Assembly (NCBI RefSeq): GCF_900172325.1
Contig: NZ_FWFR01000003.1
Location: forward strand, 620,001-684,000
Length of the DNA stretch: 64,000 bases
Direction: 5' to 3'
Source: Oceanibacterium hippocampi
Lineage (GTDB): Bacteria; Pseudomonadota; Alphaproteobacteria; Sneathiellales; Sneathiellaceae
A program made the position numbers and the translations under genes. Below the pieces are notes generated by a model. The model searched no databases, was not told the origin of the DNA, and saw nothing but the letters and a program-made list of their open reading frames with translations. How positions within the stretch are numbered: position 1 is the stretch's first letter; each line of letters opens with the position of its first letter. Positions 1 to 64,000 of this stretch are shown here, in pieces.

Positions 1-742
1 CGTTGGCGACCTGCTGAATGCCGAGATCAGCGAGAAGCAGGCGCGCTCGATCAAATACCAGATGACGATCGCCAAACTGCCCTTGGCGAAAGAGGTCGAC
101 GAGTTCAGCTTTGAGGAAACGCCCGTCAACGAGACGCTGGTGCGCGATCTGGCCACCGGGGAGTTCCTCGAACAGCAGCGCAATGTCGTGCTCATCGGTG
201 GCACCGGGACCGGCAAATCCCACCTTGCCGTGAGCATCGCCCGGGCCTGCATCCGGCGCGGCAAACGGGGGCGCTTCTTCAATGTCGTGGACCTGGTGAA
301 CAAGCTCGATGCCGAAGCCCGTGCCGACCGACAGGGGCGCACGGCAGACCTACTTTGCCGTCTCGACTTCCTGATCCTCGATGAGCTCGGCTATCTCCCC
401 TTCGCGCAAACCGGCGGGCAGCTGCTGTTCCATCTCATCAGCCGCCTCTACGAGCGCACCTCGATCATCGCGACGACCAATCTCGACTTCGGGGAATGGC
501 CTTCGGTCTTCGGCGACGCGAAGATGACCACTGCACTGCTCGACCGGCTGACCCATCACTGCGACATCGTCGAAACCGGCAACGAGAGCTGGCGCTTCAA
601 GACCCGTGAATGACCAGGACCCCGCTGGCCCGATACGGCTGCGCTGTATGGGGGCTACGCCGCATCGGGCCAGCTGCCCGTGCGCTCCATGGGGGTCATT
701 TTTGGATGCCGATAGGGGGTCAAGATTGCGTGCCGATTGACA
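1..742 (+). mobile_element. IS21-family insertion sequence, right-hand part only
   Basis: The window opens inside an IS21-type element: the istB helper ATPase gene runs in from the left edge, and after its stop the sequence has the recurring IS21 end signature (ggggtcatttttggatgccg near 693-712, then a second related block ending in gccgattgaca near 742). IS21 ends normally carry such multiple short repeats. The transposase gene istA must lie left of the window. The exact right boundary (about 742) is inferred from where the IS-like repeats stop and a different reading frame begins. No target duplication can be checked because the left end is missing. Confidence 0.75.
2..613 (+). CDS. istB: IS21-family helper ATPase IstB (5' partial)
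   Basis: This is an AAA+ ATP-binding protein that assists the IstA transposase of IS21 elements. The frame is open from the window edge through the internal ATG at 62, so that ATG is not the true start and the N-terminus is missing. Visible motifs are a Walker A P-loop (GGTGTGKS) and a Walker B segment ([10 protein letters not shown]), followed by the sensor-like ATTNLDF stretch typical of IstB/DnaC-like proteins. The stop at 611-613 is followed within 100 bp by the IS end. Family assignment is firm; whether the copy is still active depends on the unseen istA. Confidence 0.9.
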
Positions 743-877
743 CTCGAGGACGACCTGGCCGACATGCAGGAGGAACTGGCGAAGACGAAGGATCCGAAGA
801 TCAGGAAGGTCGCCAGGGAGGAAATCCGGCGGCTCGAGAGCATGCTGGCCAGGTTCCGGAAAGTCATCCCGGGGTGA
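743..877 (+). pseudogene. 3' remnant of an unidentified gene cut by the IS21 element
   Basis: Immediately after the IS21 end an open frame encodes about 44 residues rich in Lys, Arg and Glu (contains MQEELAKTKDPKIRK and ends FRKVIPG), ending at a TGA at 875-877. It has strong amphipathic-helix character and looks like the C-terminal tail of a helical protein, but I cannot name the family. The first ATG in frame (764) has no ribosome-binding site, so it reads best as a gene whose 5' part was removed by the insertion. The rest of 878-971 is AT-rich and holds nothing I can identify. Confidence 0.4.
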
Positions 878-971
878 GGGTCAACGCTTCATCAATGTCG
901 CAGATGATGTCCCATTGACAATTACCGATTTTCAATAGAAACGCGATCACGATAATAAGTTATCAATTCAT

Positions 972-1781
972 TCAATTTTTATCCACAACTAGAGATTGTC
1001 CGCCCAAATCAACCGAGATGTCATCGGCGACCGCGCGAAGGCGGCGCCCGAGCGAAGGAGCTTCGTCGTGCAGCATCTGGGAACTAAACCCAACTGCGCA
1101 TAGCCCTGCGCGGACCTGCCTATCTGCCGCCAAGATCGGGGCCGCAATGGCCGTATTCGCCGCATAGTACTCTTCACGGCTGATTGCGTAACCTAAGCGA
1201 CGAACGTCCTCCATCGCAGCCTCGATATCTTCGCGCCGCGTGAGCGTTGCGGTCGTAAAATGAGGCGTACCGTATCGCGTGAAGAACTGATTAACGACCT
1301 TTTGCGTCTGCCAAGCCAGAATAGCACGCATCATGACAGGAGCCTGTGGCGGGAAACGCTGGCCGACATCGATCGTAACCTTGATGGCCCTCGGACTTTC
1401 GAGGGCCGCCGTGACGAGGTATTCGTCGTTCGGCATCCACTCGAAGACAACACAAGTGAGTCCGGTTTCACGGACGAATGAGCCAATATGCTTCTTGCTG
1501 ATTTCGACGAGGTCGCGATTAAGTGCTGCGCGTGCGCCGAGTCCAATCAGGGACGGGCCAAGTCGGTAGGTCCGACGATCGTCGTCGTAATCGGCGAAAC
1601 CCGTGGCGACAAGCGTCTTGAGTATGCCGCTGCATGTGCTCTTGTTGATCGCTACGGCCTTCGCGATTGCTGATAGAGAAGCATCGGACCGATCAAGATC
1701 CGTTTCGAGGTAACGCAGGATATCGACCGCTCGACCAACGGCGGGCACGAGCTTCACATCTGCTGGAGCGATTTTAGACAT
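972..1781 (-). CDS. IclR-family transcriptional regulator
   Basis: A 269-residue protein with an N-terminal winged helix-turn-helix (about residues 12-70; VGRAVDILRYLE then LSAIAKAVAINKSTCSGILKTL) and a C-terminal IclR effector-binding domain (about 85-260). IclR proteins usually control aromatic or organic-acid catabolism in response to a pathway metabolite. It lies downstream of livF on the same strand (80 bp gap) and is the only regulator of the catabolic island, so it is the obvious candidate to control both the ABC importer run and the divergent cupin-Rieske-hydrolase operon. Repressor or activator cannot be told from sequence. Confidence 0.85.
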   Translation of the reverse strand: MSKIAPADVKLVPAVGRAVDILRYLETDLDRSDASLSAIAKAVAINKSTCSGILKTLVATGFADYDDDRRTYRLGPSLIGLGARAALNRDLVEISKKHIGSFVRETGLTCVVFEWMPNDEYLVTAALESPRAIKVTIDVGQRFPPQAPVMMRAILAWQTQKVVNQFFTRYGTPHFTTATLTRREDIEAAMEDVRRLGYAISREEYYAANTAIAAPILAADRQVRAGLCAVGFSSQMLHDEAPSLGRRLRAVADDISVDLGGQSLVVDKN

Positions 1782-1811
1782 ATTCCCTATCAGACCGTTT
1801 TTCTCAACAAA

Positions 1812-1822
1812 TATTCGGAATA
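1812..1822. promoter_or_regulatory. Short dyad, possible IclR autoregulatory site
   Basis: TATTC-G-GAATA is a perfect 5-bp dyad 31-41 bp upstream of the iclR start, in the gap between livF and iclR. Its core ATTCGGAA recurs in the larger dyad at 7952-7976 in front of the M20/transporter operon, which is what one expects of binding sites for one regulator. Inference only. Confidence 0.35.
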
Positions 1823-1861
1823 ATTCATGTACGTCGTTCGGACTTTCAAGCCCAGTTGGAT

Positions 1862-2581
1862 TCAGCCGCCCATGTAAATTCGCCGCACTTCTTCGCTTTG
1901 GCTCAATTCTCCAGCCTCGCCGCTGAGTCGGATCTGACCGAGTTCGAGGACGTAACCGCGTTGCGCTACACCGAGCGCAATTTCGGCATTCTGCTCGACA
2001 ATGATCATGGTCTTTCCCTCGTCACTCAGCCGTGCCACGACTTGGTAGATTTGCTCGATGATGAGCGGCGCGAGCCCGGCTGATGGCTCGTCCAGAAACA
2101 ACAAACGCGGATCCGACATGAGAGCACGACCGATCGCCAGCATCTGTTGTTCTCCACCACTCATACTTCCAGCGCGTTGGGTTCGGCGTTCCGCGAGCCT
2201 TGGAAAGAGATCGAGAACAAACTCAAGTTGCTGTCGTTGCGCGGTCCGGCTCTGGTCAGCGGCGGAAAGGGAGCCAAGCTCCAAATTTTCCATGACCGTG
2301 AATGGCGGGAAAAGCTGCCTGCCTTCGGGCACAAGGGCGATCCCCATCCGCGCTATTTGCCACGCCGGCAAACCATCCAACCTCTTGCCGTCAAAGTTGA
2401 CTTGCCCCGAGCTCGGGCGATGCAGGCCAGCCAGCGATCGCATGAGTGTGGACTTCCCAGCACCATTCGGGCCGAGGAAGACGATAACCTCGCCCTCAGC
2501 GAGATCGAATGATATGTCCAGGAGGGCTTGGATCTCCCCGTAATAGGCATTCAAGCCCGATACCTCCATCAACATCGTCAA
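1862..2581 (-). CDS. livF: Branched-chain-amino-acid-type ABC transporter ATPase (LivF)
   Basis: A 239-residue cytoplasmic ATP-binding subunit of a HAAT-family importer. Walker A is at residues 37-44 (GPNGAGKS), the ABC signature at 141-146 (SGGEQQ) and Walker B at about 160-166 (LLFLDEP). Its start overlaps the end of the upstream permease-ATPase fusion gene by 4 bp (ATGA), implying translational coupling. Although the family is named for leucine/isoleucine/valine uptake, members beside aromatic catabolic genes often import aromatic acids or amides; the linkage to a ring-cleavage cluster here suggests such a substrate. Confidence 0.93.
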   Translation of the reverse strand: MTMLMEVSGLNAYYGEIQALLDISFDLAEGEVIVFLGPNGAGKSTLMRSLAGLHRPSSGQVNFDGKRLDGLPAWQIARMGIALVPEGRQLFPPFTVMENLELGSLSAADQSRTAQRQQLEFVLDLFPRLAERRTQRAGSMSGGEQQMLAIGRALMSDPRLLFLDEPSAGLAPLIIEQIYQVVARLSDEGKTMIIVEQNAEIALGVAQRGYVLELGQIRLSGEAGELSQSEEVRRIYMGG

Positions 2582-4386
2582 CCCACCCTCCCCAGATACG
2601 CTTCTCTGACAGCCTCATCACGGGACACTTCTGCAGGAGTTCCTTCCGACAGGTTTTGGCCGAAGTTGAGTACGACTATTCGATCACAGACTTCCATAAC
2701 CAAGCTCATCTTGTGCTCTACCAAGAGCACCCCTATGCCAGCAGCCGCGAGATCCCTTAGGATTGTTTTGAGTTGCCGGGCTTCGTTGTCATTCAGTCCG
2801 GCTGCGGGCTCGTCAAGGAGCAGGATTTTTGGCCGCGTGGCCAGAGCTCGAGCGATCTCGACCAACCGACGCTGGCCGAATGGCACGTTCGCCGCCTTCT
2901 CATACTTCAGACGAGCAAGATCAAGAGACTGCAGGAGCGCTATTGCCTCACGTTTAGCGTCAGCCTCCTCCCGGCGATAGGCAGGAAAAGGGAGAAGGCG
3001 GGCTACGAGACGCGCCAATCCGCGTCTTCCGTTCATGCCGACAAGAACATTCTCGAGAACGGTCAAATCTTCGAAGAGCTGTGGAGTCTGGAACGTTCTT
3101 GCGACCCCCTTTCGCACTACCTTGTCCGGTCGCAGCCCGGAAATCCGTTCGTGGCCAAGATCCACTTTTCCGCTAGTCGGCGCCAAAACGCCGGTGATCA
3201 GATTGATAGCTGTGCTTTTTCCCGCACCGTTCGGTCCAATCAGACCAACAACCTCACCCGACGATACACGCATCGAGAGGTCGCTAACGGCCATCAGACC
3301 GCCAAAAGACTTGGAGACCTGGACGACATTCAAGAATGGAGCGCTCGTATTCGCCCCCCCCTGAACAAAGCGGGAGGGTGCCCCGAACCCAGACCGGGCA
3401 ATCGGTTCCAATTCATCTGGCCCAACTTCGATCGCATCTGTCGCCGTGGAGCCGCGAAGGTGAAACACCCTCAAAACAATGTCGGAAATCAGTCCCGCGA
3501 TCCCGCGCGGCAAAAAATACAGGACGAGGATCAGCACGACACTATACCCCCAAAGCTGATAGTCGCCGAGGGAGCGGAGCATTTCCGGTACGATGACGGT
3601 CAACACTCCAGCCAGAATAGCACCGAGGTGACTGCCTAGCCCCGCGATGACAAGAACGGCCAGAAACAGGATCGAGTGGCCCGCTGTAAATGAGTTGGGG
3701 TGGATGTAACCGTTGAGGGTGGCGTATCCGGCACCCGCGGCACCGGCCAGTGCCGTCGAGAACGCAAAGGCCAAAAGCTTGTGCCCTGATATGTTCACGC
3801 CGAGCGATCGTGCCGCGTTCTCGTTCTCTCGAATAGCCCTCAGGTTCCGCCCATAGGCCGATCGGCTGATCAAGTCGGTGAACCAGAACGCAGCCAGGAA
3901 TAATACGAGTGAGAAATAGTAAAAGTGGTGATCCTCAAACAGCTCGAACCCCAGCACGTAGGGCCGCGGGATGCTGATAAGTCCCGTCTGGCCACCCGTC
4001 AATGCTATCCAGCGCCCGAGCAATACGTGGACAATCACGGCGAATCCGAGTGTCGCAACTGCAAGATAGAAATCCCGCAATCGGAGAGCGGGAAGTCCCA
4101 CAAGTACGCCGATAGCTGCCGTCACCAACATCGCGATGAGTAGGGCCAACCAGAACGACATTCCATAGTCGACCATGAGGATGCCGGCCGCATAGGCCCC
4201 TATCCCATAGAACGACAGATGGCCAAGCGAAATTTGCCCCGCATAACCGAAGATGATGTTCAAAGCGAAAGCGAGAACCGCAACAATCAGGGCCCAGTTG
4301 ATCAGCCGCATATAATATGTGCTATCGACGAACCCGGGTATGGCGAGTGCGCCGACGCCGAGCGCAAGGTACGTGAATCTATTCAT
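2578..4386 (-). CDS. Fused LivM permease and LivG ATPase of the HAAT importer
   Basis: A 602-residue fusion. Residues 1-305 are a LivM-type inner-membrane permease with many hydrophobic segments and the conserved GYAGQISLGHLSFYGIGAY loop near 47-65. After a linker (about 310-350), residues 352-602 form a LivG-type ATPase with Walker A GPNGAGKS at 384-391, a diverged signature (VPFGQRRLVEIARAL) and Walker B ILLLDEPAAGL. Separate livM and livG genes are the norm, though such fusions occur in proteobacteria. It lies 29 bp after livH and overlaps livF by 4 bp. Confidence 0.92.
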   Translation of the reverse strand: MNRFTYLALGVGALAIPGFVDSTYYMRLINWALIVAVLAFALNIIFGYAGQISLGHLSFYGIGAYAAGILMVDYGMSFWLALLIAMLVTAAIGVLVGLPALRLRDFYLAVATLGFAVIVHVLLGRWIALTGGQTGLISIPRPYVLGFELFEDHHFYYFSLVLFLAAFWFTDLISRSAYGRNLRAIRENENAARSLGVNISGHKLLAFAFSTALAGAAGAGYATLNGYIHPNSFTAGHSILFLAVLVIAGLGSHLGAILAGVLTVIVPEMLRSLGDYQLWGYSVVLILVLYFLPRGIAGLISDIVLRVFHLRGSTATDAIEVGPDELEPIARSGFGAPSRFVQGGANTSAPFLNVVQVSKSFGGLMAVSDLSMRVSSGEVVGLIGPNGAGKSTAINLITGVLAPTSGKVDLGHERISGLRPDKVVRKGVARTFQTPQLFEDLTVLENVLVGMNGRRGLARLVARLLPFPAYRREEADAKREAIALLQSLDLARLKYEKAANVPFGQRRLVEIARALATRPKILLLDEPAAGLNDNEARQLKTILRDLAAAGIGVLLVEHKMSLVMEVCDRIVVLNFGQNLSEGTPAEVSRDEAVREAYLGRVG

Positions 4387-4415
4387 GAATTTGTGCCTCG
4401 CTTGTGAGCCGGCCG

Positions 4416-5300
4416 TCAGGCGTAGCGTTCACGGAATGACTGCGCAGAGCCTGCAATCCCGGCGGGGCGAATGACCAAGACAAGCATCATGATCAAAAAC
4501 GCGATCGCGTCGCGATACTCCGCCGAGAGGTAGGTGGCTCCGAGCAACTCAAGGATGGCAATCAGAAACCCACCCACCACTGCCCCGGTCGGATTCCCGA
4601 GCCCGCCAACAATCGCTGCTGCAATGCCTTTAAGGCCAAGGCTCATGCCCATGTACGGCGTGGCGTAGCTTAACGGGCTGAACAACACTCCGGCGGCGGC
4701 GCTCAAGGAACCGCTGACGGCAAAAGCGACGATTGTTGCGCGGTTCGGATCGACGCCGATCAGGCTTGCCGCTTCGCGATTGATCGCGACAGCCTGGAAG
4801 CTCCGTCCGATGCGCGTCCGCTGATAGAAATACCAGGTTGCGGCCAGGGCGAGGAGCGTTGTCCCCAAGATGACGAAATGTTGAGGATCGAAATTGATCG
4901 CGCCTATGGCAACGAGATCTCCCCCGAAAGGCGACGCGAAAAACCTTTCGCTTTTCCCCCAAACGAGCGCAGCGCCATGCTGAAGAAACAGCGCTGTGGC
5001 GATCGTCAATACGACGATGACGCTCATGGAAGCACGCCGTTCGAGCAGAGGCTGCACCATGAATCGCCCGAAAAAGCCGGCGCCCGCTCCAACAGTGGCG
5101 ATGGTAACCAGGAAGGCAATCGGATAAGGAAGGTTTGTGTCAACGAGAGTTACGCCAAGCAAGCCCCCCAACATCACCAGTTCGCCCTGGGCAAAATTCA
5201 TGATGCGGCTAGCTGCATAGATGATCGTGAAGGCGAGGCCGATAAGTGCGTAAATGCTCCCCATGCTCAGGGCGGCCGCGATTAGCTGAAGGTCGTCCAT
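4416..5300 (-). CDS. livH: HAAT-family ABC transporter permease (LivH)
   Basis: An inner-membrane permease of about 294 residues with repeated hydrophobic helices and the LivH-type GLAFTIIYAASRIMNFAQGE loop near the N-terminus. It pairs with the LivM half of the downstream fusion to make the transmembrane pore. I place the start at the ATG at 5300; an in-frame GTG at 5318 would add six residues but lacks a convincing ribosome-binding site. It follows the periplasmic binding-protein gene by about 95 bp, a gap that contains a strong stem-loop. Confidence 0.9.
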   Translation of the reverse strand: MDDLQLIAAALSMGSIYALIGLAFTIIYAASRIMNFAQGELVMLGGLLGVTLVDTNLPYPIAFLVTIATVGAGAGFFGRFMVQPLLERRASMSVIVVLTIATALFLQHGAALVWGKSERFFASPFGGDLVAIGAINFDPQHFVILGTTLLALAATWYFYQRTRIGRSFQAVAINREAASLIGVDPNRATIVAFAVSGSLSAAAGVLFSPLSYATPYMGMSLGLKGIAAAIVGGLGNPTGAVVGGFLIAILELLGATYLSAEYRDAIAFLIMMLVLVIRPAGIAGSAQSFRERYA

Positions 5301-5353
5301 CCTTGCTTTCCCTTCCACGCAAGTGAGTTCTGCGGGCTTTCGGCGATGGTCTG

Positions 5354-5383
5354 GCCGGAGGGCGTTGTGTTCGCCCGTCCGGC
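5354..5383 (-). terminator. Intercistronic stem-loop between binding protein and permease genes
   Basis: GCCGGAGGGCG pairs with CGCCCGTCCGGC across a 7-nt loop, with one bulge, and no U-run follows on the minus strand. In binding-protein ABC operons such a structure after the binding-protein gene commonly stabilises the upstream mRNA or partly stops transcription, giving excess binding protein over membrane subunits. That role is inferred. Confidence 0.5.
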
Positions 5384-5395
5384 ACAGCCCATTCT

Positions 5396-6556
5396 TCAGT
5401 TTTTCGCCGGGACCATTTTCCCACCGAGAAACACTTTCAAGACCATGTCGCCAGCTCCGAGGCCATCATGATCGTCGGGTCCGTAGGAAATCGTCGCACC
5501 GGACTTGCCGTTTACGCCCTCGTAGCCAGTCGTCGACTCGACGGCATCCCGCAGTTTCATGCGATCTGCACCTGACCTGTTGAGCGCCTGGACAATAATC
5601 ATGACCGAGTCGTAGCCGGCCGCGGGGAAGAAGTTGAAGGGTTGCTCACCTTGCCGAGCTTGGTAAGCGGCATTGAATTTGACCACCGAACTCTTCGTCG
5701 AATCGATTCCATCGAGGACGATCGTCCCGTCGGCGTCGTCACGAGCGAGTTTTGGAAAGCTCTCCATCGTGAGGCCAGGATGGCCAATGACGGCCGGCTT
5801 GTAGGCTAGTTGTTTCATTGCCCTCAACGCCTGCGCTGCGTCCGCGCCTTGCGCTTGCACGATGACGGCGTCGACATCCGCCTTCTTGAAATTGAGGATC
5901 TGCGGAGTGAGATCCTGCGTGCTGATGTCGAACGCTTCAGTATCGACAGGCTCCTTGTTGATTTTCCTCAAGGCAGAAACGATCCTGTCCTTGCCTCCGT
6001 CGCCCCAAGGGGTCGTTTCGTACAAGATGCCGATTCGACCGTATTCCGCAGCAAGGCTGGCGATTACCGTTGCGACATCCCTATCTCGCACCCAGGTCCG
6101 GAAGAAGTATGGATTCACTGGATCTGTCAGCCGATCCATGGTCGAGATCGGTGAAATCTGGACGACCTGAGCCCGACGGGTGATTGCTGACGTCGCAAGC
6201 GCGTAAGCCGAATGGGGAGGACCGATAATCGCCCATACGTCATCCAGATCGATCAATTTACGAGCCGCAGTGACGGCCTTTTGGGCATCGTTCTCATCGT
6301 CCTCCTTGATCAGCTTCAGCTTCCGACCATGAACGCCACCAGCGGCATTGACTTCGTCAATCGCGATTTCAACGCCCCGCAAAGTGTCCTCGCCGAGTAC
6401 TGCATTGAATCCTGTCAATGTCCCAATGAAGCCAATCGGGATCGCGTCTTCTTCTGCAGTTGCAGGAAGAATGACTGCAAACGACAGGGCGGCAGTCACT
6501 AAAGCAACAGCGGATGACACCCGATTAAACATATGCATCCATCGCTTTTTAATCAT
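5396..6556 (-). CDS. Periplasmic substrate-binding protein of the HAAT importer
   Basis: A 386-residue type I periplasmic binding protein (Leu/Ile/Val-binding, Peripla_BP_6 family). It begins with a basic stretch and hydrophobic signal peptide ending near ATAEE (residue about 36), then shows the family's opening (IPIGFIGTLTGFNAVLGEDTLRGVEIAIDEVNAAGG region) and AIIGPPHSAYALA. The start at 6556 is supported by an excellent Shine-Dalgarno (GGGAGGGA) four bases upstream. It is the second gene after the M20 hydrolase, 38 bp away, so the hydrolase and importer are almost certainly co-transcribed. Substrate unknown; an aminated or amidated aromatic acid would fit the island. Confidence 0.9.
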   Translation of the reverse strand: MIKKRWMHMFNRVSSAVALVTAALSFAVILPATAEEDAIPIGFIGTLTGFNAVLGEDTLRGVEIAIDEVNAAGGVHGRKLKLIKEDDENDAQKAVTAARKLIDLDDVWAIIGPPHSAYALATSAITRRAQVVQISPISTMDRLTDPVNPYFFRTWVRDRDVATVIASLAAEYGRIGILYETTPWGDGGKDRIVSALRKINKEPVDTEAFDISTQDLTPQILNFKKADVDAVIVQAQGADAAQALRAMKQLAYKPAVIGHPGLTMESFPKLARDDADGTIVLDGIDSTKSSVVKFNAAYQARQGEQPFNFFPAAGYDSVMIIVQALNRSGADRMKLRDAVESTTGYEGVNGKSGATISYGPDDHDGLGAGDMVLKVFLGGKMVPAKN

Positions 6557-6594
6557 TTATCCCTCCCATTTTTTGTTACTTCTGGCAGTGTAAT

Positions 6595-7872
6595 TCAGGC
6601 ATTACATATCTGAAGTGCAGTCAGCGCATATATCTTTGCTGCTTTCACCATGTCCGAAATCAGGAAGAACTCGTTGCCACCGCCAGCGCCTGCGCCGCAA
6701 CCGTATGTGAGTGCGGGAATTCCCAATTCGTTGTAGGGGTTCGTATCCCGCCACATGCTGCATTCGGGGGAGCCCACCGCCTCGGACGGAGACCCAAGAA
6801 TGCGCCGGTGGGAAGACTCGATCACTTCTGAAAGAGGCTCGATGCCTTCCGCCTCGAAACCGCGGCGATAGACGAATGGTTCGATCTTGGCTTCAACGCC
6901 CATATCACGGGCGACCCGCCGAATCTCATCGATCACCTGCTTGGGCCGTGTATCGGGATTCAGGCGCACGTCGATATAGATCGAACAGTGCTCGGGATAC
7001 CGATAAATCTTGTAGGGGACCCCACCGCGAATTGCACCGATCGAAGCCTTGGGAACGACCGTGCCGCCCTTGTACTGACGGGTGTAGCGGCTCTCATAGT
7101 CCGCCGCCCAGGCCTCGATTCCTTCCACCAGCCTGGCCATCCGGACAATAGCGTTGGCGTTGTCGCCGATGCGATCAGGATGCTCGACATAAGGCGTATA
7201 GCGCGACGGACCAGCGATCGCTGTAACTTTCAGGAAGACCTTGCCCGCCTCGACCCAGGCCATCTTGAAATTCGTCGCTTCTGCGACGACTGCGTAGTCG
7301 GCGAGCGCGCCGTGAGTTATCGCATACCGGGCACCGATATCCTCGGCGAGATAATCGTGGCCCTGGAATTCGTCGACCGGATCACAATCGATCTCGCCAC
7401 AAACTGCGGTCAGGACCAGATCTCCCTTGAGTTTGGCCTCCGACTCCTTGAGCGCCTTGGCTGCCATCAGCCAACACGTCATGGGCCCTTTGCAGTTGAC
7501 GACATTGTATCCGAAGATCTTTCCGTCACGGAGCCAGGCCTCGTGATAGATCGGGTTCTCTGCATCCGAGAAGCGTGCGATGTCGTCGCGAGCCATGATC
7601 GTATCAAGGTGGCTGTTGAAGGCGAGATCCTTGCCGCCGCCGGTCCCTCGCAGCCAGCCGACAACATTGAATCGATCTTCGAACACACCGACCCGTTGCG
7701 GCGCAAACCCTTCTGACTTCATCCAGTCGTAGACGAAATCTCCCGCCGGCCCCTCTCTGCCAGTCGGTGACTCGATATTCCCGATATCGAGGGCGAACTG
7801 GGTTAGCTCGGCCTCCATCTTATCGATCCGGCCCAGCACACGTGCAACGTCGGTATCGTTCATTGTGGTCAT
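6595..7872 (-). CDS. M20-fold metallohydrolase, candidate aromatic aminohydrolase (NaaA-like)
   Basis: A 425-residue protein with the M20 peptidase/deacylase layout: catalytic domain, inserted dimerisation domain (about 205-320), catalytic domain again. The first metal motif SHLDT is present (H88, D90), as are the general-base Glu (E160) and a Glu at 198. However, the bridging-Asp position of the usual GxxDxKG motif reads VNCKG (N126), the second Glu of the usual EE pair is I161, and the C-terminal His ligand position is N400. The dinuclear zinc site is therefore unlikely to be intact. NaaA (5-nitroanthranilate aminohydrolase) is an M20-fold enzyme that I recall as having an atypical metal site. 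Together with the lactonase and cupin neighbours this makes aromatic deamination a better guess than peptide hydrolysis. First gene of the importer operon. Confidence 0.7.
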   Translation of the reverse strand: MTTMNDTDVARVLGRIDKMEAELTQFALDIGNIESPTGREGPAGDFVYDWMKSEGFAPQRVGVFEDRFNVVGWLRGTGGGKDLAFNSHLDTIMARDDIARFSDAENPIYHEAWLRDGKIFGYNVVNCKGPMTCWLMAAKALKESEAKLKGDLVLTAVCGEIDCDPVDEFQGHDYLAEDIGARYAITHGALADYAVVAEATNFKMAWVEAGKVFLKVTAIAGPSRYTPYVEHPDRIGDNANAIVRMARLVEGIEAWAADYESRYTRQYKGGTVVPKASIGAIRGGVPYKIYRYPEHCSIYIDVRLNPDTRPKQVIDEIRRVARDMGVEAKIEPFVYRRGFEAEGIEPLSEVIESSHRRILGSPSEAVGSPECSMWRDTNPYNELGIPALTYGCGAGAGGGNEFFLISDMVKAAKIYALTALQICNA

Positions 7873-7927
7873 CGGACGCTTCCTCGTTCTCTTGTCGAAA
7901 TTCGGTTCTCTTGAATGAACTTTGTAA

Positions 7928-7976
7928 AGCCTAGATCACATTCTCAAGCGATGTCAATTCGGAACACCGAATGACA
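7928..7976 (-). promoter_or_regulatory. Promoter of the hydrolase/importer operon with overlapping dyad operator
   Basis: On the minus strand TTGACA (7957-7952) is followed after 18 bp by TAGGCT (7933-7928), a plausible sigma-70 promoter about 55 bp upstream of the M20 gene. The -35 box forms one arm of an imperfect inverted repeat, TGTCAATTCGG / CCGAATGACA, at 7952-7976, well placed for a repressor. The ATTCGGAA core is shared with the dyad before iclR (1812-1822), and a further ATTCGG lies at 7900-7905. Confidence 0.5.
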
Positions 7977-8062
7977 TGAGCTCGCCATTTTCGGCGCAAT
8001 ATGGCGGATCTATATCAAAAGATATGGAATGAACTTCTCAGTGGCCGGTGACAGGGTCCCGG

Positions 8063-8110
8063 TTGACAGAACGATGAAGACTCGATCAATATGTACTCTC
8101 TGTTGATCGA
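8063..8110 (+). promoter_or_regulatory. Promoter of the cupin operon with overlapping dyad
   Basis: A perfect -35 hexamer TTGACA (8063-8068) is followed at 18 bp by a weak CAATAT (8087-8092). A perfect inverted repeat TCGATCAA / TTGATCGA with a 13-bp spacer (8082-8110) covers the -10 and expected start point. The leader to the cupin ATG would be about 150 nt. The region 7873-8247 holds no gene; it is the divergent control region of the island. Confidence 0.45.
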
Positions 8111-8247
8111 TGTTCTTTCTATAAAACGTTTTGCCGAATGAAAGAGACTCGACGCCACCCCGCTCCGGTCCATCGACAGGACCACGAGCATCACGACCGG
8201 CCCTCTCAAAGCAGGGCCTGGTACTCACAAGCAAGAGGAGAAGCGCG

Positions 8248-8880
8248 ATGAAGTGGACCAATGAAAGCGGCTACCCCTGGTGCCGAATTACCCCCGCCGA
8301 AAGTTTCTTCGATCACGTCGTCCAGCACGACACCCGTCCGGGTAACTGGAGATGGAAAGATGTGGTCGCAGGGCTTCATAAGCTCGACGAGGATCCGCGA
8401 ATGGACTCGGAGCGTCGCTACGTCGCCATCGTGAATGACGACGCCGGCTTGGGAGAAACCCCGGGCATCGGTATCACCCCGACCCTGTTTTGCGGTTGCC
8501 AGCTCATTCATCCGGGCGAGCGCGTGACTTCCCACCGACATAATTCAGTGGCGCTCTACTTCATCGTTCAGGGCACCGGGGAACTAGAGGTCGAGGGCGT
8601 CACCGAGCGGTACGAACCGTTCTCGATCATGACCTGCCCCGCCTGGCACTACCACGAATGGCGTGCAGACGGGGACGCGGACACGTTGATGTACGTTATT
8701 CACGACATGGCGCTACACGCCTACACGCGGAGCCTTTTCTGGGAGGAGCCAAAAGGCCAGGAAAACATTCGGCACGTCGTCAAGGGCGCTTCGCATACCT
8801 GGACTGCCACGAAACCCCTCGAACAATCCAAAACGGAAGCCGCCAAACAGATGCGCGATCAGGGCGTGCCTGCAAAGTAA
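8248..8880 (+). CDS. Single-cupin ring-cleavage dioxygenase, gentisate/5-nitrosalicylate dioxygenase-like
   Basis: A 210-residue cupin protein. The metal-binding motif is visible: HPGERVTSHRHNS (H96 and H98), then the FIVQGTGELEVEG strand and the second motif WHYHEW (H134, H136). Gentisate dioxygenases are bicupins of about 350 residues; this is a shorter single-cupin version, consistent with the dioxygenases that attack substituted salicylates. The ATG at 8248 is chosen for its GAGGAG ribosome-binding site; the frame extends further upstream but without a good start. First gene of the plus-strand operon. Function as ring dioxygenase is inferred from motif plus downstream lactonase and acylpyruvate hydrolase. 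Confidence 0.7.
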   Translation: MKWTNESGYPWCRITPAESFFDHVVQHDTRPGNWRWKDVVAGLHKLDEDPRMDSERRYVAIVNDDAGLGETPGIGITPTLFCGCQLIHPGERVTSHRHNSVALYFIVQGTGELEVEGVTERYEPFSIMTCPAWHYHEWRADGDADTLMYVIHDMALHAYTRSLFWEEPKGQENIRHVVKGASHTWTATKPLEQSKTEAAKQMRDQGVPAK

Positions 8881-8894
8881 CGTATTGACTGCCA

Positions 8895-8933
8895 GAGGGG
8901 GTCCGGCGCCACGAGCAAGCCCCGGACCCCCTC
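8895..8933 (+). terminator. Strong stem-loop between cupin and Rieske genes
   Basis: GAGGGGGTCCGG pairs perfectly with CCGGACCCCCTC (12 bp, 15-nt loop). There is no U-run, so it may act as an mRNA-stability element or partial terminator rather than a full stop. It lies 14 bp after the cupin stop and just before the TTG start of the Rieske gene. Confidence 0.55.
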
Positions 8934-8940
8934 CTAATTA

Positions 8941-9300
8941 TTGGACGCTGTCTTGGATGATCACTGGGCCTTGTTGGCGACCGTCGACGATATTCCCATC
9001 GGCGAGATGCGCTCATACCTCATGGACGGCGGAGTGGTCGCCGTCGCCAATGTAAATGCAGCTTTCTATGCCTTCGCCGACAAGTGTGAACACATGGGTG
9101 TCGCCCTTTCCGACGGCGCTCTCGAGAACGACGTCGTGGTCTGCACCTTGCACAAATGGCGCTACTGCCTTCGAACCGCGGCACTTGAGCACCCGAAACC
9201 CGGCAAGCCCTTCACGACATTCCCGGTGAAAATCGAGGGTAGGAATATCTGGGTTCGCCGCTGGCCAAAGACAGTCTACGAGCGCCAAGGCACGCGCTGA
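8941..9300 (+). CDS. Stand-alone Rieske [2Fe-2S] ferredoxin
   Basis: A 119-residue Rieske protein with the ligand pattern C49-x-H51-x16-C68-x2-H71. Such small ferredoxins pass electrons to Rieske non-heme oxygenases or, like NirD, serve reductases. No oxygenase alpha subunit or ferredoxin reductase gene is present in the island, so its partner is unknown. The only usable start is the TTG at 8941, without a clear ribosome-binding site and directly behind the strong stem-loop, implying low or coupled translation. It may have a maintenance role, such as re-reducing the iron of the dioxygenase; this is speculation. Confidence 0.8.
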   Translation: MDAVLDDHWALLATVDDIPIGEMRSYLMDGGVVAVANVNAAFYAFADKCEHMGVALSDGALENDVVVCTLHKWRYCLRTAALEHPKPGKPFTTFPVKIEGRNIWVRRWPKTVYERQGTR

Positions 9301-9335
9301 CGGACTTTCCACGCTTGCCCAATACGAGGACCATC

Positions 9336-10085
9336 ATGGACCAGAAAACCGCCACCAAGACGACCAGGCACGTCGCAAGCGGCAAAGTCGATATCGCTTG
9401 CCATTTCCTGCCGTCGCGAACGCAGGATACCGGCGCGTCAATCATCGTCATGCCCACGGTACACGGAATAAACGACTACATTCTTGATACCGCGGCGCTC
9501 CTTTCCGACCAAGGATACGACGCATGGGTCATCGACATTTATTCGCGCGCCGGAGGCAAGCCGGATCTCACCACGCCTGACGCCATCAAGGACGCAGTCG
9601 CCGGTCTCTCAGACCCCGAAATTGTGAATGACATCGGCGCTGTCGCAACTGCTATCCGCGATGAGAAGCCCGGCACAGACAGGCGTCTCGGTGTTCTCGG
9701 ATTCTGTATTGGTGGCGCCCACGCCCTCATTGCCGCCGCGACAATACCGAAACTGGACGCGTGCGTAGGTTTCTATGGCCTCGTTGCCTACAGTGAGCTC
9801 ACCGATACGAAACCGAAATCGCCCATCGACTATGTCGCCGATCTCGACACGCCGTTCCTCTACCATGTCGGCGATCAGGATGTCTGGGTACCCGATCATC
9901 TCCGCTCCGCCTTCAAGGCGCGCCTGAGAGAGAGCGGGAAAGCTCACGAAATCCGTGTCTATGACGGTGCGGGGCATGGTTTTCACGAACATCATCGGCC
10001 GCACTACCGGCCGGTGGCAGCGATGGATGCCTGGTCCCGCACAATGGTGTTCCTCGACTGGTACCTGAGACGCGCGCCACGGTGA
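9336..10085 (+). CDS. Dienelactone hydrolase family protein (candidate lactonase)
   Basis: A 249-residue alpha/beta hydrolase of the dienelactone hydrolase family. The Cys nucleophile elbow GFCIGG (C124), the Asp in GDQD (about D182) and the His in AGHGFHE (H214) form the expected Cys-Asp-His triad. The ATG at 9336 has an upstream GAGGA. In nitrosalicylate breakdown the ring-cleavage product closes to a lactone as nitrite leaves, and a lactonase opens it to maleylpyruvate; a DLH-type enzyme here would fill that step. It is separated by 35 bp from the Rieske gene and 36 bp from the next gene, in one operon. Confidence 0.8.
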   Translation: MDQKTATKTTRHVASGKVDIACHFLPSRTQDTGASIIVMPTVHGINDYILDTAALLSDQGYDAWVIDIYSRAGGKPDLTTPDAIKDAVAGLSDPEIVNDIGAVATAIRDEKPGTDRRLGVLGFCIGGAHALIAAATIPKLDACVGFYGLVAYSELTDTKPKSPIDYVADLDTPFLYHVGDQDVWVPDHLRSAFKARLRESGKAHEIRVYDGAGHGFHEHHRPHYRPVAAMDAWSRTMVFLDWYLRRAPR

Positions 10086-10121
10086 TTTCCGGACATTCGC
10101 TATTTGACCCGAAAGAGAATC

Positions 10122-10814
10122 ATGAACATGAAATATGCCGTTCCCGCGGCGGTGAGGCCGCACGTGGCCATCGCCCGCAGCGAGCAAGTGTTTCCAGTAC
10201 GCAGGATCTATTGCGTTGGCCGCAACTACGCAGCCCACGCCCGCGAGATGGGGGCGGACCCCGACCGCGAACCACCCTTCTTCTTCCTCAAGCCGGCCGA
10301 TGCCGTGGTCGCGAGTGGGACGACCGTGCCCTATCCGCAGGCAACCGAGAACTACCAGCATGAGATCGAACTGGTCGCAGCGATCGGAAAGGCAGGGCAC
10401 GATATTTCCGCCGCCGCGGCACTCGATCACGTCTTTGGCTATGCCGTGGGCCTAGACATGACGCGCCGCGACTTGCAGATGCAGGCCCGCGAGAAGGGCC
10501 GTCCGTGGGACATGGGCAAGGGTTTCGACCAGTCTGCGCCGTGCGGCGCCATCCACCGAATATCCGATGTCGGCCACATCGGGAAGGGAGCGATCTGGGT
10601 CGAAGTCAACGGCGAGAAGCGCCAGGTCGCGGACGTTTCGCAACTGATCTGGAATGTTGCCGAGACGATAGCTCATCTGTCACGGATGGTCGGACTGGCG
10701 CCTGGCGACTTCATCTATACCGGCACCCCCGAAGGGGTATCCAGTATCGGCCCGGGCGACCACATGGTCGGCCATGTGGACGGACTTAGCGATCTTGAGA
10801 TCTCGATTTCCTGA
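10122..10814 (+). CDS. Fumarylacetoacetate hydrolase family protein, probable fumarylpyruvate/acylpyruvate hydrolase
   Basis: A 230-residue FAH-superfamily enzyme: IYCVGRNYAAHAREMG opening, then NYQHEIELVAAIG carrying the metal-binding Glu pair (E81, E83), and the C-terminal SRMVGLAPGDFIYTGTPEGV block. The length and CVGRNYAAHA start fit fumarylpyruvate or acylpyruvate hydrolases (YcgM/NagK type), which split the last intermediate of gentisate-type pathways into pyruvate and fumarate or maleate. No maleylpyruvate isomerase is seen, so either it acts directly on maleylpyruvate or the isomerase is elsewhere. The ATG at 10122 has an AAAGAGA upstream. Last gene of the operon. Confidence 0.85.
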   Translation: MNMKYAVPAAVRPHVAIARSEQVFPVRRIYCVGRNYAAHAREMGADPDREPPFFFLKPADAVVASGTTVPYPQATENYQHEIELVAAIGKAGHDISAAAALDHVFGYAVGLDMTRRDLQMQAREKGRPWDMGKGFDQSAPCGAIHRISDVGHIGKGAIWVEVNGEKRQVADVSQLIWNVAETIAHLSRMVGLAPGDFIYTGTPEGVSSIGPGDHMVGHVDGLSDLEISIS

Positions 10815-10977
10815 TGCATTTCCGGCCTGCCCTGTGTCGAGGGAATGTATCTGCGCAATGGGCGCAGGCGCTCTCGACGTTGCCGCAGCGATGGGCGAGC
10901 GCCCGGCTCACTGCCTCGCCGGGCACGACTATTCCATTTTTCAGTATGATGTGCTTCCCGGAAATGCCCCCGATCTG

Positions 10978-11259
10978 AGTTAGAGTTTTCCGCGTTTTTG
11001 CCGGCTGGGAGAAGGAGCGGAGAACGATGAAAGCATCACAGTTCACGGACGCCCAGAAGGCGTTCATCATCAAGCAGAGCGACGATGGAACGCCTGTCGC
11101 GGAGGTCTGCCGCAAGGCGGGGATCAGCCAGGCAACGTACTTCAACTGGAAGAAGAAGTACGCCGGCCTGATGCCGTCGGAGATGAGGCGCTTGCGCGAG
11201 CTCGAGCAGGAGAATGCGCGGCTGAAGAAGATCGTTGCGGACCTGTCGCTGGACAAGGT
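10978..11259 (+). mobile_element. IS3-family element A, left end only
   Basis: Begins with the presumed inverted-repeat end TTAGAGTTTTCCGC (10980-10993), repeated in the same inward orientation at 14162 and 14212. It contains a truncated orfA and is interrupted at about 11260 where a second IS3 element starts. The 163 bp between the hydrolase stop (10814) and this end hold two short hairpins (about 10852-10868 and 10900-10925) and no gene. Confidence 0.6.
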
Positions 11260-11272
11260 GAATAGCCCCTAG
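11027..11272 (+). pseudogene. IS3-family transposase OrfA, truncated
   Basis: Encodes an OrfA-type helix-turn-helix protein (FTDAQKAFIIKQSDDGTPVAEVCRKAGISQATYFNWKKKY region) with the leucine-zipper segment LRELEQENARLKKIVADLSLDK. At about 11259 the frame runs into the left end of another IS3 element and stops after four foreign residues (VNSP), a few residues short of a normal OrfA. No matching orfB follows directly; fragments of this transposase type appear at 13.8-15.0 kb. Confidence 0.8.
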
Positions 11273-12073
11273 ATTCGTAGACGCCTCCTTCCCCAATTTT
11301 GAGGCAAGGAGGCCATGATGGGCAAAGTCAATTTCACCGAGGATTTCAAACGGGACGCGGTGGCGCAGATCACCGAGCGGGGCTATCCGGTGGCGGAGGT
11401 TTCGCAGCGGCTGGGCGTGAGCCAGCATTCGGTTTACGCCTGGAAGCGGAAGTGCGTGCAGCCACTTGGTGGCGATGACAGAGACGCCGAGATCAGGCGT
11501 CTGAAGGGCGAGCTGGTGAGGGTCACCGAGGAGCGCGACATCTTAAAAAAAGCCACCGCGTATTTCGCCAGGGATGCAAAGTGAGATACGCGTTCATCGC
11601 CGAGCATCGCCCGCTGTTCTCGGTACGGGCGATGTGCCGCTGCCTGCGCCTTCATCCGAGCGGCTTCTATGCGTGGCTCAAGAACCCGCTGAGCAAGCGG
11701 GCACGCGAAGATGCCTGCCAGACCGAACTGATACGGAAGGCGTGGAAGGAGAGCGGCAGGATCTACGGCTATCGCAAGCTTCACGATGACCTGCTGGACC
11801 AGGGCGAGACGTGCTGCCCGAACCGTGTCGCACGCCTGGCGCTGCTCGCCGGCATCGAGGCCCAGATCGGCTACAGGCGCCGTCCCGGCACCTATAGCGG
11901 CAAGCCGTCAGTGGTGGTCGACAACACGCTGGATCGGCAGTTCGATGTGGACGCGGCTGACAGGGTCTGGGTCACCGACATCACCTATATCAGGACGCTG
12001 GAAGGCTTTGCCTATCTGGCCATCGTGATCGATCTCTACTCCCGCCGTGTGGTCGGCTGGTCGATGCAGAGCC
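11260..12073 (+). mobile_element. IS3-family element B, 3' truncated
   Basis: Starts with an IS3-subgroup-like end (TGAATAGCCCCTAGATTCGT) inside element A's orfA, and carries its own orfA and the first two thirds of orfB. Homology to the transposase ends near 12073, in the middle of the DDE domain, where unrelated sequence starts. The right end of this copy is missing, so the junction at 12073 was made by deletion or recombination rather than by clean transposition. Confidence 0.65.
11315..11584 (+). CDS. IS3-family transposase OrfA (element B)
   Basis: An 89-residue OrfA with helix-turn-helix ([19 protein letters not shown], then [18 protein letters not shown]) and coiled-coil tail ([21 protein letters not shown]). 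Near the end the DNA reads cttaaaaaaagcc (about 11541-11553), an A-rich slippery sequence of the kind IS3 elements use for the programmed -1 frameshift that makes the OrfAB transposase. orfB starts with a 4-bp overlap (GTGA). Confidence 0.88.
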
Positions 12074-12261
12074 GGAGGCCGCCCTCCGCGCCGTCACTCG
12101 CAACGAAATTAGTTGCAGCCAACTGTCCGACAGCCAAAAGCAGGACATCCTTGCTGCCTGGCGGTACGCCGGATCACTGGATCGGGACGACCGTCCGGAG
12201 CGGTAGCGGATCAAGGCAAGTGCGGAGTGTGATAAAATTGGCAGCCGATGAACGACGATGA
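11581..12261 (+). pseudogene. IS3-family transposase OrfB, truncated
   Basis: The OrfB frame begins with the usual IS3 N-terminal helix region ([20 protein letters not shown]) and enters the rve integrase core with the first catalytic Asp in VWVTDITYI and [17 protein letters not shown]. After about residue 164 (nt 12073) the sequence is no longer transposase-like: the second Asp and the Glu of the DDE triad are absent and the frame runs through foreign sequence to a stop at 12261. It therefore cannot encode an active transposase. Confidence 0.85.
12066..12206 (+). pseudogene. C-terminal fragment of an unidentified gene at an IS junction
   Basis: In a different frame from the truncated transposase, 46 codons read through to a TAG at 12204-12206 (contains [19 protein letters not shown], ends DRDDRPER). 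The composition is that of a real soluble protein and it ends 41 bp before the start of the HEPN-motif gene, as an upstream operon partner would. The 5' part has been replaced by IS element B. Function unknown; that it is coding at all is inferred from its open frame and residue usage. Confidence 0.35.
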
Positions 12262-13621
12262 ATTGATACAGCCCGTTTACAAGACCATCGTTGCCAACGG
12301 GGCAATTCTTCTTGGTCGGTCGTCGCTTGGCATGAGCGCACAGGGGCAAGGCTTCACCGCACCCGTTGAGGCAAGCCTCAGATTCCAGCCCTCCATTCGC
12401 CTTGTCCTGGAAGCTGACCTATCCAGCCAGCCGGTAGTCGCCATGCAACTGGCCACCGGACAGCGCGAAATACAAATTCAGTATGGACCGTACTCAGCGC
12501 CAACAAACGCAGTTCTGCTGGGCTGCAATATGAGTGGTGGGAAAGGTGTGGTGACAACTAGTACCGCCACCTTTATGCCGAACCCCGAGCGTTTGGTCAT
12601 CTGCCCCGATAGACGGAAGCGCCTCAGCTCGGTGACTTTCCACGTTCTGAATTTCCCAATGTTTTTCTCATCTTGCAGTGCTTCCGCTGATCTACGTCAG
12701 GAGAATGCTTCAGGCGGAATGCAAAGGCTGGGCAGGACCATCCTGAAGTACGAGCAGTGGCAGGTCGAACTGCAAACCCTTCCCCACGCCAAAGACCTGA
12801 CCAAGCAACTTGATGCCGAGGGCGGATACGCCATCACCCATGTCGGTCGACTCACAAGGCAGGACGGCCGCAGCTTCCGGATATCGCACGGCGATCGGGT
12901 TCTGGCGGACCTTCACTACTTCCTGTCCTTTGCGCGCGGATTATCGACGACGCCCGTCCTGCCTGTCGGCTTTGATGCCGCTGGCAGTCGCATCTTCGAG
13001 GAGTGGGGCATGCGTCTGGTCACGGCATGGGAGCCTCGCCGAAGCTGGTTCGACACGATGCACGGCCAATGTCTTGCCGACCTCTATCCCGGCTTTATGG
13101 ACCTCCTGCGCGATGCCGACCTCGGAGATTCCGTGAGAACGGCCTTGTACTGGTACCTTCGCAGCAACCGTGCCGGCGAGGGCGCCGGAGTGGACAGCGG
13201 CGTGATTCTCAGTCAAGCGGCTCTGGAGCGACTGGCTTCGGCCTACCTGCCCTTTAGCAGGCTTCCGACCGTGGGCTCGGTTCATGAGCGATTGCGCCGG
13301 GCGTTCAAGCACATGAAGCTTCCGGTGGCCATCCCAAACGAGATGCGAGCTATTGCCAAGGGGAAACGCAACAAGGACTGGAAGGACTTGCCCCAAGCCC
13401 TGACCAAGGTCCGCAACGAGCTGACGCACCCACAGGCCCGCCTGAAGGTCAAGCTTGGTGATGTGGTGGCGGACGTATGGGATATCGCCCAATGGTATGT
13501 TGAGCTGAGCATCCTTCGGCTGTGCGGCTACAACGGCGTCTACTCCAACCGTTTGCGGGCCCGATGGGTGGGGCAGGTTGAAGAGGTGCCCTGGCAACGC
13601 CGCAAGGCACGAAAACGCTAG
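12248..13621 (+). CDS. Uncharacterised 457-residue protein with C-terminal HEPN-like motif (possible defence gene)
   Basis: No family is recognised with confidence. The N-terminal half (about 1-230) is beta-rich, with no signal peptide or membrane segment. The C-terminal third is helical and contains R389-N390-ELT-H394, matching the RNxxxH (Rx4H) motif of HEPN ribonucleases, followed by a helix ([18 protein letters not shown]) and a basic tail ending RRKARKR. A large N-terminal sensor followed by a HEPN domain is a layout of single-protein anti-phage systems such as ApeA, which this faintly resembles. It sits alone between IS remnants, in an accessory zone, and shares its CTAG stop region with a convergent gene fragment. 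Base usage is slightly less GC-rich than the core genes. Confidence 0.6.
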
Positions 13622-13795
13622 TCGCTACCCGCCACACTTTGCGCATGCCCTGTCTGCTTGGCTCCTGAAACAGCAACCCACCGGTTCTGCCCCGTCAGCC
13701 ACGCATTGAACAGGGGGCGGTCGACATAGAACTTGCCGTGGCGGCCGAGGGTCTTGATGATGACAGCTTGGTCAAGGCCGGTGACCTGACGGTAC
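13618..13795 (-). pseudogene. C-terminal fragment of a small, possibly DNA-binding protein
   Basis: A minus-strand frame of about 59 codons (contains KTLGRHGKFYVDRP and LFNAWLTGQNRW) ends at a TAG overlapping the TAG of the convergent HEPN-like gene in a shared palindromic CTAG. The upstream side runs into IS3 transposase sequence near 13795, so the N-terminus is lost. The motif looks like the tail of an excisionase or helix-turn-helix-like protein, but that is a guess. Confidence 0.3.
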
Positions 13796-14081
13796 TTCGC
13801 GAGCTTGCATCGGAGCGTCGGCGGGTCGGCTATCGCCGGCTGCACATTCTGCCGCGGCGCGAAGGCTTCGAGGTAAACCACAAGAAGCTGTACCGGCTGC
13901 ACAGGGAAGAGCGGCTGACGGTCAGGAAACGCGGCGGTCGCAAACGGTCGCTGGTAGTCGGGCGCCGATTGCGTTCCCGCAGGATGGGTGGAGCCTCGAC
14001 TTCGTGTTGGACGCTCTAATGGACAGCCGCCGGTTCCGCATCCTCTGCGTGATCGACGACTTCAGCCAGGAGTGCCTGTGA
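13796..14081 (+). pseudogene. Decayed IS3-family OrfB fragment, forward strand
   Basis: Transposase-like text starts at about LRELASERRRVGYRRLHIL and continues through NHKKLYRLHREERLTVRKRGGRKR, then shifts frame near 13960 and resumes as GWSLDFVLDALMDSRRFRI and CVIDDFSQECL before a stop at 14079-14081. Both frameshift and truncation are visible. It belongs to the same transposase type as the inverted fragment at 14232-14955, and probably as element A's orfA. The 49 bp after it (14082-14130) show nothing recognisable. Confidence 0.75.
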
Positions 14082-14130
14082 CCTGCCACGGGATTTTTCC
14101 TCCACCGCCGATTAGAGTCCGACCGAACTT

Positions 14131-14230
14131 GGTGCGCTCCCCAACGTACCCTCGGCGGGCGTTAGAGTTTTCCGCCTTGTGGTGCGCTCCCCAACGTACC
14201 CTCGGCGGGCGTTAGAGTTTTCCGCCTTGT
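14131..14230 (+). repeat. Two tandem copies of a 50-bp sequence
   Basis: 14131-14180 and 14181-14230 are identical 50-mers (ggtgcgctccccaacgtacc at the start, tccgccttgt at the end). Each ends with GTTAGAGTTTTCCGC, the inward IS3 terminus also found at 10979. The duplication therefore doubles an IS end plus about 30 bp of flank, most simply by replication slippage or repeated insertion at one site. Confidence 0.9.
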
Positions 14231-14231
14231 T

Positions 14232-14955
14232 TCAGCGCCACGGGCTGGCTGCGCGTGCTGATTTCATAAGCGCTGCCGGGACCTTGTTGCCGATCGCGCT
14301 GTGTGGCCGTTCCTCATTGTAGTCTCTACGCCAAGCCTCCAGCTTTTCCGTTGCGTCCGCAAGGCTCAGGAACCAGTGGGCGTTCAGACACTCGGTCCGC
14401 AGACGACCGTTGAATGACTCGACGAAGCCGTTCTGCATCGGCTTGCCCGGTGCGATGTAGTGCCATTCGACGGCGCGCTCCTGCTACCACCGGAGCATCA
14501 CGTTGGCCGTCAGTTCGGTGCCGTTGTCACTGACGATCATGCAGGGATAGCCGCGCTGTCCGGCGATCGCGTCGAGTTCGCGCGCAACACGCTCGCCCGG
14601 GATCGAGTTGTCGACCACCGTCGCCAGGCACTCGCGGCTGAAGTCTTCGATCACGCACAGGATGCGGAAGCGCCGACCGTCGACCAAGTGCGTCCAACAC
14701 GAAGTCGAGCGACCAGCGCTGGTTGGCATCCTGCGGGATCGCCATCGGTGCCCGCGTGCCCAGTGCCCGCTTGCGGCCGCCGTGCTTGAGCACGGTGAGC
14801 CGCTCCTCCTTAGAGCTTCATGCGGTTCACCCACACGCCCTCGCGCGTCAGCAGGATACGCAGCCGGCGGTAGCCGAAGCGACGGCGCTCGGTGGCCAGT
14901 TCACGTAGCCGCTCCGCGAAAGCTCTGGACTTCGCGTGCAAAGGAAGCATTGCTG
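14232..14955 (-). pseudogene. Decayed IS3-family OrfB, reverse strand
   Basis: Reading the minus strand, the frame runs from ERLRELATERRRFGYRRLRI through a deletion/frameshift zone near 14690-14830, then SLDFVLDAL-like sequence (first Asp), MIVSDNGTEL (second Asp), an in-frame TAG at 14484-14486 where Gln is expected, and finally [18 protein letters not shown] (catalytic Glu) to the stop at 14232. All DDE residues are still legible, but a nonsense codon and frameshifts inactivate it. Its presumed terminal repeat is the one duplicated at 14131-14230. Confidence 0.85.
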
Positions 14956-15037
14956 TGGACGTCTCCGGCCCGCCAGGTGCGGGCTTCAGGTGGTGACAGC
15001 GGCTTGTGCCGGCTGTCTTGAACACAAGGAGATCGAC

Positions 15038-15322
15038 ATGACCCAAATCAGCACGAAACCTGAATCGGTAAGCACTTCAACGCAGGACTCCGCCACGAGC
15101 ACGGCGAAGTCGACGAAGACGACTGCGCTTCTCAAGCTCCTCCGGTCGAAACGCGGCGCATCTCTCGAGCAACTGCAGAAGGCGAGCGGCTGGCAGGCCC
15201 ATTCCGTGCGCGGCTTCCTCTCCGGAACCGTCAGGAAGAAACTCGGGCACACGCTTGTGAAAGAGGCCGGCAAGGACGGTCGCAAGCGCTATCGCATCGA
15301 GGGGAGTGCGGCGATCAAATGA
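15038..15322 (+). CDS. DUF3489 domain protein
   Basis: A 94-residue basic protein: a Ser/Thr-rich N-terminal stretch (1-28) then a winged-helix-like DUF3489 domain (TALLKLLRSKRGASLEQLQK, SGWQAHSVRGFLSGTVRKKL). The ATG at 15038 has a perfect AAGGAG site. The gene overlaps the next by 4 bp (ATGA). DUF3489 genes commonly precede a DUF2924 gene and a large serine recombinase in alphaproteobacterial mobile modules, so a DNA-binding role in the element's excision or control is likely but unproven. Confidence 0.88.
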   Translation: MTQISTKPESVSTSTQDSATSTAKSTKTTALLKLLRSKRGASLEQLQKASGWQAHSVRGFLSGTVRKKLGHTLVKEAGKDGRKRYRIEGSAAIK

Positions 15323-15804
15323 CCGGTCCGGTCGCGACCGACAAGCTCCGGCGGAAGATCGCTGAACTGGACGATCTCTCCCGCCCGGAGCTTGTTCAGC
15401 GGTGGCAGAAGGCGCATGGCTGCCTGCCACCGAAGGGAATCAAGCGCGGCCTGCTCCTTCGCTCGGCCGCCTGGCATCTCCAGGCGAGGCATCTGGGTGG
15501 CCTCAAGGGGGACGTCAAACGCGCGCTTCGGAAACTGATAAAGGCGGAGGTGCCCACGCGCGACAAGAGTCGCGCCGCGGGTTCCTCTCCTGACGTCACG
15601 CGAATCGGGGAATCCCCGGCGCGGTTGCGGCGCCGGCTCGTGCCGGGCACGCGACTGGTCCGCGAGTGGCAGGGGCGCCTGCATGTGGTCGAAGTGGTGG
15701 AGGACGGTTTCCTGCATGACGGGAAGACCTACCGATCGCTGTCCGCAGTAGCCCGGCGGATCACCGGCGCGCAATGGTCCGGCCCGAGGTTCTTCGGCCA
15801 ATGA
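15319..15804 (+). CDS. DUF2924 domain protein
   Basis: A 161-residue basic protein with the DUF2924 signature: N-terminal helical part (RKIAELDDLSRPELVQRWQK, then GIKRGLLLRSAAWHLQA) and C-terminal part with RRRLVPGTRLVREWQGRLH and GKTYRSLSAVARRITGAQWS. The last block resembles a DNA-interacting domain seen in recombinase-linked proteins. It overlaps both neighbours by 4 bp, so the three genes are translationally coupled. Function is unknown; linkage to the recombinase suggests an accessory or directionality factor. Confidence 0.88.
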   Translation: MTGPVATDKLRRKIAELDDLSRPELVQRWQKAHGCLPPKGIKRGLLLRSAAWHLQARHLGGLKGDVKRALRKLIKAEVPTRDKSRAAGSSPDVTRIGESPARLRRRLVPGTRLVREWQGRLHVVEVVEDGFLHDGKTYRSLSAVARRITGAQWSGPRFFGQ

Positions 15805-17495
15805 GCAAGGGCAAGCGTCTGTGTTGCGCGATCTATACGCGCACATCCTCGGACGAGAACCTTGACCAGGCATTCAACTCCCTCCACGCCCAGCGGGAGG
15901 CCTGCGAGGCCTTCATTCGCTCACAGGCCAGCGAAGGCTGGCACTTGCTTTCGGACGGTTACGATGACGGCGGCTTCTCCGGCGGGACGATGGACCGCCC
16001 GGCCCTCAAGCGGCTGCTGGATCAGGTACAGGAGAACCGGATCGACATTGTCGTGGTCTACAAGATCGATCGCCTGACAAGATCGCTGACGGATTTCGCC
16101 CGGATCGTCGAGATATTCGATGCCCAAGATGTCTCCTTCGTCTCGGTAACACAGGCCTTCAACACCACGACCTCGATGGGCCGGCTCACTCTCAACGTGC
16201 TTCTATCCTTTGCCCAGTTCGAGCGTGAGGTCACGGCAGAGCGCATCCGTGACAAGATCGCGGCGTCCAAGAAGAAGGGCATGTGGATGGGCGGCAATGT
16301 TCCGTTGGGCTACCGGGTGGAAAAGAGGAAGCTCCTGATCGAGGAATCGGAAGCCGGGACCGTCCGCTTCCTGTTCCGGCGCTATCTCGAAGTGAAGTCG
16401 CTCCGCAGGCTGGCAGAAGAGATCAATGGCTCAGATAGAGTTATCCGACGAGGGCGCCCGAGGAACGGTATCAGCCACATCACAGACCCCTTCCAGGCCG
16501 GCAGCTTGCGGCACCTGCTTGCCAATCCGATCTATGCCGGCCGGATTCGTCATCGTGACAAGAGCTATGAGGGTGAACATGCGGGCATTATCGATCCCGA
16601 ACTCTTCGAACGGGTTCAGGCACAGCTGAAGGAACAGGCCCCCAGACGGCAGCATGCGACGAACACGAAGGATCTCCATCTGTTGACCGGGATGCTCTTC
16701 GACGAAACCGGTGACCGGCTGACACCGACGCAGTGCCGCAATCATGGCAAACGGTATCGCTACTATGTGTCGAAGCGGATCATCCACCGGGGCAGAGTCG
16801 GGGCCCGGCTCCATAACGGCTGGCGCGTCCGCGCGCAAGATATCGAAACCATCGTCGAAAACACGCTGCTCGAAATCCTCCGGAACCCGAGCCGGCTCCA
16901 TGAATGGTTCAGAGGTCGTCTGAGCGGAGAGAAGGTCCGTCAACTCGCCGCCTCTGCGGCAGCACGATGCAAGGCGTGGCCCGTCGCGTTGCCGGACCGG
17001 AAGCAAGCGCACCTGCGGCGTCTGCTTCGAAGGATCACCCTTCGTCCCGGCTGGATCCGGTTCGAGCTGGACCGGAACTCGCTCCTGGCCTGGCTGATGG
17101 ATGAGCCGCCGGACGCGGAACAGGAGCCATCAATCGTCACGATCGAACAGCCCATGTCCATCCGGCGACACGGCGTCGAAAGCCGGATGATCCTCGCGAA
17201 TGGAACCGCCCCGACCTGCCAGCCCGATGCGGCGCTGATCGACCTGGTCGTTCGAGCCAATCGCTACCTCGGCACGCTGACAGACGGATCTGCGAAGAGC
17301 ATTTCCGAGGTTGCAGAAGAGCATGGCGCGAACGCCTCCGAGGTCAGCCGGCTCCTACCTTTCGCCTTCCTCTCGCCACACCTGGTCGAGGGAATTCTCG
17401 CGGGCACGCAGCCGGCCGGGCTAGGCGCGCAACGCTTGTCGCGCATCGATCTGCCCTGCGACTGGAGCCAGCAGGCAAAGATACTCGGCTTCTGA
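15801..17495 (+). CDS. Large serine recombinase
   Basis: A 564-residue site-specific recombinase. The resolvase catalytic domain (1-150) has the nucleophile region YTRTSSDE (S16 likely) and IVVVYKIDRLTRSLTDFARIV with the conserved Arg; the PF07508-type recombinase domain follows (about 165-290). The zinc-ribbon region normally rich in CxxC motifs is here LTGMLFDETGDRLTPTQCRN, without the paired cysteines. The ATG at 15801 overlaps the DUF2924 stop; an in-frame ATG 27 bp upstream is less likely. About 220 bp beyond its stop lies the 3' end of a tRNA gene, a possible attachment site. Confidence 0.92.
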   Translation: MSKGKRLCCAIYTRTSSDENLDQAFNSLHAQREACEAFIRSQASEGWHLLSDGYDDGGFSGGTMDRPALKRLLDQVQENRIDIVVVYKIDRLTRSLTDFARIVEIFDAQDVSFVSVTQAFNTTTSMGRLTLNVLLSFAQFEREVTAERIRDKIAASKKKGMWMGGNVPLGYRVEKRKLLIEESEAGTVRFLFRRYLEVKSLRRLAEEINGSDRVIRRGRPRNGISHITDPFQAGSLRHLLANPIYAGRIRHRDKSYEGEHAGIIDPELFERVQAQLKEQAPRRQHATNTKDLHLLTGMLFDETGDRLTPTQCRNHGKRYRYYVSKRIIHRGRVGARLHNGWRVRAQDIETIVENTLLEILRNPSRLHEWFRGRLSGEKVRQLAASAAARCKAWPVALPDRKQAHLRRLLRRITLRPGWIRFELDRNSLLAWLMDEPPDAEQEPSIVTIEQPMSIRRHGVESRMILANGTAPTCQPDAALIDLVVRANRYLGTLTDGSAKSISEVAEEHGANASEVSRLLPFAFLSPHLVEGILAGTQPAGLGAQRLSRIDLPCDWSQQAKILGF

Positions 17496-17712
17496 GCGGC
17501 CAAATCGGCCACTATCGCGACGATACGTTACCATCGCCAAGCCAAACACCTGGACGCCGAAACGGGCGAACAGAGACAGATAGCTGGCGTCCACAGAATT
17601 TGAGCAGACTGAGCAGCAAAAGCGTCGCCTGGCACCGAGACGAGCGGATATCCCCCTGAAATCACGGCACTATTCAGAGACCCACAGGAGCCCTTGGTTT
17701 CCTTAAAGAAAG

Positions 17713-17789
17713 TGGTGGGCCCGGCAGGACTCGAACCTGCAACCAGACCGTTATGAGCGGCCGGCTCTAACCAATTGAGCTACAGGCCC
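17713..17789 (-). tRNA. tRNA with CAU anticodon, probably tRNA-Ile2 (lysidine type)
   Basis: A 77-nt cloverleaf including an encoded CCA: acceptor GGGCCTG pairs with CGGGCCC, D-arm AGCTC...GAGC, anticodon loop CTCATAA and T-arm with GGTTCGAGTCC. The CAU anticodon could be elongator Met or Ile2. The acceptor pairs C4-G69 and C5-G68 are those recognised by TilS in E. coli tRNA-Ile2, favouring Ile2. It lies just downstream of rpoD on the same strand. Confidence 0.9.
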
Positions 17790-17855
17790 ACCGGGGCCGG
17801 GCCCGCTCGGGGCGCGACCGTCGTTCGCTATAGCCAATGACGGGGGATCGGTAAA

Positions 17856-17878
17856 GGGCCGACGGCAGCCGCCGGCCC
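17856..17878 (-). terminator. Putative rpoD terminator
   Basis: GGGCCGACGGC and GCCGCCGGCCC form a hairpin with one mismatch just after the rpoD stop, followed on the minus strand by a short TTTA. The U-tract is weak. Confidence 0.45.
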
Positions 17879-17897
17879 GCAACGCCTCGAATGGCGT

Positions 17898-19982
17898 TCA
17901 GGTATCGAGGAAGCTGCGCAGCTTCCGGCTCCGGCTCGGATGCTTCAGCTTGCGGAGCGCCTTCGCCTCGATCTGCCGGATGCGTTCGCGCGTGACCGAG
18001 AACTGCTGGCCGACCTCTTCCAGGGTGTGGTCGGTGTTCATGCCGATGCCGAAACGCATCCGCAGCACCCGTTCCTCGCGTGCGGTCAGCGAGGCGAGCA
18101 CGCGCGTCGTGGTCTCCCGCAGGTTCGACTGGATCGCCGCGTCGAGCGGCAGGACCGCGTTCTTGTCCTCGATGAAATCGCCGAGATGGCTGTCCTCCTC
18201 GTCGCCGATCGGCGTCTCGAGGCTGATCGGCTCCTTGGCGATCTTCAGGACCTTGCGGACCTTCTCGGCCGGCATGCCGAGCTTCTCGGCCAGTTCCTCC
18301 GGCGTCGGCTCGCGGCCGATCTCGTGCAACATCTGGCGCGAGGTGCGGACCAGCTTGTTGATCGTCTCGATCATGTGGACCGGGATGCGGATGGTCCGCG
18401 CCTGGTCGGCGATCGAGCGGGTGATCGCCTGGCGGATCCACCATGTGGCGTAAGTCGAGAACTTGTAGCCACGGCGATACTCGAACTTGTCGACCGCCTT
18501 CATCAGGCCGATGTTGCCTTCCTGGATCAGGTCGAGGAACTGCAGGCCGCGGTTGGTGTATTTCTTGGCGATCGAGATCACCAGCCGGAGATTGGCCTCG
18601 ACCATCTCCTTCTTGGCGCGGCTCGCCTCGCGCTCGCCCTCCTGCACCGTGGAGACGATGCGGCGGAATTCGCCGATCGGCAGGCCGAAGGCCGTCGAGA
18701 CCTCGGCGATGCCGGCGCGCAGCATCTTGATGTCCTTCGCCTCGTTCTTGGTGAAGTCCTTCCAGCCCTTCGACTTGAGCTGGCAGACGCGGCGCAGCCA
18801 GTTCGGGTCGAGCTCGCTGCCGTAATAGTTCTCGAGGAAGACCTCGCGACTGACCTTGTAGTTCTGGGCGAGCCGGAGAAGCTTGCCCTCATAGGCCATC
18901 AGCGCCCGGTTGAGGCCGTAGAGGTCCTCGACCAGCGCCTCGATCCGGTTGTTGTTGAGATGCACGTCTTCCATGAGGTCGACGAGCTCGGCGCGCAGTT
19001 TCTCGTATTTCTTTTCCTGCGCGGCCGGAACCGGCTGATGCTCGAGTGCGAGCTGCAGGCGCTGTTCCTGCAGCTTGTGGAGCTTCATGTAGGTCTTGGC
19101 GATATTGTCGAAGGTCTCGAGCACCCGCGGCTTCAACGCCTCCTCCAGCGCGGCGAGCGAGAGGGAGGCTTCCTCTTCCTCCTCCTCGTCATCCTCGCGA
19201 GTGGCGGTTTCCTCGCCGGAATCGTCGTCGTCGGACGCTTCCGGCGCAGCCTGCTTGGCCCCGCCCGCGCCATTGGCGCCGGCGGCCGGAGCCGTGTCGG
19301 CGCTGTCGTCCGCGGTGGCATCGTCGCCTTCCGCATTCTCGCCCGCCGCGGCGCCATTGCCGTTCGCGGCCGAATTGCCGGCCGCGGCCGCCGCTTCGGG
19401 TCCGCCGCCATAGGTCGCGTCGAGATCGATGATATCACGCAGCAGCGCCGAGCCGTCCAGCAGTCGCTCCCGCCAGTCGATGATCGCGCGGATGGTGAAG
19501 GGGCTCTCGCAGATCGCCCCGATCATCTTCTCGCGCCCGGCCTCGATGCGCTTCGCGATGGCGATCTCGCCCTCGCGCGACAGCAGTTCGACCGAGCCCA
19601 TCTCGCGGAGATACATGCGCACCGGGTCGTCGGTGCGCTCAAGCTCGGTGGCTGCCGGTGCGGCCGGGGCCTCGTCGTCCTTGCTCGCGGCCTCTCCCTT
19701 GGCCTTGCCGTCGCCGCTCGCGTCCTCGACGTTTTCCTCGTTGTCGACGACCGTGATGCCCATCTCGGACAGCAGCGACATCGTGTCCTCGATCTGCTCC
19801 GAGGACATCTGGTCCTGGGGCAGGACCTCGTTCAGTTCGTCGAACGTGACGTAGCCACGCTCCTTCGCCTTCGCGAGCATCTTCTTGACTGCGCCGGCGG
19901 CAGCGGAATCCAGCAACGGGCTGTCGCTGCCCTCTTCGCGGCCTTCGCTCTGCTCTGCGGATTCAGCGGACTTACTTGCCAT
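17898..19982 (-). CDS. rpoD: RNA polymerase primary sigma factor RpoD (sigma-70)
   Basis: A 694-residue housekeeping sigma factor. The N-terminal region 1.1 ([22 protein letters not shown]), region 1.2 ([22 protein letters not shown]), region 2 ([38 protein letters not shown]), region 3 and region 4.2 ([20 protein letters not shown]) are all present. A low-complexity insertion of about 80 residues, Ala/Gly-rich then very acidic, lies at about 192-272 inside the non-conserved region. I use the ATG at 19982 (MASKSAE...); an upstream in-frame start at 20036 would add an unconserved leader. Third gene of a yqeY-dnaG-rpoD run. Confidence 0.97.
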
Positions 19983-20063
19983 GCAACCGTTACTCCTGCG
20001 ATAGACGATAGGAGCCGGCCACGCGACGCCGACCAACGCCGCGACCTCAGGCTCCCAAACGTT

Positions 20064-21932
20064 CTAAGGTCGTTCCTCGCGCCCGGAGGCGCGCCCAAAT
20101 CCTTCCAGTTCCGCCTCGCTTCCCTCGGCGGCTTCGAGGCGACGCTTGACCGCCAGAAAACGCCCCAGGGTCTCGTCGGTCATGTTTTCGGCGAGTTCCG
20201 CCTCGGCCACCCGCAACTCCGCGAGCAACCCATCACGCCGGTGCCTGGCCAGAACATGTTTCCAGCCGCGTTCCGCGTCATCCAGATGGGCCTCTGCCAT
20301 GGCGAACCATTCGACCGCCCCCAATTCTCCCCCGAGCAGTCTCTTCGCGATCGTATCGTGACCGCCAACAGCTAGTTGGCTCTTTAGCTTTTGGCTGTCA
20401 AGCCCTGGACAGAAAGAGGCGATATCTATTATCCCCACACGCAGCCTGTCAAGTTCAGGTCGCTCGAACTCGATCTCGGCCAGTTCCTCCAGGTAGCGCT
20501 CGATCAGTTCCGGATGGGTCAGCAGGGTTGCCAGAAGCTGCACCTCGCGACGGGCGCCGGTTTCCGGCATGCGGGTCGGGCCGAGCCCCGGCCGCGGCCG
20601 CGGCCGTTCCGCGCCGCGACGATAGTCGCCCTGACCGCCCCGGTCACGCCGGTCGGACTGGCGGCGCCAGTCGAAAGCCTCGGACAGACGGCGGCGGAAC
20701 TCCTCCTGATAATAGCCCTGGACGGTGGCATCGCGGATCGACCCGGCGAGCTGGAACAGCTCCTGGCGCAACGCCGCCCGTCGCTCCGGGGTATCGAGAT
20801 CGCGGTCGCCGGTCGCCTTCCGCCAGAGCAGCTCGGCAAAGGGCAGCGCCGCGTCGAGCACCGCCTGCATTGCCGGCGGGCCGCCGGCGCGGATCAGGTC
20901 ATCCGGGTCCTGGCCCTCCGGCAGGATCGCGAAGCGCAGCGAATGGCCCGGCTTCAGCAGCGGCAGCGCGCGCTCCGCCGTCCGCACCGCCGCATTCAGG
21001 CCCGCCTGATCGCCGTCGAGGCAGATGATCGGCTCCGGCGCCATGCGCCAGAGCAGTTCGATCTGCTCCTCGGTGACCGCCGTGCCGAGCGGCGCGACTG
21101 CATGTGCGAAGCCGGCCTGCGACAGGGCGATCACGTCCATGTAGCCCTCGGCGACCAGGACCGTGCCGGCTGCCCGCACCGCCTCGCGCGCGCCGGCGAG
21201 ATTGTAGAGCGCGCGGCCCTTGTGGAAGAGCGGCGTCTCGGGCGAGTTCAGGTATTTCGCCCGGGCCTCGCCGAGCGCCCGGCCGCCGAAGGCGATGACC
21301 CGTCCCTGGCGGTCGGTGATCGGAAAGATCAGGCGGTCGCGAAAGCGATCGAAGGCTTCCCCGCCGCCCTCGGGGCGGGCGATCAGGCCGGCCTCGACCA
21401 TCTGCTCCTCGGTGATGTTCCGGGCCGCCAGCGCCTCGGCCAGCGCCCGCCGCCGGCCCGGCGCGAGACCGAGACGGAACCGCGCGATACTGGCCTGCCC
21501 GACGCCGCGCCCGGACAGATAATCGCGCGCACGGCCGCCGGCCTCGCCCTTCAACTGGCTTTCGAACCAGGCGGCCGCGGCCTCCAGAACCTCGTGCAGG
21601 CCCGCCGCTTTCTCGCGACGCGCATGGGCTTCCGGGCTCTCTTCCGGGACCGTCATGCCGGCATCGGCGGCCAGCTGTCGAACCGCCTCGATAAAGCTCA
21701 GGCCGTCCTGCTCGCGCAGGAAGTCGAGCGCATCGCCATGCACGCCGCAGCCGAAGCAGTGGTAGAAGCCGCGTTCCTCGTTGACGCCGAACGATGGCGA
21801 TTTCTCGTTATGGAATGGACAGAGTCCGACCATCCGGCGGCCCTGGCGGATCAGCTTCACCCGCCGGCCGACGATCGCGGTGATCGAGGTCCGTTCCCTG
21901 AGTTCGTCGAGGAATGAGGCCGGTACAGACAT
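20064..21932 (-). CDS. dnaG: DNA primase DnaG
   Basis: A 622-residue primase that makes RNA primers at the replication fork. The N-terminal CHC2 zinc-binding domain is intact (C38, H41, C59, C62), the Toprim core is visible (VLVAEGYMDVIAL; ICLDGDQAGLNA) and the C-terminal helicase-interacting part is helical with a Arg/Gly-rich linker (about 415-450). It lies 78 bp after yqeY and 81 bp before rpoD on the same strand, the macromolecular-synthesis arrangement conserved in many bacteria. Confidence 0.97.
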   Translation of the reverse strand: MSVPASFLDELRERTSITAIVGRRVKLIRQGRRMVGLCPFHNEKSPSFGVNEERGFYHCFGCGVHGDALDFLREQDGLSFIEAVRQLAADAGMTVPEESPEAHARREKAAGLHEVLEAAAAWFESQLKGEAGGRARDYLSGRGVGQASIARFRLGLAPGRRRALAEALAARNITEEQMVEAGLIARPEGGGEAFDRFRDRLIFPITDRQGRVIAFGGRALGEARAKYLNSPETPLFHKGRALYNLAGAREAVRAAGTVLVAEGYMDVIALSQAGFAHAVAPLGTAVTEEQIELLWRMAPEPIICLDGDQAGLNAAVRTAERALPLLKPGHSLRFAILPEGQDPDDLIRAGGPPAMQAVLDAALPFAELLWRKATGDRDLDTPERRAALRQELFQLAGSIRDATVQGYYQEEFRRRLSEAFDWRRQSDRRDRGGQGDYRRGAERPRPRPGLGPTRMPETGARREVQLLATLLTHPELIERYLEELAEIEFERPELDRLRVGIIDIASFCPGLDSQKLKSQLAVGGHDTIAKRLLGGELGAVEWFAMAEAHLDDAERGWKHVLARHRRDGLLAELRVAEAELAENMTDETLGRFLAVKRRLEAAEGSEAELEGFGRASGREERP

Positions 21933-22010
21933 CAGTGCGTCGATCTCTCCCGCCGTGGCGCGCGCCGTTCATGCTTCCCCGGCCCGCCGGGGTCGACCGG
22001 CCGATGTGCC

Positions 22011-22478
22011 CTACTCGGCCTGGGCGGCAAGCTCCGACTTCACCCGGGCGCTGGCCGTCCCGAAGTCCATGCGGCCCGGATAGCGGGATTTCAGGACCGC
22101 CATCGTGCGCCCCATGTCCTTGAGGCCGGCGGCGCCAATCTCGGCAATCGCCTCGCGGATCGCGGCGACGACCTCCTCCTCCGTGAGCTGCGTGGGCAGG
22201 AAATCCTCGATGATCGAGATTTCCTCCTGCTCGGCTTCGGCCAGGTCGATTCGCCCGCCCTGTTCGTAGGCGGCGATCGATTCGCGGCGCTGGCGGATCA
22301 TCGTCGCCAGCATGCGCAGGACCTCGTCGTCGGAAATGCCGTTCGAATCGCCCTCCGACCGCTTGGCGATATCGCGATCCTTGAGGGTCGCGATGATCAG
22401 CCGAAGCGTCGATACGCGGCGCGCATTCTTTGCCCGCATCGCGTCTTTCAGGCTTTCGCTCAGTCGTTCTCGCAGCAT
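22011..22478 (-). CDS. GatB/YqeY domain protein
   Basis: A 155-residue YqeY family protein, all helical, related to the tRNA-binding tail domain of the GatB amidotransferase subunit. Conserved text includes LRERLSESLKDAMRAK, RVSTLRLIIATLKDRDI and the C-terminal DMGRTMAVLKSRYPGRMD. The start at 22478 matches the family's normal N-terminus; the frame is open further upstream. First gene of the yqeY-dnaG-rpoD run and divergent from carA. Exact function is unknown; a tRNA-related role is supposed. Confidence 0.92.
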   Translation of the reverse strand: MLRERLSESLKDAMRAKNARRVSTLRLIIATLKDRDIAKRSEGDSNGISDDEVLRMLATMIRQRRESIAAYEQGGRIDLAEAEQEEISIIEDFLPTQLTEEEVVAAIREAIAEIGAAGLKDMGRTMAVLKSRYPGRMDFGTASARVKSELAAQAE

Positions 22479-22597
22479 CGAGCACCACTTGTAGACCTTG
22501 AACAAGCCGACATCATACTGCAACCGGGCCGGCTTGGCAAACGCCGATACAGAACTAAGTCTTTGAAATAACAGGATTAATTCAGACAGGAGAAGGG

Positions 22598-22626
22598 TTG
22601 ACGACGGCATGCTATTTGCTTATCGT
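22598..22626 (+). promoter_or_regulatory. Candidate carAB promoter
   Basis: TTGACG (22598-22603), 17 bp, then TATCGT (22621-22626), about 105 bp upstream of the carA ATG, in the 250-bp divergent gap between yqeY and carA. No attenuator or riboswitch is apparent in the short leader. Confidence 0.4.
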
Positions 22627-22729
22627 CCGGCCCGTCGAACCGGTTGGAACTCAAGCGCCGGGCCCGGAAAACCGCTCCGGCGGTCTGTATTCGCGCGGGG
22701 CCCGCGCCGCACCCAGGAGACCCTGTAAG

Positions 22730-23900
<1,171 letters not shown>

Positions 23901-23908
<8 letters not shown>

Positions 23909-26900
23909 GCGCGACGACATCAAGTCGATCATGATCATCGGCGCCGGGCCGATCGTGATCGGCCAGGCCTGCGAGTTCGACTATTCGGGCACCCAGGCCT
24001 GCCAGGCGCTGCGCGCCGAGGGTTACCGGATCATCCTGGTGAACTCGAACCCGGCGACGATCATGACCGATCCGGAGATCGCCGACGCGACCTATGTCGA
24101 GCCGATCGTGCCGGATGTCATCGAGAGCATCATCGCCAAGGAACGGCCGGACGCGATCCTGCCGACCATGGGCGGCCAGACGGCCCTCAACGTCGCCCTG
24201 AAGCTGGCCGAGCGCGGCACGCTGGCGAAATACGGCGTCGAGCTGATCGGCGCCCGGCGCGAGGCGATCGAGATGGCCGAGGATCGTGGCCTGTTCCGTG
24301 CCGCGATGGACCGGATCGGCCTCGAAAGCCCGCGGAGCCGGGTCGTGCACGACCAGAACGAGGCACGCGAGGCGCTGGCGGATGTCGGGCTTCCTGCGAT
24401 CATCCGGCCGTCCTACACGCTGGGCGGCACCGGCGGCGGCATTGCCTACAACCGCGAGGAATACGAGCAGATCATCGCCTCCGGCCTCGACGCCTCGCCG
24501 GTCAACGAGGTGCTGGTCGAGGAATCCGTCCTCGGCTGGAAAGAGTTCGAAATGGAGGTCGTCCGCGACAAGGCGGACAACTGCATCATCATCTGCTCGA
24601 TCGAGAACATCGACCCGATGGGCGTGCATACGGGCGATTCGATCACCGTCGCCCCGGCCCTGACACTGACCGACAAGGAATACCAGCTCATGCGCAACGC
24701 CTCGATGGCGGTGTTGCGCGAGATCGGCGTCGAGACCGGCGGCTCGAACGTCCAGTTCGCCGTCAACCCGGTCGACGGACGGCTGGTCGTGATCGAGATG
24801 AACCCGCGGGTCTCGCGGTCGAGCGCGCTGGCCTCGAAGGCGACCGGCTTCCCGATCGCCAAGGTCGCCGCGAAGCTTGCGGTGGGCTACACCCTCGACG
24901 AGCTCGACAACGACATCACCGGGGTCACGCCCGCATCGTTCGAGCCGACCATCGATTACGTCGTGACCAAGGTGCCGCGGTTCACCTTCGAGAAATTCCA
25001 GGGCACCGACGCGCTGCTGACGACGGCGATGAAATCGGTCGGCGAGGCGATGGCGGTCGGCCGGAATTTCGCCGAGTCGCTGCAGAAGGCGCTGCGCTCG
25101 CTGGAAACCGGGCTGACCGGCCTCGACCCGGTCGAGATCCCGAAGACCGGCGAGAAACTGGAGAAGCCGGAGATCGTCGCCGCGCTCAGCCGCCCGACCG
25201 ACTACCGGATCCGGACCATCGCGCAAGCCTTCCGCGAGGGCCTGACGGTCGCCGAGATCCACGACGCCTGCCGCTACGACCCGTGGTTCCTGCGCGAGAT
25301 CGAGAAGATCGTCGATGCCGAACGCGGCGTTACCGCAAACGGCCTGCCGGCCGATCGCGAAGGCTTCGCGCGCCTGAAGCGGCTCGGCTTCGGCGATGCC
25401 CGCCTGGCCCAGCTTGCCGGCCTCGAGGAACCCGAGGTGACGGCGCGGCGGCTCGACCTGGACCTGCGACCGGTCTTCAAGCGGATCGACACCTGCGCCG
25501 GCGAATTCCCGTCGCGCACGCCCTACATGTATTCGACCTACGAGGCGACGGATACCGACAACGGCGAATGCGAGGCCGAGCCCACCGACCGCCAGAAGAT
25601 CGTCATCCTCGGCGGCGGCCCGAACCGGATCGGCCAGGGTATCGAGTTCGACTATTGCTGCGTCCATGCCGCCTACGCGCTCAGCGAGGCCGGCTACGAG
25701 ACCATCATGGTCAACTGCAACCCGGAAACGGTCTCGACCGACTATGACACCTCCGACCGGCTCTATTTCGAGCCGCTGACCGTCGAGACGGTGCTCGATA
25801 TCATCCGCCTCGAGCAATCCCGGGGCGAGCTGCTGGGCGTGGTCGTCCAGTTCGGCGGTCAGACGCCGCTCAGGCTGGCGGCCGGCCTCGAGGCCGCGAA
25901 CGTGCCGATCCTCGGCACCGCGCCCGATGCGATCGACCTCGCCGAGGATCGCGAACGCTTCCAGCAACTGCTGGAACGAATCGGCCTTCGCCAGCCGCCG
26001 AACGGCATCGCGCGCGCGCTCGAGGACGCCCATGAAACGGCCCGGAAGATCGGCTTCCCGGTGGTCGTCCGGCCGTCCTACGTGCTGGGCGGTCGGGCCA
26101 TGGAGATCGTCCGCGACGCCCAGAGCCTCGATCGCTACATGCGCGAGGCCGTGCAGGTCTCTGGCAAGAACCCGGTACTGGTCGACGGCTATCTGCAGAA
26201 CGCGATCGAAGTCGACGTAGATTGCCTGTCCGACGGCGAGACGGCGTTCGTCGCCGGGATCATGGAGCATATCGAAGAGGCCGGCATCCATTCGGGCGAT
26301 TCCGCCTGCGTCCTGCCGCCGCACACGCTGTCGCCGGAAACGCTCGCCGAGATCACCAAGCAGACGGAGACGCTCGCCCGTTCGCTGAACGTCGTCGGCC
26401 TGATGAACGTGCAATATGCCATCCAGAAGGGCGAGGTCTTCATCCTCGAGGTCAATCCGCGCGCCAGCCGGACCGTGCCCTTCGTCGCCAAGGCGATCGC
26501 GATCCCGATCGCCAAGATCGCCGCGCGCCTGATGGCGGGCGAGAAGCTCGCAAGTTTCGGCCTCGAGAAGCGGCCACAGCGCCATATCGCCGTGAAGGAG
26601 GCCGTCTTCCCATTCGCCCGCTTCCCCGGCGTCGACACCATTCTCGGACCGGAGATGCGTTCGACCGGCGAGGTCATGGGCATCGATACCGATTTCGGCA
26701 GCGCCTTCCTGAAGTCGCAGCTTGCCGCGGGCGTCGTGCTGCCGCAGGACGGCCGGGTCTTCATCTCGGTGCGCGACGACGACAAGCCGGCGATGGCCGA
26801 TGCGGCCCGCCGCCTGGTCGAGCTCGGCTTCCGGATCGTCAGCACCGCGGGCACCGCCGGCTACCTGCGCGAACACGGGATCGCCGTCGAACAGGTCAAC

Positions 26901-27143
26901 AAGGTGCTCGAGGGCCGTCCGCATATCGTCGACGCGATGAAGAACGGCGAGATCGCGCTGGTTTTCAACACCACCGAGGGCTCGCAGGCGCTTCAGGACA
27001 GTTTCACGCTCCGCCGCACCGCGCTGACCAGCCGCATTCCCTACTACACGACGGTGGCGGGATCGCTTGCGGCCGTCGAGGCTTTGGCCCGTCTGTCGCG
27101 CGGCACCCTTGATGTCTCGTCCCTTCAATCCTACTCTAAATAA
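23901..27143 (+). CDS. carB: Carbamoyl-phosphate synthase large subunit
   Basis: A 1080-residue synthase with two homologous ATP-grasp halves (N-terminal half, about 1-400, opening [21 protein letters not shown]-terminal half from about 555, opening [19 protein letters not shown]), an oligomerisation region between them, and a C-terminal methylglyoxal-synthase-like allosteric domain (about 935-1070). Length is standard. It couples to carA by an 8-bp overlap; the complex is cytoplasmic. The opposite strand has an equally long open frame, a high-GC shadow. Confidence 0.98.
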
Positions 27144-27224
27144 CCAATTCCCCGAGAACGTCGGATAGTCCCCGTAGTGACGATCGCCGTTGCTGCTCCG
27201 GGAGACTTAGTATGGATGGGACGT

Positions 27225-27698
27225 ATGGAGCGAATACCGATTACGCCGCATGGCTACAAGCGCCTCGAGGCCGAACTCCGTCAGCTCAAGACGGTTGAGC
27301 GACAACAGGTGATCCGTGCGATCTCGGAAGCTCGCGAGCATGGCGACCTTTCCGAGAACGCGGAATACCACGCCGCGAAGGAACGCCAGGGCATGATCGA
27401 GGCCCGGGTGATGGAGCTCGAGGACAAGCTTGGGCGCGCCGAGATCATCGACGTCAGCGAACTGTCCGGTTCGCGCGTCAAGTTCGGCGCGACCGTCCTG
27501 CTTGTCGACGAGGATACCGACGAGGAGATCACCTACCAGATCGTCGGTGCCGACGAGGCCGATATCCGCAACGGCCTGCTGTCCGTCACGGCGCCGCTCG
27601 CGCGCGCGCTGATCGGCAAGGAGGCGGGGGACTCCGTCGAAGTCATCACGCCTGGCGGCCAGTCCGCCTATGAAATCCTGAAGGTCAGCTTCAACTGA
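27225..27698 (+). CDS. greA: Transcription elongation factor GreA
   Basis: A 157-residue Gre factor that rescues backtracked RNA polymerase by stimulating transcript cleavage. The N-terminal coiled coil carries the acidic tip ([19 protein letters not shown]), and the C-terminal FKBP-like domain has [27 protein letters not shown] choose the ATG at 27225 ([18 protein letters not shown]) because it matches the family's N-terminus; the frame is open upstream. 81 bp downstream of carB and possibly co-transcribed. Confidence 0.96.
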
Positions 27699-27711
27699 AG
27701 CACGCGGCCAC

Positions 27712-27737
27712 GCGGCCGGCATGTCATTGCCGGCCGC
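27712..27737. terminator. Hairpin between convergent greA and propionyl-CoA synthetase genes
   Basis: GCGGCCGGCA and TGCCGGCCGC pair perfectly around a 6-nt loop. It lacks a U-run on either strand but is placed between two converging genes. Confidence 0.5.
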
Positions 27738-27740
27738 GGC

Positions 27741-29645
27741 TCAGGCCTTGCCGCCGGCATAGCCGACTGTCTTCAGAACCGTTTCGATCTCGCCCAGAAC
27801 CGCCGGGTCGTCGATCGTTGCCGGCATCCGCCATTCCTCGGAATCGGCGATCTTGCGCATCGTCGCACGCAGAATCTTGCCGGAACGGGTCTTCGGCAGG
27901 CGCTTGACCACGGTCACCGTCTTGAAGGCCGCGACCGGGCCGATCTTCTCGCGAACAAGACCGACGAGTTCGCGTGTCACCTCGGCCTCCGGACGGTCGA
28001 CCCCGGCGCTCAGGACCACGAAGCCGACAGGAACCTGGCCCTTCAGGCTGTCGCCGACGCCGATCACGGCGCATTCGGCGACGTCCGGATGGCTGGCCAG
28101 GACCTCTTCCATCCCGCCGGTCGAAAGGCGATGGCCCGCGACATTGATGATGTCGTCGGTGCGGGCCATGATGAAGAGATAGCCGTCCTCGTCGATATAG
28201 CCCGCGTCACCGGTGTTGTAGTAACCGGGATAGGCGTTGAGATAGGCCTTCAGGAAGCCCTCATCGTTGTTCCACAGCGTCGGCAGGCTGCCCGGCGGCA
28301 GCGGCAGACGGATCGCGATCGCGCCAATATCGCCGCGCGGCAGTTCCCTGCCCTCTGCATCGAGCACCTGGATATCGTAGCCCGGTACCGCCTTTGTCGG
28401 GCTGCCATACTTGATCGGCTCGAGGCCGAGGCCAACACAGTTGGCGCCGATCGCCCAGCCGGTTTCGGTTTGCCACCAGTGATCGAGAACCGGCACCTCG
28501 AGCTGGCGCTCGGCCCACTGGATGGTGTCGGGGTCGGCCCGCTCGCCGGCCAGAAACAGCATGCGGAAATTGCTCAGGTCGTACTTGCGCAGGAACTCGC
28601 CGGCCGGGTCCTGCTGGCGGATCGCCCGGAACGCGGTCGGCGCGGTGAACAGCGCGACCACCTTGTGCTGCTCGATCACGCGCCAGAAAACCCCCGCATC
28701 GGGTGTGCCGACCGGCTTGCCTTCGAACAGGATGGTCGTGCAGCCATGCAGCAGCGGCGCATAGACGATGTAGGAATGACCGACCACCCAGCCGACATCG
28801 GAGGCCGCCCAGTAGACCTCGCCGGGCTCGATGCCATAGACGTAGCGCATCGACCATTTCAACGCCACGGCATGGCCGCCGTTGTCGCGGACGACGCCCT
28901 TCGGGATCCCGGTCGTGCCGGAGGTGTAGAGGACATAAAGCGGATCGGTCGCCTTGACCGGCACGCAATCGGCGGGGCGGGCGGCCGCGACCGCCTCGGC
29001 CCAGTCGACATCGCGACCTTCGACCATCGGGGCCTTCGCCATCGGCCGCTGCAGCACGATCGACGACGCGGGCTTGTGCTCGGAAAGCTCCAGCGCCTTG
29101 TCGACCAGCGGCTTGTACTCGATCACCCGGCTGGGTTCGATACCGCAACTCGCCGAGACGATGCAGACCGGCTTGGCGTCGTTGATCCGGGTTGCCAGTT
29201 CCTGCGGGGCGAAGCCGCCGAAGACCACCGAATGAATGGCGCCGATGCGGGCGCAGGCGAGCATCGCCACCGCCGCCTCGGGGATCATCGGCATGTAGAT
29301 GAGAACCCGGTCGCCCTTCGTCACGCCCTGGTCGCCGAGCGCGCCGGCGAAGGTCGCGACGGTGTCGCGCAGCTCGGCATAGGTGAATTGCCTGACCTGG
29401 CCGGTGACCGGGCTGTCGTAGATCAGCGCCGCCTGGTCGCCGCGGCCCTCATCGACATGACGGTCCACCGCGTTGTAGCAGGTGTTCAGTTCACCGCCGG
29501 CGAACCAGCGGGTGAACGGCGGGTTGCTGTCGTCACGAACGCGGTCCCATCGTCGGGTCCAGACGATATCCTCGGCCGCTTCCGCCCAGAAACCTTCCGG
29601 ATCGGCCATTGAGCGCGCGAAGGCCTCGTCATAGCGACTGTTCAT
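27741..29645 (-). CDS. prpE: Propionyl-CoA synthetase (propionate-CoA ligase)
   Basis: A 634-residue AMP-forming acyl-CoA synthetase. The ATP-binding loop is YTSGTTGIPKG, the adenylation motif WWQTETGW, and the C-terminal catalytic region has RLPKTRSGKILR with the Lys that is acetylated in regulated members. RTDDIINVAGHRLSTGGMEE is characteristic of PrpE as opposed to acetyl-CoA synthetase. It activates propionate for the methylcitrate or methylmalonyl route. The ATG at 29645 is preferred; a GTG nine bases upstream crowds the Shine-Dalgarno. Confidence 0.93.
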   Translation of the reverse strand: MNSRYDEAFARSMADPEGFWAEAAEDIVWTRRWDRVRDDSNPPFTRWFAGGELNTCYNAVDRHVDEGRGDQAALIYDSPVTGQVRQFTYAELRDTVATFAGALGDQGVTKGDRVLIYMPMIPEAAVAMLACARIGAIHSVVFGGFAPQELATRINDAKPVCIVSASCGIEPSRVIEYKPLVDKALELSEHKPASSIVLQRPMAKAPMVEGRDVDWAEAVAAARPADCVPVKATDPLYVLYTSGTTGIPKGVVRDNGGHAVALKWSMRYVYGIEPGEVYWAASDVGWVVGHSYIVYAPLLHGCTTILFEGKPVGTPDAGVFWRVIEQHKVVALFTAPTAFRAIRQQDPAGEFLRKYDLSNFRMLFLAGERADPDTIQWAERQLEVPVLDHWWQTETGWAIGANCVGLGLEPIKYGSPTKAVPGYDIQVLDAEGRELPRGDIGAIAIRLPLPPGSLPTLWNNDEGFLKAYLNAYPGYYNTGDAGYIDEDGYLFIMARTDDIINVAGHRLSTGGMEEVLASHPDVAECAVIGVGDSLKGQVPVGFVVLSAGVDRPEAEVTRELVGLVREKIGPVAAFKTVTVVKRLPKTRSGKILRATMRKIADSEEWRMPATIDDPAVLGEIETVLKTVGYAGGKA

Positions 29646-29787
29646 GACAACCACGTTCCTTCCCTTGAAACCCCCGGGTTCTGGCGCTCTAGCGGCTCCT
29701 CGACCCGTCGCAGATCAGACAATACCTCGCTGCGGCCGGTTGCCGCGTTCCCCGCTCCGTCTCCGGCGCGGCTTCGTCTACAGGTGG

Positions 29788-30429
29788 CTACTGGCCCCAG
29801 CCTTCCGGCAGCGAAGGTTCGCGCTCTACCGCTTCCTTCTCGCCCCCGGTGGCTTCCGAGAGCACCCGTTCGGCCCGTTCGCGGGCTTCACGCGCCTCTT
29901 TCTCGCCGAGCCGCCTCTGGGCCTTCGTCACCGCCTCGTCCAGTTCACCCTGGGTGCAGATGCCGAGCCCGACCGGGTCATGCGGCCGGATATTGCTCAT
30001 GTTCCAGTGCGTCCGGTCGCGGACCGCGTTGATCGTGTGCTTGGTCGTGCCGAGAAGCTTCTGGATCTGAGCGTCGGTGATTTCCGGGTGAAACTTGAGG
30101 ATCCAGGCGATCGCGTCCGGCCGGTCGCCACGCTTCGAGACCGGGGTATAGCGGCCGCCGCGGCGCTTCGGCATGTCGACCTGGACCTTCGGGTCGGCAA
30201 GCTTCAGCCGGAAACTCCTGTCGGCCTGGCACCGGTCGATCTCCTCGCGCGTCAACTGGCCGTTGGCGATCGGATCCTGTCCGACGATCCCGATCTGCAC
30301 CTCGTCATCGGCGATGCCTTTCACCTCGAGTTCATGCAGACCGCAGAAGTCGGCGATCTGCTCGAATGTCAGCGAAGTATTGTCGATCAGCCAAACCGCC
30401 GTAGCCTTGGGCATGAGGGGCAGAGCCAT
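29788..30429 (-). CDS. DUF1013 family regulator (TrcR-like)
   Basis: A 213-residue protein of the DUF1013 family, nearly confined to alphaproteobacteria. It has an N-terminal helix-turn-helix-like part (LPLMPKATAVWLIDNTSLTF, FEQIADFCGLHELEVKGIAD), a basic middle with MPKRRGGRYTPVSKRGDRPD and a second helical region (ITDAQIQKLLGTTKHTINAV), then a charged coiled tail. Members have been called cell-cycle transcriptional regulator TrcR. The ATG has a full AAAGGAGG site. Conserved core gene; direct targets unknown. Confidence 0.9.
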   Translation of the reverse strand: MALPLMPKATAVWLIDNTSLTFEQIADFCGLHELEVKGIADDEVQIGIVGQDPIANGQLTREEIDRCQADRSFRLKLADPKVQVDMPKRRGGRYTPVSKRGDRPDAIAWILKFHPEITDAQIQKLLGTTKHTINAVRDRTHWNMSNIRPHDPVGLGICTQGELDEAVTKAQRRLGEKEAREARERAERVLSEATGGEKEAVEREPSLPEGWGQ

Positions 30430-30542
30430 ATGTCCTCCTTTGCGACGCCGGCGAACATGCCGGACGACGCCGTTTCAGAAACCAACCATCGTCGATTGAC
30501 TTGTATATAAGGGCGAATTCGATTGTCCGTCAAAGCCCGCGG

Positions 30543-31541
30543 TCACGTCACGAGAACGATCTTGCCAACATGCGCGGAATCGTCGATGCGCCGGTGCGCC
30601 GCCGCAGCCTCGGCGAGCGGAAATGTCGAATCCATTACCGGTCGTATGCTGCCCGCCTCGATAAGCGGCCAGACCGAGGCCTTGAGCGATATCGCGATGG
30701 CGCCCTTCTCGGCGATGCTGCGCGGCCGCAACGTCGAACCGGTGATGGTCAGCCGCTTCATCATGACGGGAGCGAAATTCACCTCCTGCGACGCACCGCG
30801 CAGGAAGGCGATGAAGACGATTCGCCCTTCCGGCGCGGCGAGCGCGATGTTGCGCGGTATATAGTCGCCGCCGACCATGTCGAGAATGACGTCGACACCG
30901 CGTCCGCCGGACGCCTCGCGGATGATCTCGACATAATCCTCGCTGCGGTAGTTGATCGCGCGCTCGGCGCCGAGCCCTTCGCAGGCCCGGCATTTCTCGT
31001 CATCGCCGGCGGTCGCGAAAACCCGCGCGCCGAGCGCCCGGGCAAGCTGGATCGCGGTCGTGCCGATGCCGCTCGCCCCGCCGTGAACGAGAAAGGTCTC
31101 GCCTTTCCGGAGCCGCCCGCGATCGAAGACATTGGTCCAGACCGTGAAGAAGGTTTCCGGCAGCACCGCCGCTTCCGCCATCTCGAGGCCGCTCGGTACC
31201 GGCAGGCATTGCGGCGCCGGCGCGATGCAATATTCCGCGTAGCCACCGCCGGCGACGAGCGCGCAGACCTGCTGGCCGACCGCCCAGTCGGTCACATCCT
31301 CGCCCACGGCAACGATCTCGCCCGCGACCTCGAGGCCCGGCAGATCGCTTGCGCCCGGCGGCGGCGCATAATTGCCCATGCGCTGCAGCACGTCCGGCCG
31401 GTTGACACCGGCGGCAGCGACCCTGATCAGCACCTCGCCCCTGTCCGGCGACGGCACCGGGCGCCGTCCCGGGCGCAGAACTTCCGGTCCGCCGAAACCC
31501 GAAATCTCGATCGCCGTCATCTCCTGCGGCAGGTCCACCAT
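30543..31541 (-). CDS. NAD(P)H:quinone oxidoreductase, PIG3/QOR type
   Basis: A 332-residue medium-chain dehydrogenase/reductase without the zinc ligands of alcohol dehydrogenases. It shows the GroES-like N-domain (GEVLIRVAAAGVNRPDVLQRMG), the Rossmann motif VHGGASGIGTTAIQLARALGA and the C-terminal RPRSIAEKGAIAISL segment, all typical of PIG3-type quinone reductases that use NADPH. A ribosome-binding site GGAGG precedes the ATG at 31541. Divergent from the DUF1192 gene. Confidence 0.9.
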   Translation of the reverse strand: MVDLPQEMTAIEISGFGGPEVLRPGRRPVPSPDRGEVLIRVAAAGVNRPDVLQRMGNYAPPPGASDLPGLEVAGEIVAVGEDVTDWAVGQQVCALVAGGGYAEYCIAPAPQCLPVPSGLEMAEAAVLPETFFTVWTNVFDRGRLRKGETFLVHGGASGIGTTAIQLARALGARVFATAGDDEKCRACEGLGAERAINYRSEDYVEIIREASGGRGVDVILDMVGGDYIPRNIALAAPEGRIVFIAFLRGASQEVNFAPVMMKRLTITGSTLRPRSIAEKGAIAISLKASVWPLIEAGSIRPVMDSTFPLAEAAAAHRRIDDSAHVGKIVLVT

Positions 31542-31633
31542 CTCAAACGCCTCCGGCCCGTTTTATTTCTCAAGCGCCAAGGGTCTATTATGAGCGGTCA
31601 TCCGTGGCAAGGAGCGCAAGAGGGGCATGGCAA

Positions 31634-31813
31634 ATGTTTGATGACGAGAATGTGAAGCGGACGCTGCCGGAACGGCCTGTTCTCGACACCTGGTCGATCG
31701 CCGAACTCGAGGAGCGGATCATCGAACTGCAGGCGGAAATCGAGCGGACGCGCGCCACGATACGCCAGAAATCCGGCGCGGCCAGCGCCGCCGACGCCGT
31801 CTTCAAGCGCTAG
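31634..31813 (+). CDS. DUF1192 family small protein
   Basis: A 59-residue protein of the DUF1192 family found in alphaproteobacteria: short N-terminus (MFDDENVKRT), then a helix-forming region (SIAELEERIIELQAEIERTR) and Lys/Ser/Ala tail. The ATG at 31634 matches the family start. Function unknown; likely a small coiled-coil partner protein. Confidence 0.85.
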   Translation: MFDDENVKRTLPERPVLDTWSIAELEERIIELQAEIERTRATIRQKSGAASAADAVFKR

Positions 31814-31900
31814 CCGCATGGCACCGGGACGGCGGAAGGGCCGCCATGCCGGCCATGCAGGCCGATGGGGCAGGACCGCATTGATGCGGAACTTTGTACT

Positions 31901-31929
31901 TTGATTAATGTTAATTTAAGATCTCTACT
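31901..31929 (+). promoter_or_regulatory. Promoter with CtrA-type box upstream of small RNA A
   Basis: TTGATT (31901-31906), 17 bp, TCTACT (31924-31929) form a sigma-70-like promoter. A TTAA-N7-TTAA (31905-31919), the full CtrA recognition pattern, overlaps it between the two boxes. In an alphaproteobacterium this suggests cell-cycle control of the following RNA; chance is possible as the stretch is AT-rich. Confidence 0.4.
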
Positions 31930-31935
31930 GTAATT

Positions 31936-32040
31936 ACGGTTGAGTGCGGCCCCTCCCGGGGTCGCGGGCTGGATCCCGATCCAGCCAGTTTGATGCCTCC
32001 CTGTTGACTTGAGCCGCCGTGATCCGGCGGCTCTTTTTTT
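31936..32040 (+). ncRNA. Small RNA A, suhB/MmgR- or cuckoo-like, with CCUCCC motifs
   Basis: Predicted elements in order: hairpin GCGGCCCC-tccc-GGGGTCGC (31946-31965), hairpin GCTGGATC-cc-GATCCAGC (31968-31985), unpaired GCCTCCCTGT (31995-32004), then gacttG and a Rho-independent terminator GAGCCGCC/GGCGGCTC with seven T (32011-32040). The same hairpin-linker-terminator order with identical GCCTCCCTGT occurs twice at 40 kb. CCUCC is complementary to ribosome-binding sites, so base-pairing to mRNA leaders is the likely role. The 5' end is estimated from the promoter. Confidence 0.65.
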
Positions 32041-32084
32041 GACGCTATCGACCGAGCGGCGTACGACATCCCTTTGACACACGC

Positions 32085-32113
32085 TTGACTCATCGACCGA
32101 TTCGAGTCGTAAT
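32085..32113 (+). promoter_or_regulatory. Promoter upstream of the metY leader
   Basis: TTGACT (32085-32090), 17 bp, CGTAAT (32108-32113). A consensus TTGACA also lies at 32074-32079. It would start a transcript near 32120 that meets a strong terminator at 32161. Confidence 0.45.
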
Positions 32114-32119
32114 CCCCCG

Positions 32120-32195
32120 GGCAAAAAAGCAAGTCAAACAGGTTGAGGCATCTGTCCGATATGGGGGCGAACCAGTGGTTCGCCCCCATGTTTTT
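32120..32195 (+). ncRNA. Short terminated transcript (small RNA or metY leader)
   Basis: From the promoter above, about 40 nt of unstructured A-rich leader (gggcaaaaaagcaagtcaaa) leads into a 14-bp perfect hairpin, ATGGGGGCGAACCA / TGGTTCGCCCCCAT (32161-32189), followed by gTTTTT: a very strong intrinsic terminator. It is either a small independent RNA of about 76 nt or a premature-termination leader for metY, whose ATG lies 83 bp further on. I see no SAM-riboswitch consensus. Confidence 0.45.
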
Positions 32196-32277
32196 CGGGC
32201 TTGTCCGGCCGGCGCTTTACGTCGCCTGCCCGGTCCGCTAGCGTGCGCGGCATTGCGCCCAACGCGAGAGATCGGCC

Positions 32278-33594
32278 ATGAGCAACAAGAGTTTCCCCCG
32301 CTTCGACACCTTGTCGCTCCATGGCGGCCAGCGCCCGGACCCGACGACCGGCGCGCGGGCGGTGCCGATCTACCAGACGACGTCCTACGTCTTCGAGAGC
32401 TCGGCGCATGCCGCCGAACTCTTCAACATGGAAACGCCGGGCCATATCTACTCGCGCATTTCCAACCCGACCAACGCGGTGCTGGAGGAACGGATCGCCG
32501 GCCTCGAGGGCGGCGTTGGCGCGGTCGCCACCGCCTCGGGCCAGGCCGCCTTCCATCTCGCGGTCGCGACGCTGATGGGGGCCGGCGGCCATATCGTGGC
32601 ATCGGCCTCGATTTACGGCGGCACCCACAACATGCTCACCCACACGCTGCCCCGCTTCGGGATCGAGACGACCTTCGTCGATCCGCGCGACCCGGCCGCG
32701 TTTCGCGCCGCGATCCGCCCGGAAACCCGCCTCGTCTTCGGCGAGACGCTTGGCAATCCGGGGCTTGAGGTGCTCGACATCCCGGCGGTCTCGGCGGTCG
32801 CCCACGAGGCCGGCCTGCCGCTGATGGTCGATTCCACGTTCACCACCCCGTGGCTGATGCGGCCCTTCGAGCTTGGTGCCGATATCGTCATGCATTCGGC
32901 GACCAAGTTCCTCGGCGGCCACGGCATCGCCATCGGCGGGCTGCTGGTCGACGGCGGCGTCTTCGACTGGCGGGCGAGCGGCCGCTTCCCGACCCTGACC
33001 GAACCCTACGCCGGTTATCACGGGCTCAATTTCGCCGAGGAGTACGGCCCCGCCGCCTTCATCATGCGGGCCCGTGCGGAGGGTCTGCGCGATTTCGGCG
33101 CCTGCATGAGCCCGACCAACGCCTTCCAGATCCTGCAGGGCGTCGAGACACTGCCGGTCCGCATGCAGCGCCATGTCGAGAACACCCGGGCGGTCATCGC
33201 CTTCCTCGAAACCCAGAAGATGGTCGAGCGGGTGATCTATCCCGAATGCCCCGGCCATCCCGACCATGCACTGGCCGGGACGCTGCTGCCGCGCGGCTGC
33301 GGCGCGATCTTCTGCTTCGACATCGGCGGCGGCAGGGAGGCCGGGCGTGCCTTCATCGACGCGCTGCAGCTTTTCTCGCACCTGGCCAATGTCGGCGACG
33401 CCAAGAGCCTGGTGATCCACCCGGCCTCGACCACGCACCAGCAGATGAGCGCCGAGGCGCTCGGCGCCGCGGGCATCGGCGAGGGCATGATCCGGCTCTC
33501 GGTCGGGCTGGAGGATCCGGCCGACCTGATCGAGGACCTGGCCCGCGGCCTGCGCCAGGCGGAGAAAGCCCTGCCGGCCCGCGCCGCCGAATAG
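32278..33594 (+). CDS. metY: O-acetylhomoserine sulfhydrylase (aminocarboxypropyltransferase)
   Basis: A 438-residue Cys/Met-metabolism PLP enzyme that makes homocysteine from O-acetylhomoserine and sulfide. The fold's landmarks are present: PIYQTTSYVFES near the start, IYSRISNPTNAVLEERIA, and the PLP lysine K210 in HSATKFLGGHG. The length and the long insertion after GLLVDGGVFDW mark MetY rather than MetB/MetC. The next gene starts 32 bp later. Confidence 0.93.
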   Translation: MSNKSFPRFDTLSLHGGQRPDPTTGARAVPIYQTTSYVFESSAHAAELFNMETPGHIYSRISNPTNAVLEERIAGLEGGVGAVATASGQAAFHLAVATLMGAGGHIVASASIYGGTHNMLTHTLPRFGIETTFVDPRDPAAFRAAIRPETRLVFGETLGNPGLEVLDIPAVSAVAHEAGLPLMVDSTFTTPWLMRPFELGADIVMHSATKFLGGHGIAIGGLLVDGGVFDWRASGRFPTLTEPYAGYHGLNFAEEYGPAAFIMRARAEGLRDFGACMSPTNAFQILQGVETLPVRMQRHVENTRAVIAFLETQKMVERVIYPECPGHPDHALAGTLLPRGCGAIFCFDIGGGREAGRAFIDALQLFSHLANVGDAKSLVIHPASTTHQQMSAEALGAAGIGEGMIRLSVGLEDPADLIEDLARGLRQAEKALPARAAE

Positions 33595-33626
33595 ACATCG
33601 ACACGAATGATACCGGGAGCAACGTG

Positions 33627-34439
33627 ATGGAGTTCAAGGCAGGCGGACGGCGACTGTTCGCGGCAACCGGCGGCCAGGCCTTCGAGCCGTCGCGCCCGAC
33701 GATGCTGTTCATCCACGGCGCCGCCATGGATCATTCGGCCTGGGCGCTGCAGAGCCGCTTCATCGCCCATCACGGCTGCAACGTGCTGGCCGTCGATCTG
33801 CCGGGCCACGGCCTGAGCGAGGGTCCCGTGCCGACCGGCGTCGACGAGCATGCGGCGATCATGGCCGAACTGCTCGACGCGGCCGGTGTCGAGCGGGCGA
33901 TCGTGGCCGGCCACAGCCTCGGCGCGCTGATCGCCATCGCGCTTGCCGGGCAGGCCCCGGACCGGGTCTCGGCCCTCGGGCTGCTGGGCGTCGCCCTGCC
34001 GATGGCCGTCGGCAAGCCGTTCCTCGACGCGGCCAGGGACGATTCCCGGACGGCGATCGACATGATGATGAGCTGGTCGCACGCGGCGCCGGCCCAGATC
34101 GGCGGCGCGGCGAGCCCGGGAAGCTGGATCGTCGGCGGCAACCGCCGGCTTGTCGAGCGGGCGAGCCCCGGGACGCTGCACACCGACCTGCTGGCCTGTA
34201 ACGACTACGCTGGTGGCGACGCGGCGGTCGCCCGGATCACCTGTCCGACCCTGCTGATCCTCGGCGCCGCCGACCGCATGGCCCCGGTGCGGGCAGCCGC
34301 GCCGCTGCTCGATGCGATCCCCGGCGCCCGCCAGCTGGTCATCCCGGATTGCGGCCACATGATGATGGCCGAGGCGCCGCGCGCGGTGCAGCGCGCCCTG
34401 CTTTCCCTCGTCGACGGCGCGGCCCGGCGGGCGGCCTGA
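33627..34439 (+). CDS. Alpha/beta hydrolase
   Basis: A 270-residue alpha/beta-hydrolase with oxyanion HG (LFIHGAAMDH), nucleophile elbow GHSLGA, acid in GAADRMAP and His in CGHMMM. Substrate cannot be predicted; such proteins may act on esters, lactones or haloalkanes. The ATG at 33627 has GGGAGC upstream. It follows metY closely and may be co-transcribed; a homoserine-ester link is possible but not supported by motif. Confidence 0.85.
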   Translation: MEFKAGGRRLFAATGGQAFEPSRPTMLFIHGAAMDHSAWALQSRFIAHHGCNVLAVDLPGHGLSEGPVPTGVDEHAAIMAELLDAAGVERAIVAGHSLGALIAIALAGQAPDRVSALGLLGVALPMAVGKPFLDAARDDSRTAIDMMMSWSHAAPAQIGGAASPGSWIVGGNRRLVERASPGTLHTDLLACNDYAGGDAAVARITCPTLLILGAADRMAPVRAAAPLLDAIPGARQLVIPDCGHMMMAEAPRAVQRALLSLVDGAARRAA

Positions 34440-34473
34440 GCCGCCGGCCGGTTTCGCGGCCCGGCCCCGCGTC

Positions 34474-36099
34474 TCAGAGGGCGCGGGCCTTGTCGCGCAG
34501 GACGAACTTCTGGACCTTGCCGGTCGAGGTTTTGGGCAGATCGCCGAAGACCACGGTGCGCGGGCATTTGTAATGCGCCAGGTTATCGCGGCAGAAGGCG
34601 ATGATCTCTTCCGCCGTGGCCGTGCCGTTCGGCTTCAGGGTGACGAAGGCGCAGGGCGTCTCGCCCCATTTCTGGTCGGGCCGGGCGACCACGGCGGCCT
34701 CGAGGACCGCCGGATGCTTGTAGAGCACGCCCTCGACCTCGATCGTCGAGATATTCTCGCCGCCGGAGATGATGATGTCCTTCGAACGGTCGCGGATCTC
34801 GACGTAGCCGTCCGGGTGCATGACCGCGAGGTCGCCGGAATGGAACCAGCCGCCCTCGAAGGCCTCGGCGGTCGCCTTCGGGTTCTTCAGGTAGCCCTTC
34901 ATGACGATATTGCCGCGCATCATGATCTCGCCCATGGTTGCGCCGTCGGCCGGCACATCCTCCATGGTCGCGGGGTCCTTGACCGTGATCCCCTCGAGGA
35001 CCTGGTAGCGGACGCCCTGGCGCGATTTCAGCCGGGCCCGCTCGTCCAGCGGCCGGTCGTCCCATTCGCCCTTCCATTCGCAGACCACGGCGGGGCCGTA
35101 AGTCTCGGTCAGGCCGTAGACATGGGTGACGTCGAAGCCCATCTCCTCCATCGCGGCGAGCACCGGGGGCGGCGGCGCGGCGGCGGCGGTCATGATCTTG
35201 ACGCCGGGCCGGGCCTTGGCCTTCAACTCGTCCGATGCATTGATCAACAGGCTCAGCACCACCGGCGCGCCCGAGAAATGGGTCACGCCATGGGCCTCGA
35301 TCGCCTCGAAGATCGGTTTCGCCTCGACCCGGCGCAGGCAGACATGGGTGCCGGCGAGCGCCACGATGGTCCAGGGGAAACACCAGCCGTTGCAGTGGAA
35401 CATCGGCAGCGTCCAGAGATAGGTCGCATGGCGGCCGATTCCCCAGGTGACGGCGTTGCCGAGCGCATTCAGATAGGCGCCGCGATGGTGATAGACGACG
35501 CCCTTCGGATTGCCGGTCGTGCCCGAGGTATAGTTGAGCGAGATCGCCCGCCACTCGTCGTCGGTCGGCCGCCAGTCGTAGTCGGGGTCGCCACCGGCGA
35601 TGAAGCTCTCGTAATCGGTCGCGCCGAGCTGATCGCCGCCCGGCCCCTGCGGGTCGACGACATCGATGACGAGGATATCGCGCTCGGCGATCTCAAGGGC
35701 CTCCCGGATCACCGGCGAGAACTCGGTATCGGTGATCAATACCTTCGCATCGGCGTGATTGAGGATGAACCCGAGTATCTTCGCATCGAGCCGGGTGTTC
35801 AGCGTGTTCAGCACCGCGCCGCACATCGGAACGCCGAAATGCACCTCGACCATCTGCGGCACGTTCGGCAGCATGATCGCGACCGTGTCGTCACGGCCGA
35901 TACCATGCGCCGCAAGCGCGCTCGCCAGACGACGCGCGCGGGCGTAGGTTTCGCGGTAGGTATAGCGTTCGGGGCCGTGAATGACGGCAACCCGGTCGGG
36001 AAAGACGGCGGCCGAACGTTTCAGGAAGGTCAGCGGTGAAAGCGGCTCGTAGTTGGCCGGATTCTGGCCAAGATCGGTTTCATAGGCGCTGGCGGTCAT
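34474..36099 (-). CDS. AMP-forming acyl-CoA synthetase (medium-chain/DmdB-like)
   Basis: A 541-residue acyl-CoA synthetase: P-loop-like YTSGTTGNPKG, LPMFHCNGWCFPW, VYGLTETYGPA, and C-terminal RDRSKDIIISGGENIS plus LPKTSTGKVQKF with the catalytic Lys. LPMFHCNGWCFPW and the length fit the short/medium-chain group that includes 3-methylmercaptopropionyl-CoA ligase (DmdB). True substrate unknown. The ATG at 36099 has GGAGCG upstream. It shares strand with the upstream Lrp-type regulator gene (40 bp apart), which may control it. Confidence 0.88.
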   Translation of the reverse strand: MTASAYETDLGQNPANYEPLSPLTFLKRSAAVFPDRVAVIHGPERYTYRETYARARRLASALAAHGIGRDDTVAIMLPNVPQMVEVHFGVPMCGAVLNTLNTRLDAKILGFILNHADAKVLITDTEFSPVIREALEIAERDILVIDVVDPQGPGGDQLGATDYESFIAGGDPDYDWRPTDDEWRAISLNYTSGTTGNPKGVVYHHRGAYLNALGNAVTWGIGRHATYLWTLPMFHCNGWCFPWTIVALAGTHVCLRRVEAKPIFEAIEAHGVTHFSGAPVVLSLLINASDELKAKARPGVKIMTAAAAPPPPVLAAMEEMGFDVTHVYGLTETYGPAVVCEWKGEWDDRPLDERARLKSRQGVRYQVLEGITVKDPATMEDVPADGATMGEIMMRGNIVMKGYLKNPKATAEAFEGGWFHSGDLAVMHPDGYVEIRDRSKDIIISGGENISTIEVEGVLYKHPAVLEAAVVARPDQKWGETPCAFVTLKPNGTATAEEIIAFCRDNLAHYKCPRTVVFGDLPKTSTGKVQKFVLRDKARAL

Positions 36100-36139
36100 T
36101 GTCGCTCCATCCTCGGCTTTCGGCACTTCCCCGGCTCTG

Positions 36140-36634
36140 CTAATCCTTGTTTCCGTCGGACGCAAGCTCGATCGGAACGCCCGGCAGATACTTGGAATTG
36201 CGAATTCCGAGCGAGGTTTTCACATGGCCGACATTCGGCGCCGCGGTCAGCGTATGGGTCAGGAATTGCTGATAGATATCCCAGTCACGGGCGACCACCT
36301 TGAGCAGGAAATCGCTCTCGCCGGCCAGCATGTAGCATTCCCGGACCAGCGGCCAGGTATGGACAAGTTCCTCGAAGGCCACGAGGTCCGCCTCGGCCTG
36401 GCTCTGCAGGCCGACGAGGGCGAAGACCGTGACGCCGAAACCGAGCAGTTCCGAGTTCAGACGGGCGTGGTACCCCAGAATATGGCCGCTTTCCTCGAGC
36501 GCCCGCACCCGGCGCAGGCAGGGCGGCGCGGAAATTCCGACCCGACTGGCCAGTTCCACGTTGGTGATTCGTCCGTTGTCCTGCAAATCGTTGAGAATTC
36601 TTCGATCGATCTGATCGAGGCGTACGCGCTGCAT
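36140..36634 (-). CDS. Lrp/AsnC family transcriptional regulator
   Basis: A 164-residue Lrp-type regulator: N-terminal helix-turn-helix (LDQIDRRILNDLQDNGRITN, VELASRVGISAPPCLRRVRALE) and a C-terminal RAM/effector domain (VRECYMLAGESDFLLKVVARD). The start at 36634 is the family's normal one. It lies just upstream of the acyl-CoA synthetase and divergent from the ELM1-like gene. Amino-acid responsive control is usual in the family. Confidence 0.92.
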   Translation of the reverse strand: MQRVRLDQIDRRILNDLQDNGRITNVELASRVGISAPPCLRRVRALEESGHILGYHARLNSELLGFGVTVFALVGLQSQAEADLVAFEELVHTWPLVRECYMLAGESDFLLKVVARDWDIYQQFLTHTLTAAPNVGHVKTSLGIRNSKYLPGVPIELASDGNKD

Positions 36635-36773
36635 ATATGTCTCCCGCGGCGGGCGTTTGCGCAACAATATTACACGGAACGCCGAACGCAAAGCCGCTTC
36701 GGCGTCGGCCGGCACAATGTCGCCGATCAGCCCGCGGGGCCTTCGGCAGCACGCCGGGCGACGGGCCGCTCGG

Positions 36774-37769
36774 ATGCCTAGACTGGTCTGCTGGGTGATA
36801 TCGGAAGGCCGGCCGGGCATCGAGAACCAGTGTCTCGGACTGGCCGAGGCACTGGCCCGCACGGCGCCCGCCGGAACCGGGCTGGAGATCGTCACCAAGC
36901 GGATCCGGATCGCGCCGCCCTGGCGCTGGCTGCCGCACCGGTTCTGGCCCGAACCGCTGCGATGCCTCGGACCGCAAGGTGATCGGCTTGCCCCGCCCTG
37001 GCCGGATCTCCTGATCTGCGCCGGCCGGGTCAGCGTCGCGCCGAGCCTTGCCGTGAAGGCGGCCTCGGGCGGGCTCTGTCAGGCGATCCGGCTCGAACGG
37101 CCCTATGGCAGCGGAGCGGCCTTCGATCTCGTGGTGACGCCGGCGCACGACCGCTACGAGGGTTCCAACGTGCTGCACAGCAGCGGCGCGCTGAACCGCG
37201 TCCGCCCGGACCTGCTGAGCGCTGCCGCGCGCGAATTCGCGGCACTTGCGGAATCGCTGCCCACGCCCCTGACCGCGGTCCTGATCGGTGGCGACAGCAA
37301 GGCCTACCGGATGACGCCGGAGAGCCTGCGCGACCTTGCCGCTGGCCTGCGGGCCGCCTGCGAGGCGAACGGCGGCGGACTCCTGATAACCGGATCCCGG
37401 CGTACCCCGCCCGCCGCCATGGCTGCGTTCCGCGAGGCGATCGGCGGCCTGCCCCATTATCTCTGGGACGGCTCCGGGGCCAATCCCTATTACGGCTTTC
37501 TCGGCCTGGCCGAGACCATCGTGACGACCTGCGATTCCGTCTCGATGCTGTCCGAAGCCTGCGCGACCGGGAAACCCGTGTATGTGCACGAATTGCCGGG
37601 TCGGGGCGGCAAGCTGCGTGCCTTCCTCGACCGTCTTTATGCCGAGAACCGGGCACGCCGCTTTGCCGGGCGCCTCGAACACTGGCGCTGCGAACCGCTC
37701 GACGACGCGACGGCGATCGCCCGGGCGATCTGGCTGCGGCAACCGGGACAGCCGGCAACGGTTTCGTGA
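36774..37769 (+). CDS. ELM1/GtrOC1 family putative nucleoside-diphosphate-sugar epimerase-like protein
   Basis: A 331-residue member of the bacterial ELM1 (DUF1022) family, named after the plant mitochondrial-fission factor. Conserved text: VCWVISEGRPGIENQCLGLAE at the N-terminus, LLICAGRVSVAPSLAVK, and the C-terminal GLAETIVTTCDSVSMLSEAC and PVYVHELPG. The fold resembles GT-B glycosyltransferases. No biochemical role is established. The ATG at 36774 matches the family start. Divergent from the Lrp gene with 139 bp between. Confidence 0.8.
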   Translation: MPRLVCWVISEGRPGIENQCLGLAEALARTAPAGTGLEIVTKRIRIAPPWRWLPHRFWPEPLRCLGPQGDRLAPPWPDLLICAGRVSVAPSLAVKAASGGLCQAIRLERPYGSGAAFDLVVTPAHDRYEGSNVLHSSGALNRVRPDLLSAAAREFAALAESLPTPLTAVLIGGDSKAYRMTPESLRDLAAGLRAACEANGGGLLITGSRRTPPAAMAAFREAIGGLPHYLWDGSGANPYYGFLGLAETIVTTCDSVSMLSEACATGKPVYVHELPGRGGKLRAFLDRLYAENRARRFAGRLEHWRCEPLDDATAIARAIWLRQPGQPATVS

Positions 37770-37900
37770 ACAGGCGCTGGACCCCTGCGGCATTCCCGGA
37801 GCTTGCGGCCAAGCCCTGCACGTAATACATAACGATGGCGCGCCCAGCCGCCGGCGGCCGTTGGCCGCGATCAATCAGCCAGCCCCTGTGGAGCCCGATC

Positions 37901-38884
37901 ATGGCCGCGACCCATCACAGCAAGTTCCTGGTTCTCGGATCCGGCCCGGCCGGTGCGACGGCCGCGATTTACGCCGCGCGCGCGGCCCTGGAGCCGATCA
38001 TGGTGCATGGTCTGCAGCCCGGCGGCCAGCTCACCATCACGACCGATGTCGAGAACTACCCCGGCTTCGCCGACCCGATCCAGGGCCCGTGGCTGATGGA
38101 GCAGATGGAGGCCCAGGCCCGCAATGTCGGAACGCGGATCTTCAACGACGTGATCGTCGATGTCGATCTGACGAAGCGCCCCTTCGTGCTGACCGGCGAT
38201 TCCGGCGACCGTTACACGGCCGACGCGCTCGCCATCGCGACCGGCGCGCAGGCCCGCTGGCTCGGGCTCGACGACGAGCAGAAGTTCCAGGGCTTCGGCG
38301 TTTCCGCCTGCGCCACCTGTGACGGCTTCTTCTTCCGCGGCAAGGAGGTTCTGGTGGTCGGCGGCGGCAATACCGCGGTCGAGGAGGCGCTCTACCTGAC
38401 CCACCACGCGTCGAAGGTGACGATCGTCCATCGCCGTGACAGCTTCCGCGCCGAGAAGATCCTGCAGCAGCGCCTGTTCGCGAACGACAAGATCGAGGTC
38501 GTCTGGAACCATGTTCTGGAAAAGATCCTTGGCGACGAGGACCCGCTCGGCGTGACCGGCGTCCGGCTCCGCAACGTGCAGGACGGCACGATGCAGGAGC
38601 GCAAGCTCGACGGGGTGTTCATCGCCATCGGTCACGCGCCGACGACCGAGATCTTCAAGGGCAAGCTCACCATGGACAGGGAGGGCTACATCGTCACCGC
38701 CCCCGACTCGACGGCAACGAGCGTTCCCGGCGTATTCGCCTGCGGCGATGTCCAGGACAAGATCTTCCGCCAGGCCGTGACCGCCGCCGGGACCGGCTGC
38801 ATGGCCGCCCTGGAAGCGGAGAAGTATCTTGCCGCCCTCGAGCTCAGCGACGAACGCGAAGCCTCGCTCAGCGAAGCGATCTAG
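37901..38884 (+). CDS. trxB: Thioredoxin reductase
   Basis: A 327-residue FAD/NADPH disulfide reductase. FAD site VLGSGPAGATAAIYAARA, redox pair C137-A-T-C140 (SACATCDGFFFRG), NADPH motif VGGGNTAVEEALYLT and C-terminal FAD contact VFACGDVQDKIFRQAVTAAG are all present. It keeps thioredoxin reduced. The ATG at 37901 has GTGGAG upstream. A LysR gene starts 21 bp after it. Confidence 0.96.
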   Translation: MAATHHSKFLVLGSGPAGATAAIYAARAALEPIMVHGLQPGGQLTITTDVENYPGFADPIQGPWLMEQMEAQARNVGTRIFNDVIVDVDLTKRPFVLTGDSGDRYTADALAIATGAQARWLGLDDEQKFQGFGVSACATCDGFFFRGKEVLVVGGGNTAVEEALYLTHHASKVTIVHRRDSFRAEKILQQRLFANDKIEVVWNHVLEKILGDEDPLGVTGVRLRNVQDGTMQERKLDGVFIAIGHAPTTEIFKGKLTMDREGYIVTAPDSTATSVPGVFACGDVQDKIFRQAVTAAGTGCMAALEAEKYLAALELSDEREASLSEAI

Positions 38885-38904
38885 GCGGGGACCGCCGGAA
38901 CGTC

Positions 38905-39795
38905 ATGGATTGGGACAAGCTGCGCATCTTTCACGCGGTCGCCGAGGCCGGCAGCTTTACCCGGGCCGGCGACATCCTGCATCTCAGCCAGTCGGCTGTG
39001 AGCCGGCAGATCTCGTCGCTCGAGGAGAGCCTGGCGACGAAGCTGTTCCATCGTCATGCCCGCGGCCTGATTCTCACGGAGCAGGGCGAGCTCCTGTTCC
39101 GCACCGCCCATGACGTCTTTGCCAAGCTCGCGACCGTCGAAGGCCAGCTCAAGGACGCCAAGGAGAAGCCCTCCGGCGAACTCAAGGTGACAACGACGGT
39201 CGGGCTCGGCTCGAGCTGGCTGACGCCCCGGATCCGGGAGTTCCTCGAACTCTATCCCGATATCACCGTCAACCTGATCCTTGCCGACCGCGAGCTCGAC
39301 CTGTCGATGCGCGAAGCCGACGTGGCGATCCGGCTGCGCCAGCCGGTCCAGGCCGACCTGATCCAGCGCCGCCTGCTGACCGTGCATTACCGGATCTACG
39401 GCTCGCCCGATTATCTCAAGCGCTACGGCATGCCGATGACCCCGGACGAGATCGGCGGCCACAGGCTGATCGTCTATGGCGAGGAAGCCCCTTCCGTGAT
39501 CTCCGACGTCAACTGGCTGCTCGATGTCGGCACCGACCGGCCCGGCGCCCGGCGCCCGGTCCTCAAGGTCAACAACATTTACGGCCTGCTGCTGGCCGTC
39601 GAGAGCGGACTCGGCATCGGCGCGCTGCCGGACTATATCGTCCACGGCAACAGCAATCTCGTGCAGGTGCTGCCCGATGTGCCGGCACCCAGTTTCGACG
39701 CCTTCTTCGTCTATCCGGAAGAGCTGCGGAACTCGAAGCGGGTCACGATCTTTCGCGATTTCCTCATCCGCAAGGTCTCGGAATGGCGTTTCTGA
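38905..39795 (+). CDS. LysR-family transcriptional regulator
   Basis: A 296-residue LysR protein: N-terminal winged helix (WDKLRIFHAVAEAGSFTRAG, QSAVSRQISSLEESLATKLF) and C-terminal substrate-binding domain (LKVTTTVGLGSSWLTPRIRE). Conserved downstream of trxB in several alphaproteobacteria as I recall. No divergent target gene is adjacent, which is unusual for the family; target and effector are unknown. Confidence 0.92.
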   Translation: MDWDKLRIFHAVAEAGSFTRAGDILHLSQSAVSRQISSLEESLATKLFHRHARGLILTEQGELLFRTAHDVFAKLATVEGQLKDAKEKPSGELKVTTTVGLGSSWLTPRIREFLELYPDITVNLILADRELDLSMREADVAIRLRQPVQADLIQRRLLTVHYRIYGSPDYLKRYGMPMTPDEIGGHRLIVYGEEAPSVISDVNWLLDVGTDRPGARRPVLKVNNIYGLLLAVESGLGIGALPDYIVHGNSNLVQVLPDVPAPSFDAFFVYPEELRNSKRVTIFRDFLIRKVSEWRF

Positions 39796-39980
39796 TGCGC
39801 CGGACGGGTGCCTCCTGCATCTCCGAAAAACGCTGAAACTCAACGGAAATTGCCCTCAGTCGGGCAGCCTGCCCATGTTTTTTGCACAGCAATTTCGATG
39901 GTATATGCGCAAATCGCATAGCTGCGTTGCTCACATGAGTCTGGCCGAATACAGCGCCCATCCCTAAGTATAACGGCATG

Positions 39981-40121
39981 GTTACGGCATCTGCCGGCAA
40001 CCAGATCGTCCGGTCTCCCCGGACGATGGCTTTCGGATCCTCCCATTCTCCGAGAGCCGTTCACGTCGATGACGTGAAGCCTCCCTGTTAGACTTGCCGG
40101 CCTTATAGGCCGGTTTTTTTT
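39981..40121 (+). ncRNA. Small RNA B, CCUCCC-bearing, suhB/MmgR- or cuckoo-like
   Basis: Order: small hairpin (39981-40003), ATCGTCCGG/CCGGACGAT (40005-40027), GGCTtTCGGA/TCCGAgAGCC with loop containing CCTCCC (40028-40058), TTCACGTC-gat-GACGTGAA (40060-40078), unpaired GCCTCCCTGT (40079-40088), gacttg, and terminator CCGGCC-ttata-GGCCGG plus eight T (40097-40121). A -10-like TATAAC sits at 39969-39974. Stem sequences differ from copy A but the linker GCCTCCCTGT is identical and hairpin order is the same. The 5' end is estimated. Confidence 0.7.
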
Positions 40122-40236
40122 GCGCCGCAGCAATTCGCCCACGATCTATACCCATCGGTAGGCATGCGTTTTCTGCATACGGGGTCTGCTCACTTCTTGG
40201 TCGACGGCAGCCCCTCCGGTGACTACATAGAGGGCA

Positions 40237-40389
40237 TCGGATGTTGCGACGCAGCATCCCTTCAGCGCCGGGCTTCGGCCTGGCGCCGGGGTCTACCGCC
40301 CTCCTCCCTGCGGTAGACCTTTCACGTCTCCCTGACGTGAAGCCTCCCTGTATTGACTTGCCGGCCCCTTCGGGGGCCGGCCTTTTTTT
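40237..40389 (+). ncRNA. Small RNA C, tandem relative of B with CCUCCUCCC loop
   Basis: Order: GGATG...CATCC hairpin (40239-40259), GCGCC...GGCGC hairpin (about 40264-40288), GTCTACCG/CGGTAGAC whose 12-nt loop contains CCTCCTCCC (40291-40318), TTCACGTC-tccct-GACGTGAA (40321-40341), unpaired GCCTCCCTGT (40342-40351), gacttg and terminator GCCGGCCCC-ttcg-GGGGCCGGC plus seven T (40360-40389). Same five-hairpin order as B. The CCTCCTCCC loop is the anti-Shine-Dalgarno signature of cuckoo RNAs. A -10-like TACATA is at 40224-40229. 40390-40581 holds nothing recognised. Confidence 0.72.
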
Positions 40390-40581
40390 GCCTCGCAGCA
40401 ATGGCATGAACCGGCACGGAAACCCGAACGCCGGCATGCAACCGTTGCATGGTTCCGCGTCCATCCACCGCCGCGATGGTCGTCTGCAGCAGGATCGATC
40501 CGTCTTTATGTTGCAGCGCAAAGTCGAACTAACGCATCCCCTGACCGGCCACAGAAGGCGTGTCGTGCGGAGGGAGCCGGA

Positions 40582-41232
40582 TCACCGGCCGAGCAATACC
40601 GGCAACTGGCGCAGGTCATCGAAGGGTTCGCCACCGGCGGCCCGCAGCCGTGCCGGCGCGACATGGCCACCACCGGTGAAGGCAAGAACCCGCATCCCGG
40701 CGGCGCGCCCGGCCTCGATCCCCGGCAGGCTGTCCTCGACGACAATGCAGGCATCGGTCGCGAAGCCGAGCCGGGCGGCGGCATGCAGGAACAGGTCCGG
40801 CGCCGGCTTGCCGCGAGCGACCTCTTCGGCACTGAATGTCCGTGCCTCGAAGAAACCGTCCAGCCCGGTCAGGCGAAGCGACAGTCGGATCTTCTCGATG
40901 CTCGACGAGGAAGCGAGGCAAAAGGGCTCGGCGAGACCGGCGAGGAGTTCCGCCGCGTGCGGGATGGGGCGGAGCCCGGTTTCGTAGGCCGCATAGGTCT
41001 CCCGCTGCAGGTCGTGCAGGAACTCGTCGCCCAGCGGGACGCCGTAGAGTTCGTGAACCATGCGCAGGCAATCGCGGATCGGCCGCCCGACGAAGCGCTC
41101 GACCGTATCCTCGTAGGAGATCGGGACTCCCACTCCGCGGAGCGCGCGATGCAGGACGGCGTTCGCGATCGGTTCGGAATCGACCAGCGTGCCGTCCATG
41201 TCGAAGATGATGAGCCTGTCCCTGTCTGCCAT
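40582..41232 (-). CDS. HAD-superfamily phosphatase (phosphoglycolate phosphatase/beta-phosphoglucomutase type)
   Basis: A 216-residue HAD hydrolase of subclass IA. Motif I is IIFDMDGTLVDSEP (D11 nucleophile, D13), motif II SSSSIEK, motif III GKPAPDLF with the Lys, and motif IV CIVVEDSLPGIEAGRAAG. The cap is the four-helix type. Substrate is a small phosphorylated metabolite not predictable from sequence. Confidence 0.9.
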   Translation of the reverse strand: MADRDRLIIFDMDGTLVDSEPIANAVLHRALRGVGVPISYEDTVERFVGRPIRDCLRMVHELYGVPLGDEFLHDLQRETYAAYETGLRPIPHAAELLAGLAEPFCLASSSSIEKIRLSLRLTGLDGFFEARTFSAEEVARGKPAPDLFLHAAARLGFATDACIVVEDSLPGIEAGRAAGMRVLAFTGGGHVAPARLRAAGGEPFDDLRQLPVLLGR

Positions 41233-41304
41233 GGACAGGCTTTTAGCGCCGCCGGCGCGGATGGCAAGCGGTCAGCGCGCGTTTCGGGGACGGCGCGGGA
41301 CGCG

Positions 41305-42279
41305 CTACATGAACAGACGTTCGCCCGACATGCCCTCGTAAAGGCCGGCGACATATTCGCCGTAACCGTTGTAGATCTGCGTCGGCAGGCTTTCGTTGGT
41401 GCCGATGTCACGCTCCGTCGCCTGTGACCAGCGCCGATGGGGAACCTCCGGATTGACGTTGGCCCAGAAGCCGTATTCGTTGCCCAGGATGGTCTCCCAG
41501 TAGCTCTTCGGCCGCTCGGTCGTGAAGGATATGCGGACGATCGATTTGATCTGCTTGAAACCGTATTTCCACGGCGTCGCGAGGCGAAGCGGCGCGCCGT
41601 TCTGCTTCGGCAGCGGCTTGCCGTAGAGGCCGGTCACCATGAAGGCGAGTTCGTTCGTCGCCTCGGCCATGGTCAGCCCCTCGATATAGGGCCAGGGATA
41701 CCAGAACTCCTTCTGGCCCGGCGCGACGTCCTTGTTCTGGAAGGTCTCGAAAACGATGTACTTCGCTTCCGGCTTCGGATCGGCGAGCTTGACCAGCGCG
41801 GCAAGCGGGAACCCGCTCCACGGCACGACCATCGACCAGCGTTCCACGCAGCGGTGACGGTAGACCCGCTCTTCCAGCGGCATCTGTTTCAGCAAGTCGT
41901 CGATGGCAATCCGCTTCGGCTCGGCGACGAGGCCGTCGATGGCGATCTCCCAGGGCCGGATCGGAAGTTTCTGGGCAAGCTTCCAGATCCCCTTGTGCGA
42001 GCCGAACTCGTAGAAGTTGTTGTAGGTCGAGGCGGTCTCGAAAGGCGTGAGCGGACGGCTGAACTTGTAACGGAGATTGCGCTGTACCGGGTAAAGCCCG
42101 GCCGACGGGTCGGGCGTTTCGGCCGCGGCGGCAGCTCCGAGTAACGGACCGGCCCCGGCCAGCAATCCACCGGCGGCAAGCCCCCGGAGCACCGAGCGGC
42201 GATCACGGAAGATCGCCTCGGGCGTTGCCGTGGCCTCGGGCAACTCCCAACCCTTGCGAATCCTGATGAGCATCGTCAC
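41305..42279 (-). CDS. msrP: Periplasmic methionine-sulfoxide reductase catalytic subunit MsrP (YedY)
   Basis: A 324-residue molybdopterin enzyme that repairs oxidised methionines in periplasmic proteins. A Tat signal peptide is visible (DRRSVLRGLAAGG with the twin Arg at 27-28), and the Mo-ligating cysteine is C144 in YRHRCVERWSMVVPW. Conserved C-terminal text: QIYNGYGEYVAGLYE. The membrane heme partner msrQ, usually adjacent, is not seen within the window's neighbouring genes, so electron supply is by an unlinked gene or another quinol route. Depends on the molybdenum-cofactor genes found at 60.6-63.1 kb. Confidence 0.93.
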   Translation of the reverse strand: MTMLIRIRKGWELPEATATPEAIFRDRRSVLRGLAAGGLLAGAGPLLGAAAAAETPDPSAGLYPVQRNLRYKFSRPLTPFETASTYNNFYEFGSHKGIWKLAQKLPIRPWEIAIDGLVAEPKRIAIDDLLKQMPLEERVYRHRCVERWSMVVPWSGFPLAALVKLADPKPEAKYIVFETFQNKDVAPGQKEFWYPWPYIEGLTMAEATNELAFMVTGLYGKPLPKQNGAPLRLATPWKYGFKQIKSIVRISFTTERPKSYWETILGNEYGFWANVNPEVPHRRWSQATERDIGTNESLPTQIYNGYGEYVAGLYEGMSGERLFM

Positions 42280-42367
42280 CTCCTACTTGACCAAACACGG
42301 AAATACACACCGTCCGGGAACGGTGAGGCAAGTCACGTCCCCGTGACGTCCCCGTGATGACCCAGGC

Positions 42368-43141
42368 TCATGTGAAGCTGAAGCGGATCTCGCCCAGCCC
42401 GCCGAAATCGGCCCGGACGACGTCTCCGGCCTCCGCCATGTAGACGGTCGTGCAGGTTCCGGTGGTGACGAAATCGCCGGCCTTGAGCGACAGACCCTGT
42501 TGCGTGAGGACGTTGGCCAGCCAGGTCAGCGCGTTGATCGGATCGCCAAGGACCGCGCGGCCGTCGCCCTCGGCCATCACTTCGTCGCCACGATAGAGAA
42601 CGACGGGGGTGTCGAGAAGGTCATGGTCGGTCGGCCAGGCGAATTCGCGACCCCGCACCCAGGCACCATGAACGCCGTTGTCGGCGACCAGCCCCACGGC
42701 GCCGACCGACGGCGATTTCCAGTCGCGATAGCGTGAATCGACGATCTCGATCCCGGGAATCACCGCGGCAATCGCCGCCGACACGGCGGCCGGATCGTAC
42801 GGCGCCGCCGCGGCCGGCAGATCCTCGGCCATCCGGAAGGCATATTCCGGCTCCACCACCCGCATGCGGAAGGCGGAGGCCGGCAGTTCCAGCGGCGATT
42901 CGAAGGTCGTCCGCGCATGCATCCGGCCGAAGAACGGCTCGTCGATGCCGAGGGTCTTCTGGACCGCCGGGTTGGTGCAGCCGATCTTGTAGCCGATCGC
43001 CGGGCCTTCCAGCGCCGCCGAGTGGAACGCCTGTACGCGGTAGGCCAGCGCCATGTCGTCTGTCGGCGCACGCTCGACCGGCGGCGCGCCGTTCCGCACG
43101 GCAAGAAGGCTTGCCGCCATCACTTCCGGATTCGAGGTCAT
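42368..43141 (-). CDS. 2-keto-4-pentenoate hydratase family protein (MhpD-like)
   Basis: A 257-residue FAH-superfamily hydratase/decarboxylase, the type that hydrates 2-hydroxypenta-2,4-dienoate in meta-cleavage pathways. Visible text: IGYKIGCTNPAVQKTLGIDEP, metal-binding VEPEYAFRMAEDLP and IPGIEIVDSRYRDWK. It begins inside the stop of the upstream EF-G-like gene (ATGA), so the two are translationally coupled, an unexpected pairing. No ring-cleavage gene is adjacent. Confidence 0.85.
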   Translation of the reverse strand: MTSNPEVMAASLLAVRNGAPPVERAPTDDMALAYRVQAFHSAALEGPAIGYKIGCTNPAVQKTLGIDEPFFGRMHARTTFESPLELPASAFRMRVVEPEYAFRMAEDLPAAAAPYDPAAVSAAIAAVIPGIEIVDSRYRDWKSPSVGAVGLVADNGVHGAWVRGREFAWPTDHDLLDTPVVLYRGDEVMAEGDGRAVLGDPINALTWLANVLTQQGLSLKAGDFVTTGTCTTVYMAEAGDVVRADFGGLGEIRFSFT

Positions 43142-45162
43142 GTTGCCGCCTGTACTCCCTGTTGCTCTATCGCCTGATCGGCCAGCCGGCCGCTCAGTTC
43201 CTGAAGGTGATCGAATTCCATCGTGAAGCTGCCGGCGCCAAGCGTGACCGAGCGAAGCTCGACGATCAGGTCCTGAAGTTCCGCTTGCGGAAGCATCGCC
43301 GAGACCACGTCCCAGCCGTCCCAGCCGGGGCGCGCGTCGAAGCCGAGGATCTGGCCGCGCCGGGAAGACAGGATCCCGTTGACCTTCGAGGTCGCGGCCT
43401 GGGGCGAGGCAACCTCGACCTTGTAGATTGGCTCCAGCAGCACCGGCGAGCATTTCGGCATGCCTTCGCTCATCGCCAGCCGGCCCGCGGTCTTGAAGGA
43501 CATTTCCGAGGAATCGACGGTATGGAACTGGCCATCGACCAGGGTTACCGCCAGATCGACCACGGGGAAGCCGAGCGGGCCGCGCGACAGGTAGTCGCGG
43601 ACCCCGGCCTCGACCGCCGGAATGAACTGCCGCGGAACCGCGCCGCCGACGATCTTGTCCTCGAAGACGAAACCTGAGCCGCGCGGCAGCGGGCGGATTT
43701 CCAGGTGAACGTCGCCGAATTGGCCATGTCCGCCGGTCTGGCGCTTGTAGCGACCGTGCTGCTTCACCGGCTTGCGGATCGCCTCCTTGTAGGCAACGCG
43801 CGGTCGTTCCGAATCGACCGAGATGCCGTGCTTGCTGGCGAGCCGGTCGAAGGAGACCTTGAGATGCATCTCGCCCTGCCCCCAGAGGATCATCTGGTGG
43901 ACGTCCGGATCGTGGTGGAGCCGCAGGGACGGGTCCTCGTCGAGAAGCTTGCCGAGCGCCCCGGACAGCTTGACCTCGTCGTTCCGGTTGCTGGCGTTGA
44001 TGGCGAGCCCGTAGACAGGCTCGAGCGAAGGTGCGCGCGGCAGGCGGATATCCCCGGCCTCGCTCAGCGTGTCGCCGGTCCTGGCCCCGTCGAGCCGGCC
44101 GAGCGCGACAATCTCGCCGGCGCCGGCCGATGGAACCTTCTCCTGCTGGTTGCCGAACAGCCGGAACATGCCACCGACCCGTTCGCCGTTAAGCGTCACG
44201 CCGTCCTTCAGCGAGCCCGACCAGACCCGCACGAGCGAGAGCTTGCCGCCGTGCTGGGTCATGTAATTCTTGAGAACCTGCGCGCATGCCGGATCTTCCG
44301 GCGCGCCCATCCGCCGCGCCGCGACCGAGGCTTCCGGAACCTCGTGCCGGAGCGCCTTCAGAAGCCGGTGGATGCCGTTGTCATGTTCGGCCGAGCCGAG
44401 GAACACCGGATAGATGACCGCCCGCTCGAGATCGCTCGCCAGCTGTTCGTAGACCTCGTCGCGGCTCGGTTCGATATCCTCGAGAAGTTCCTCCATCAGG
44501 TGGTCGTCGAAGTCGGCGAGCTGTTCCAGCATCGCGAAGCGGTGTTCGCCCTTCTCTTCCGCCATTTCCGGCGGCAGGTCGACGATCTGGGAGGCATTGC
44601 CCTCCTTGTAGACATAGGAGCGTTCGGAGGCGAGATCGACATAACCGGTGACGATGCCGTTCCGGAGAATCGGCACCTGGCGAAGCACCAGAGGGCGGCC
44701 GCAGGCTTCCTGCAGCGCGCTGTGCAGCTCGCGGACGAGCCCGCTCGCCTTGTCGATCTTGTTGACGAAGATGAAGGCCGGAACACCGGCGTCCTCGAGA
44801 TACTTGAACAGCGGCATCATCGCGATCGTCTTGTCCGGTTCCGGCTCGCAAACCAGAATCGCGGCGTCGACGCCGACCAGCACGTTGAGCGATTCCTGCA
44901 GGAATTCGACCGAGCCCGGACAATCGAGAAAGGTCAGGCTGTCACCGAGATATTCCGTCGTTGCGACATTGACCTCGACACCCATCTGGCGGGCGCGCGC
45001 TTCGACCGCGCTGTCGCCGACGCTGTTCCCACCGGTGACCGAGCCCTTTCGGTCAATCTTGCCGGTCGCGAAAAGGATGCTTTCGAGGAGGGTAGTCTTG
45101 CCGCTGGTGTAAGGCCCAATGATGGCCACGTTTCGTGGGCCGCCCGGCTTCTGATTCCCCAT
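43138..45162 (-). CDS. Elongation factor G-like translational GTPase, atypical
   Basis: A 674-residue five-domain EF-G-like protein. P-loop GPYTSGKT (16-23) and NKID are present, but switch II reads FLDCPGS (80-84) where elongation factors have DTPGH: the catalytic His is replaced by Ser. Domain IV (QTGGHGQFGDVHLEIRP) and V are intact. Length is slightly below true EF-G (about 690-700). Proteins annotated EF-G-like/FusA2 with such changes are common in alphaproteobacteria; their role is not settled. Coupled to the downstream hydratase gene by ATGA overlap. Confidence 0.88.
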   Translation of the reverse strand: MGNQKPGGPRNVAIIGPYTSGKTTLLESILFATGKIDRKGSVTGGNSVGDSAVEARARQMGVEVNVATTEYLGDSLTFLDCPGSVEFLQESLNVLVGVDAAILVCEPEPDKTIAMMPLFKYLEDAGVPAFIFVNKIDKASGLVRELHSALQEACGRPLVLRQVPILRNGIVTGYVDLASERSYVYKEGNASQIVDLPPEMAEEKGEHRFAMLEQLADFDDHLMEELLEDIEPSRDEVYEQLASDLERAVIYPVFLGSAEHDNGIHRLLKALRHEVPEASVAARRMGAPEDPACAQVLKNYMTQHGGKLSLVRVWSGSLKDGVTLNGERVGGMFRLFGNQQEKVPSAGAGEIVALGRLDGARTGDTLSEAGDIRLPRAPSLEPVYGLAINASNRNDEVKLSGALGKLLDEDPSLRLHHDPDVHQMILWGQGEMHLKVSFDRLASKHGISVDSERPRVAYKEAIRKPVKQHGRYKRQTGGHGQFGDVHLEIRPLPRGSGFVFEDKIVGGAVPRQFIPAVEAGVRDYLSRGPLGFPVVDLAVTLVDGQFHTVDSSEMSFKTAGRLAMSEGMPKCSPVLLEPIYKVEVASPQAATSKVNGILSSRRGQILGFDARPGWDGWDVVSAMLPQAELQDLIVELRSVTLGAGSFTMEFDHLQELSGRLADQAIEQQGVQAAT

Positions 45163-45284
45163 GCTGACGTTCCTCCCTGATTTTCAGAGTATTCTGCGCC
45201 AACCATGTTCAACAAGGCCGGCGAGGGGGCGCAACAAAAAACGGTGGCTCCGCAATGCGGGCGTCATGCGGATCGGCCGGAAAC

Positions 45285-45313
45285 GAAAAAGGGCGGCCCA
45301 CCGGGCCGCCCTT
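45285..45313 (-). terminator. Rho-independent terminator of the aminotransferase gene
   Basis: AAGGGCGGCCC pairs with GGGCCGCCCTT around a 3-nt loop, followed on the minus strand by TTTTTCG. It lies just after the aminotransferase stop; on the plus strand the U-run is poor. Confidence 0.8.
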
Positions 45314-45337
45314 CTCGCATATCGCTCTGCCGACGCG

Positions 45338-46600
<1,263 letters not shown>

Positions 46601-46760
46601 TCATGGGCGCTTTCAACCGTCAACGGCGATTGTCCGGGCAATTACCGCCCGCCCCGTCATTTGCCCCGGTCGATTTACAAAGTCTTTACCAGCGCATTTC
46701 TAGAATCGCGTCGTGTCGGGCGCGGAGGCCCGCCACAGGCATGGCGACAAAGGGCGCAAG

Positions 46761-47054
46761 ATGATCACGACACCGTCCGATTCGGCGCGGCAAGCAGTCG
46801 ACCACCTGGCCGACGGCGACGTCGACCAGGCATTCCAGCGTCTCGAGGCGCTCGCCTACGCGGTCGAAGCCGAGACCCAGGAGCGGACCTATGTGGCGCT
46901 CCAGGCTCTCGAAGCCTGCCCCGAAGTCGCGCTCGCCATGCCGCGCCATCTGCCGGCGGCTGCCGCCCGGCTGAAGGAACTCGCCGCCGAGAAGGCGGCC
47001 GCGCATGCCCGTATCCGCGAAACGATCGGCCTGATCCGCGCCAACCGTCGCTGA
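46761..47054 (+). CDS. Hypothetical helical protein of 97 residues
   Basis: Not recognised. Residues are Ala/Glu/Leu/Arg-rich and helical throughout (RQAVDHLADGDVDQAFQRLE and AAAARLKELAAEKAAAHAR), with no Cys, signal peptide or membrane segment. The ATG at 46761 is preceded by AAGGGCG. It has a 220-bp upstream region shared with the divergent aminotransferase gene. Coding status is supported by residue usage only. Confidence 0.55.
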   Translation: MITTPSDSARQAVDHLADGDVDQAFQRLEALAYAVEAETQERTYVALQALEACPEVALAMPRHLPAAAARLKELAAEKAAAHARIRETIGLIRANRR

Positions 47055-47266
47055 CGCCACGCGACTTCGGCGACGCGCCCGCGTCGTCCGGAGCGCCGCC
47101 TCATTTTGCGGATGCTCATAATCCATTTTAGGAATATAAGCAGACGAGCCGCGGCCCTGCGCGAACGTCCGCCGGGTTATACTCGCCTCCGTTGATCGCA
47201 GCCGATCGCGACATTGTAAGCCGCGTCCTTTCCGGGTTTGGGTCCTTGTGGCATGAGGAGGATGTC

Positions 47267-47695
47267 ATGGCCGAGATTCACAAGGGAACTTGCTTCTGTG
47301 GTGCCGTGGAGATTGAGGCGACCGGCGAGCCGGTCGGCATGGGTTACTGTCATTGCGAGAGTTGCCGCCATTGGTCGGCGGGCCCGGTAAATACCTTCAC
47401 CCTGTGGGAGCCGGAAAAGGTTCGGGTGACCAGGGGTGCCGACCATCTGGGCCAGTACAACAAGACCCCGAACAGCGACCGAAAATGGTGCAGGAAGTGC
47501 GGCGGTCACGTCATGACCGGACATCCGGGGCTCAAGCTCGTCGACATTTTCGCGGCCATTCTGCCCGACGTTGCCTTCAAGCCGGGCGTGCACGTGAACT
47601 ATGCCGAGACCGTGCTGCCCATGAAGGACGGATTGCCGAAACAGAGGGACTTCCCGGCCGAGTTCGGCGGTTCGGGAGAACTCGTGCCGGAATAA
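47267..47695 (+). CDS. GFA family (CENP-V/glutathione-dependent formaldehyde-activating-like) protein
   Basis: A 142-residue zinc-binding GFA-fold protein. The ligand cysteines are visible: CFCGAVEIEA, GYCHCESCRHW and CRKCGG. GFA proteins include glutathione-dependent formaldehyde-activating enzyme, but most have no known substrate. The ATG at 47267 has a full GAGGAGG site; the upstream 210 bp hold no other gene. A GST gene lies 139 bp after it on the same strand, so a glutathione theme is possible. Confidence 0.9.
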   Translation: MAEIHKGTCFCGAVEIEATGEPVGMGYCHCESCRHWSAGPVNTFTLWEPEKVRVTRGADHLGQYNKTPNSDRKWCRKCGGHVMTGHPGLKLVDIFAAILPDVAFKPGVHVNYAETVLPMKDGLPKQRDFPAEFGGSGELVPE

Positions 47696-47834
47696 GCGGA
47701 CGGACCCGGTTAGCCGCCGCCGACAGCCTGTTGCATACTGCCGCGACATATCGCGGACGCTGGTGATTTTTTGCCTTGCGCCGGCAGCGCGCTCGCGGAT
47801 CATCCCTGCTGGGAATTGCAGGGGACACACGACG

Positions 47835-48446
47835 ATGCGGCTCTATGACTTTTACGATTCCGGGAACGGCTACAAGATCAGGTTGCTGCTCGCCGGCCTC
47901 GGCCAGCCATATGAATATGTCGAGATCGACATCCTGAAAGGGGAGAGCCGGACACCGCAATTCCTCGCCCGCAATCCGACCGGGCGGGTTCCGGTTCTCG
48001 AACTCGACGACGGCCGACACCTCGCCGAATCCAACGCCATCCTCTGGTACCTCGCACGCGGAAGCCGGTTCATCCCGGACGACCCGTACCGGCAGGCCCA
48101 GGTCCTGCAATGGCTGTTCTTCGAGCAGTATCAACTCGAACCGAATATCGCCGTCGCGCGTTACTGGATGCGGCACGGTCTGGCGGAAGCGAAGCGCGAC
48201 CGCCTGCCCGAGAAGCACGCAGGCGGCGCGGCGGCGCTCGCCGTCCTCGAACAGCGGCTGCGCGATCACGACTGGCTGGTCGGCGAAACCTACGGGATCG
48301 CCGATATCGCGCTTTACGGCTATACCCATGCCGCCGCCGACGGCGGTTTCGACCTCGCGTCCTGGCCTGCGGTTACCGCCTGGATCGACCGTGTCGCCGC
48401 TCGACCCGGCCATGTCAGGATGGACGACGTCCCGCCGGCCAACTGA
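47835..48446 (+). CDS. Glutathione S-transferase
   Basis: A 203-residue GST with the thioredoxin-fold N-domain (LYDFYDSGNGYKIRLLLAGLG, then the cis-Pro motif GRVPVLELDDGRHLAESNAI) and helical C-domain (WLVGETYGIADIALYGYTHA). Substrate unknown. I choose the ATG at 47835 to match the family start. Neighbour of the GFA gene; converges on the LysR gene. Confidence 0.93.
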   Translation: MRLYDFYDSGNGYKIRLLLAGLGQPYEYVEIDILKGESRTPQFLARNPTGRVPVLELDDGRHLAESNAILWYLARGSRFIPDDPYRQAQVLQWLFFEQYQLEPNIAVARYWMRHGLAEAKRDRLPEKHAGGAAALAVLEQRLRDHDWLVGETYGIADIALYGYTHAAADGGFDLASWPAVTAWIDRVAARPGHVRMDDVPPAN

Positions 48447-48455
48447 GCCGGCCGG

Positions 48456-49379
48456 TCAGCGAACGGCGATCGGCACGGTCGCGTCGTTGTCGCGATCGCG
48501 CTGCGCCTCCGACAGGATCCATTCCCGGAAGGCCGCGATCTTGGGCTGCTCGGCGGTCGTCTCTGGCGATACGACGTAGTAGGCGAACGTCGAGGCGATC
48601 TCGATCTCGAAGGGCTTGACCAGCCGCCCCGCCTCCAGGTCGTCGGCGGCCAGGGCACTGCGGCCGAGGGCCACGCCATGGCCCTCGACGGCGGCCTGTA
48701 GCACCATGGAGGAATCGGTATAGGCCGGGCCGCGCTTCGGATCGACGCCCTGCACGCCCGCCGCGGTCAGCCACATTGCCCAGTCCACCTTCATGTCGTC
48801 GTGCAGCAGGGTATGGAAGGCGAGATCCTCGGGCCGTTGCAGCGGCCGGGCGCCGGCAAGCAGGGCCGGACTGCAGACCGGATAAAGATATTCCTCCTCC
48901 AGGAAGCGGACCGAGTGCAATCCGGGATAGTGGCCGGTGCCGTAGCGAATGGCGATATCGACGTCTTCGCGCGCGAAATCGACCAGGTGATCGGAGGTCG
49001 TCAGGCGGACGTCGATGTCGGGATAGCGTTCCTGGAAACGGCGGAGCCTCGGCACAAGCCAGCGCGAGGCGATCGAGGAGAGCGTCGAGATCGTGAGCAC
49101 CCCCGAACTTTCGACCGTCTGAAGGCGCACGGTCGCGTCATAGAGCTTCTGGAAACCCTCGCGAATGCCGGGCAGATAGGCCTGTCCCGCGTCGGTCAGC
49201 ATGACCACGCGGTTGAGCCGCCTGAACAGCTTGACGCCGAGAAAATCCTCGAGCCCCTTGATCTGGTGGCTGATCGCCGCCGGGGTCACGTTCAGCTCTG
49301 ATGCCGCTTTCGAAAAACTCAAGTTTCTGGCGGCCGCCTCGAACGACCGCAAAGCGTTGAGCGGAGGTAAACGCACCAT
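48456..49379 (-). CDS. LysR-family regulator, GcvA-like
   Basis: A 307-residue LysR protein. The N-terminal LPPLNALRSFEAAARNLSFS and ELNVTPAAISHQIKGLEDFLG are typical of the GcvA group, followed by the effector domain (TISTLSSIASRWLVPRLRRF). GcvA proteins regulate glycine cleavage in enterics, but in alphaproteobacteria the name covers many targets. Divergent from the DUF1127 gene with a LysR-type dyad between. Confidence 0.92.
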   Translation of the reverse strand: MVRLPPLNALRSFEAAARNLSFSKAASELNVTPAAISHQIKGLEDFLGVKLFRRLNRVVMLTDAGQAYLPGIREGFQKLYDATVRLQTVESSGVLTISTLSSIASRWLVPRLRRFQERYPDIDVRLTTSDHLVDFAREDVDIAIRYGTGHYPGLHSVRFLEEEYLYPVCSPALLAGARPLQRPEDLAFHTLLHDDMKVDWAMWLTAAGVQGVDPKRGPAYTDSSMVLQAAVEGHGVALGRSALAADDLEAGRLVKPFEIEIASTFAYYVVSPETTAEQPKIAAFREWILSEAQRDRDNDATVPIAVR

Positions 49380-49410
49380 TCATCAGCCTCCAGGCCGCGC
49401 CGCTGTCAGA

Positions 49411-49423
49411 TTAGATTTTCTAA
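49411..49423. promoter_or_regulatory. LysR-type T-N11-A dyad
   Basis: TTAGA-TTT-TCTAA, a perfect 13-bp dyad of the T-N11-A form, lies 32-44 bp upstream of the LysR start and 106 bp before the DUF1127 ATG. Suitable as the autoregulatory site. Confidence 0.55.
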
Positions 49424-49528
49424 CAAAATACCTGAAAAAGGATCGTTTGCAAGTAACCGGCTGGCGACGCCATATGAGGTCACAGAGCAACGGGAACGAC
49501 CCCGTTTCACCGGCCCAAGGAGGTTACC

Positions 49529-49762
49529 ATGACGATGATCCGTGAGACCTATCAAGGCGGCCGGCCGGAATTCAGGATCCGGGCCGCCGGCAACACGATC
49601 TACAACGCAGGTCGCGACCTGCTGTCGCTGATTGCCCGCTGGCAGGAACGCCATGAGCAGCGCCGCCAGCTCGCCCGGCTGGATGCCCACCAGCTCCATG
49701 ACATCGGCCTCACCCGCGGCGAGGTCGAGCACGAGATCGAGAAGCGTTTCTGGCAGGCCTGA
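49529..49762 (+). CDS. DUF1127 small protein
   Basis: A 77-residue protein ending in the DUF1127 (YjiS-like) domain: RRQLARLDAHQLHDIGLTR followed by EVEHEIEKRFWQA. The start has a perfect AAGGAGG at ideal distance. DUF1127 proteins in other alphaproteobacteria bind small RNAs or affect phosphate and RNA metabolism; the full-length two-part layout is that of the longer subclass. Function here is not known. Confidence 0.85.
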   Translation: MTMIRETYQGGRPEFRIRAAGNTIYNAGRDLLSLIARWQERHEQRRQLARLDAHQLHDIGLTRGEVEHEIEKRFWQA

Positions 49763-49786
49763 TCCTGTTCGGCCCGCCTGGCAAGG

Positions 49787-49822
49787 CTGCCGGTGTCGTA
49801 TGCCCCGAAACGGCACCGGCAG
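49787..49822 (+). terminator. Hairpin after the DUF1127 gene
   Basis: CTGCCGGTGTCG and CGGCACCGGCAG pair over 12 bp with one G-U, loop 12 nt, followed by TCTTCC. A plausible but weak terminator before uvrB. Confidence 0.5.
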
Positions 49823-49926
49823 TCTTCCGCCCCATCGTCCGCTCGATGGCGGCAAATTGCGGCGAAAGCGGAAAAGCGACCGGCGCTCTCTTGTCCGGCC
49901 CCGTCTTCGCCCCTAATGAATAACCC

Positions 49927-52107
49927 ATGACACTCTTCCCGAACTTCGACAGCGGCGAACTGCTGATCCCGCCGAAGCCGGATCGCCCGCCAAAAAGCGA
50001 GGGCGGCCGCACCCTACGCATCGAATCGGACTATGCCCCGGCCGGCGACCAGCCGCAGGCGATCCGCGAACTCGTCCAGGGCTTGCGAGCCGAGGAACGC
50101 AATCAAGTGCTGATGGGCGTCACCGGCTCGGGCAAGACCTTCACCATGGCCCATGTCATCCAGGAATTGCAGCGACCCGCGCTCATCCTGGCCCAGAACA
50201 AGACCCTTGCCGCCCAGCTTTACGGCGAGATGAAGTCGTTCTTTCCGAACAACGCGGTCGAGTATTTCGTCTCCTACTACGACTATTACCAGCCGGAGGC
50301 CTACGTCCCGCGCACCGACACCTATATCGAGAAGGACGCGGCGATCAACGAGCAGATCGACCGCATGCGGCACTCGGCCACGCGGTCTCTGCTGGAGCGG
50401 GACGACGTGATCATCGTCGCCTCGGTGTCGTGCATCTACGGTATCGGCTCGGTCGAGACCTATTCGGAGATGACCGAGATCATCAAGGTCGGCGCCCGGG
50501 TCAGCCGCGACGACCTGCTGCGCCGCCTGGTCGAGATCCAGTATCGCCGCAACGACAGCAACTTCACGCGCGGCGCCTTCCGCGCCCGCGGCGACGTGAT
50601 CGAGATCTATCCGTCGCACTACGAGGATCGGGCCTGGCGGATCTCGCTGTTCGGCGACGAGGTCGAGACGATCCATGAATTCGACCCGCTGACCGGCGAG
50701 AAGGGCGAGAGCCTGCCGGAGATCAAGCTTTACGCCAACAGCCACTATGTCACGCCGAAGCCGACGCTTCGCCAGGCGGCGCAGCATATCAGGCGCGAAC
50801 TCGGCCTGCGGCTCGACGAACTCAACCGGGCCGGCAAGCTGCTCGAGGCGCAGCGGCTCGAGCAGCGCACGATGTTCGACCTGGAGATGATGGAGGCGAC
50901 CGGTTCCTGCGCCGGCATCGAGAATTACTCGCGCTACCTGACCGGCCGTCCGCCCGGCGCACCGCCGCCGACGCTGTTCGAGTATCTGCCCGACAACGCC
51001 ATACTGATCGTCGACGAGAGTCACGTCACGGTTCCGCAGATCGGCGGCATGTTCCGGGGCGACTTCCGCCGAAAGTCGACGCTCGCCGAGTTCGGCTTCC
51101 GGCTGCCTTCCTGTATCGACAACCGGCCGCTTCGCTTCCAGGAGTGGGACGTGATGCGGCCGCAGTCGGTCTTCGTGTCGGCCACACCCGGTTCGTGGGA
51201 ACTGGAACAGACCGGCGGCGCCTTCGTCGAACAGCTGATCCGCCCGACCGGCCTCGTCGATCCGGTCTGCCAGATCCGCCCGGTCGAGAACCAGGTCGAC
51301 GACCTGATGGCCGAATGTCGCAAGGTCGCCGAACAGGGCCACCGGGTGCTGGTCACGACGCTGACCAAGCGCATGTCGGAAGACCTGACGGAATACATGC
51401 ACGAGGCCGGCATCCGTGTCCGCTACCTGCATTCCGATATCGATACCCTGGAGCGAATCGAGATCATTCGCGACCTCCGGCTGGGCGCCTATGACGTGCT
51501 GATCGGCATCAACCTGCTGCGCGAGGGGCTCGACATCCCGGAATGCGCCCTGGTCGCGATCCTCGACGCCGACAAGGAGGGCTTCCTGCGTTCGGAGACC
51601 TCTCTGGTGCAGACGATCGGCCGGGCAGCGCGAAATCTCGACGGCCGGGTCATACTTTACGCCGACCGCATGACCAACAGCCTGGAACGCGCGCTCGGGG
51701 AGACAGAGCGACGGCGAAACCGGCAACTCGCCTACAACGCCGAGCACGGCATCACGCCGGAGAGCGTGCGCAAGAATATCGGCGATATCATGAAGAGCGT
51801 CTTCGAAAGCGACCATGTCACCGTCGATGCGGGTGACGATGCCCAGCACCTGGTGGGCCACAATCTGCGCCAGCATATCGTCGAACTGGAACAGAAGATG
51901 CGGACCGCCGCCGGCGACCTGGAATTCGAGGAGGCGGCGCGGCTCCGCGACGAGATCCGCAAGCTCGAGGCGGTCGAACTCGAGATCGCCGCCGATCCCA
52001 TGAGCCGGACGACCTCGGCGAACATCGGCGCCGCCGGCGCCCGCTCGAAGGCGGGCCGCGCCGGCCGCTCGAAGATTTTCCGTTCGAAGAAGTCCGGCGG
52101 CCGCTGA
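49927..52107 (+). CDS. uvrB: Excinuclease ABC subunit B
   Basis: A 726-residue DNA-repair helicase. Walker A GVTGSGKT, the beta-hairpin segment [17 protein letters not shown], the helicase motif [24 protein letters not shown]-like [11 protein letters not shown], and a C-terminal UVR domain ([20 protein letters not shown]) for UvrC contact are present. The N-terminal 35 residues and a basic C-terminal tail ([16 protein letters not shown]) are extra to the core. uvrC is in the same window at 55.6 kb. Confidence 0.97.
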
Positions 52108-52119
52108 ACCGGCCAGCGG

Positions 52120-52881
52120 TCAGTCGGCGAGCGTGAAACCGAGTTCGCGATATATCGCCCGCGCTGCCGCACCCTGCAGGAAGGTGGCGAGACGCTCGGC
52201 CGCTTCGCGCCGGTTGCCGTCGCCGAGCGGTAGCAGCCAGTAGCCGATATCCGGCTGCGCCGACTGCGGCGGATCGAGCGCCAGAACGACGTCGTCCGAC
52301 AACCTGAGATCGCTGTAGTAGACGATGCCCAGCGGCGCCTCGCCGCTGGAGACGAGCGCCAGCGCGGCGCGGACGTTGGCGGCCCGGGCGAGCCGGGGCG
52401 CGAGTACATCCCAGGCACCGAGCCGGCCAAGCATGGCCCGCGCATAGAGCCCGGCCGGGACATGGGCGGGATCGCCGACCGCAAGCCGGCCGTCGCCGAG
52501 CGCCCTGAGAATCGAGGCCGCCGAGGGTTCGAGACCGGTCGGCGGGTTGTCAGAGGGAGCGATGAAGACGAGGCGATTGCCGAACAGCCGGACCGGCGGG
52601 GCGGCACCATGGCCGCTTCCGGCGACATTGTCGATCCAGCGCCGGTTGGCCGACAGGAACAGGTCCGCCGGGGCGCCCTGGAGGACCTGCCGGGCAAGCG
52701 CCGAACTGGCGGCAAAGGACATCACGACCTTCTGCCCGCTCGCGGCCTCGAACGCCGCGATCGCACGCTCCATCGCCTCGGTGGTGCTGGATGCGGCGAA
52801 GAGCACGATCGGCTCCGCACCCATCGCCCGCGACGGCAGAACGGCGATGCCGGCCAGCAGGCACAGGATGGCCAACCGCAT
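52120..52881 (-). CDS. modA: Molybdate ABC transporter substrate-binding protein
   Basis: A 253-residue periplasmic molybdate-binding protein. Signal peptide (MRLAILCLLAGIAVLPSRA) then IVLFAASSTTEAMERAIAAF, PADLFLSANRRWID, and IVYYSDLRLSDDVV. I start at the ATG at 52881; a longer frame begins at 52968 but the signal peptide argues for the shorter form. No modB or modC is next to it, which is unusual: it may use an unlinked transporter. Molybdenum-cofactor genes and MsrP in the window share its theme. Confidence 0.9.
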   Translation of the reverse strand: MRLAILCLLAGIAVLPSRAMGAEPIVLFAASSTTEAMERAIAAFEAASGQKVVMSFAASSALARQVLQGAPADLFLSANRRWIDNVAGSGHGAAPPVRLFGNRLVFIAPSDNPPTGLEPSAASILRALGDGRLAVGDPAHVPAGLYARAMLGRLGAWDVLAPRLARAANVRAALALVSSGEAPLGIVYYSDLRLSDDVVLALDPPQSAQPDIGYWLLPLGDGNRREAAERLATFLQGAAARAIYRELGFTLAD

Positions 52882-53081
52882 GGTGGAAAAGATCCGCTCC
52901 GAGCGGACCGGGCTCGAAGCCTTGCCCCGGAGCCCGCGCCCGGGGGTTTCAACGGGCAATGACGACATCTATATACACACGAAGTTTCCGCCTACGCCCG
53001 GCTTCGCCGCGTCGAGGTACGGCGGCCACGAATGCCTAGAAGGCTGACATACACAAACGGCGCGGAAATGGCCAAGTATAC

Positions 53082-54056
53082 ATGTTGATATTCCTGCATC
53101 TGGCAGGCGGTCTGATCATCCTTCTGATTGGCGGCGAGTTCCTGGTTCGCGGAGCGGTCGCGATCTCGGAGCGGTTCGGCGTTTCGAAGATGATGATCGG
53201 CCTGACTGTTGTCGCGATCGGCACCTCCCTGCCGGAGCTTGTGGTCTGTGTTCTCGCGGCGCTCGACGACGCGCCGGGCATTGCCGTCGGCAATGTCGTC
53301 GGCAGCAACATCGCCAACGTCCTGCTCGTTCTGGGCGCGCCGGCCCTGATCATGCCGCTTGTCTGCGACCATCGCGCGGCCCAACGGGACGGGCTTTACC
53401 TGTTCGGCGCGACCCTGCTGTTCGCGATCGTCTGCGCGACCGGCCAGATCGATCGCTGGGCCGGGTTCGGCTTCCTCGCCATCCTTGCCGGGATCCTGAT
53501 CCTCAGTTATCGCCGCGCGGTGAAAAGCAACGACAATTCCCTGGCCCAGGCGACCGAGGAATTCGAGGCGGTGATGCCACGCAGCCTGCTCAGCAGCCTC
53601 GCCTCGGTCGGCACCGGCGTGGTCGGCCTCGTTCTCGGATCGAAGCTGCTTGTCGACGGGGCTATCGACCTCGCGCATATCGCCGGGGTATCGGAGGAGG
53701 TAATCGGCCTCACCCTCGTCGCGCTTGGCACGTCGCTGCCGGAGCTTGCGACCTCGGTCGTCGCCGCGCTCCGACGCCATGCCGACGTCGCGATGGGCAA
53801 CGTGATCGGCAGCAACCTGTTCAACACGCTCGGCATCATGGGCGCGACGACGATCGTCCAGCCGGTTCCGATCCCGCGGAGCATCATGAGTTTCGACATC
53901 TGGGTGATGATCGGCGTCACGCTGCTGCTGCTGCCGATGCTGTTCCGCAACTGGCCGATCGGACGCGGCCTGGGCATCGTGCTGTGCGGCGGTTACGTGC
54001 TCTACGTCTTCGCCCAGTTCCAGGGATTCTCGGGGATCGCCAATGCCGCAGGCTGA
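53082..54056 (+). CDS. Calcium/sodium antiporter (CaCA family, YrbG-like)
   Basis: A 324-residue inner-membrane exchanger with 10-11 hydrophobic segments and two inverted alpha-repeats, each bearing GxSxPE-like motifs: VVAIGTSLPELVV in the first and LVALGTSLPELATS in the second, plus GNVVGSNIANVL and GNVIGSNLFNTL. Its end overlaps the next gene's start by 14 bp, so they may be co-translated although unrelated in function. Confidence 0.94.
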   Translation: MLIFLHLAGGLIILLIGGEFLVRGAVAISERFGVSKMMIGLTVVAIGTSLPELVVCVLAALDDAPGIAVGNVVGSNIANVLLVLGAPALIMPLVCDHRAAQRDGLYLFGATLLFAIVCATGQIDRWAGFGFLAILAGILILSYRRAVKSNDNSLAQATEEFEAVMPRSLLSSLASVGTGVVGLVLGSKLLVDGAIDLAHIAGVSEEVIGLTLVALGTSLPELATSVVAALRRHADVAMGNVIGSNLFNTLGIMGATTIVQPVPIPRSIMSFDIWVMIGVTLLLLPMLFRNWPIGRGLGIVLCGGYVLYVFAQFQGFSGIANAAG

Positions 54057-54831
54057 CAGGTCGCCGCGCCCCGACGCGGGAAACGTTCTGGTGACCGGCG
54101 GTGCCGCGCGGATCGGTCGCGCCATCGCGATCGCGCTGGCCGCCGACGGCTGGTCGGTCGCCCTGCATTGCAATCGCTCGCGCGCCGCCGCCGAGGCAAC
54201 CGTGGCCGAGATCGAGAAGTCGGGCGGGCGGGCCGCGGTGGTGCTCGCCGACCTGGCCGATCCGGGCGCCCTCGCCGGGCTGGTTCCCGCCGCCGCCCGG
54301 GCGATCGGCCCGCTGACGGCGCTGGTCAACAATGCGTCGGTCTTCGAACGCGACGAGATCGACGACCTGACCGAGGAATCCTGGCAGCGGCATATCGACG
54401 TCAACCTGAAGGCGCCGCTGTTTCTCGCCCAGGCCTTCGCGGCCCAGCGCCCGGCCGGCCGGCCCGGCAATATCATCAACCTCACCGATCAGCGGGTCTT
54501 CCGCCTGACCCCGCATTTCGTTTCCTATACCGTCAGCAAGGTCGGTCTTCATGCGCTGACGCAGACCCTCGCCATGGCCCTTGCCCCGGACATTCGCGTC
54601 AATGCGATCGCGCCGGGACCGACATTGGCCAGCACGCGACAGAGCGCGGCGCAATTCGAGAAGCAGCGCCGATCCACACCGCTAAGACGGGGAGCAGACC
54701 CGGAGGACATCGCCGCAGGCATACGCTACATCCTTGCCGCTGGCAGCATGACCGGCCAGACGATCGCCCTCGACGGTGGCCAGCACCTGCCCTGGCCGCC
54801 ACCGAACGGACAGGAGGCGCATGATGAATAA
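54043..54831 (+). CDS. Short-chain dehydrogenase, probable FolM-like pteridine reductase
   Basis: A 262-residue SDR. NADPH-binding VTGGAARIGRAIAIALAADG, ALVNNASVF, and the catalytic YTVSK are present; the TGGAxRIG loop and lack of an Asp after it favour NADP(H). It overlaps folB downstream, and FolM (dihydromonapterin/dihydrofolate reductase) is an SDR commonly paired with folB, so that assignment is likely. Its start overlaps the antiporter gene. Confidence 0.8.
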   Translation: MPQADRSPRPDAGNVLVTGGAARIGRAIAIALAADGWSVALHCNRSRAAAEATVAEIEKSGGRAAVVLADLADPGALAGLVPAAARAIGPLTALVNNASVFERDEIDDLTEESWQRHIDVNLKAPLFLAQAFAAQRPAGRPGNIINLTDQRVFRLTPHFVSYTVSKVGLHALTQTLAMALAPDIRVNAIAPGPTLASTRQSAAQFEKQRRSTPLRRGADPEDIAAGIRYILAAGSMTGQTIALDGGQHLPWPPPNGQEAHDE

Positions 54832-55261
54832 GCCGACCCCGAAGGAAGCCTCGGTGCATCCGCTGCATCTGGCGAGCGCCGAGGCCAATCTCCGGCATGT
54901 CTTCGTCCACGATCTGCTGCTTGACGCCTCCATCGGGGTCTATGCGCACGAGAAACAGGGCACGCAACCGATCCGCATCAACGTCGATCTGACGGTGGCC
55001 GAATCCGGAGCGCCACTCGGCGACGACCTTGCCAACGTGGTCTGCTACGAGCGGATCACCGACCGGATCCGCGAGATCGTCGCGCGCGGTCATCTTCAGC
55101 TTGTCGAAACCCTGGCCGAACATATCGCCGAAAGCTGCCTCGGCGACCCCCGCGTGCAGAGCGCCCGGGTGCGGGTCGAAAAGCTCCGCGCGGTTCCCGA
55201 CGCGGCCAGCGTTGGCGTTGAAATCGAACGCCTTAGACGGGGAATCGGGCCTCTGGCCTGA
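54821..55261 (+). CDS. folB: Dihydroneopterin aldolase
   Basis: A 146-residue FolB that splits dihydroneopterin in folate synthesis. HDLLLDASIGVYAHEKQGTQ and the C-terminal QLVETLAEHIAES and ARVRVEKL fit the tunnelling-fold family; an N-terminal stretch of about 28 residues is extra. The ATG at 54821 has ACAGGAGG upstream; a second ATG follows at once at 54824. It overlaps the SDR gene by 11 bp. Confidence 0.9.
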   Translation: MMNKPTPKEASVHPLHLASAEANLRHVFVHDLLLDASIGVYAHEKQGTQPIRINVDLTVAESGAPLGDDLANVVCYERITDRIREIVARGHLQLVETLAEHIAESCLGDPRVQSARVRVEKLRAVPDAASVGVEIERLRRGIGPLA

Positions 55262-55608
55262 ACTCCGGCGGGATTCCGGGCCCCAGTTTTGCACAGCGCG
55301 AACAAAGACTGGCCGATCTACCCCTGCGCCGAAAAGAACAAAGCAATAACCGCAATTCGCTTTATTGACTTCTGAAAAATCTCTATTTTTCAATGGTTTA
55401 TCATTTATGCCTATTTTTTGTGCAATGATGTCCGACTCTAGGACTTCTCTGCCATTCGCGCCCTTCCCACTCTATTATGCACAACTTTTTCCACAGGAAC
55501 GGTGGATACTGTGACGGGCGAATGACCGAAATATGTCAGCCCCCGATTCCCGCCGCCGGGACGCTGAGATCTCCTTGACGACCCGTTCCGGGAAAGCAGA
55601 ATGACGCC
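55262..55608. other. AT-rich intergenic region with hairpin and DnaA-box-like sites
   Basis: No gene. A perfect hairpin TGAAAAAT-ctct-ATTTTTCA lies at 55373-55392 within an AT-rich stretch (about 55340-55435). TTATGCACA (55475-55483) and TTTTCCACA (55487-55495) each differ by one base from the DnaA box TTATCCACA. It may be the uvrC promoter region; an origin-like role cannot be excluded but lacks more boxes. Confidence 0.4.
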
Positions 55609-57516
55609 ATGGCGAAATCCGAAGAAGTGAGTGAACGGGCGACCGGAACGGGCGCGCCGGAAGCGCCCGCGCCGATCGGCGCGGAGGTCATCCGGAAGGC
55701 GCTCCGGACCCTGCCGTCGGGCCCGGGGGTCTATCGCATGCTGGATCGCCAGGGCAGCCCGCTTTACGTGGGCAAGGCGAAGAACCTGAAGAAGCGGGTT
55801 GCCAGCTACGTCAAGCCGACCGGACAGAGCACGCGCATCCTCCGCATGGTGGCGATGACGCACGCGCTGGAGATCATCTCGACCGGGACCGAGGTCGAGG
55901 CGCTTCTGCTCGAAGCCAACCTGATCAAGAAGCTCAAGCCGCGCTACAACATCGTTCTCCGGGACGACAAGTCGTTCCCCTACATCCTGCTGCGCGGCGA
56001 TCACGACTGGCCGCAGATTGCCAAGCACCGCGGAGCGCGGTCCCGTGAAGGGGAGTATTTCGGGCCGTTCGCCTCGGCCGGCGCGGTCAACCAGACCATC
56101 GGCGCGCTGCAGCGGGCCTTCCCGCTCCGCTCCTGCTCGGACAGCGATTTCGAAAGCCGCACCCGGCCCTGCCTGCAGTACCAGATCAAGCGCTGCACGG
56201 CACCCTGCGTCGACCGGATCGATCGCGCCGGCTATCTCGCGATCGTCGACGACGTCCGGGACTTCCTTTCCGGACGCAGCTCTGACTTGCAGAAGTCGCT
56301 TTCCGCCAAGATGGAGAAGGCGGCCGAGGCGCTCGACTTCGAAACCGCGACCGTCTATCGCGACCGGCTCCGGGCGCTTTCCCATATTCTCAGCCGCCAG
56401 GGCATCAATCTCGCGGGCGTCGGCGAGGCCGACGTGTTCGCCGCTTTCCAGGAGGGGGGCGCGACCTGCATCCAGGTCTTCTTCTTCCGGGCCGGACAGA
56501 ATTTCGGCAACCGGGCCTATTATCCGAGCCACGATTCCGAGCATGACGCGGCCGCCGTGCTCGGCGCCTTCGTCGGCCAGTTCTACGACGACCGGCCGGC
56601 GCCGAAGCTCATCCTGACCAGCGAGGCCCTGGCCGAGGCCGAACTGATCGGCGAAGCGCTGTCGACGCGTACCGGGCGCAAGGTGACGGTGACGGCCCCG
56701 CAACGGGGCGTGAAGCGGGAAGCGGTCGAGCATGCACTCGTCAATGCCCGCGAAGCGCTGGCCCGGAAGCTTTCCGACCAGGCGACGCAAACCCGGCTGC
56801 TCGCACGAGTCGGCGAGATTTTCGGCCTCGATGCACCGCCGTCGCGGATCGAGGTTTACGACAACAGCCACATTTCCGGGGAGAACGCGGTCGGGGCGAT
56901 GATCGTCGCCGGCCCCGACGGGCTCCAGAAGGCGGCCTATCGCAAGTTCAACATCAAGAGCACGACGCTGACGCCCGGCGATGACTACGGCATGATGCGT
57001 GAAGTGTTGGCCCGGCGGCTCGCGCGGATCGCGAAGGACCCGGCGGAAAGCAGCGACACCAGCGCGATCCGTCCCGACCTGCTGCTGATCGACGGCGGAA
57101 AGGGCCAGCTCAGCGCCGCACTCGAAACCCTGCGCGAACTCGGCGTCGAGGACATACCGCTGGCCTCGATCGCCAAGGGCCCCGACCGTGACGCCGGCCG
57201 CGAGCGGTTCTTCATTCCCGGCCGCGAGCCGTTCAGCCTGCGCGACCGCGATCCGGCACTCTATTTCCTGCAGCGGCTTCGCGACGAGGCGCACCGGTTC
57301 GCCATCGGCGCCCACCGCACCCGGCGCTCGAAGGCGATCCAGCGCTCACCGCTCGACGAGATCCCCGGCATCGGTCCGCGGCGCAAGAAGGCGCTGCTCA
57401 CCCATTTCGGCTCGGCCCGCGACATCGCCGGCGCCTCGCTCGCCGATCTGGAAAAGGTCGAAGGGGTCTCGACGACGATGGCGCGGACGATCCACGATCA
57501 TTTTCGCGGCGACTGA
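55609..57516 (+). CDS. uvrC: Excinuclease ABC subunit C
   Basis: A 635-residue nuclease subunit: GIY-YIG N-domain ([20 protein letters not shown]), cysteine cluster region ([16 protein letters not shown]), UVR domain ([20 protein letters not shown]), RNase-H-like C-domain with [10 protein letters not shown] and [10 protein letters not shown], and tandem helix-hairpin-helix ([18 protein letters not shown]). It completes UvrABC repair with uvrB in the same window. Confidence 0.97.
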
Positions 57517-57534
57517 CGCAGGACCGCCAGCCCC

Positions 57535-58320
57535 TCAGTTCCCCTTGAAGACCGGCTTCTGCTTGGCGAGGAAGGCCGCGATGCCAGCGGGCCCGTCGTG
57601 GGTCCGCATCATGCCGGCAATCGAGCGTGTCTCGCGGTCGAGCTGCGTCTCCATGCCGTCCGAATAGGCCGTATCCAGCAGCCGTTTCACCCCGCCGAAC
57701 GCCCGCGTGGGTCCGGCCGCGAAACGTTCCGCCATGGCCCGGGCCTCGTCCATCACTGCCTCCGGCGCGACGACCTTGTTGACGATGCCCCAGTCGAGCG
57801 CCTCGGCGGCCGTCAGCACCCGGTTGGTCAGCAGCAGTTCCTTCGCGCGCATCAGGCCGACATGCTTGGCAAGATGGTAGGTCGACGAGCCGTCCGGTGT
57901 CAGGCCGGACGCGGTATAGGCCGAGACGAACTTCGCCTTGTCGGAGGCGATGACGTAATCGGCCGACAAGGCCAGCGAAAAGCCGCCGCCGCCGGCCGTG
58001 CCGTTCACCGCCATCACCACCGGGGCGTCGATACGGGCGAACCCGGTGAGACCGGCATGCAGCAGTGTCGCCATGCGGGTCAGGTGGGCGTGCTTGTCTT
58101 CCGCGGCGTCCATCTCCGCCAGATCGCCGCCGCCGCAGAACATCTTGCCCACGGCGGTGACGATCACCGCCCGCACGTCAGTCGCGCCGCAGCGCACGCT
58201 GACATCGAACAGTTCCTCGGCCATCCGTGCATTCAGCGCGTTGGCCGGGTTGTCCTTCCGCTCGAGGGTGACCGTGGCCAGCCCGTCGGCGATCTCGAGT
58301 CGAAGTGTCCGGTATTCCAT
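57535..58320 (-). CDS. Enoyl-CoA hydratase/isomerase family protein
   Basis: A 261-residue crotonase. Oxyanion-hole segments are MFCGGGDLAEM and AVNGTAGGGGFSLALSAD; the usual second catalytic Glu position is at GLTPDGSSTYHLAK, which reads Asp, more like isomerase or non-hydratase members. Start at ATG 58320. Third gene of the HxlR-NMO operon (11 bp after NMO). Confidence 0.87.
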   Translation of the reverse strand: MEYRTLRLEIADGLATVTLERKDNPANALNARMAEELFDVSVRCGATDVRAVIVTAVGKMFCGGGDLAEMDAAEDKHAHLTRMATLLHAGLTGFARIDAPVVMAVNGTAGGGGFSLALSADYVIASDKAKFVSAYTASGLTPDGSSTYHLAKHVGLMRAKELLLTNRVLTAAEALDWGIVNKVVAPEAVMDEARAMAERFAAGPTRAFGGVKRLLDTAYSDGMETQLDRETRSIAGMMRTHDGPAGIAAFLAKQKPVFKGN

Positions 58321-58331
58321 CACCCGCGCCC

Positions 58332-59327
58332 TCAGGCCGCTGCCGCGGCGGCGTCGGGGAGCATCCCCGCCAGCCGCGTCCGGATCATCGTCTCGGCCTC
58401 GGCCATGATCCGGTCGATCAGTTCCTTGCAGGTCGGCACGTCGTGGATCAGGCCCGCAACCATGCCACAGGACCAGGCGCCGGCATCCATGTCGCCCTCG
58501 ATCATCACTCTCGGATAGATGCCCGCGACCTCCTCGATGATATCCTCGAATTTCAGCGCGGCGCCGAGCGTGCGCTCCTTCTCCAGCAGCCGTTCGACAG
58601 CCGGGTTGGTCAGCACGCGTTCGGTATTGCGCAAGGGGCGCATGACCAGGCGGGTGTCGAGTTCGGTCGCGGCGACGATGGCCTGCTTGACCTTCTCATG
58701 GATCGGAGCTTCCCGCACCGCCATGAAGCGGGTGCCCATGTTCATGCCCTCGGCGCCCATCGCCAGGGCCGCGACGAGACTGCGCGCATCCGCCATGCCG
58801 CCCGATGCGACGAAGGGGATTTCCAGTTCGTCCGCGCAACGCGGCAGAAGGATCATGTTGGGGATGTCGTCCTCGCCGGGATGGCCGCCGCATTCGAAGC
58901 CGTCGACGCTGACCGCGTCGCAGCCGATTTTCTGGGCCTTCAGGCTGTGCCGGACCGAGGTGCATTTGTGGATCACCTTGATGCCCGCATCCTTCAGATA
59001 GGGCATCACCTGCTCGGGGTTGCGTCCGGCTGTCTCCACCACCTTCACGCCGCCAGCGATGATTGCCTTCACGTAACCGGGATAGTCAGGCGCGCTCACG
59101 GTCGGGAGAAAGGTCAGGTTCACCGCGAACGGCTTGTCCGTCATGTCCCTGCACCTGGCGATCTCGTTGGCGAGATCGGCCGGGGTTTTCTGCGTCAGTC
59201 CGGTGATCGTGCCGAGCCCGCCCGCGTTCGAGACCGCGGCGGCAAGCTCGGCGAAGCCGACATAGTGCATGCCGCCCTGGATGATCGGGTATTCGATGCC
59301 GAAAAGTTCGGTGATGCGCGTTTTCAT
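58332..59327 (-). CDS. Nitronate monooxygenase-like flavoprotein (NAD(P)H-dependent)
   Basis: A 331-residue FMN TIM-barrel protein of the 2-nitropropane dioxygenase/NMO family: IEYPIIQGGMHYVGFAELAA, FECGGHPGEDD with the conserved His, and IPFVASGGMADARSL. In beta-oxidation-like contexts such flavoproteins may be enoyl reductases or anti-toxic nitronate oxidases. The ATG at 59327 overlaps the HxlR stop (ATGA) with AGGAGC upstream. Substrate unknown. Confidence 0.9.
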   Translation of the reverse strand: MKTRITELFGIEYPIIQGGMHYVGFAELAAAVSNAGGLGTITGLTQKTPADLANEIARCRDMTDKPFAVNLTFLPTVSAPDYPGYVKAIIAGGVKVVETAGRNPEQVMPYLKDAGIKVIHKCTSVRHSLKAQKIGCDAVSVDGFECGGHPGEDDIPNMILLPRCADELEIPFVASGGMADARSLVAALAMGAEGMNMGTRFMAVREAPIHEKVKQAIVAATELDTRLVMRPLRNTERVLTNPAVERLLEKERTLGAALKFEDIIEEVAGIYPRVMIEGDMDAGAWSCGMVAGLIHDVPTCKELIDRIMAEAETMIRTRLAGMLPDAAAAAA

Positions 59328-59803
59328 GAATGGCTCCTCGCGGCCTGGCGCTCGTTGTGAAAGGTCCGGGATAGGCGGGGCTCGGCGTCGCGGGCATCCA
59401 TGGGGACGCCGCATTCCGGGCAGGTCATGTGGGGCCGCGTGACGTGGCCGCAGGCCTTGTGCACGATCTCGACCGGGTCAACGCCGTCGCCCAGCCAGCG
59501 GTCGCCCCACTGTTTCATGGCGATGACGACGGGCCAGAGCCCGCGCCCCTTCGCGGTCAGGCGATAGTCGTGGCGGGGCGGACGCTCGGAATAAGCCTCG
59601 CGACGGATCACGCCTTCCGCCTCGAGCTTCTTCAGGCGCCGGGAGAGAAGATGCGAAGACATCCCCGTCTGATGAAGGAAGTCGTCGAAGCGGCGGGTCC
59701 CCAGGAACATCTCGCGCAGGATCATCATGGTCCATTCGTCGCCGACCAGCGCGATCGCGCGGGCGATGGTGCAGGTCTTCGTGGCGAGATCGGCGCGGCT
59801 CAT
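59324..59803 (-). CDS. HxlR-family transcriptional regulator
   Basis: A 159-residue HxlR winged-helix regulator: CTIARAIALVGDEWTMMILR, FDDFLHQTGMSSHLLSRRLK and LEAEGVIRREAYSE. Extra C-terminal CGHVTRPHMTCPECG may bind zinc. First gene of the operon with the flavoprotein and crotonase, which it probably controls; a 17-bp dyad lies just upstream. Confidence 0.92.
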   Translation of the reverse strand: MSRADLATKTCTIARAIALVGDEWTMMILREMFLGTRRFDDFLHQTGMSSHLLSRRLKKLEAEGVIRREAYSERPPRHDYRLTAKGRGLWPVVIAMKQWGDRWLGDGVDPVEIVHKACGHVTRPHMTCPECGVPMDARDAEPRLSRTFHNERQAARSHS

Positions 59804-59833
59804 GGCGGCTTCCCCAGAACTCCGGATCCGGTA

Positions 59834-59850
59834 ACTTCTAAATTTGAAGT
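59834..59850. promoter_or_regulatory. Dyad operator upstream of the HxlR gene
   Basis: ACTTC-TAAATTT-GAAGT forms a 17-bp inverted repeat 31-47 bp upstream of the HxlR start. Suitable for an HxlR dimer; inferred. Confidence 0.5.
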
Positions 59851-60012
59851 CACTGGATGTCAAAGCCCTCCCGCGGAATGGCGAGAGATGCCCTTGCTGC
59901 GCTCGGATTCGCGCACCGGACTAATGACTCGGTGACATGGTCGCACGGGGTGCGTGCCCCGAGAGCCGATGCTATAGTCCGCCGAATCCCTCAGCCCGAG
60001 CACCCGACCGAC

Positions 60013-60609
60013 ATGCTGACCGACCTGCCCAATGTGCTGACCCTGTCGCGTATCGTCATTATCCCGGCGCTCGTGGCGGCGTTCTACCTGCCCTTCCCGC
60101 TCGCGAACTGGGTCGGATTCGGCCTGTTCGTCGCCGCCGGCGTGACCGATTTCTTCGACGGCTATGTCGCCCGCCTGCGCGGCCAGCAATCGCCCTTCGG
60201 CCGCTTTCTCGACCCGATCGCGGACAAGCTGCTGGTCGCCGCGACGATCGTCATGCTGGTCGCCGAGGACCGGATCGAGGACTGGGCGATGCTGCCCGCG
60301 CTGGTCATCCTGTGCCGGGAAATCCTCGTCTCGGGCCTGCGCGAGTTTCTCGCCGAGCTGAATGTCGGCATGCCGGTGAGCCGGCTTGCGAAATGGAAGA
60401 CGACGGTGCAGATCATCGCCATCTGCATGTTGCTGGTGGGCGATGCCGCACCGCAGCCGATTCCCGGCCAACTGCTTGGCATCGCCCTGCTCTGGCTCGC
60501 CGGGGCACTCACGCTCTGGACCGGGATCGACTACCTGCGCGCCGGTCTCGGCCACATGCTGCCGCCAGCCAAGAGCGACGCCGCGAAGACGCGCGAGCGC
60601 GCGGGCTGA
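60013..60609 (+). CDS. pgsA: CDP-diacylglycerol-glycerol-3-phosphate 3-phosphatidyltransferase
   Basis: A 198-residue inner-membrane CDP-alcohol phosphotransferase, committed step to phosphatidylglycerol. The motif D-x2-DG-x2-AR-x8-G-x3-D-x3-D is read in DFFDGYVARLRGQQSPFGRF followed by LDPIAD; four or more hydrophobic segments follow. I choose the ATG at 60013. mobB starts 6 bp after its stop, so it heads the molybdopterin run. Confidence 0.95.
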   Translation: MLTDLPNVLTLSRIVIIPALVAAFYLPFPLANWVGFGLFVAAGVTDFFDGYVARLRGQQSPFGRFLDPIADKLLVAATIVMLVAEDRIEDWAMLPALVILCREILVSGLREFLAELNVGMPVSRLAKWKTTVQIIAICMLLVGDAAPQPIPGQLLGIALLWLAGALTLWTGIDYLRAGLGHMLPPAKSDAAKTRERAG

Positions 60610-60614
60610 ATGCC

Positions 60615-61148
60615 GTGCGCGTTCTCGGCATTTCCGGCTGGAGCGGCAGCGGCAAGACGACCCTCGTCAGCCGGCTGATACCCGTCCTCACGGCTACCGG
60701 CCTCAGGGTCTCCACCATCAAGCACGCCCATCACGGCTTCGACGTCGACAGGCCCGGCAAGGATTCCTGGCGCCACCGGGAAGCCGGCGCGACCGAGGTC
60801 ATGGTCAGTTCCGCGAAACGCTGGGCGCTGATGCACGAGCATCGCGAGGAGACGGAAGCCGACCTCGCCGAACTGCTGCGCCACATGAGCCCGGTCGACC
60901 TGGTGCTCGTCGAAGGCTTCAAGCACGAGAACCATCCGAAGATCGAGATCTGGCGCGCGGAAACCGGGCAGAGTCCGCTCGCCGTCGCGGACGCGAGCTT
61001 CATCGCCTTCGCCACGGATGCCGCACCGGCGGATGTTCCCGCCGGCGTGACGGCCCCGAGGATCGACCTCAACGATGTCGACGCGGTTGCCCGCTTCATT
61101 CTCGACTTCATCGGCACGCCCGCGGCGGTCGCGGAGGCGCGCGGATGA
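60615..61148 (+). CDS. mobB: Molybdopterin-guanine dinucleotide biosynthesis adapter protein MobB
   Basis: A 177-residue GTP-binding adapter for MGD synthesis. P-loop GISGWSGSGKTTL at the very N-terminus, STIKHAHHGFDVDRPGKDSW, and VDLVLVEGFKHENHPKIEIW are typical. The start is a GTG at 60615 just behind the pgsA stop; no ATG fits. It overlaps moeA by 4 bp. Confidence 0.93.
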   Translation: MRVLGISGWSGSGKTTLVSRLIPVLTATGLRVSTIKHAHHGFDVDRPGKDSWRHREAGATEVMVSSAKRWALMHEHREETEADLAELLRHMSPVDLVLVEGFKHENHPKIEIWRAETGQSPLAVADASFIAFATDAAPADVPAGVTAPRIDLNDVDAVARFILDFIGTPAAVAEARG

Positions 61149-62401
61149 CGCAGCTCACCGACGACTGCTTCGCCTTCGGCGGCGCCCTTCTGCCGGCCGA
61201 CACCGCGCTCGCGCGGATGACCGAGAAGCTGAGGGTGGTCGTCGACAGCGAGGAGGTAGCCCTCGACGATGCGCTCGGACGGGCCCTCGCCGTCGACCTG
61301 GTATCCGGGATCGACGTGCCGCCGCACGCCAATGCCGCGGTCGACGGCTACGCGCTGCGCTTCGCCGATCTCGCCGCCGACGGCGACAGCAGGCTAAGGG
61401 TCGCCGGCCGGGCTGCCGCCGGCCAGCCGTTCGACGGCGCCTGCGGGCCGGGCGAGGCGATCCGGATCTTCACCGGCGCCTGGCTGCCGGCGGGCTCTGA
61501 CAGTGTCGTCATGCAGGAAGACGTGCGGCGCGACGGCGATGTCGTCATCGTGCCGCCGGGCCTGCGCGAAGGGTCGAACCGGCGCCGGGCCGGCGAGGAC
61601 ATCCAGCGTGACGCCGTCATTCTCGCCCGCGGGCAGATTCTCCGGCCCCAGGATCTCGGTCTCGCCGCGAGCATCGGTCAGGCCCGCCTCACCGTCTATC
61701 GCGCGCTCCGCGTCGCCCTGTTCTCGACCGGCGACGAACTGCGCGAGCCCGGCGCGGCGCTTGCCCCGGGGGCGATCTACGACAGCAATCGCCATATCCT
61801 GAAGGGCCTGCTCGCGCGGGCCGGGGCGGCGGTGACCGATCTCGGCATCCTGGCCGACCGCGCCGACGCGGTCCGTGCCGCCCTCGCCGCTGCCGCCGAA
61901 AGCCACGATCTGCTGATCACCTCGGGCGGCGTCTCGACCGGCGAAACGGACCATGTGCGGGCTGCCGTCGAGGCGCTCGGCCGGATCGATTCCTGGCGTG
62001 TCGCGATCAAGCCCGGACGGCCGATCGCGCTCGGACATGTCGCCGGCACGGCCTTCGTCGGCCTGCCGGGCAACCCGGTCGCGGCGATGATCTGCTTCAT
62101 GCGCTTCGCGCGCCCGATCATTGCCGGGCTTGGCGGCGCGACGCTGCCGCCGCCCCTGCTGCTGCCGGTCGCCGCCGGCTTCGCCATGCAGAAGAAGGCC
62201 GGACGGCGCGAATGGATCCGCGCCCGGATCGAACGCGACGGGGCCGGCAGGGCGGTCGCGCGGAGCTTTCCCCGGCAGGGTTCCGGCATCCTGACATCGA
62301 TGGTCGCTTCCGACGGGCTGGTGGAACTGCTCGAGGAGACCACCGACATCCACGAGGGCGATACCGTACCCTTTCTGCCATTCAGCGAGGTCTTGCGATG
62401 A
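61145..62401 (+). CDS. moeA: Molybdopterin molybdenumtransferase MoeA
   Basis: A 418-residue MoeA that inserts molybdenum into molybdopterin. Core text: DVPPHANAAVDGYALRFADL, IFTGAWLPAGSDSVVMQEDV, STGDEL, GAIYDSNRHIL, ITSGGVSTGETDHVRAAVE, and GLPGNPVAAMICF. ATG at 61145 overlaps mobB (ATGA) and its own stop overlaps moaD. Confidence 0.96.
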   Translation: MTQLTDDCFAFGGALLPADTALARMTEKLRVVVDSEEVALDDALGRALAVDLVSGIDVPPHANAAVDGYALRFADLAADGDSRLRVAGRAAAGQPFDGACGPGEAIRIFTGAWLPAGSDSVVMQEDVRRDGDVVIVPPGLREGSNRRRAGEDIQRDAVILARGQILRPQDLGLAASIGQARLTVYRALRVALFSTGDELREPGAALAPGAIYDSNRHILKGLLARAGAAVTDLGILADRADAVRAALAAAAESHDLLITSGGVSTGETDHVRAAVEALGRIDSWRVAIKPGRPIALGHVAGTAFVGLPGNPVAAMICFMRFARPIIAGLGGATLPPPLLLPVAAGFAMQKKAGRREWIRARIERDGAGRAVARSFPRQGSGILTSMVASDGLVELLEETTDIHEGDTVPFLPFSEVLR

Positions 62402-62649
62402 AGCTGCTCTATTTCGCCTGGATCCGGGAGAAGATCGGCAAGGCCGAGGAAGAGATCGTTCTGCCGGCCGGGGTGACCACGGTGTCGGGCCTGATCGACT
62501 GGCTGACCGCGCGCGCGCCGGGCTATGCCGCCGCCTTCGCCGATCGCGACATTGTGCGGACCGCCGTGAACATGGAATATGTTCGTGGCGAGCATCCGTT
62601 GAGCGAGAGCGACGAGGTCGCTTTCTTCCCGCCGGTGACCGGCGGGTGA
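62398..62649 (+). CDS. moaD: Molybdopterin synthase sulfur carrier subunit MoaD
   Basis: An 83-residue ubiquitin-like sulfur carrier: KLLYFAWIREKIGKAEEE and C-terminal DEVAFFPPVTGG with the required Gly-Gly. ATG at 62398 overlaps moeA (ATGA). moaE follows after 10 bp. Confidence 0.96.
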   Translation: MKLLYFAWIREKIGKAEEEIVLPAGVTTVSGLIDWLTARAPGYAAAFADRDIVRTAVNMEYVRGEHPLSESDEVAFFPPVTGG

Positions 62650-62659
62650 GGAAAAGCCG

Positions 62660-63115
62660 ATGATCCGCGTGCAGCGAGAGACATTCGATATCGGCCGGGA
62701 GGCGGCGGCCCTGACCGCCGGCAAGCCCGGTATCGGTGCGCTCGTCACCTTCACGGGCCTGGTCCGCGACGACAATCTCGGGCGCGGCGTGACCGCCCTG
62801 ACGCTGGAGCATTATCCGGCAATGACCGAACGCGCGCTCGCCCGGATCGAGCAGGAGGCACTGTCGCGCTGGCCGTTGCAGGCCTCGCTTGTCATTCATC
62901 GCTTCGGCCGGATGCTGCCGGGCGAACCGATCGTCGGGGTCGCGACCGCCGCCGCCCATCGCGGCGACGCTTTCCAGGCCGCGGAGTTCCTGATGGACTG
63001 GCTGAAGACCCAGGCACCGTTCTGGAAGCTGGAAACCGACGGCGAGGCGGAGCAATGGGTCGATGCGCGCTCGAGCGACGAGGCGGCCGCCGATCGCTGG
63101 CGGCAGCCCGGGTGA
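62660..63115 (+). CDS. moaE: Molybdopterin synthase catalytic subunit MoaE
   Basis: A 151-residue MoaE: GALVTFTGLVRDDNLGRGV, TLEHYPAMTERALARIEQEA, HRFGRMLPGEPIVGVATAAA and FLMDWLKTQAPFWKLE carry the substrate-binding residues, including the Lys in LKTQAPFWK. A GAGGAAAAG site precedes the ATG. It ends the operon; a bidirectional terminator follows. Confidence 0.97.
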   Translation: MIRVQRETFDIGREAAALTAGKPGIGALVTFTGLVRDDNLGRGVTALTLEHYPAMTERALARIEQEALSRWPLQASLVIHRFGRMLPGEPIVGVATAAAHRGDAFQAAEFLMDWLKTQAPFWKLETDGEAEQWVDARSSDEAAADRWRQPG

Positions 63116-63127
63116 CGGCAATCGCCC

Positions 63128-63160
63128 GAAAAAAAACGGGCCCCGAGGGACCCGCTTTTT
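63128..63160. terminator. Bidirectional terminator between moaE and ilvE
   Basis: An A-run, a hairpin CGGG-c-CC-CGAG-GG-a-CCCG (63137-63154) and a T-run serve both convergent genes. Confidence 0.85.
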
Positions 63161-63198
63161 CGGTTCCGATATCGTCTGCCGCGGCGCGCGGCCGATCG

Positions 63199-63999
63199 TC
63201 AGGCGGCGGCGCGCGGCCGCACCAGCCCGTCGAAGTCCTGGATCAGCTGCTTGCAGACCGTACCCGGCGTGAAGCGATAGTCGCCGATCTCTGCCACCGG
63301 CGTGATCTCCGCCGCCGTGCCCGTCAGGAAGCACTCGTCGAACCCGGCCATCTCCTCAGGCATGATTGCCCGCTCGACGACCTCGTAGCCGCGGGCCCGG
63401 GCGAGCTTGATCACCTCGCGCCGCGTGATGCCGTCCAGGAAGCAGTCCGGCGTCGGGGTATGCAGCGTCTTGCCCTTGGCGAAGAAGACATTCGCGCCGG
63501 TCGCCTCGGCCACCTGGCCGCGATAGTCGAGCATCAGGGCGTCATGATAGCCCGCCGCTTCCGCCTTGTGCTTCGACAGCGTGCAGATCATGTAGAGGCC
63601 GGCCGCCTTGGCGTGAACCGGCGCGGTGTTCGGCGCCGGGCGACGCCAGTCGGAAAGTGCCAGGCGGATACCCTTGAGACGCGCGGCCGGATCGAAATAG
63701 CTCGGCCAGACCCAGCTCGCGAAAGCCAGGTGAATGGTGTTCTGCTGCGCCGACACGCCCATCATCTCGCTGCCGCGCCAGGCGACCGGGCGAACATAGC
63801 CATCGACGATCCGGTTGGCGGCGACCACATCGCGCGTTGCCTGGTCGATCTCGGCCACGCTATAGGGGATCTTGAAGCCCATCGTCTCGGCCGACTTGAC
63901 CAGCCGTTCGCTGTGTTCGGTCAGGCGGAAAACCTCGCCGTCATAGACCCGTTCGCCCTCGAACACACTGCTGGCATAATGCAGGGCGTGCGTCAGAAC
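63199..63999 (-). CDS. ilvE: Branched-chain amino acid aminotransferase (5' partial)
   Basis: A fold-type IV PLP aminotransferase running off the right edge of the window; the frame stays open to 63999, so the GTG at 63966 is not the true start. HALHYASSVFEGERVYDG, YVRPVAWRGSEMMGVSA, AKAAGLYMICTLSKHKAEAAGYHDALMLD and the C-terminal TGTAAEITPVAEIGD are typical of IlvE class I. Last step of Ile, Leu and Val synthesis. Confidence 0.93.
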   Translation of the reverse strand, partial: VLTHALHYASSVFEGERVYDGEVFRLTEHSERLVKSAETMGFKIPYSVAEIDQATRDVVAANRIVDGYVRPVAWRGSEMMGVSAQQNTIHLAFASWVWPSYFDPAARLKGIRLALSDWRRPAPNTAPVHAKAAGLYMICTLSKHKAEAAGYHDALMLDYRGQVAEATGANVFFAKGKTLHTPTPDCFLDGITRREVIKLARARGYEVVERAIMPEEMAGFDECFLTGTAAEITPVAEIGDYRFTPGTVCKQLIQDFDGLVRPRAAA

Positions 64000-64000
64000 A

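Follow-up and report, generated by a model that had tools for sequence, protein, structure and literature searches.

In M20 enzymes, the first metal is bound by a His, a bridging Asp, and an Asp or Glu, and the second metal is bound by the bridging Asp, a second Glu, and a C-terminal His. The closest described relative of the gene analyzed here is NaaA, the 5-nitroanthranilate aminohydrolase of Bradyrhizobium sp. JS329, which we take to hold one metal per active site. In 2016 its metal was reportedly described as labile and its mechanism as SNAr. Structures of NaaA (PDB 5K8M, 5K8N, 5K8O, and 5K8P) were released in October 2016; their titles describe an apo form, a 5NAA-bound form, an Mn2+/5NSA-bound form (5K8O), and a Zn2+/tetrahedral-intermediate form of R289A (5K8P), and they state just Mn2+ or Zn2+ as bound. 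The title of the R289A entry suggests that R289 is important. In passages of a 2025 Nature paper, NaaA is grouped with other hydrolytic enzymes believed to follow SNAr-type pathways, in which either a metal hydroxide or a covalent aryl ester is the intermediate (PMC11903332). The 5-nitroanthranilate reaction and pathway are known from Bradyrhizobium JS329, and passages of the papers concerned give the route as deamination, ring cleavage with nitrite loss, and hydrolysis of the lactone, which yields maleylpyruvate for subsequent degradation (PMC4539516, PMC10306065).

The window (the whole stretch of 64,000 nucleotides analyzed here, from Oceanibacterium hippocampi contig NZ_FWFR01000003.1) contains an open reading frame on the minus strand at 6595-7872, which begins with ATG, has no internal stops, and encodes an M20-fold protein of 425 aa. 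A phmmer search of PDB with this product returned 5k8m (E 1.2e-212; 5k8n and 5k8o are identical to it in sequence) and 5k8p (E 8.7e-212), and the next match after the NaaA entries was a DapE (E 4.8e-4). Of 419 residues aligned with NaaA, 293 (69.9%) were identical, including those at H88, D90, N126, E160, I161, E198, R291, R375, D376, G397, and N400. R289 of NaaA, the residue mutated in 5K8P, corresponds to R291 here, and the metal, catalytic, and R289 positions are thus the same in the two proteins. They differ in host, at Glu162 of NaaA (Asp164 here), and in 30% of their other residues. The original prediction had described the metal site of NaaA as atypical; this comparison proved to be the right and decisive one, with the same residue at every named site. 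Because 5K8M to 5K8P have these residues, the unusual site was already present in structures released in 2016, and this oddity is an established feature of the NaaA enzyme family and no new discovery.

Fold and phylogeny were examined in turn. A model of the product predicted from a five-row alignment was only moderate in quality (mean pLDDT 73.2, pTM 0.74), with pLDDT below 50 at 161-186, 285-291, and 395-400, segments that cover I161, R291, and N400. With this model, the top 12 Foldseek rows were chains of 5k8m, 5k8n, 5k8o, and 5k8p, and the four NaaA entries led the VIA comparison with Z scores of 39.8 to 42.0 (next entry, 31.7). In a tree of 41 unique subfamily rows (defined below), NaaA, and 6 of 10 M20 paralogs of the same genome, the product and NaaA were sisters (support 97/88). 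Homology to NaaA is therefore full length and stands above that to all other M20 families in both the PDB search and the tree. Judged from its sequence, the gene very likely encodes a NaaA ortholog that would act as a 5-nitroanthranilate aminohydrolase.

The neighboring genes were then compared with the published route. Divergent from naaA, on the plus strand at 8248-8880, lies a naaB ortholog encoding a monocupin 5-nitrosalicylate 1,2-dioxygenase of 210 aa (8ch4, E 9.7e-110); the mechanically called ORF begins at 8131, and the gene start was taken as 8248. The product is identical at 154 of 206 positions to the 5-nitrosalicylate dioxygenase of Bradyrhizobium JS329 (8CH4), and all 12 active-site residues checked, as named in passages of PMC10306065, are kept: the Fe ligands H96, H98, and H136 and nine further sites (R56, Y58, F81, G83, Q85, S100, A102, Y104, and W138). 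Downstream on the same strand are genes for a dienelactone-hydrolase-family protein (9315-10085; PF01738, E 3.9e-38), a candidate lactonase, and an FAA-hydrolase-family protein (10104-10814; PF01557, E 1.1e-55), a candidate fumaryl/maleylpyruvate hydrolase that matched 4maq, a putative fumarylpyruvate hydrolase, at E 8.6e-82. Protein family and the published pathway step point to these lactonase and last-hydrolase roles. Between naaB and the candidate lactonase is a lone Rieske [2Fe-2S] ferredoxin gene (8941-9300, plus strand; PF00355, E 2.5e-14), with no partner oxygenase identified among the neighbors; as a guess, the ferredoxin might supply electrons that hold the iron of the ring-cleaving enzyme in its reduced state.

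Downstream of naaA and on its strand are genes for an ABC importer and an IclR-family regulator (972-1781; PF01614, E 1.5e-27). The importer comprises a periplasmic substrate-binding protein (5396-6556; PF13458, E 4.7e-57), a permease of the branched-chain amino-acid type (4416-5318; PF02653, E 1.5e-39), a fused permease and ATPase (2578-4386; PF02653 and PF00005), and a putative second ATPase (1862-2581), assigned from a reading of its translation. The divergent naaA-naaB intergenic region (7873-8247; GC 49.6%) is the presumed control region; it contains short inverted repeats, and a promoter/terminator scan of it gave no hit and no sigma-70-like site. The neighboring enzymes fit the order that the published route needs, most of the pathway is apparently present, and the locus is very probably a 5-nitroanthranilate cluster.

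These results bear on substrate. The original prediction favored a new specificity, which is not supported, given the roughly 70% identity to NaaA, the retained R291, and the adjoining naaB ortholog; for the same reasons, the known specificity, 5-nitroanthranilate hydrolysis, is the simplest. A related reading, which overlaps with this one in family and chemistry and differs in substrate, is that a NaaA-fold enzyme acts mainly on a different but related aromatic amine with an electron-poor ring, such as an anthranilate with other substituents. The divergence from NaaA in 30% of residues and the extra Rieske ferredoxin gene would be consistent with such a substrate, but the named sites, R291, and the 12 checked NaaB sites are all identical, so that steps one and two both agree with the route for 5-nitroanthranilate, and we regard another main substrate as unlikely.

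To place the metal ligands, the naaA product was aligned with seven relatives and with ten further M20 proteins encoded in this genome; a genome search for M20 proteins had returned 12 places, of which one was naaA itself and one was a partial match (L019) that was omitted. H88, D90, E160, and E198 are retained with the numbering and letters given previously. N126 falls in the column of the bridging Asp (GRGATDMKT in the paralog L009 versus GYNVVNCKG here), and I161 stands where the Glu-Glu pair has its second Glu, as the original prediction held. Its third substitution, C-terminal His to N400, stood only in part: the His is absent, but N400 is three columns away and is not its equivalent. N400-E401 align with the [N/D]-E of an H-x-x-[N/D]-E motif, and the His column, three before N400, is a gap in the naaA product, or G397 if the gap is closed. 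Both of the second metal's own ligands are thus lost. At the first site, H88 and E198 remain, and the bridge position is occupied by an invariant Asn.

Among the ten paralogs, the bridging Asp, the Glu-Glu pair, and the His are all present in the five DapE/ArgE-type proteins (L009 to L013) and likewise in L014, L015, and L017; L008 keeps the Glu-Glu pair and a His and differs at the His88 and Asp columns. The tenth, L016 (1261-2481 of its stretch; G000:C6:769576-770796), also has an odd pattern: the bridging Asp is Asn (VSNMKAG), the second Glu is Leu (VVGELQ), and the His is absent (KYNTMPDERV). Because L016 has the same pattern, the odd site is unusual but not unique even inside this genome. 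L016 had no matches at E 1e-50 among 298 other genomes sampled. In the tree, it adjoins the NaaA-like clade (support 97/89) on a very long branch, a situation of which the program warns, and a shared origin of the ligand loss in L016 and the NaaA-like clade is not claimed.

The distribution of the pattern was assessed with a subfamily set collected by tblastn with the naaA product over the fetched loci (E 1e-40 or better, at least 300 aligned residues). The set has 55 rows, including the naaA product and its own duplicate, and 41 unique rows after copies were removed. H88, D90, N126, E160, and E198 are kept in 55/55 rows; 54 rows carry Ile at position 161, and one carries Met. No row has His at position 397 (Pro in 52, Gly in 3) or at position 400 (gap in 52, Asn in the naaA product and its duplicate, Ala in one). 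The same letters in NaaA and the subfamily-wide occurrence in 55 rows argue that the site pattern is due neither to chance nor to decay. These counts are to be read with the recruitment in mind: rows were found with the naaA product or with profile A2, both of which contain the pattern, and two of the peptide patterns by which L004-L007 were obtained coincide in part with conserved motifs, but selection was by full-length similarity. Profile A2 matched 2 of 398 genomes of a phylum sample at E 1e-60, this genome included, and 38 of 199 genomes of one alphaproteobacterial family.

With the second Glu and the His lost and the bridging Asp replaced by Asn, a normal dizinc site is unlikely, as originally predicted; the alignment to ArgE/DapE-type proteins also showed that the dinuclear ligand set is not intact in the naaA product. 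An ordinary dizinc amidohydrolase or peptidase of the ArgE/DapE kind would need its ligands supplied by other residues. The product does pass the M20 Pfam model PF01546 (46.3 bits versus a cut-off of 24.6); the next fold matches after NaaA are DapE/ArgE structures, with DapE/ArgE and carboxypeptidase G2 sharing the fold at VIA Z scores of about 27 to 32; the HxD motif, the first Glu of the pair, and the third-site Glu are common to the DapE/ArgE types of this genome; and H187, kept in 54/55 subfamily rows, could in principle be an extra metal ligand. In contrast to DapE/ArgE and carboxypeptidase G2, however, the naaA product has the bridging Asp replaced by Asn and the second Glu by Ile and lacks the C-terminal His, and the loss of the last two is subfamily-wide. 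None of the 21 NCBIfam matches listed reached its cut-off (best, TIGR01910, 92.6 versus 217.6), and PDB describes NaaA, which is 70% identical, as an aminohydrolase. We also considered whether a dizinc site could be assembled from alternative ligands; among the acidic and His residues that are invariant in the eight-row alignment (E40, H88, D90, E160, D192, E198, E260, and D376), there is no obvious substitute for the second Glu or the His. An ordinary dizinc enzyme is accordingly very improbable. A decayed, inactive M20 paralog, to which the departure of the ligand positions from those of ordinary M20 enzymes of the same genome might point, is the least credible reading of all, given an open full-length frame, Asn126 in 55/55 rows, and sites identical to those of NaaA, which was solved with substrate and product bound.

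For the preferred NaaA-type enzyme, the ligand set points to one metal per site. Since the second site lacks its own ligands and the first is kept, the best-supported mechanism would have one divalent metal ion activate the water and E160 act as base, a chemistry different from that of the M20 peptidases whose fold the enzyme has. The metal would sit at the first M20 site, held by H88, E198, and probably N126. With E160 as general base, the metal would deliver hydroxide to the amino-bearing ring carbon of 5-nitroanthranilate, and the tetrahedral adduct would be stabilized by the electron-poor ring, with R291 as a putative substrate contact. Departure of ammonia would yield 5-nitrosalicylate, the ring of which would next be opened by the NaaB ortholog with loss of nitrite; the two hydrolases that follow in the cluster would then open the lactone and cleave it.

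Most of the NaaA-like genes compared outside the window have other neighbors. We examined 22 loci (7 named records and 15 genome stretches from one alphaproteobacterial family), with L055 omitted as a copy of L006, L062 and L063 sharing one genome, and L064, one of the 22, having supplied the queries. By tblastn of the neighbors, a RutA-like monooxygenase and an isochorismatase-family hydrolase were found nearby in 20/22 loci, and a flavin reductase was also present in 14; the monooxygenase of L064 matched RutA at E 1.2e-67. The loci without the pair were L004 and L005. L004 (645-3395), from a Bacillota metagenome-assembled genome, holds a 51%-identical NaaA-like gene with R291 kept, directly downstream of a UbiD-family decarboxylase gene, and its position in the tree is weak (support 90/55).

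The RutA-linked branch (one alphaproteobacterial family, Cohnella, and three plasmids) is 37 to 42% identical to the naaA product (33 and 36% in two plasmid rows) and shares the pattern of Asn, Ile, and no His. Unlike the naaA locus, it has the monooxygenase and the isochorismatase-family hydrolase as neighbors. The subfamily rows also differ from the naaA product at position 291, which is Ala in 47/55 and Arg in 3/55, and by deletion of the C-terminal segment around N400 in 52/55. TauD, Rieske oxygenase, DOPA-dioxygenase-like, formamidase-like, and TonB-receptor genes are often present as well (L006, L007, L020-L022, L025, and L056-L069). The M20 protein of L064 (8838-10226) had no Pfam match at E 1e-3, and the branch may for this reason go unlabelled in Pfam-based annotation. 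We suggest tentatively, as an idea that may well prove wrong, that NaaA is a rare tip of a larger M20 subfamily of hydrolytic aryl-amine aminohydrolases that has lost the second metal site, and that the main branch, encoded beside the RutA-like flavin monooxygenase and the isochorismatase-family hydrolase, which is RutB-like, deaminates an electron-poor N-heteroaromatic, the ring of which the RutA-like enzyme would then open. A literature search of partial coverage found no paper on the NaaA subfamily or a RutA-M20 operon, which does not show the matter to be unpublished.

The surroundings of the naa genes were also surveyed. The window has an IS21 helper gene at its left end, pieces of an IS3-type integrase lie at 11581-12261, and plasmid matches cover 1-751 and 11259-12074; a serine recombinase gene (15774-17495) and dnaG (20064-21932) follow. 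The naa genes have a GC content of 56 to 60%, versus 63 to 67% for the rest of the window from 12300 on. None of 59 other sampled relatives had a NaaA-like match at E 1e-40, and a NaaB-like match at the same threshold was found in 4 of 385 genomes of a class sample, this genome included; the other three were 45 to 46% identical, one with an internal stop. Phage records gave no match, and NaaB matched 10 plasmid records, none of them covering 80% of the query. Horizontal gain of the naa cluster is the simplest reading.

The naaA gene is a well-explained and ordinary oddity, encoding a NaaA ortholog within what is probably a 5-nitroanthranilate cluster. The analysis turns an apparent anomaly into a firm annotation, a naaA-naaB locus besides that of Bradyrhizobium JS329, and corrects the generic label "M20 peptidase" for the gene at 6595-7872. 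The subfamily-wide signature, in which the bridging Asp is replaced by Asn and the second Glu by Ile or Met and the C-terminal His is absent, provides a simple rule for spotting further candidate metal-dependent aryl-amine hydrolases, and the rule also takes in the recurrent RutA-linked group.

Follow-up and report, generated by a model that had tools for sequence, protein, structure and literature searches.

Downstream of two genes of known order in other Alphaproteobacteria, a pair of tandem small RNAs, termed B and C here, lies within the analysed window, a stretch of 64,000 nucleotides from Oceanibacterium hippocampi. The elements of the locus are as follows.

37835..38884, + strand: trxB-like thioredoxin reductase gene, ORF of 349 aa, named from its sequence
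38905..39795, + strand: LysR-type regulator gene, ortholog of lsrB/vtlR, 296 aa, no cysteine
39977..40121, + strand: small RNA B; box spacing gives the predicted 5' end
40236..40389, + strand: small RNA C, 5' end predicted
40436..40525, + strand: possible remnant of a third unit, with an ATGC-N7-GCAT box (40436-40450) and the hairpin-1-like TATGTTGCAGCGCAAAG about 72 nt later

The regulator matches PDB 9hh1 over its full length with 374 bits in phmmer, the next best hit reaching 120 bits, and shares 55-74% identity with its best 80 loci in genome contigs. A CCTCCCTGT unit follows the LysR gene within 0.9 kb in about 35 of these 80 loci; most of the non-Rhizobiales among them carry a CCTCCCTGT-terminator unit approximately 130-410 nt downstream, and several Rhizobiales have, at the same place, CTCCTCCC in a loop followed by TGTTCCCCTCTGGAAGG. 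Two of the Rhizobiales loci pass the ar15 threshold. Four cysteines have been described in Agrobacterium LsrB, which acts as a redox/thiol switch (PMC11975290), and since all four are visible in the 9hh1 chain, this structure is taken to be the Agrobacterium protein. The regulator in the window has none of these redox-switch cysteines, so that its input signal may differ, and 51 of 77 LysR orthologs contain no cysteine at all, which means that the thiol switch known from Agrobacterium cannot hold for this regulator in general. The stretch at 40436-40525 has neither an anti-Shine-Dalgarno (anti-SD) site nor a terminator and is probably a decayed third unit; three units are present in several Sneathiella genomes.

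Folded alone, B reaches a minimum free energy of -73.6 kcal/mol (z -6.6) and C one of -105.9 kcal/mol (z -6.9), and in neither case does any of the shuffles fold equally well. Both RNAs form five hairpins with a strong terminator at the 3' end (40096-40114 in B, 40360-40381 in C), and they have in common the hairpin order, the stem TTCACGTC/GACGTGAA, the unpaired GCCTCCCTGT and a T-tailed terminator, so the tandem five-hairpin pair with a shared linker described in the original prediction is borne out by the folds. The relevant feature begins further upstream than the interval given there, 39981-40389, with an LsrB-type box at 39905-39919. The parts of the two RNAs are listed below.

39979..40003, + strand: B hairpin 1, from the fold
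40005..40027, + strand: B hairpin 2, with CTCCC in the loop (40015-40019), from fold and unpaired probability
40028..40058, + strand: B hairpin 3, with anti-SD site 1, TCCTCCC, in the loop (40038-40044), from fold and unpaired probability
40060..40078, + strand: B hairpin 4, stem TTCACGTC/GACGTGAA, from the fold
40079..40088, + strand: B anti-SD site 2, GCCTCCCTGT, single-stranded, with an unpaired probability of 0.91 for CCTCCCTGT
40096..40122, + strand: B terminator, hairpin 5 and T-run
40239..40259, + strand: C hairpin 1, stem GGATGTTGC/GCAGCATCC, from the fold
40265..40286, + strand: C hairpin 2, from the fold
40289..40320, + strand: C hairpin 3, with anti-SD site 1, CCTCCTCCC, in the loop (40300-40308), from fold and unpaired probability
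40321..40341, + strand: C hairpin 4, stem TTCACGTC/GACGTGAA, with CTCCC in the loop (40328-40332), from fold and unpaired probability
40342..40351, + strand: C anti-SD site 2, GCCTCCCTGT, single-stranded, with an unpaired probability of 0.91 for CCTCCCTGT
40360..40389, + strand: C terminator, hairpin 5 and T-run

Each RNA exposes three CTCCC sites instead of the two anti-SD motifs that had been proposed. They are located at 40015-40019 (hairpin 2 loop), 40040-40044 (hairpin 3 loop) and 40081-40085 in B, and at 40304-40308 (hairpin 3 loop), 40328-40332 (hairpin 4 loop) and 40344-40348 in C, with mean unpaired probabilities of 0.80-1.00 over the sites of both RNAs. Anti-SD site 2 of B is invariant across 50 family units. 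Its core CCTCCCTGT occurs four times in the 64-kb window against 0.42 expected, and across the entire 4.8 Mb genome the combination CCTCCCTGT-N0..6-GACTT has just three occurrences, namely in B, in C and at 31996 in a further copy, A. At gathering scores, the Rfam matches in the window are limited to a tRNA and BjrC1505, the latter being copy A (31898-32040, + strand; 54.5 bits), which shares the CCTCCCTGTTGACTT linker, the terminator and a CCTCCC loop with B and C and has no ATGC-N7-GCAT box.

The regions preceding B and C contain sequences resembling the published binding motif of LsrB, GCAT-N3-TG-N3-T (PMC7486931, PMC8844928).

39905..39928, + strand: LsrB-type box of B, ATGC-N7-GCAT-N3-TG-N3-T (ATGCGCAAATCGCATAGCTGCGTT), by sequence match to the published motif
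40164..40178, + strand: LsrB-type box of C, ATGC-N7-GCAT, lacking the TG and keeping the T at the last position, by sequence match

The published motif is exact at 39916-39928, upstream of B. Comparison of loci revealed a wider palindrome, ATGC-N7-GCAT, which overlaps this motif and contains the general LysR pattern T-N11-A; its three exact copies in the window all belong to this locus, one ahead of each RNA and the third following C. Among 100 distinct related units, 72 have the palindrome no more than 230 nt ahead of the linker site, compared with a mean of 1.0 and a maximum of 4 per 100 in shuffled units, and spacers of 3-12 other than 7 occur in at most 6 of the 100. Although not asked for, the published motif's TG (0.47 and 0.79) and T (0.92) also reappear at the positions past the palindrome in these units. 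Of four genomic occurrences of the extended form ATGC-N7-GCAT-N3-TG, only the copy before B looks intergenic by inspection. In Sinorhizobium meliloti, the box of PabcR1 lies at -61 to -49 and is bound by LsrB in gel shifts (PMC8844928). Following this promoter, transcription start sites were set 72 nt after the box start, giving predicted starts near 39977 and 40236, so that the box begins about 72 nt before B and before C, and both starts fall just ahead of hairpin 1. No consensus sigma-70 promoter was found for either RNA, the -35 elements being weak. Control of AbcR by LsrB in S. meliloti was shown in Sm2011 (PMC8844928) and was not seen in strain 1021 (PMC7486931).

This promoter arrangement bears on the question of whether B and C could be RNAs of the cuckoo/CcsR type, in which tandem CCUCC RNAs, a known feature of that group, are processed from a transcript that they share with an RpoH-controlled DUF1127 gene. 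Only 182 nt separate the lysR stop from the predicted start of B, too few for a 71-codon DUF1127 gene of the kind at the CIN1 locus; B and C are each provided with a separate terminator and box, and the upstream genes are trxB-lysR, all of which makes such an origin highly improbable. NfeR1 and cuckoo RNAs also resemble B and C in having several anti-SD hairpin loops and hypervariable stems, but they differ in hairpin number, and B and C possess a site outside a loop and no DUF1127 gene. The NfeR1/ar14 model (RF02344, gathering 58.8 bits) gives 26 bits on C only, below threshold.

Conservation in relatives speaks for selection on structure. Tandem arrays of two or three such units occupy the same place in Sneathiella and its relatives. 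At least four hairpins precede the last site in 76% of 50 Sneathiellaceae units versus 1% of shuffles, and UCCC lies inside a hairpin loop in 98% of these units versus 18% of shuffles. Stems vary, and the loop TCCTCCC and the linker ACCTCCCTGTTAGACTT are constant in most units. Because MAFFT misaligned the variable stems when applied to all 50 family units, covariation was counted on groups of orthologs. In ten orthologs of one copy, 99.1% of cells are paired over 44 pairs in five helices, and double changes are present in 18 of the 44 pairs, covering all five helices, a result reached in 0 of 500 shuffles; the pairing signal is destroyed when partners are slid by 1-3 columns. A second ortholog group shows the same fold with fewer changes. 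The selection on structure that the original prediction had read from B and C alone is thus supported by compensatory changes, and the hairpins, whose absence in relatives had been named in advance as grounds for refutation, are conserved. In some Sneathiella-type arrays the last copy (L011:1392-1548, L012:1389-1543, L016:1389-1544 and L027:1503-1658, minus strand) has diverged in hairpins 1-3 and keeps hairpin 4, the CCTCCCTGT linker and the terminator, which suggests unequal constraint along the RNA.

A different division of the RNA is implied by the SorX/ar8 group, which includes MmgR and suhB. The functional RNA would then be the 3' module alone (hairpin 4, CCUCCCUGU and the terminator, approximately 70-75 nt), cut by RNase E from a longer precursor in which the upstream hairpins form a leader. 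SorX shares with B and C a 3' module composed of a hairpin, CUCCCUGUU, GACUU and a terminator, and its model (RF02784, gathering 46.6 bits) gives 46.0 bits for B and 33.4 bits for C, the match being confined to this module. Two relatives exceed the threshold while B and C fall short, and current Rfam would therefore label the group inconsistently. SorX is itself processed by RNase E from a precursor, and ar8 RNAs are multi-copy and at times adjacent in Alphaproteobacteria. The MmgR/suhB (ar8) RNAs, which share an Rfam clan with ar15, likewise have the order hairpin, CCUCCCU, terminator, but are described with a single anti-SD site and a length of 77 nt, compared with three sites in B and C. 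The suhB model (RF00519, gathering 41 bits), a check proposed at the outset, yields 21.2 and 25.1 bits on the two RNAs, so that neither it nor SorX reaches threshold in the window. Moreover, SorX is a 75-nt product of an ompR-like 3' UTR, whereas the gene upstream of B is lsrB, with B's own box in the gap, and B and C add three conserved hairpins and boxed promoters behind lsrB. The upstream hairpins and CUCCC loops are conserved with compensatory changes, as would be expected of a functional RNA and not of a leader. Processing of B and C to a SorX-like module is therefore considered improbable. Filing under suhB/MmgR, NfeR1, cuckoo or SorX was rejected on score or context, in agreement with the earlier view that B and C are neither cuckoo/CcsR nor suhB/MmgR RNAs.

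The closest parallel, provided by the trxB-lsrB slot and the LsrB box that the original prediction had overlooked, is AbcR (ar15). In A. tumefaciens the gene order is trxB-vtlR-abcR1-abcR2 (PMC7486931), and in S. meliloti abcR1 and abcR2 adjoin lsrB (PMC8844928). AbcR RNAs, like B and C, are tandem sRNAs directly after trxB-lsrB/vtlR, and the LsrB box is at the same distance, being located at abcR1 in the one case and, in the other, exact before B and conserved in relatives. In both, one anti-SD site is exposed in a hairpin loop and another lies in the linker ahead of the terminator, with B and C adding a third, and transporter binding proteins such as LivK, which are targets of AbcR, are candidate targets of B and C. 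AbcR binds Hfq and silences nutrient uptake by base-pairing to ABC-transporter mRNAs at their ribosome-binding sites. By genomic position and LsrB box, B and C thus sit in the AbcR slot, and by analogy they likely work like AbcR. The differences concern architecture and promoters: AbcR has three hairpins in 114-121 nt, whereas B and C have five in about 145-154 nt; the linker site is CCUCCCUGU in B and C and UUCCCCUC in AbcR; and abcR2 of S. meliloti is RpoH1-dependent with a promoter lacking the LTTR motif (PMC8844928), whereas B and C are both boxed. The suggestion that an architecture with more than one anti-SD site might mark a distinct group does not stand, as AbcR1/2 have two sites (PMC8844928, PMC7143759) and NfeR1/ar14 three (PMC7143759). 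Double sites are a known principle, and what is new is the five-hairpin, LsrB-boxed variant outside Rhizobiales.

Similarity of position and action does not settle descent, and an unrelated sRNA may have taken the LsrB-controlled slot outside Rhizobiales, possibly with a different regulon. RF02345 (gathering 40 bits) has no match at B or C, its best score in the genome being 15.4 bits elsewhere. A model of the 3' module built from 40 sequences, R1, scores 19-26 bits at Rhizobiales AbcR positions, where its alignments skip CCUCCCUGU and consist mostly of the terminator; these were therefore not counted as proof of homology. The hairpin number, five against three, also fits separate descent. However, gene order, box, spacing and the succession of loop site, linker site and terminator are all the same, and substrate-binding proteins, including the LivK type, are still among the candidates. 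Separate descent is accordingly regarded as rather unlikely; it overlaps with an AbcR-like role, which concerns mode of action and not ancestry.

R1 matches 151 of 289 alphaproteobacterial genomes, mostly once or twice each. Among the best 30 matches with locus sequence, lsrB lies on the same 3 kb in 22 and the exact box is present in about 20. In several genomes (G121, G299 and G285), two strong 3'-module matches lie 2-12 kb apart, reminiscent of copy A together with B/C. The five-hairpin form has no Rfam name and is widespread in bacteria beyond the group in which AbcR was studied. The open literature consulted, in which ar8 was covered by citation alone, contained no mention of sRNAs linked to lsrB outside Rhizobiales, and some units may already be catalogued as ar8 members. 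As a tentative proposal, one that we hold to be possible and not the leading view, an undescribed sRNA family of an origin distinct from AbcR would fill the LsrB-controlled slot in many non-Rhizobiales Alphaproteobacteria. In Sneathiellaceae, its members would have five hairpins, as many as three anti-SD sites and a 3' module resembling that of ar8/SorX, and would form arrays of two or three copies, each with its own box.

Candidate targets were sought through ACAGGGAG, the complement of CUCCCUGU, which occurs genome-wide at 22 places before an ATG at the distance of a ribosome-binding site; at 21 of these places an ORF of 60 aa or more follows. Six of these 21 ORFs encode substrate-binding proteins from five Pfam groups (Peripla_BP_6, DctP twice, SBP_bac_8, OpuAC and SBP_bac_3), and one encodes an ABC permease. 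With control Shine-Dalgarno variants, binding proteins account for 2 of 13 (ACAAGGAG) and 2 of 9 (AAAGGGAG), one of them recognized by reading and not by Pfam; the share of transporter proteins is similar with these control motifs, so that the ACAGGGAG list is not shown to be specific. ACAGGGAG is kept before the likely start in 10 of 13 Sneathiella orthologs of the Peripla_BP_6 (LivK-type) protein, and ACAGGG(G)AG is retained by the two closest orthologs of DctP. Since AbcR1 of S. meliloti has livK among its validated targets (PMC3712013), these motif occurrences are suggestive of uptake-protein genes, including the LivK type, as targets of B and C.

The structure, position and box of the units are conserved, and accessible sites are predicted for B and C. 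Taken together with the AbcR parallel, the best reading is that B and C are LsrB-activated, AbcR-like RNAs acting in trans on the ribosome-binding sites of uptake genes, which we regard as probable. As paralogous trans-acting sRNAs directly downstream of lsrB, each would have a promoter of its own, controlled through an LsrB/VtlR (LysR-type) box. Their unpaired CU-rich sites, in the hairpin 3 loop, in the linker between hairpin 4 and the terminator and, as a third, in another loop, would base-pair with ribosome-binding sites rich in purines, repressing translation mainly of mRNAs for substrate-binding proteins of ABC and TRAP transporters. Transcription, start sites, LsrB binding, Hfq dependence, repression and targets of B and C are all presumed by analogy. 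As the two RNAs share the 3' site but differ in their loop sites and promoters, their timing of expression and part of their targets may differ.

These results carry the circuit from LsrB/VtlR to sRNA beyond Agrobacterium, Brucella and Sinorhizobium, where it has been studied, into many further Alphaproteobacteria, and offer a precise candidate operator, ATGC-N7-GCAT, preferentially preceded by AG and followed by N3-TG-N3-T. With LysR orthologs that mostly lack cysteine, the input signal of the circuit outside Rhizobiales becomes a testable question. More broadly, the findings suggest that the link between regulator and sRNA may be older, or more constrained, than the sequence of the sRNA itself.
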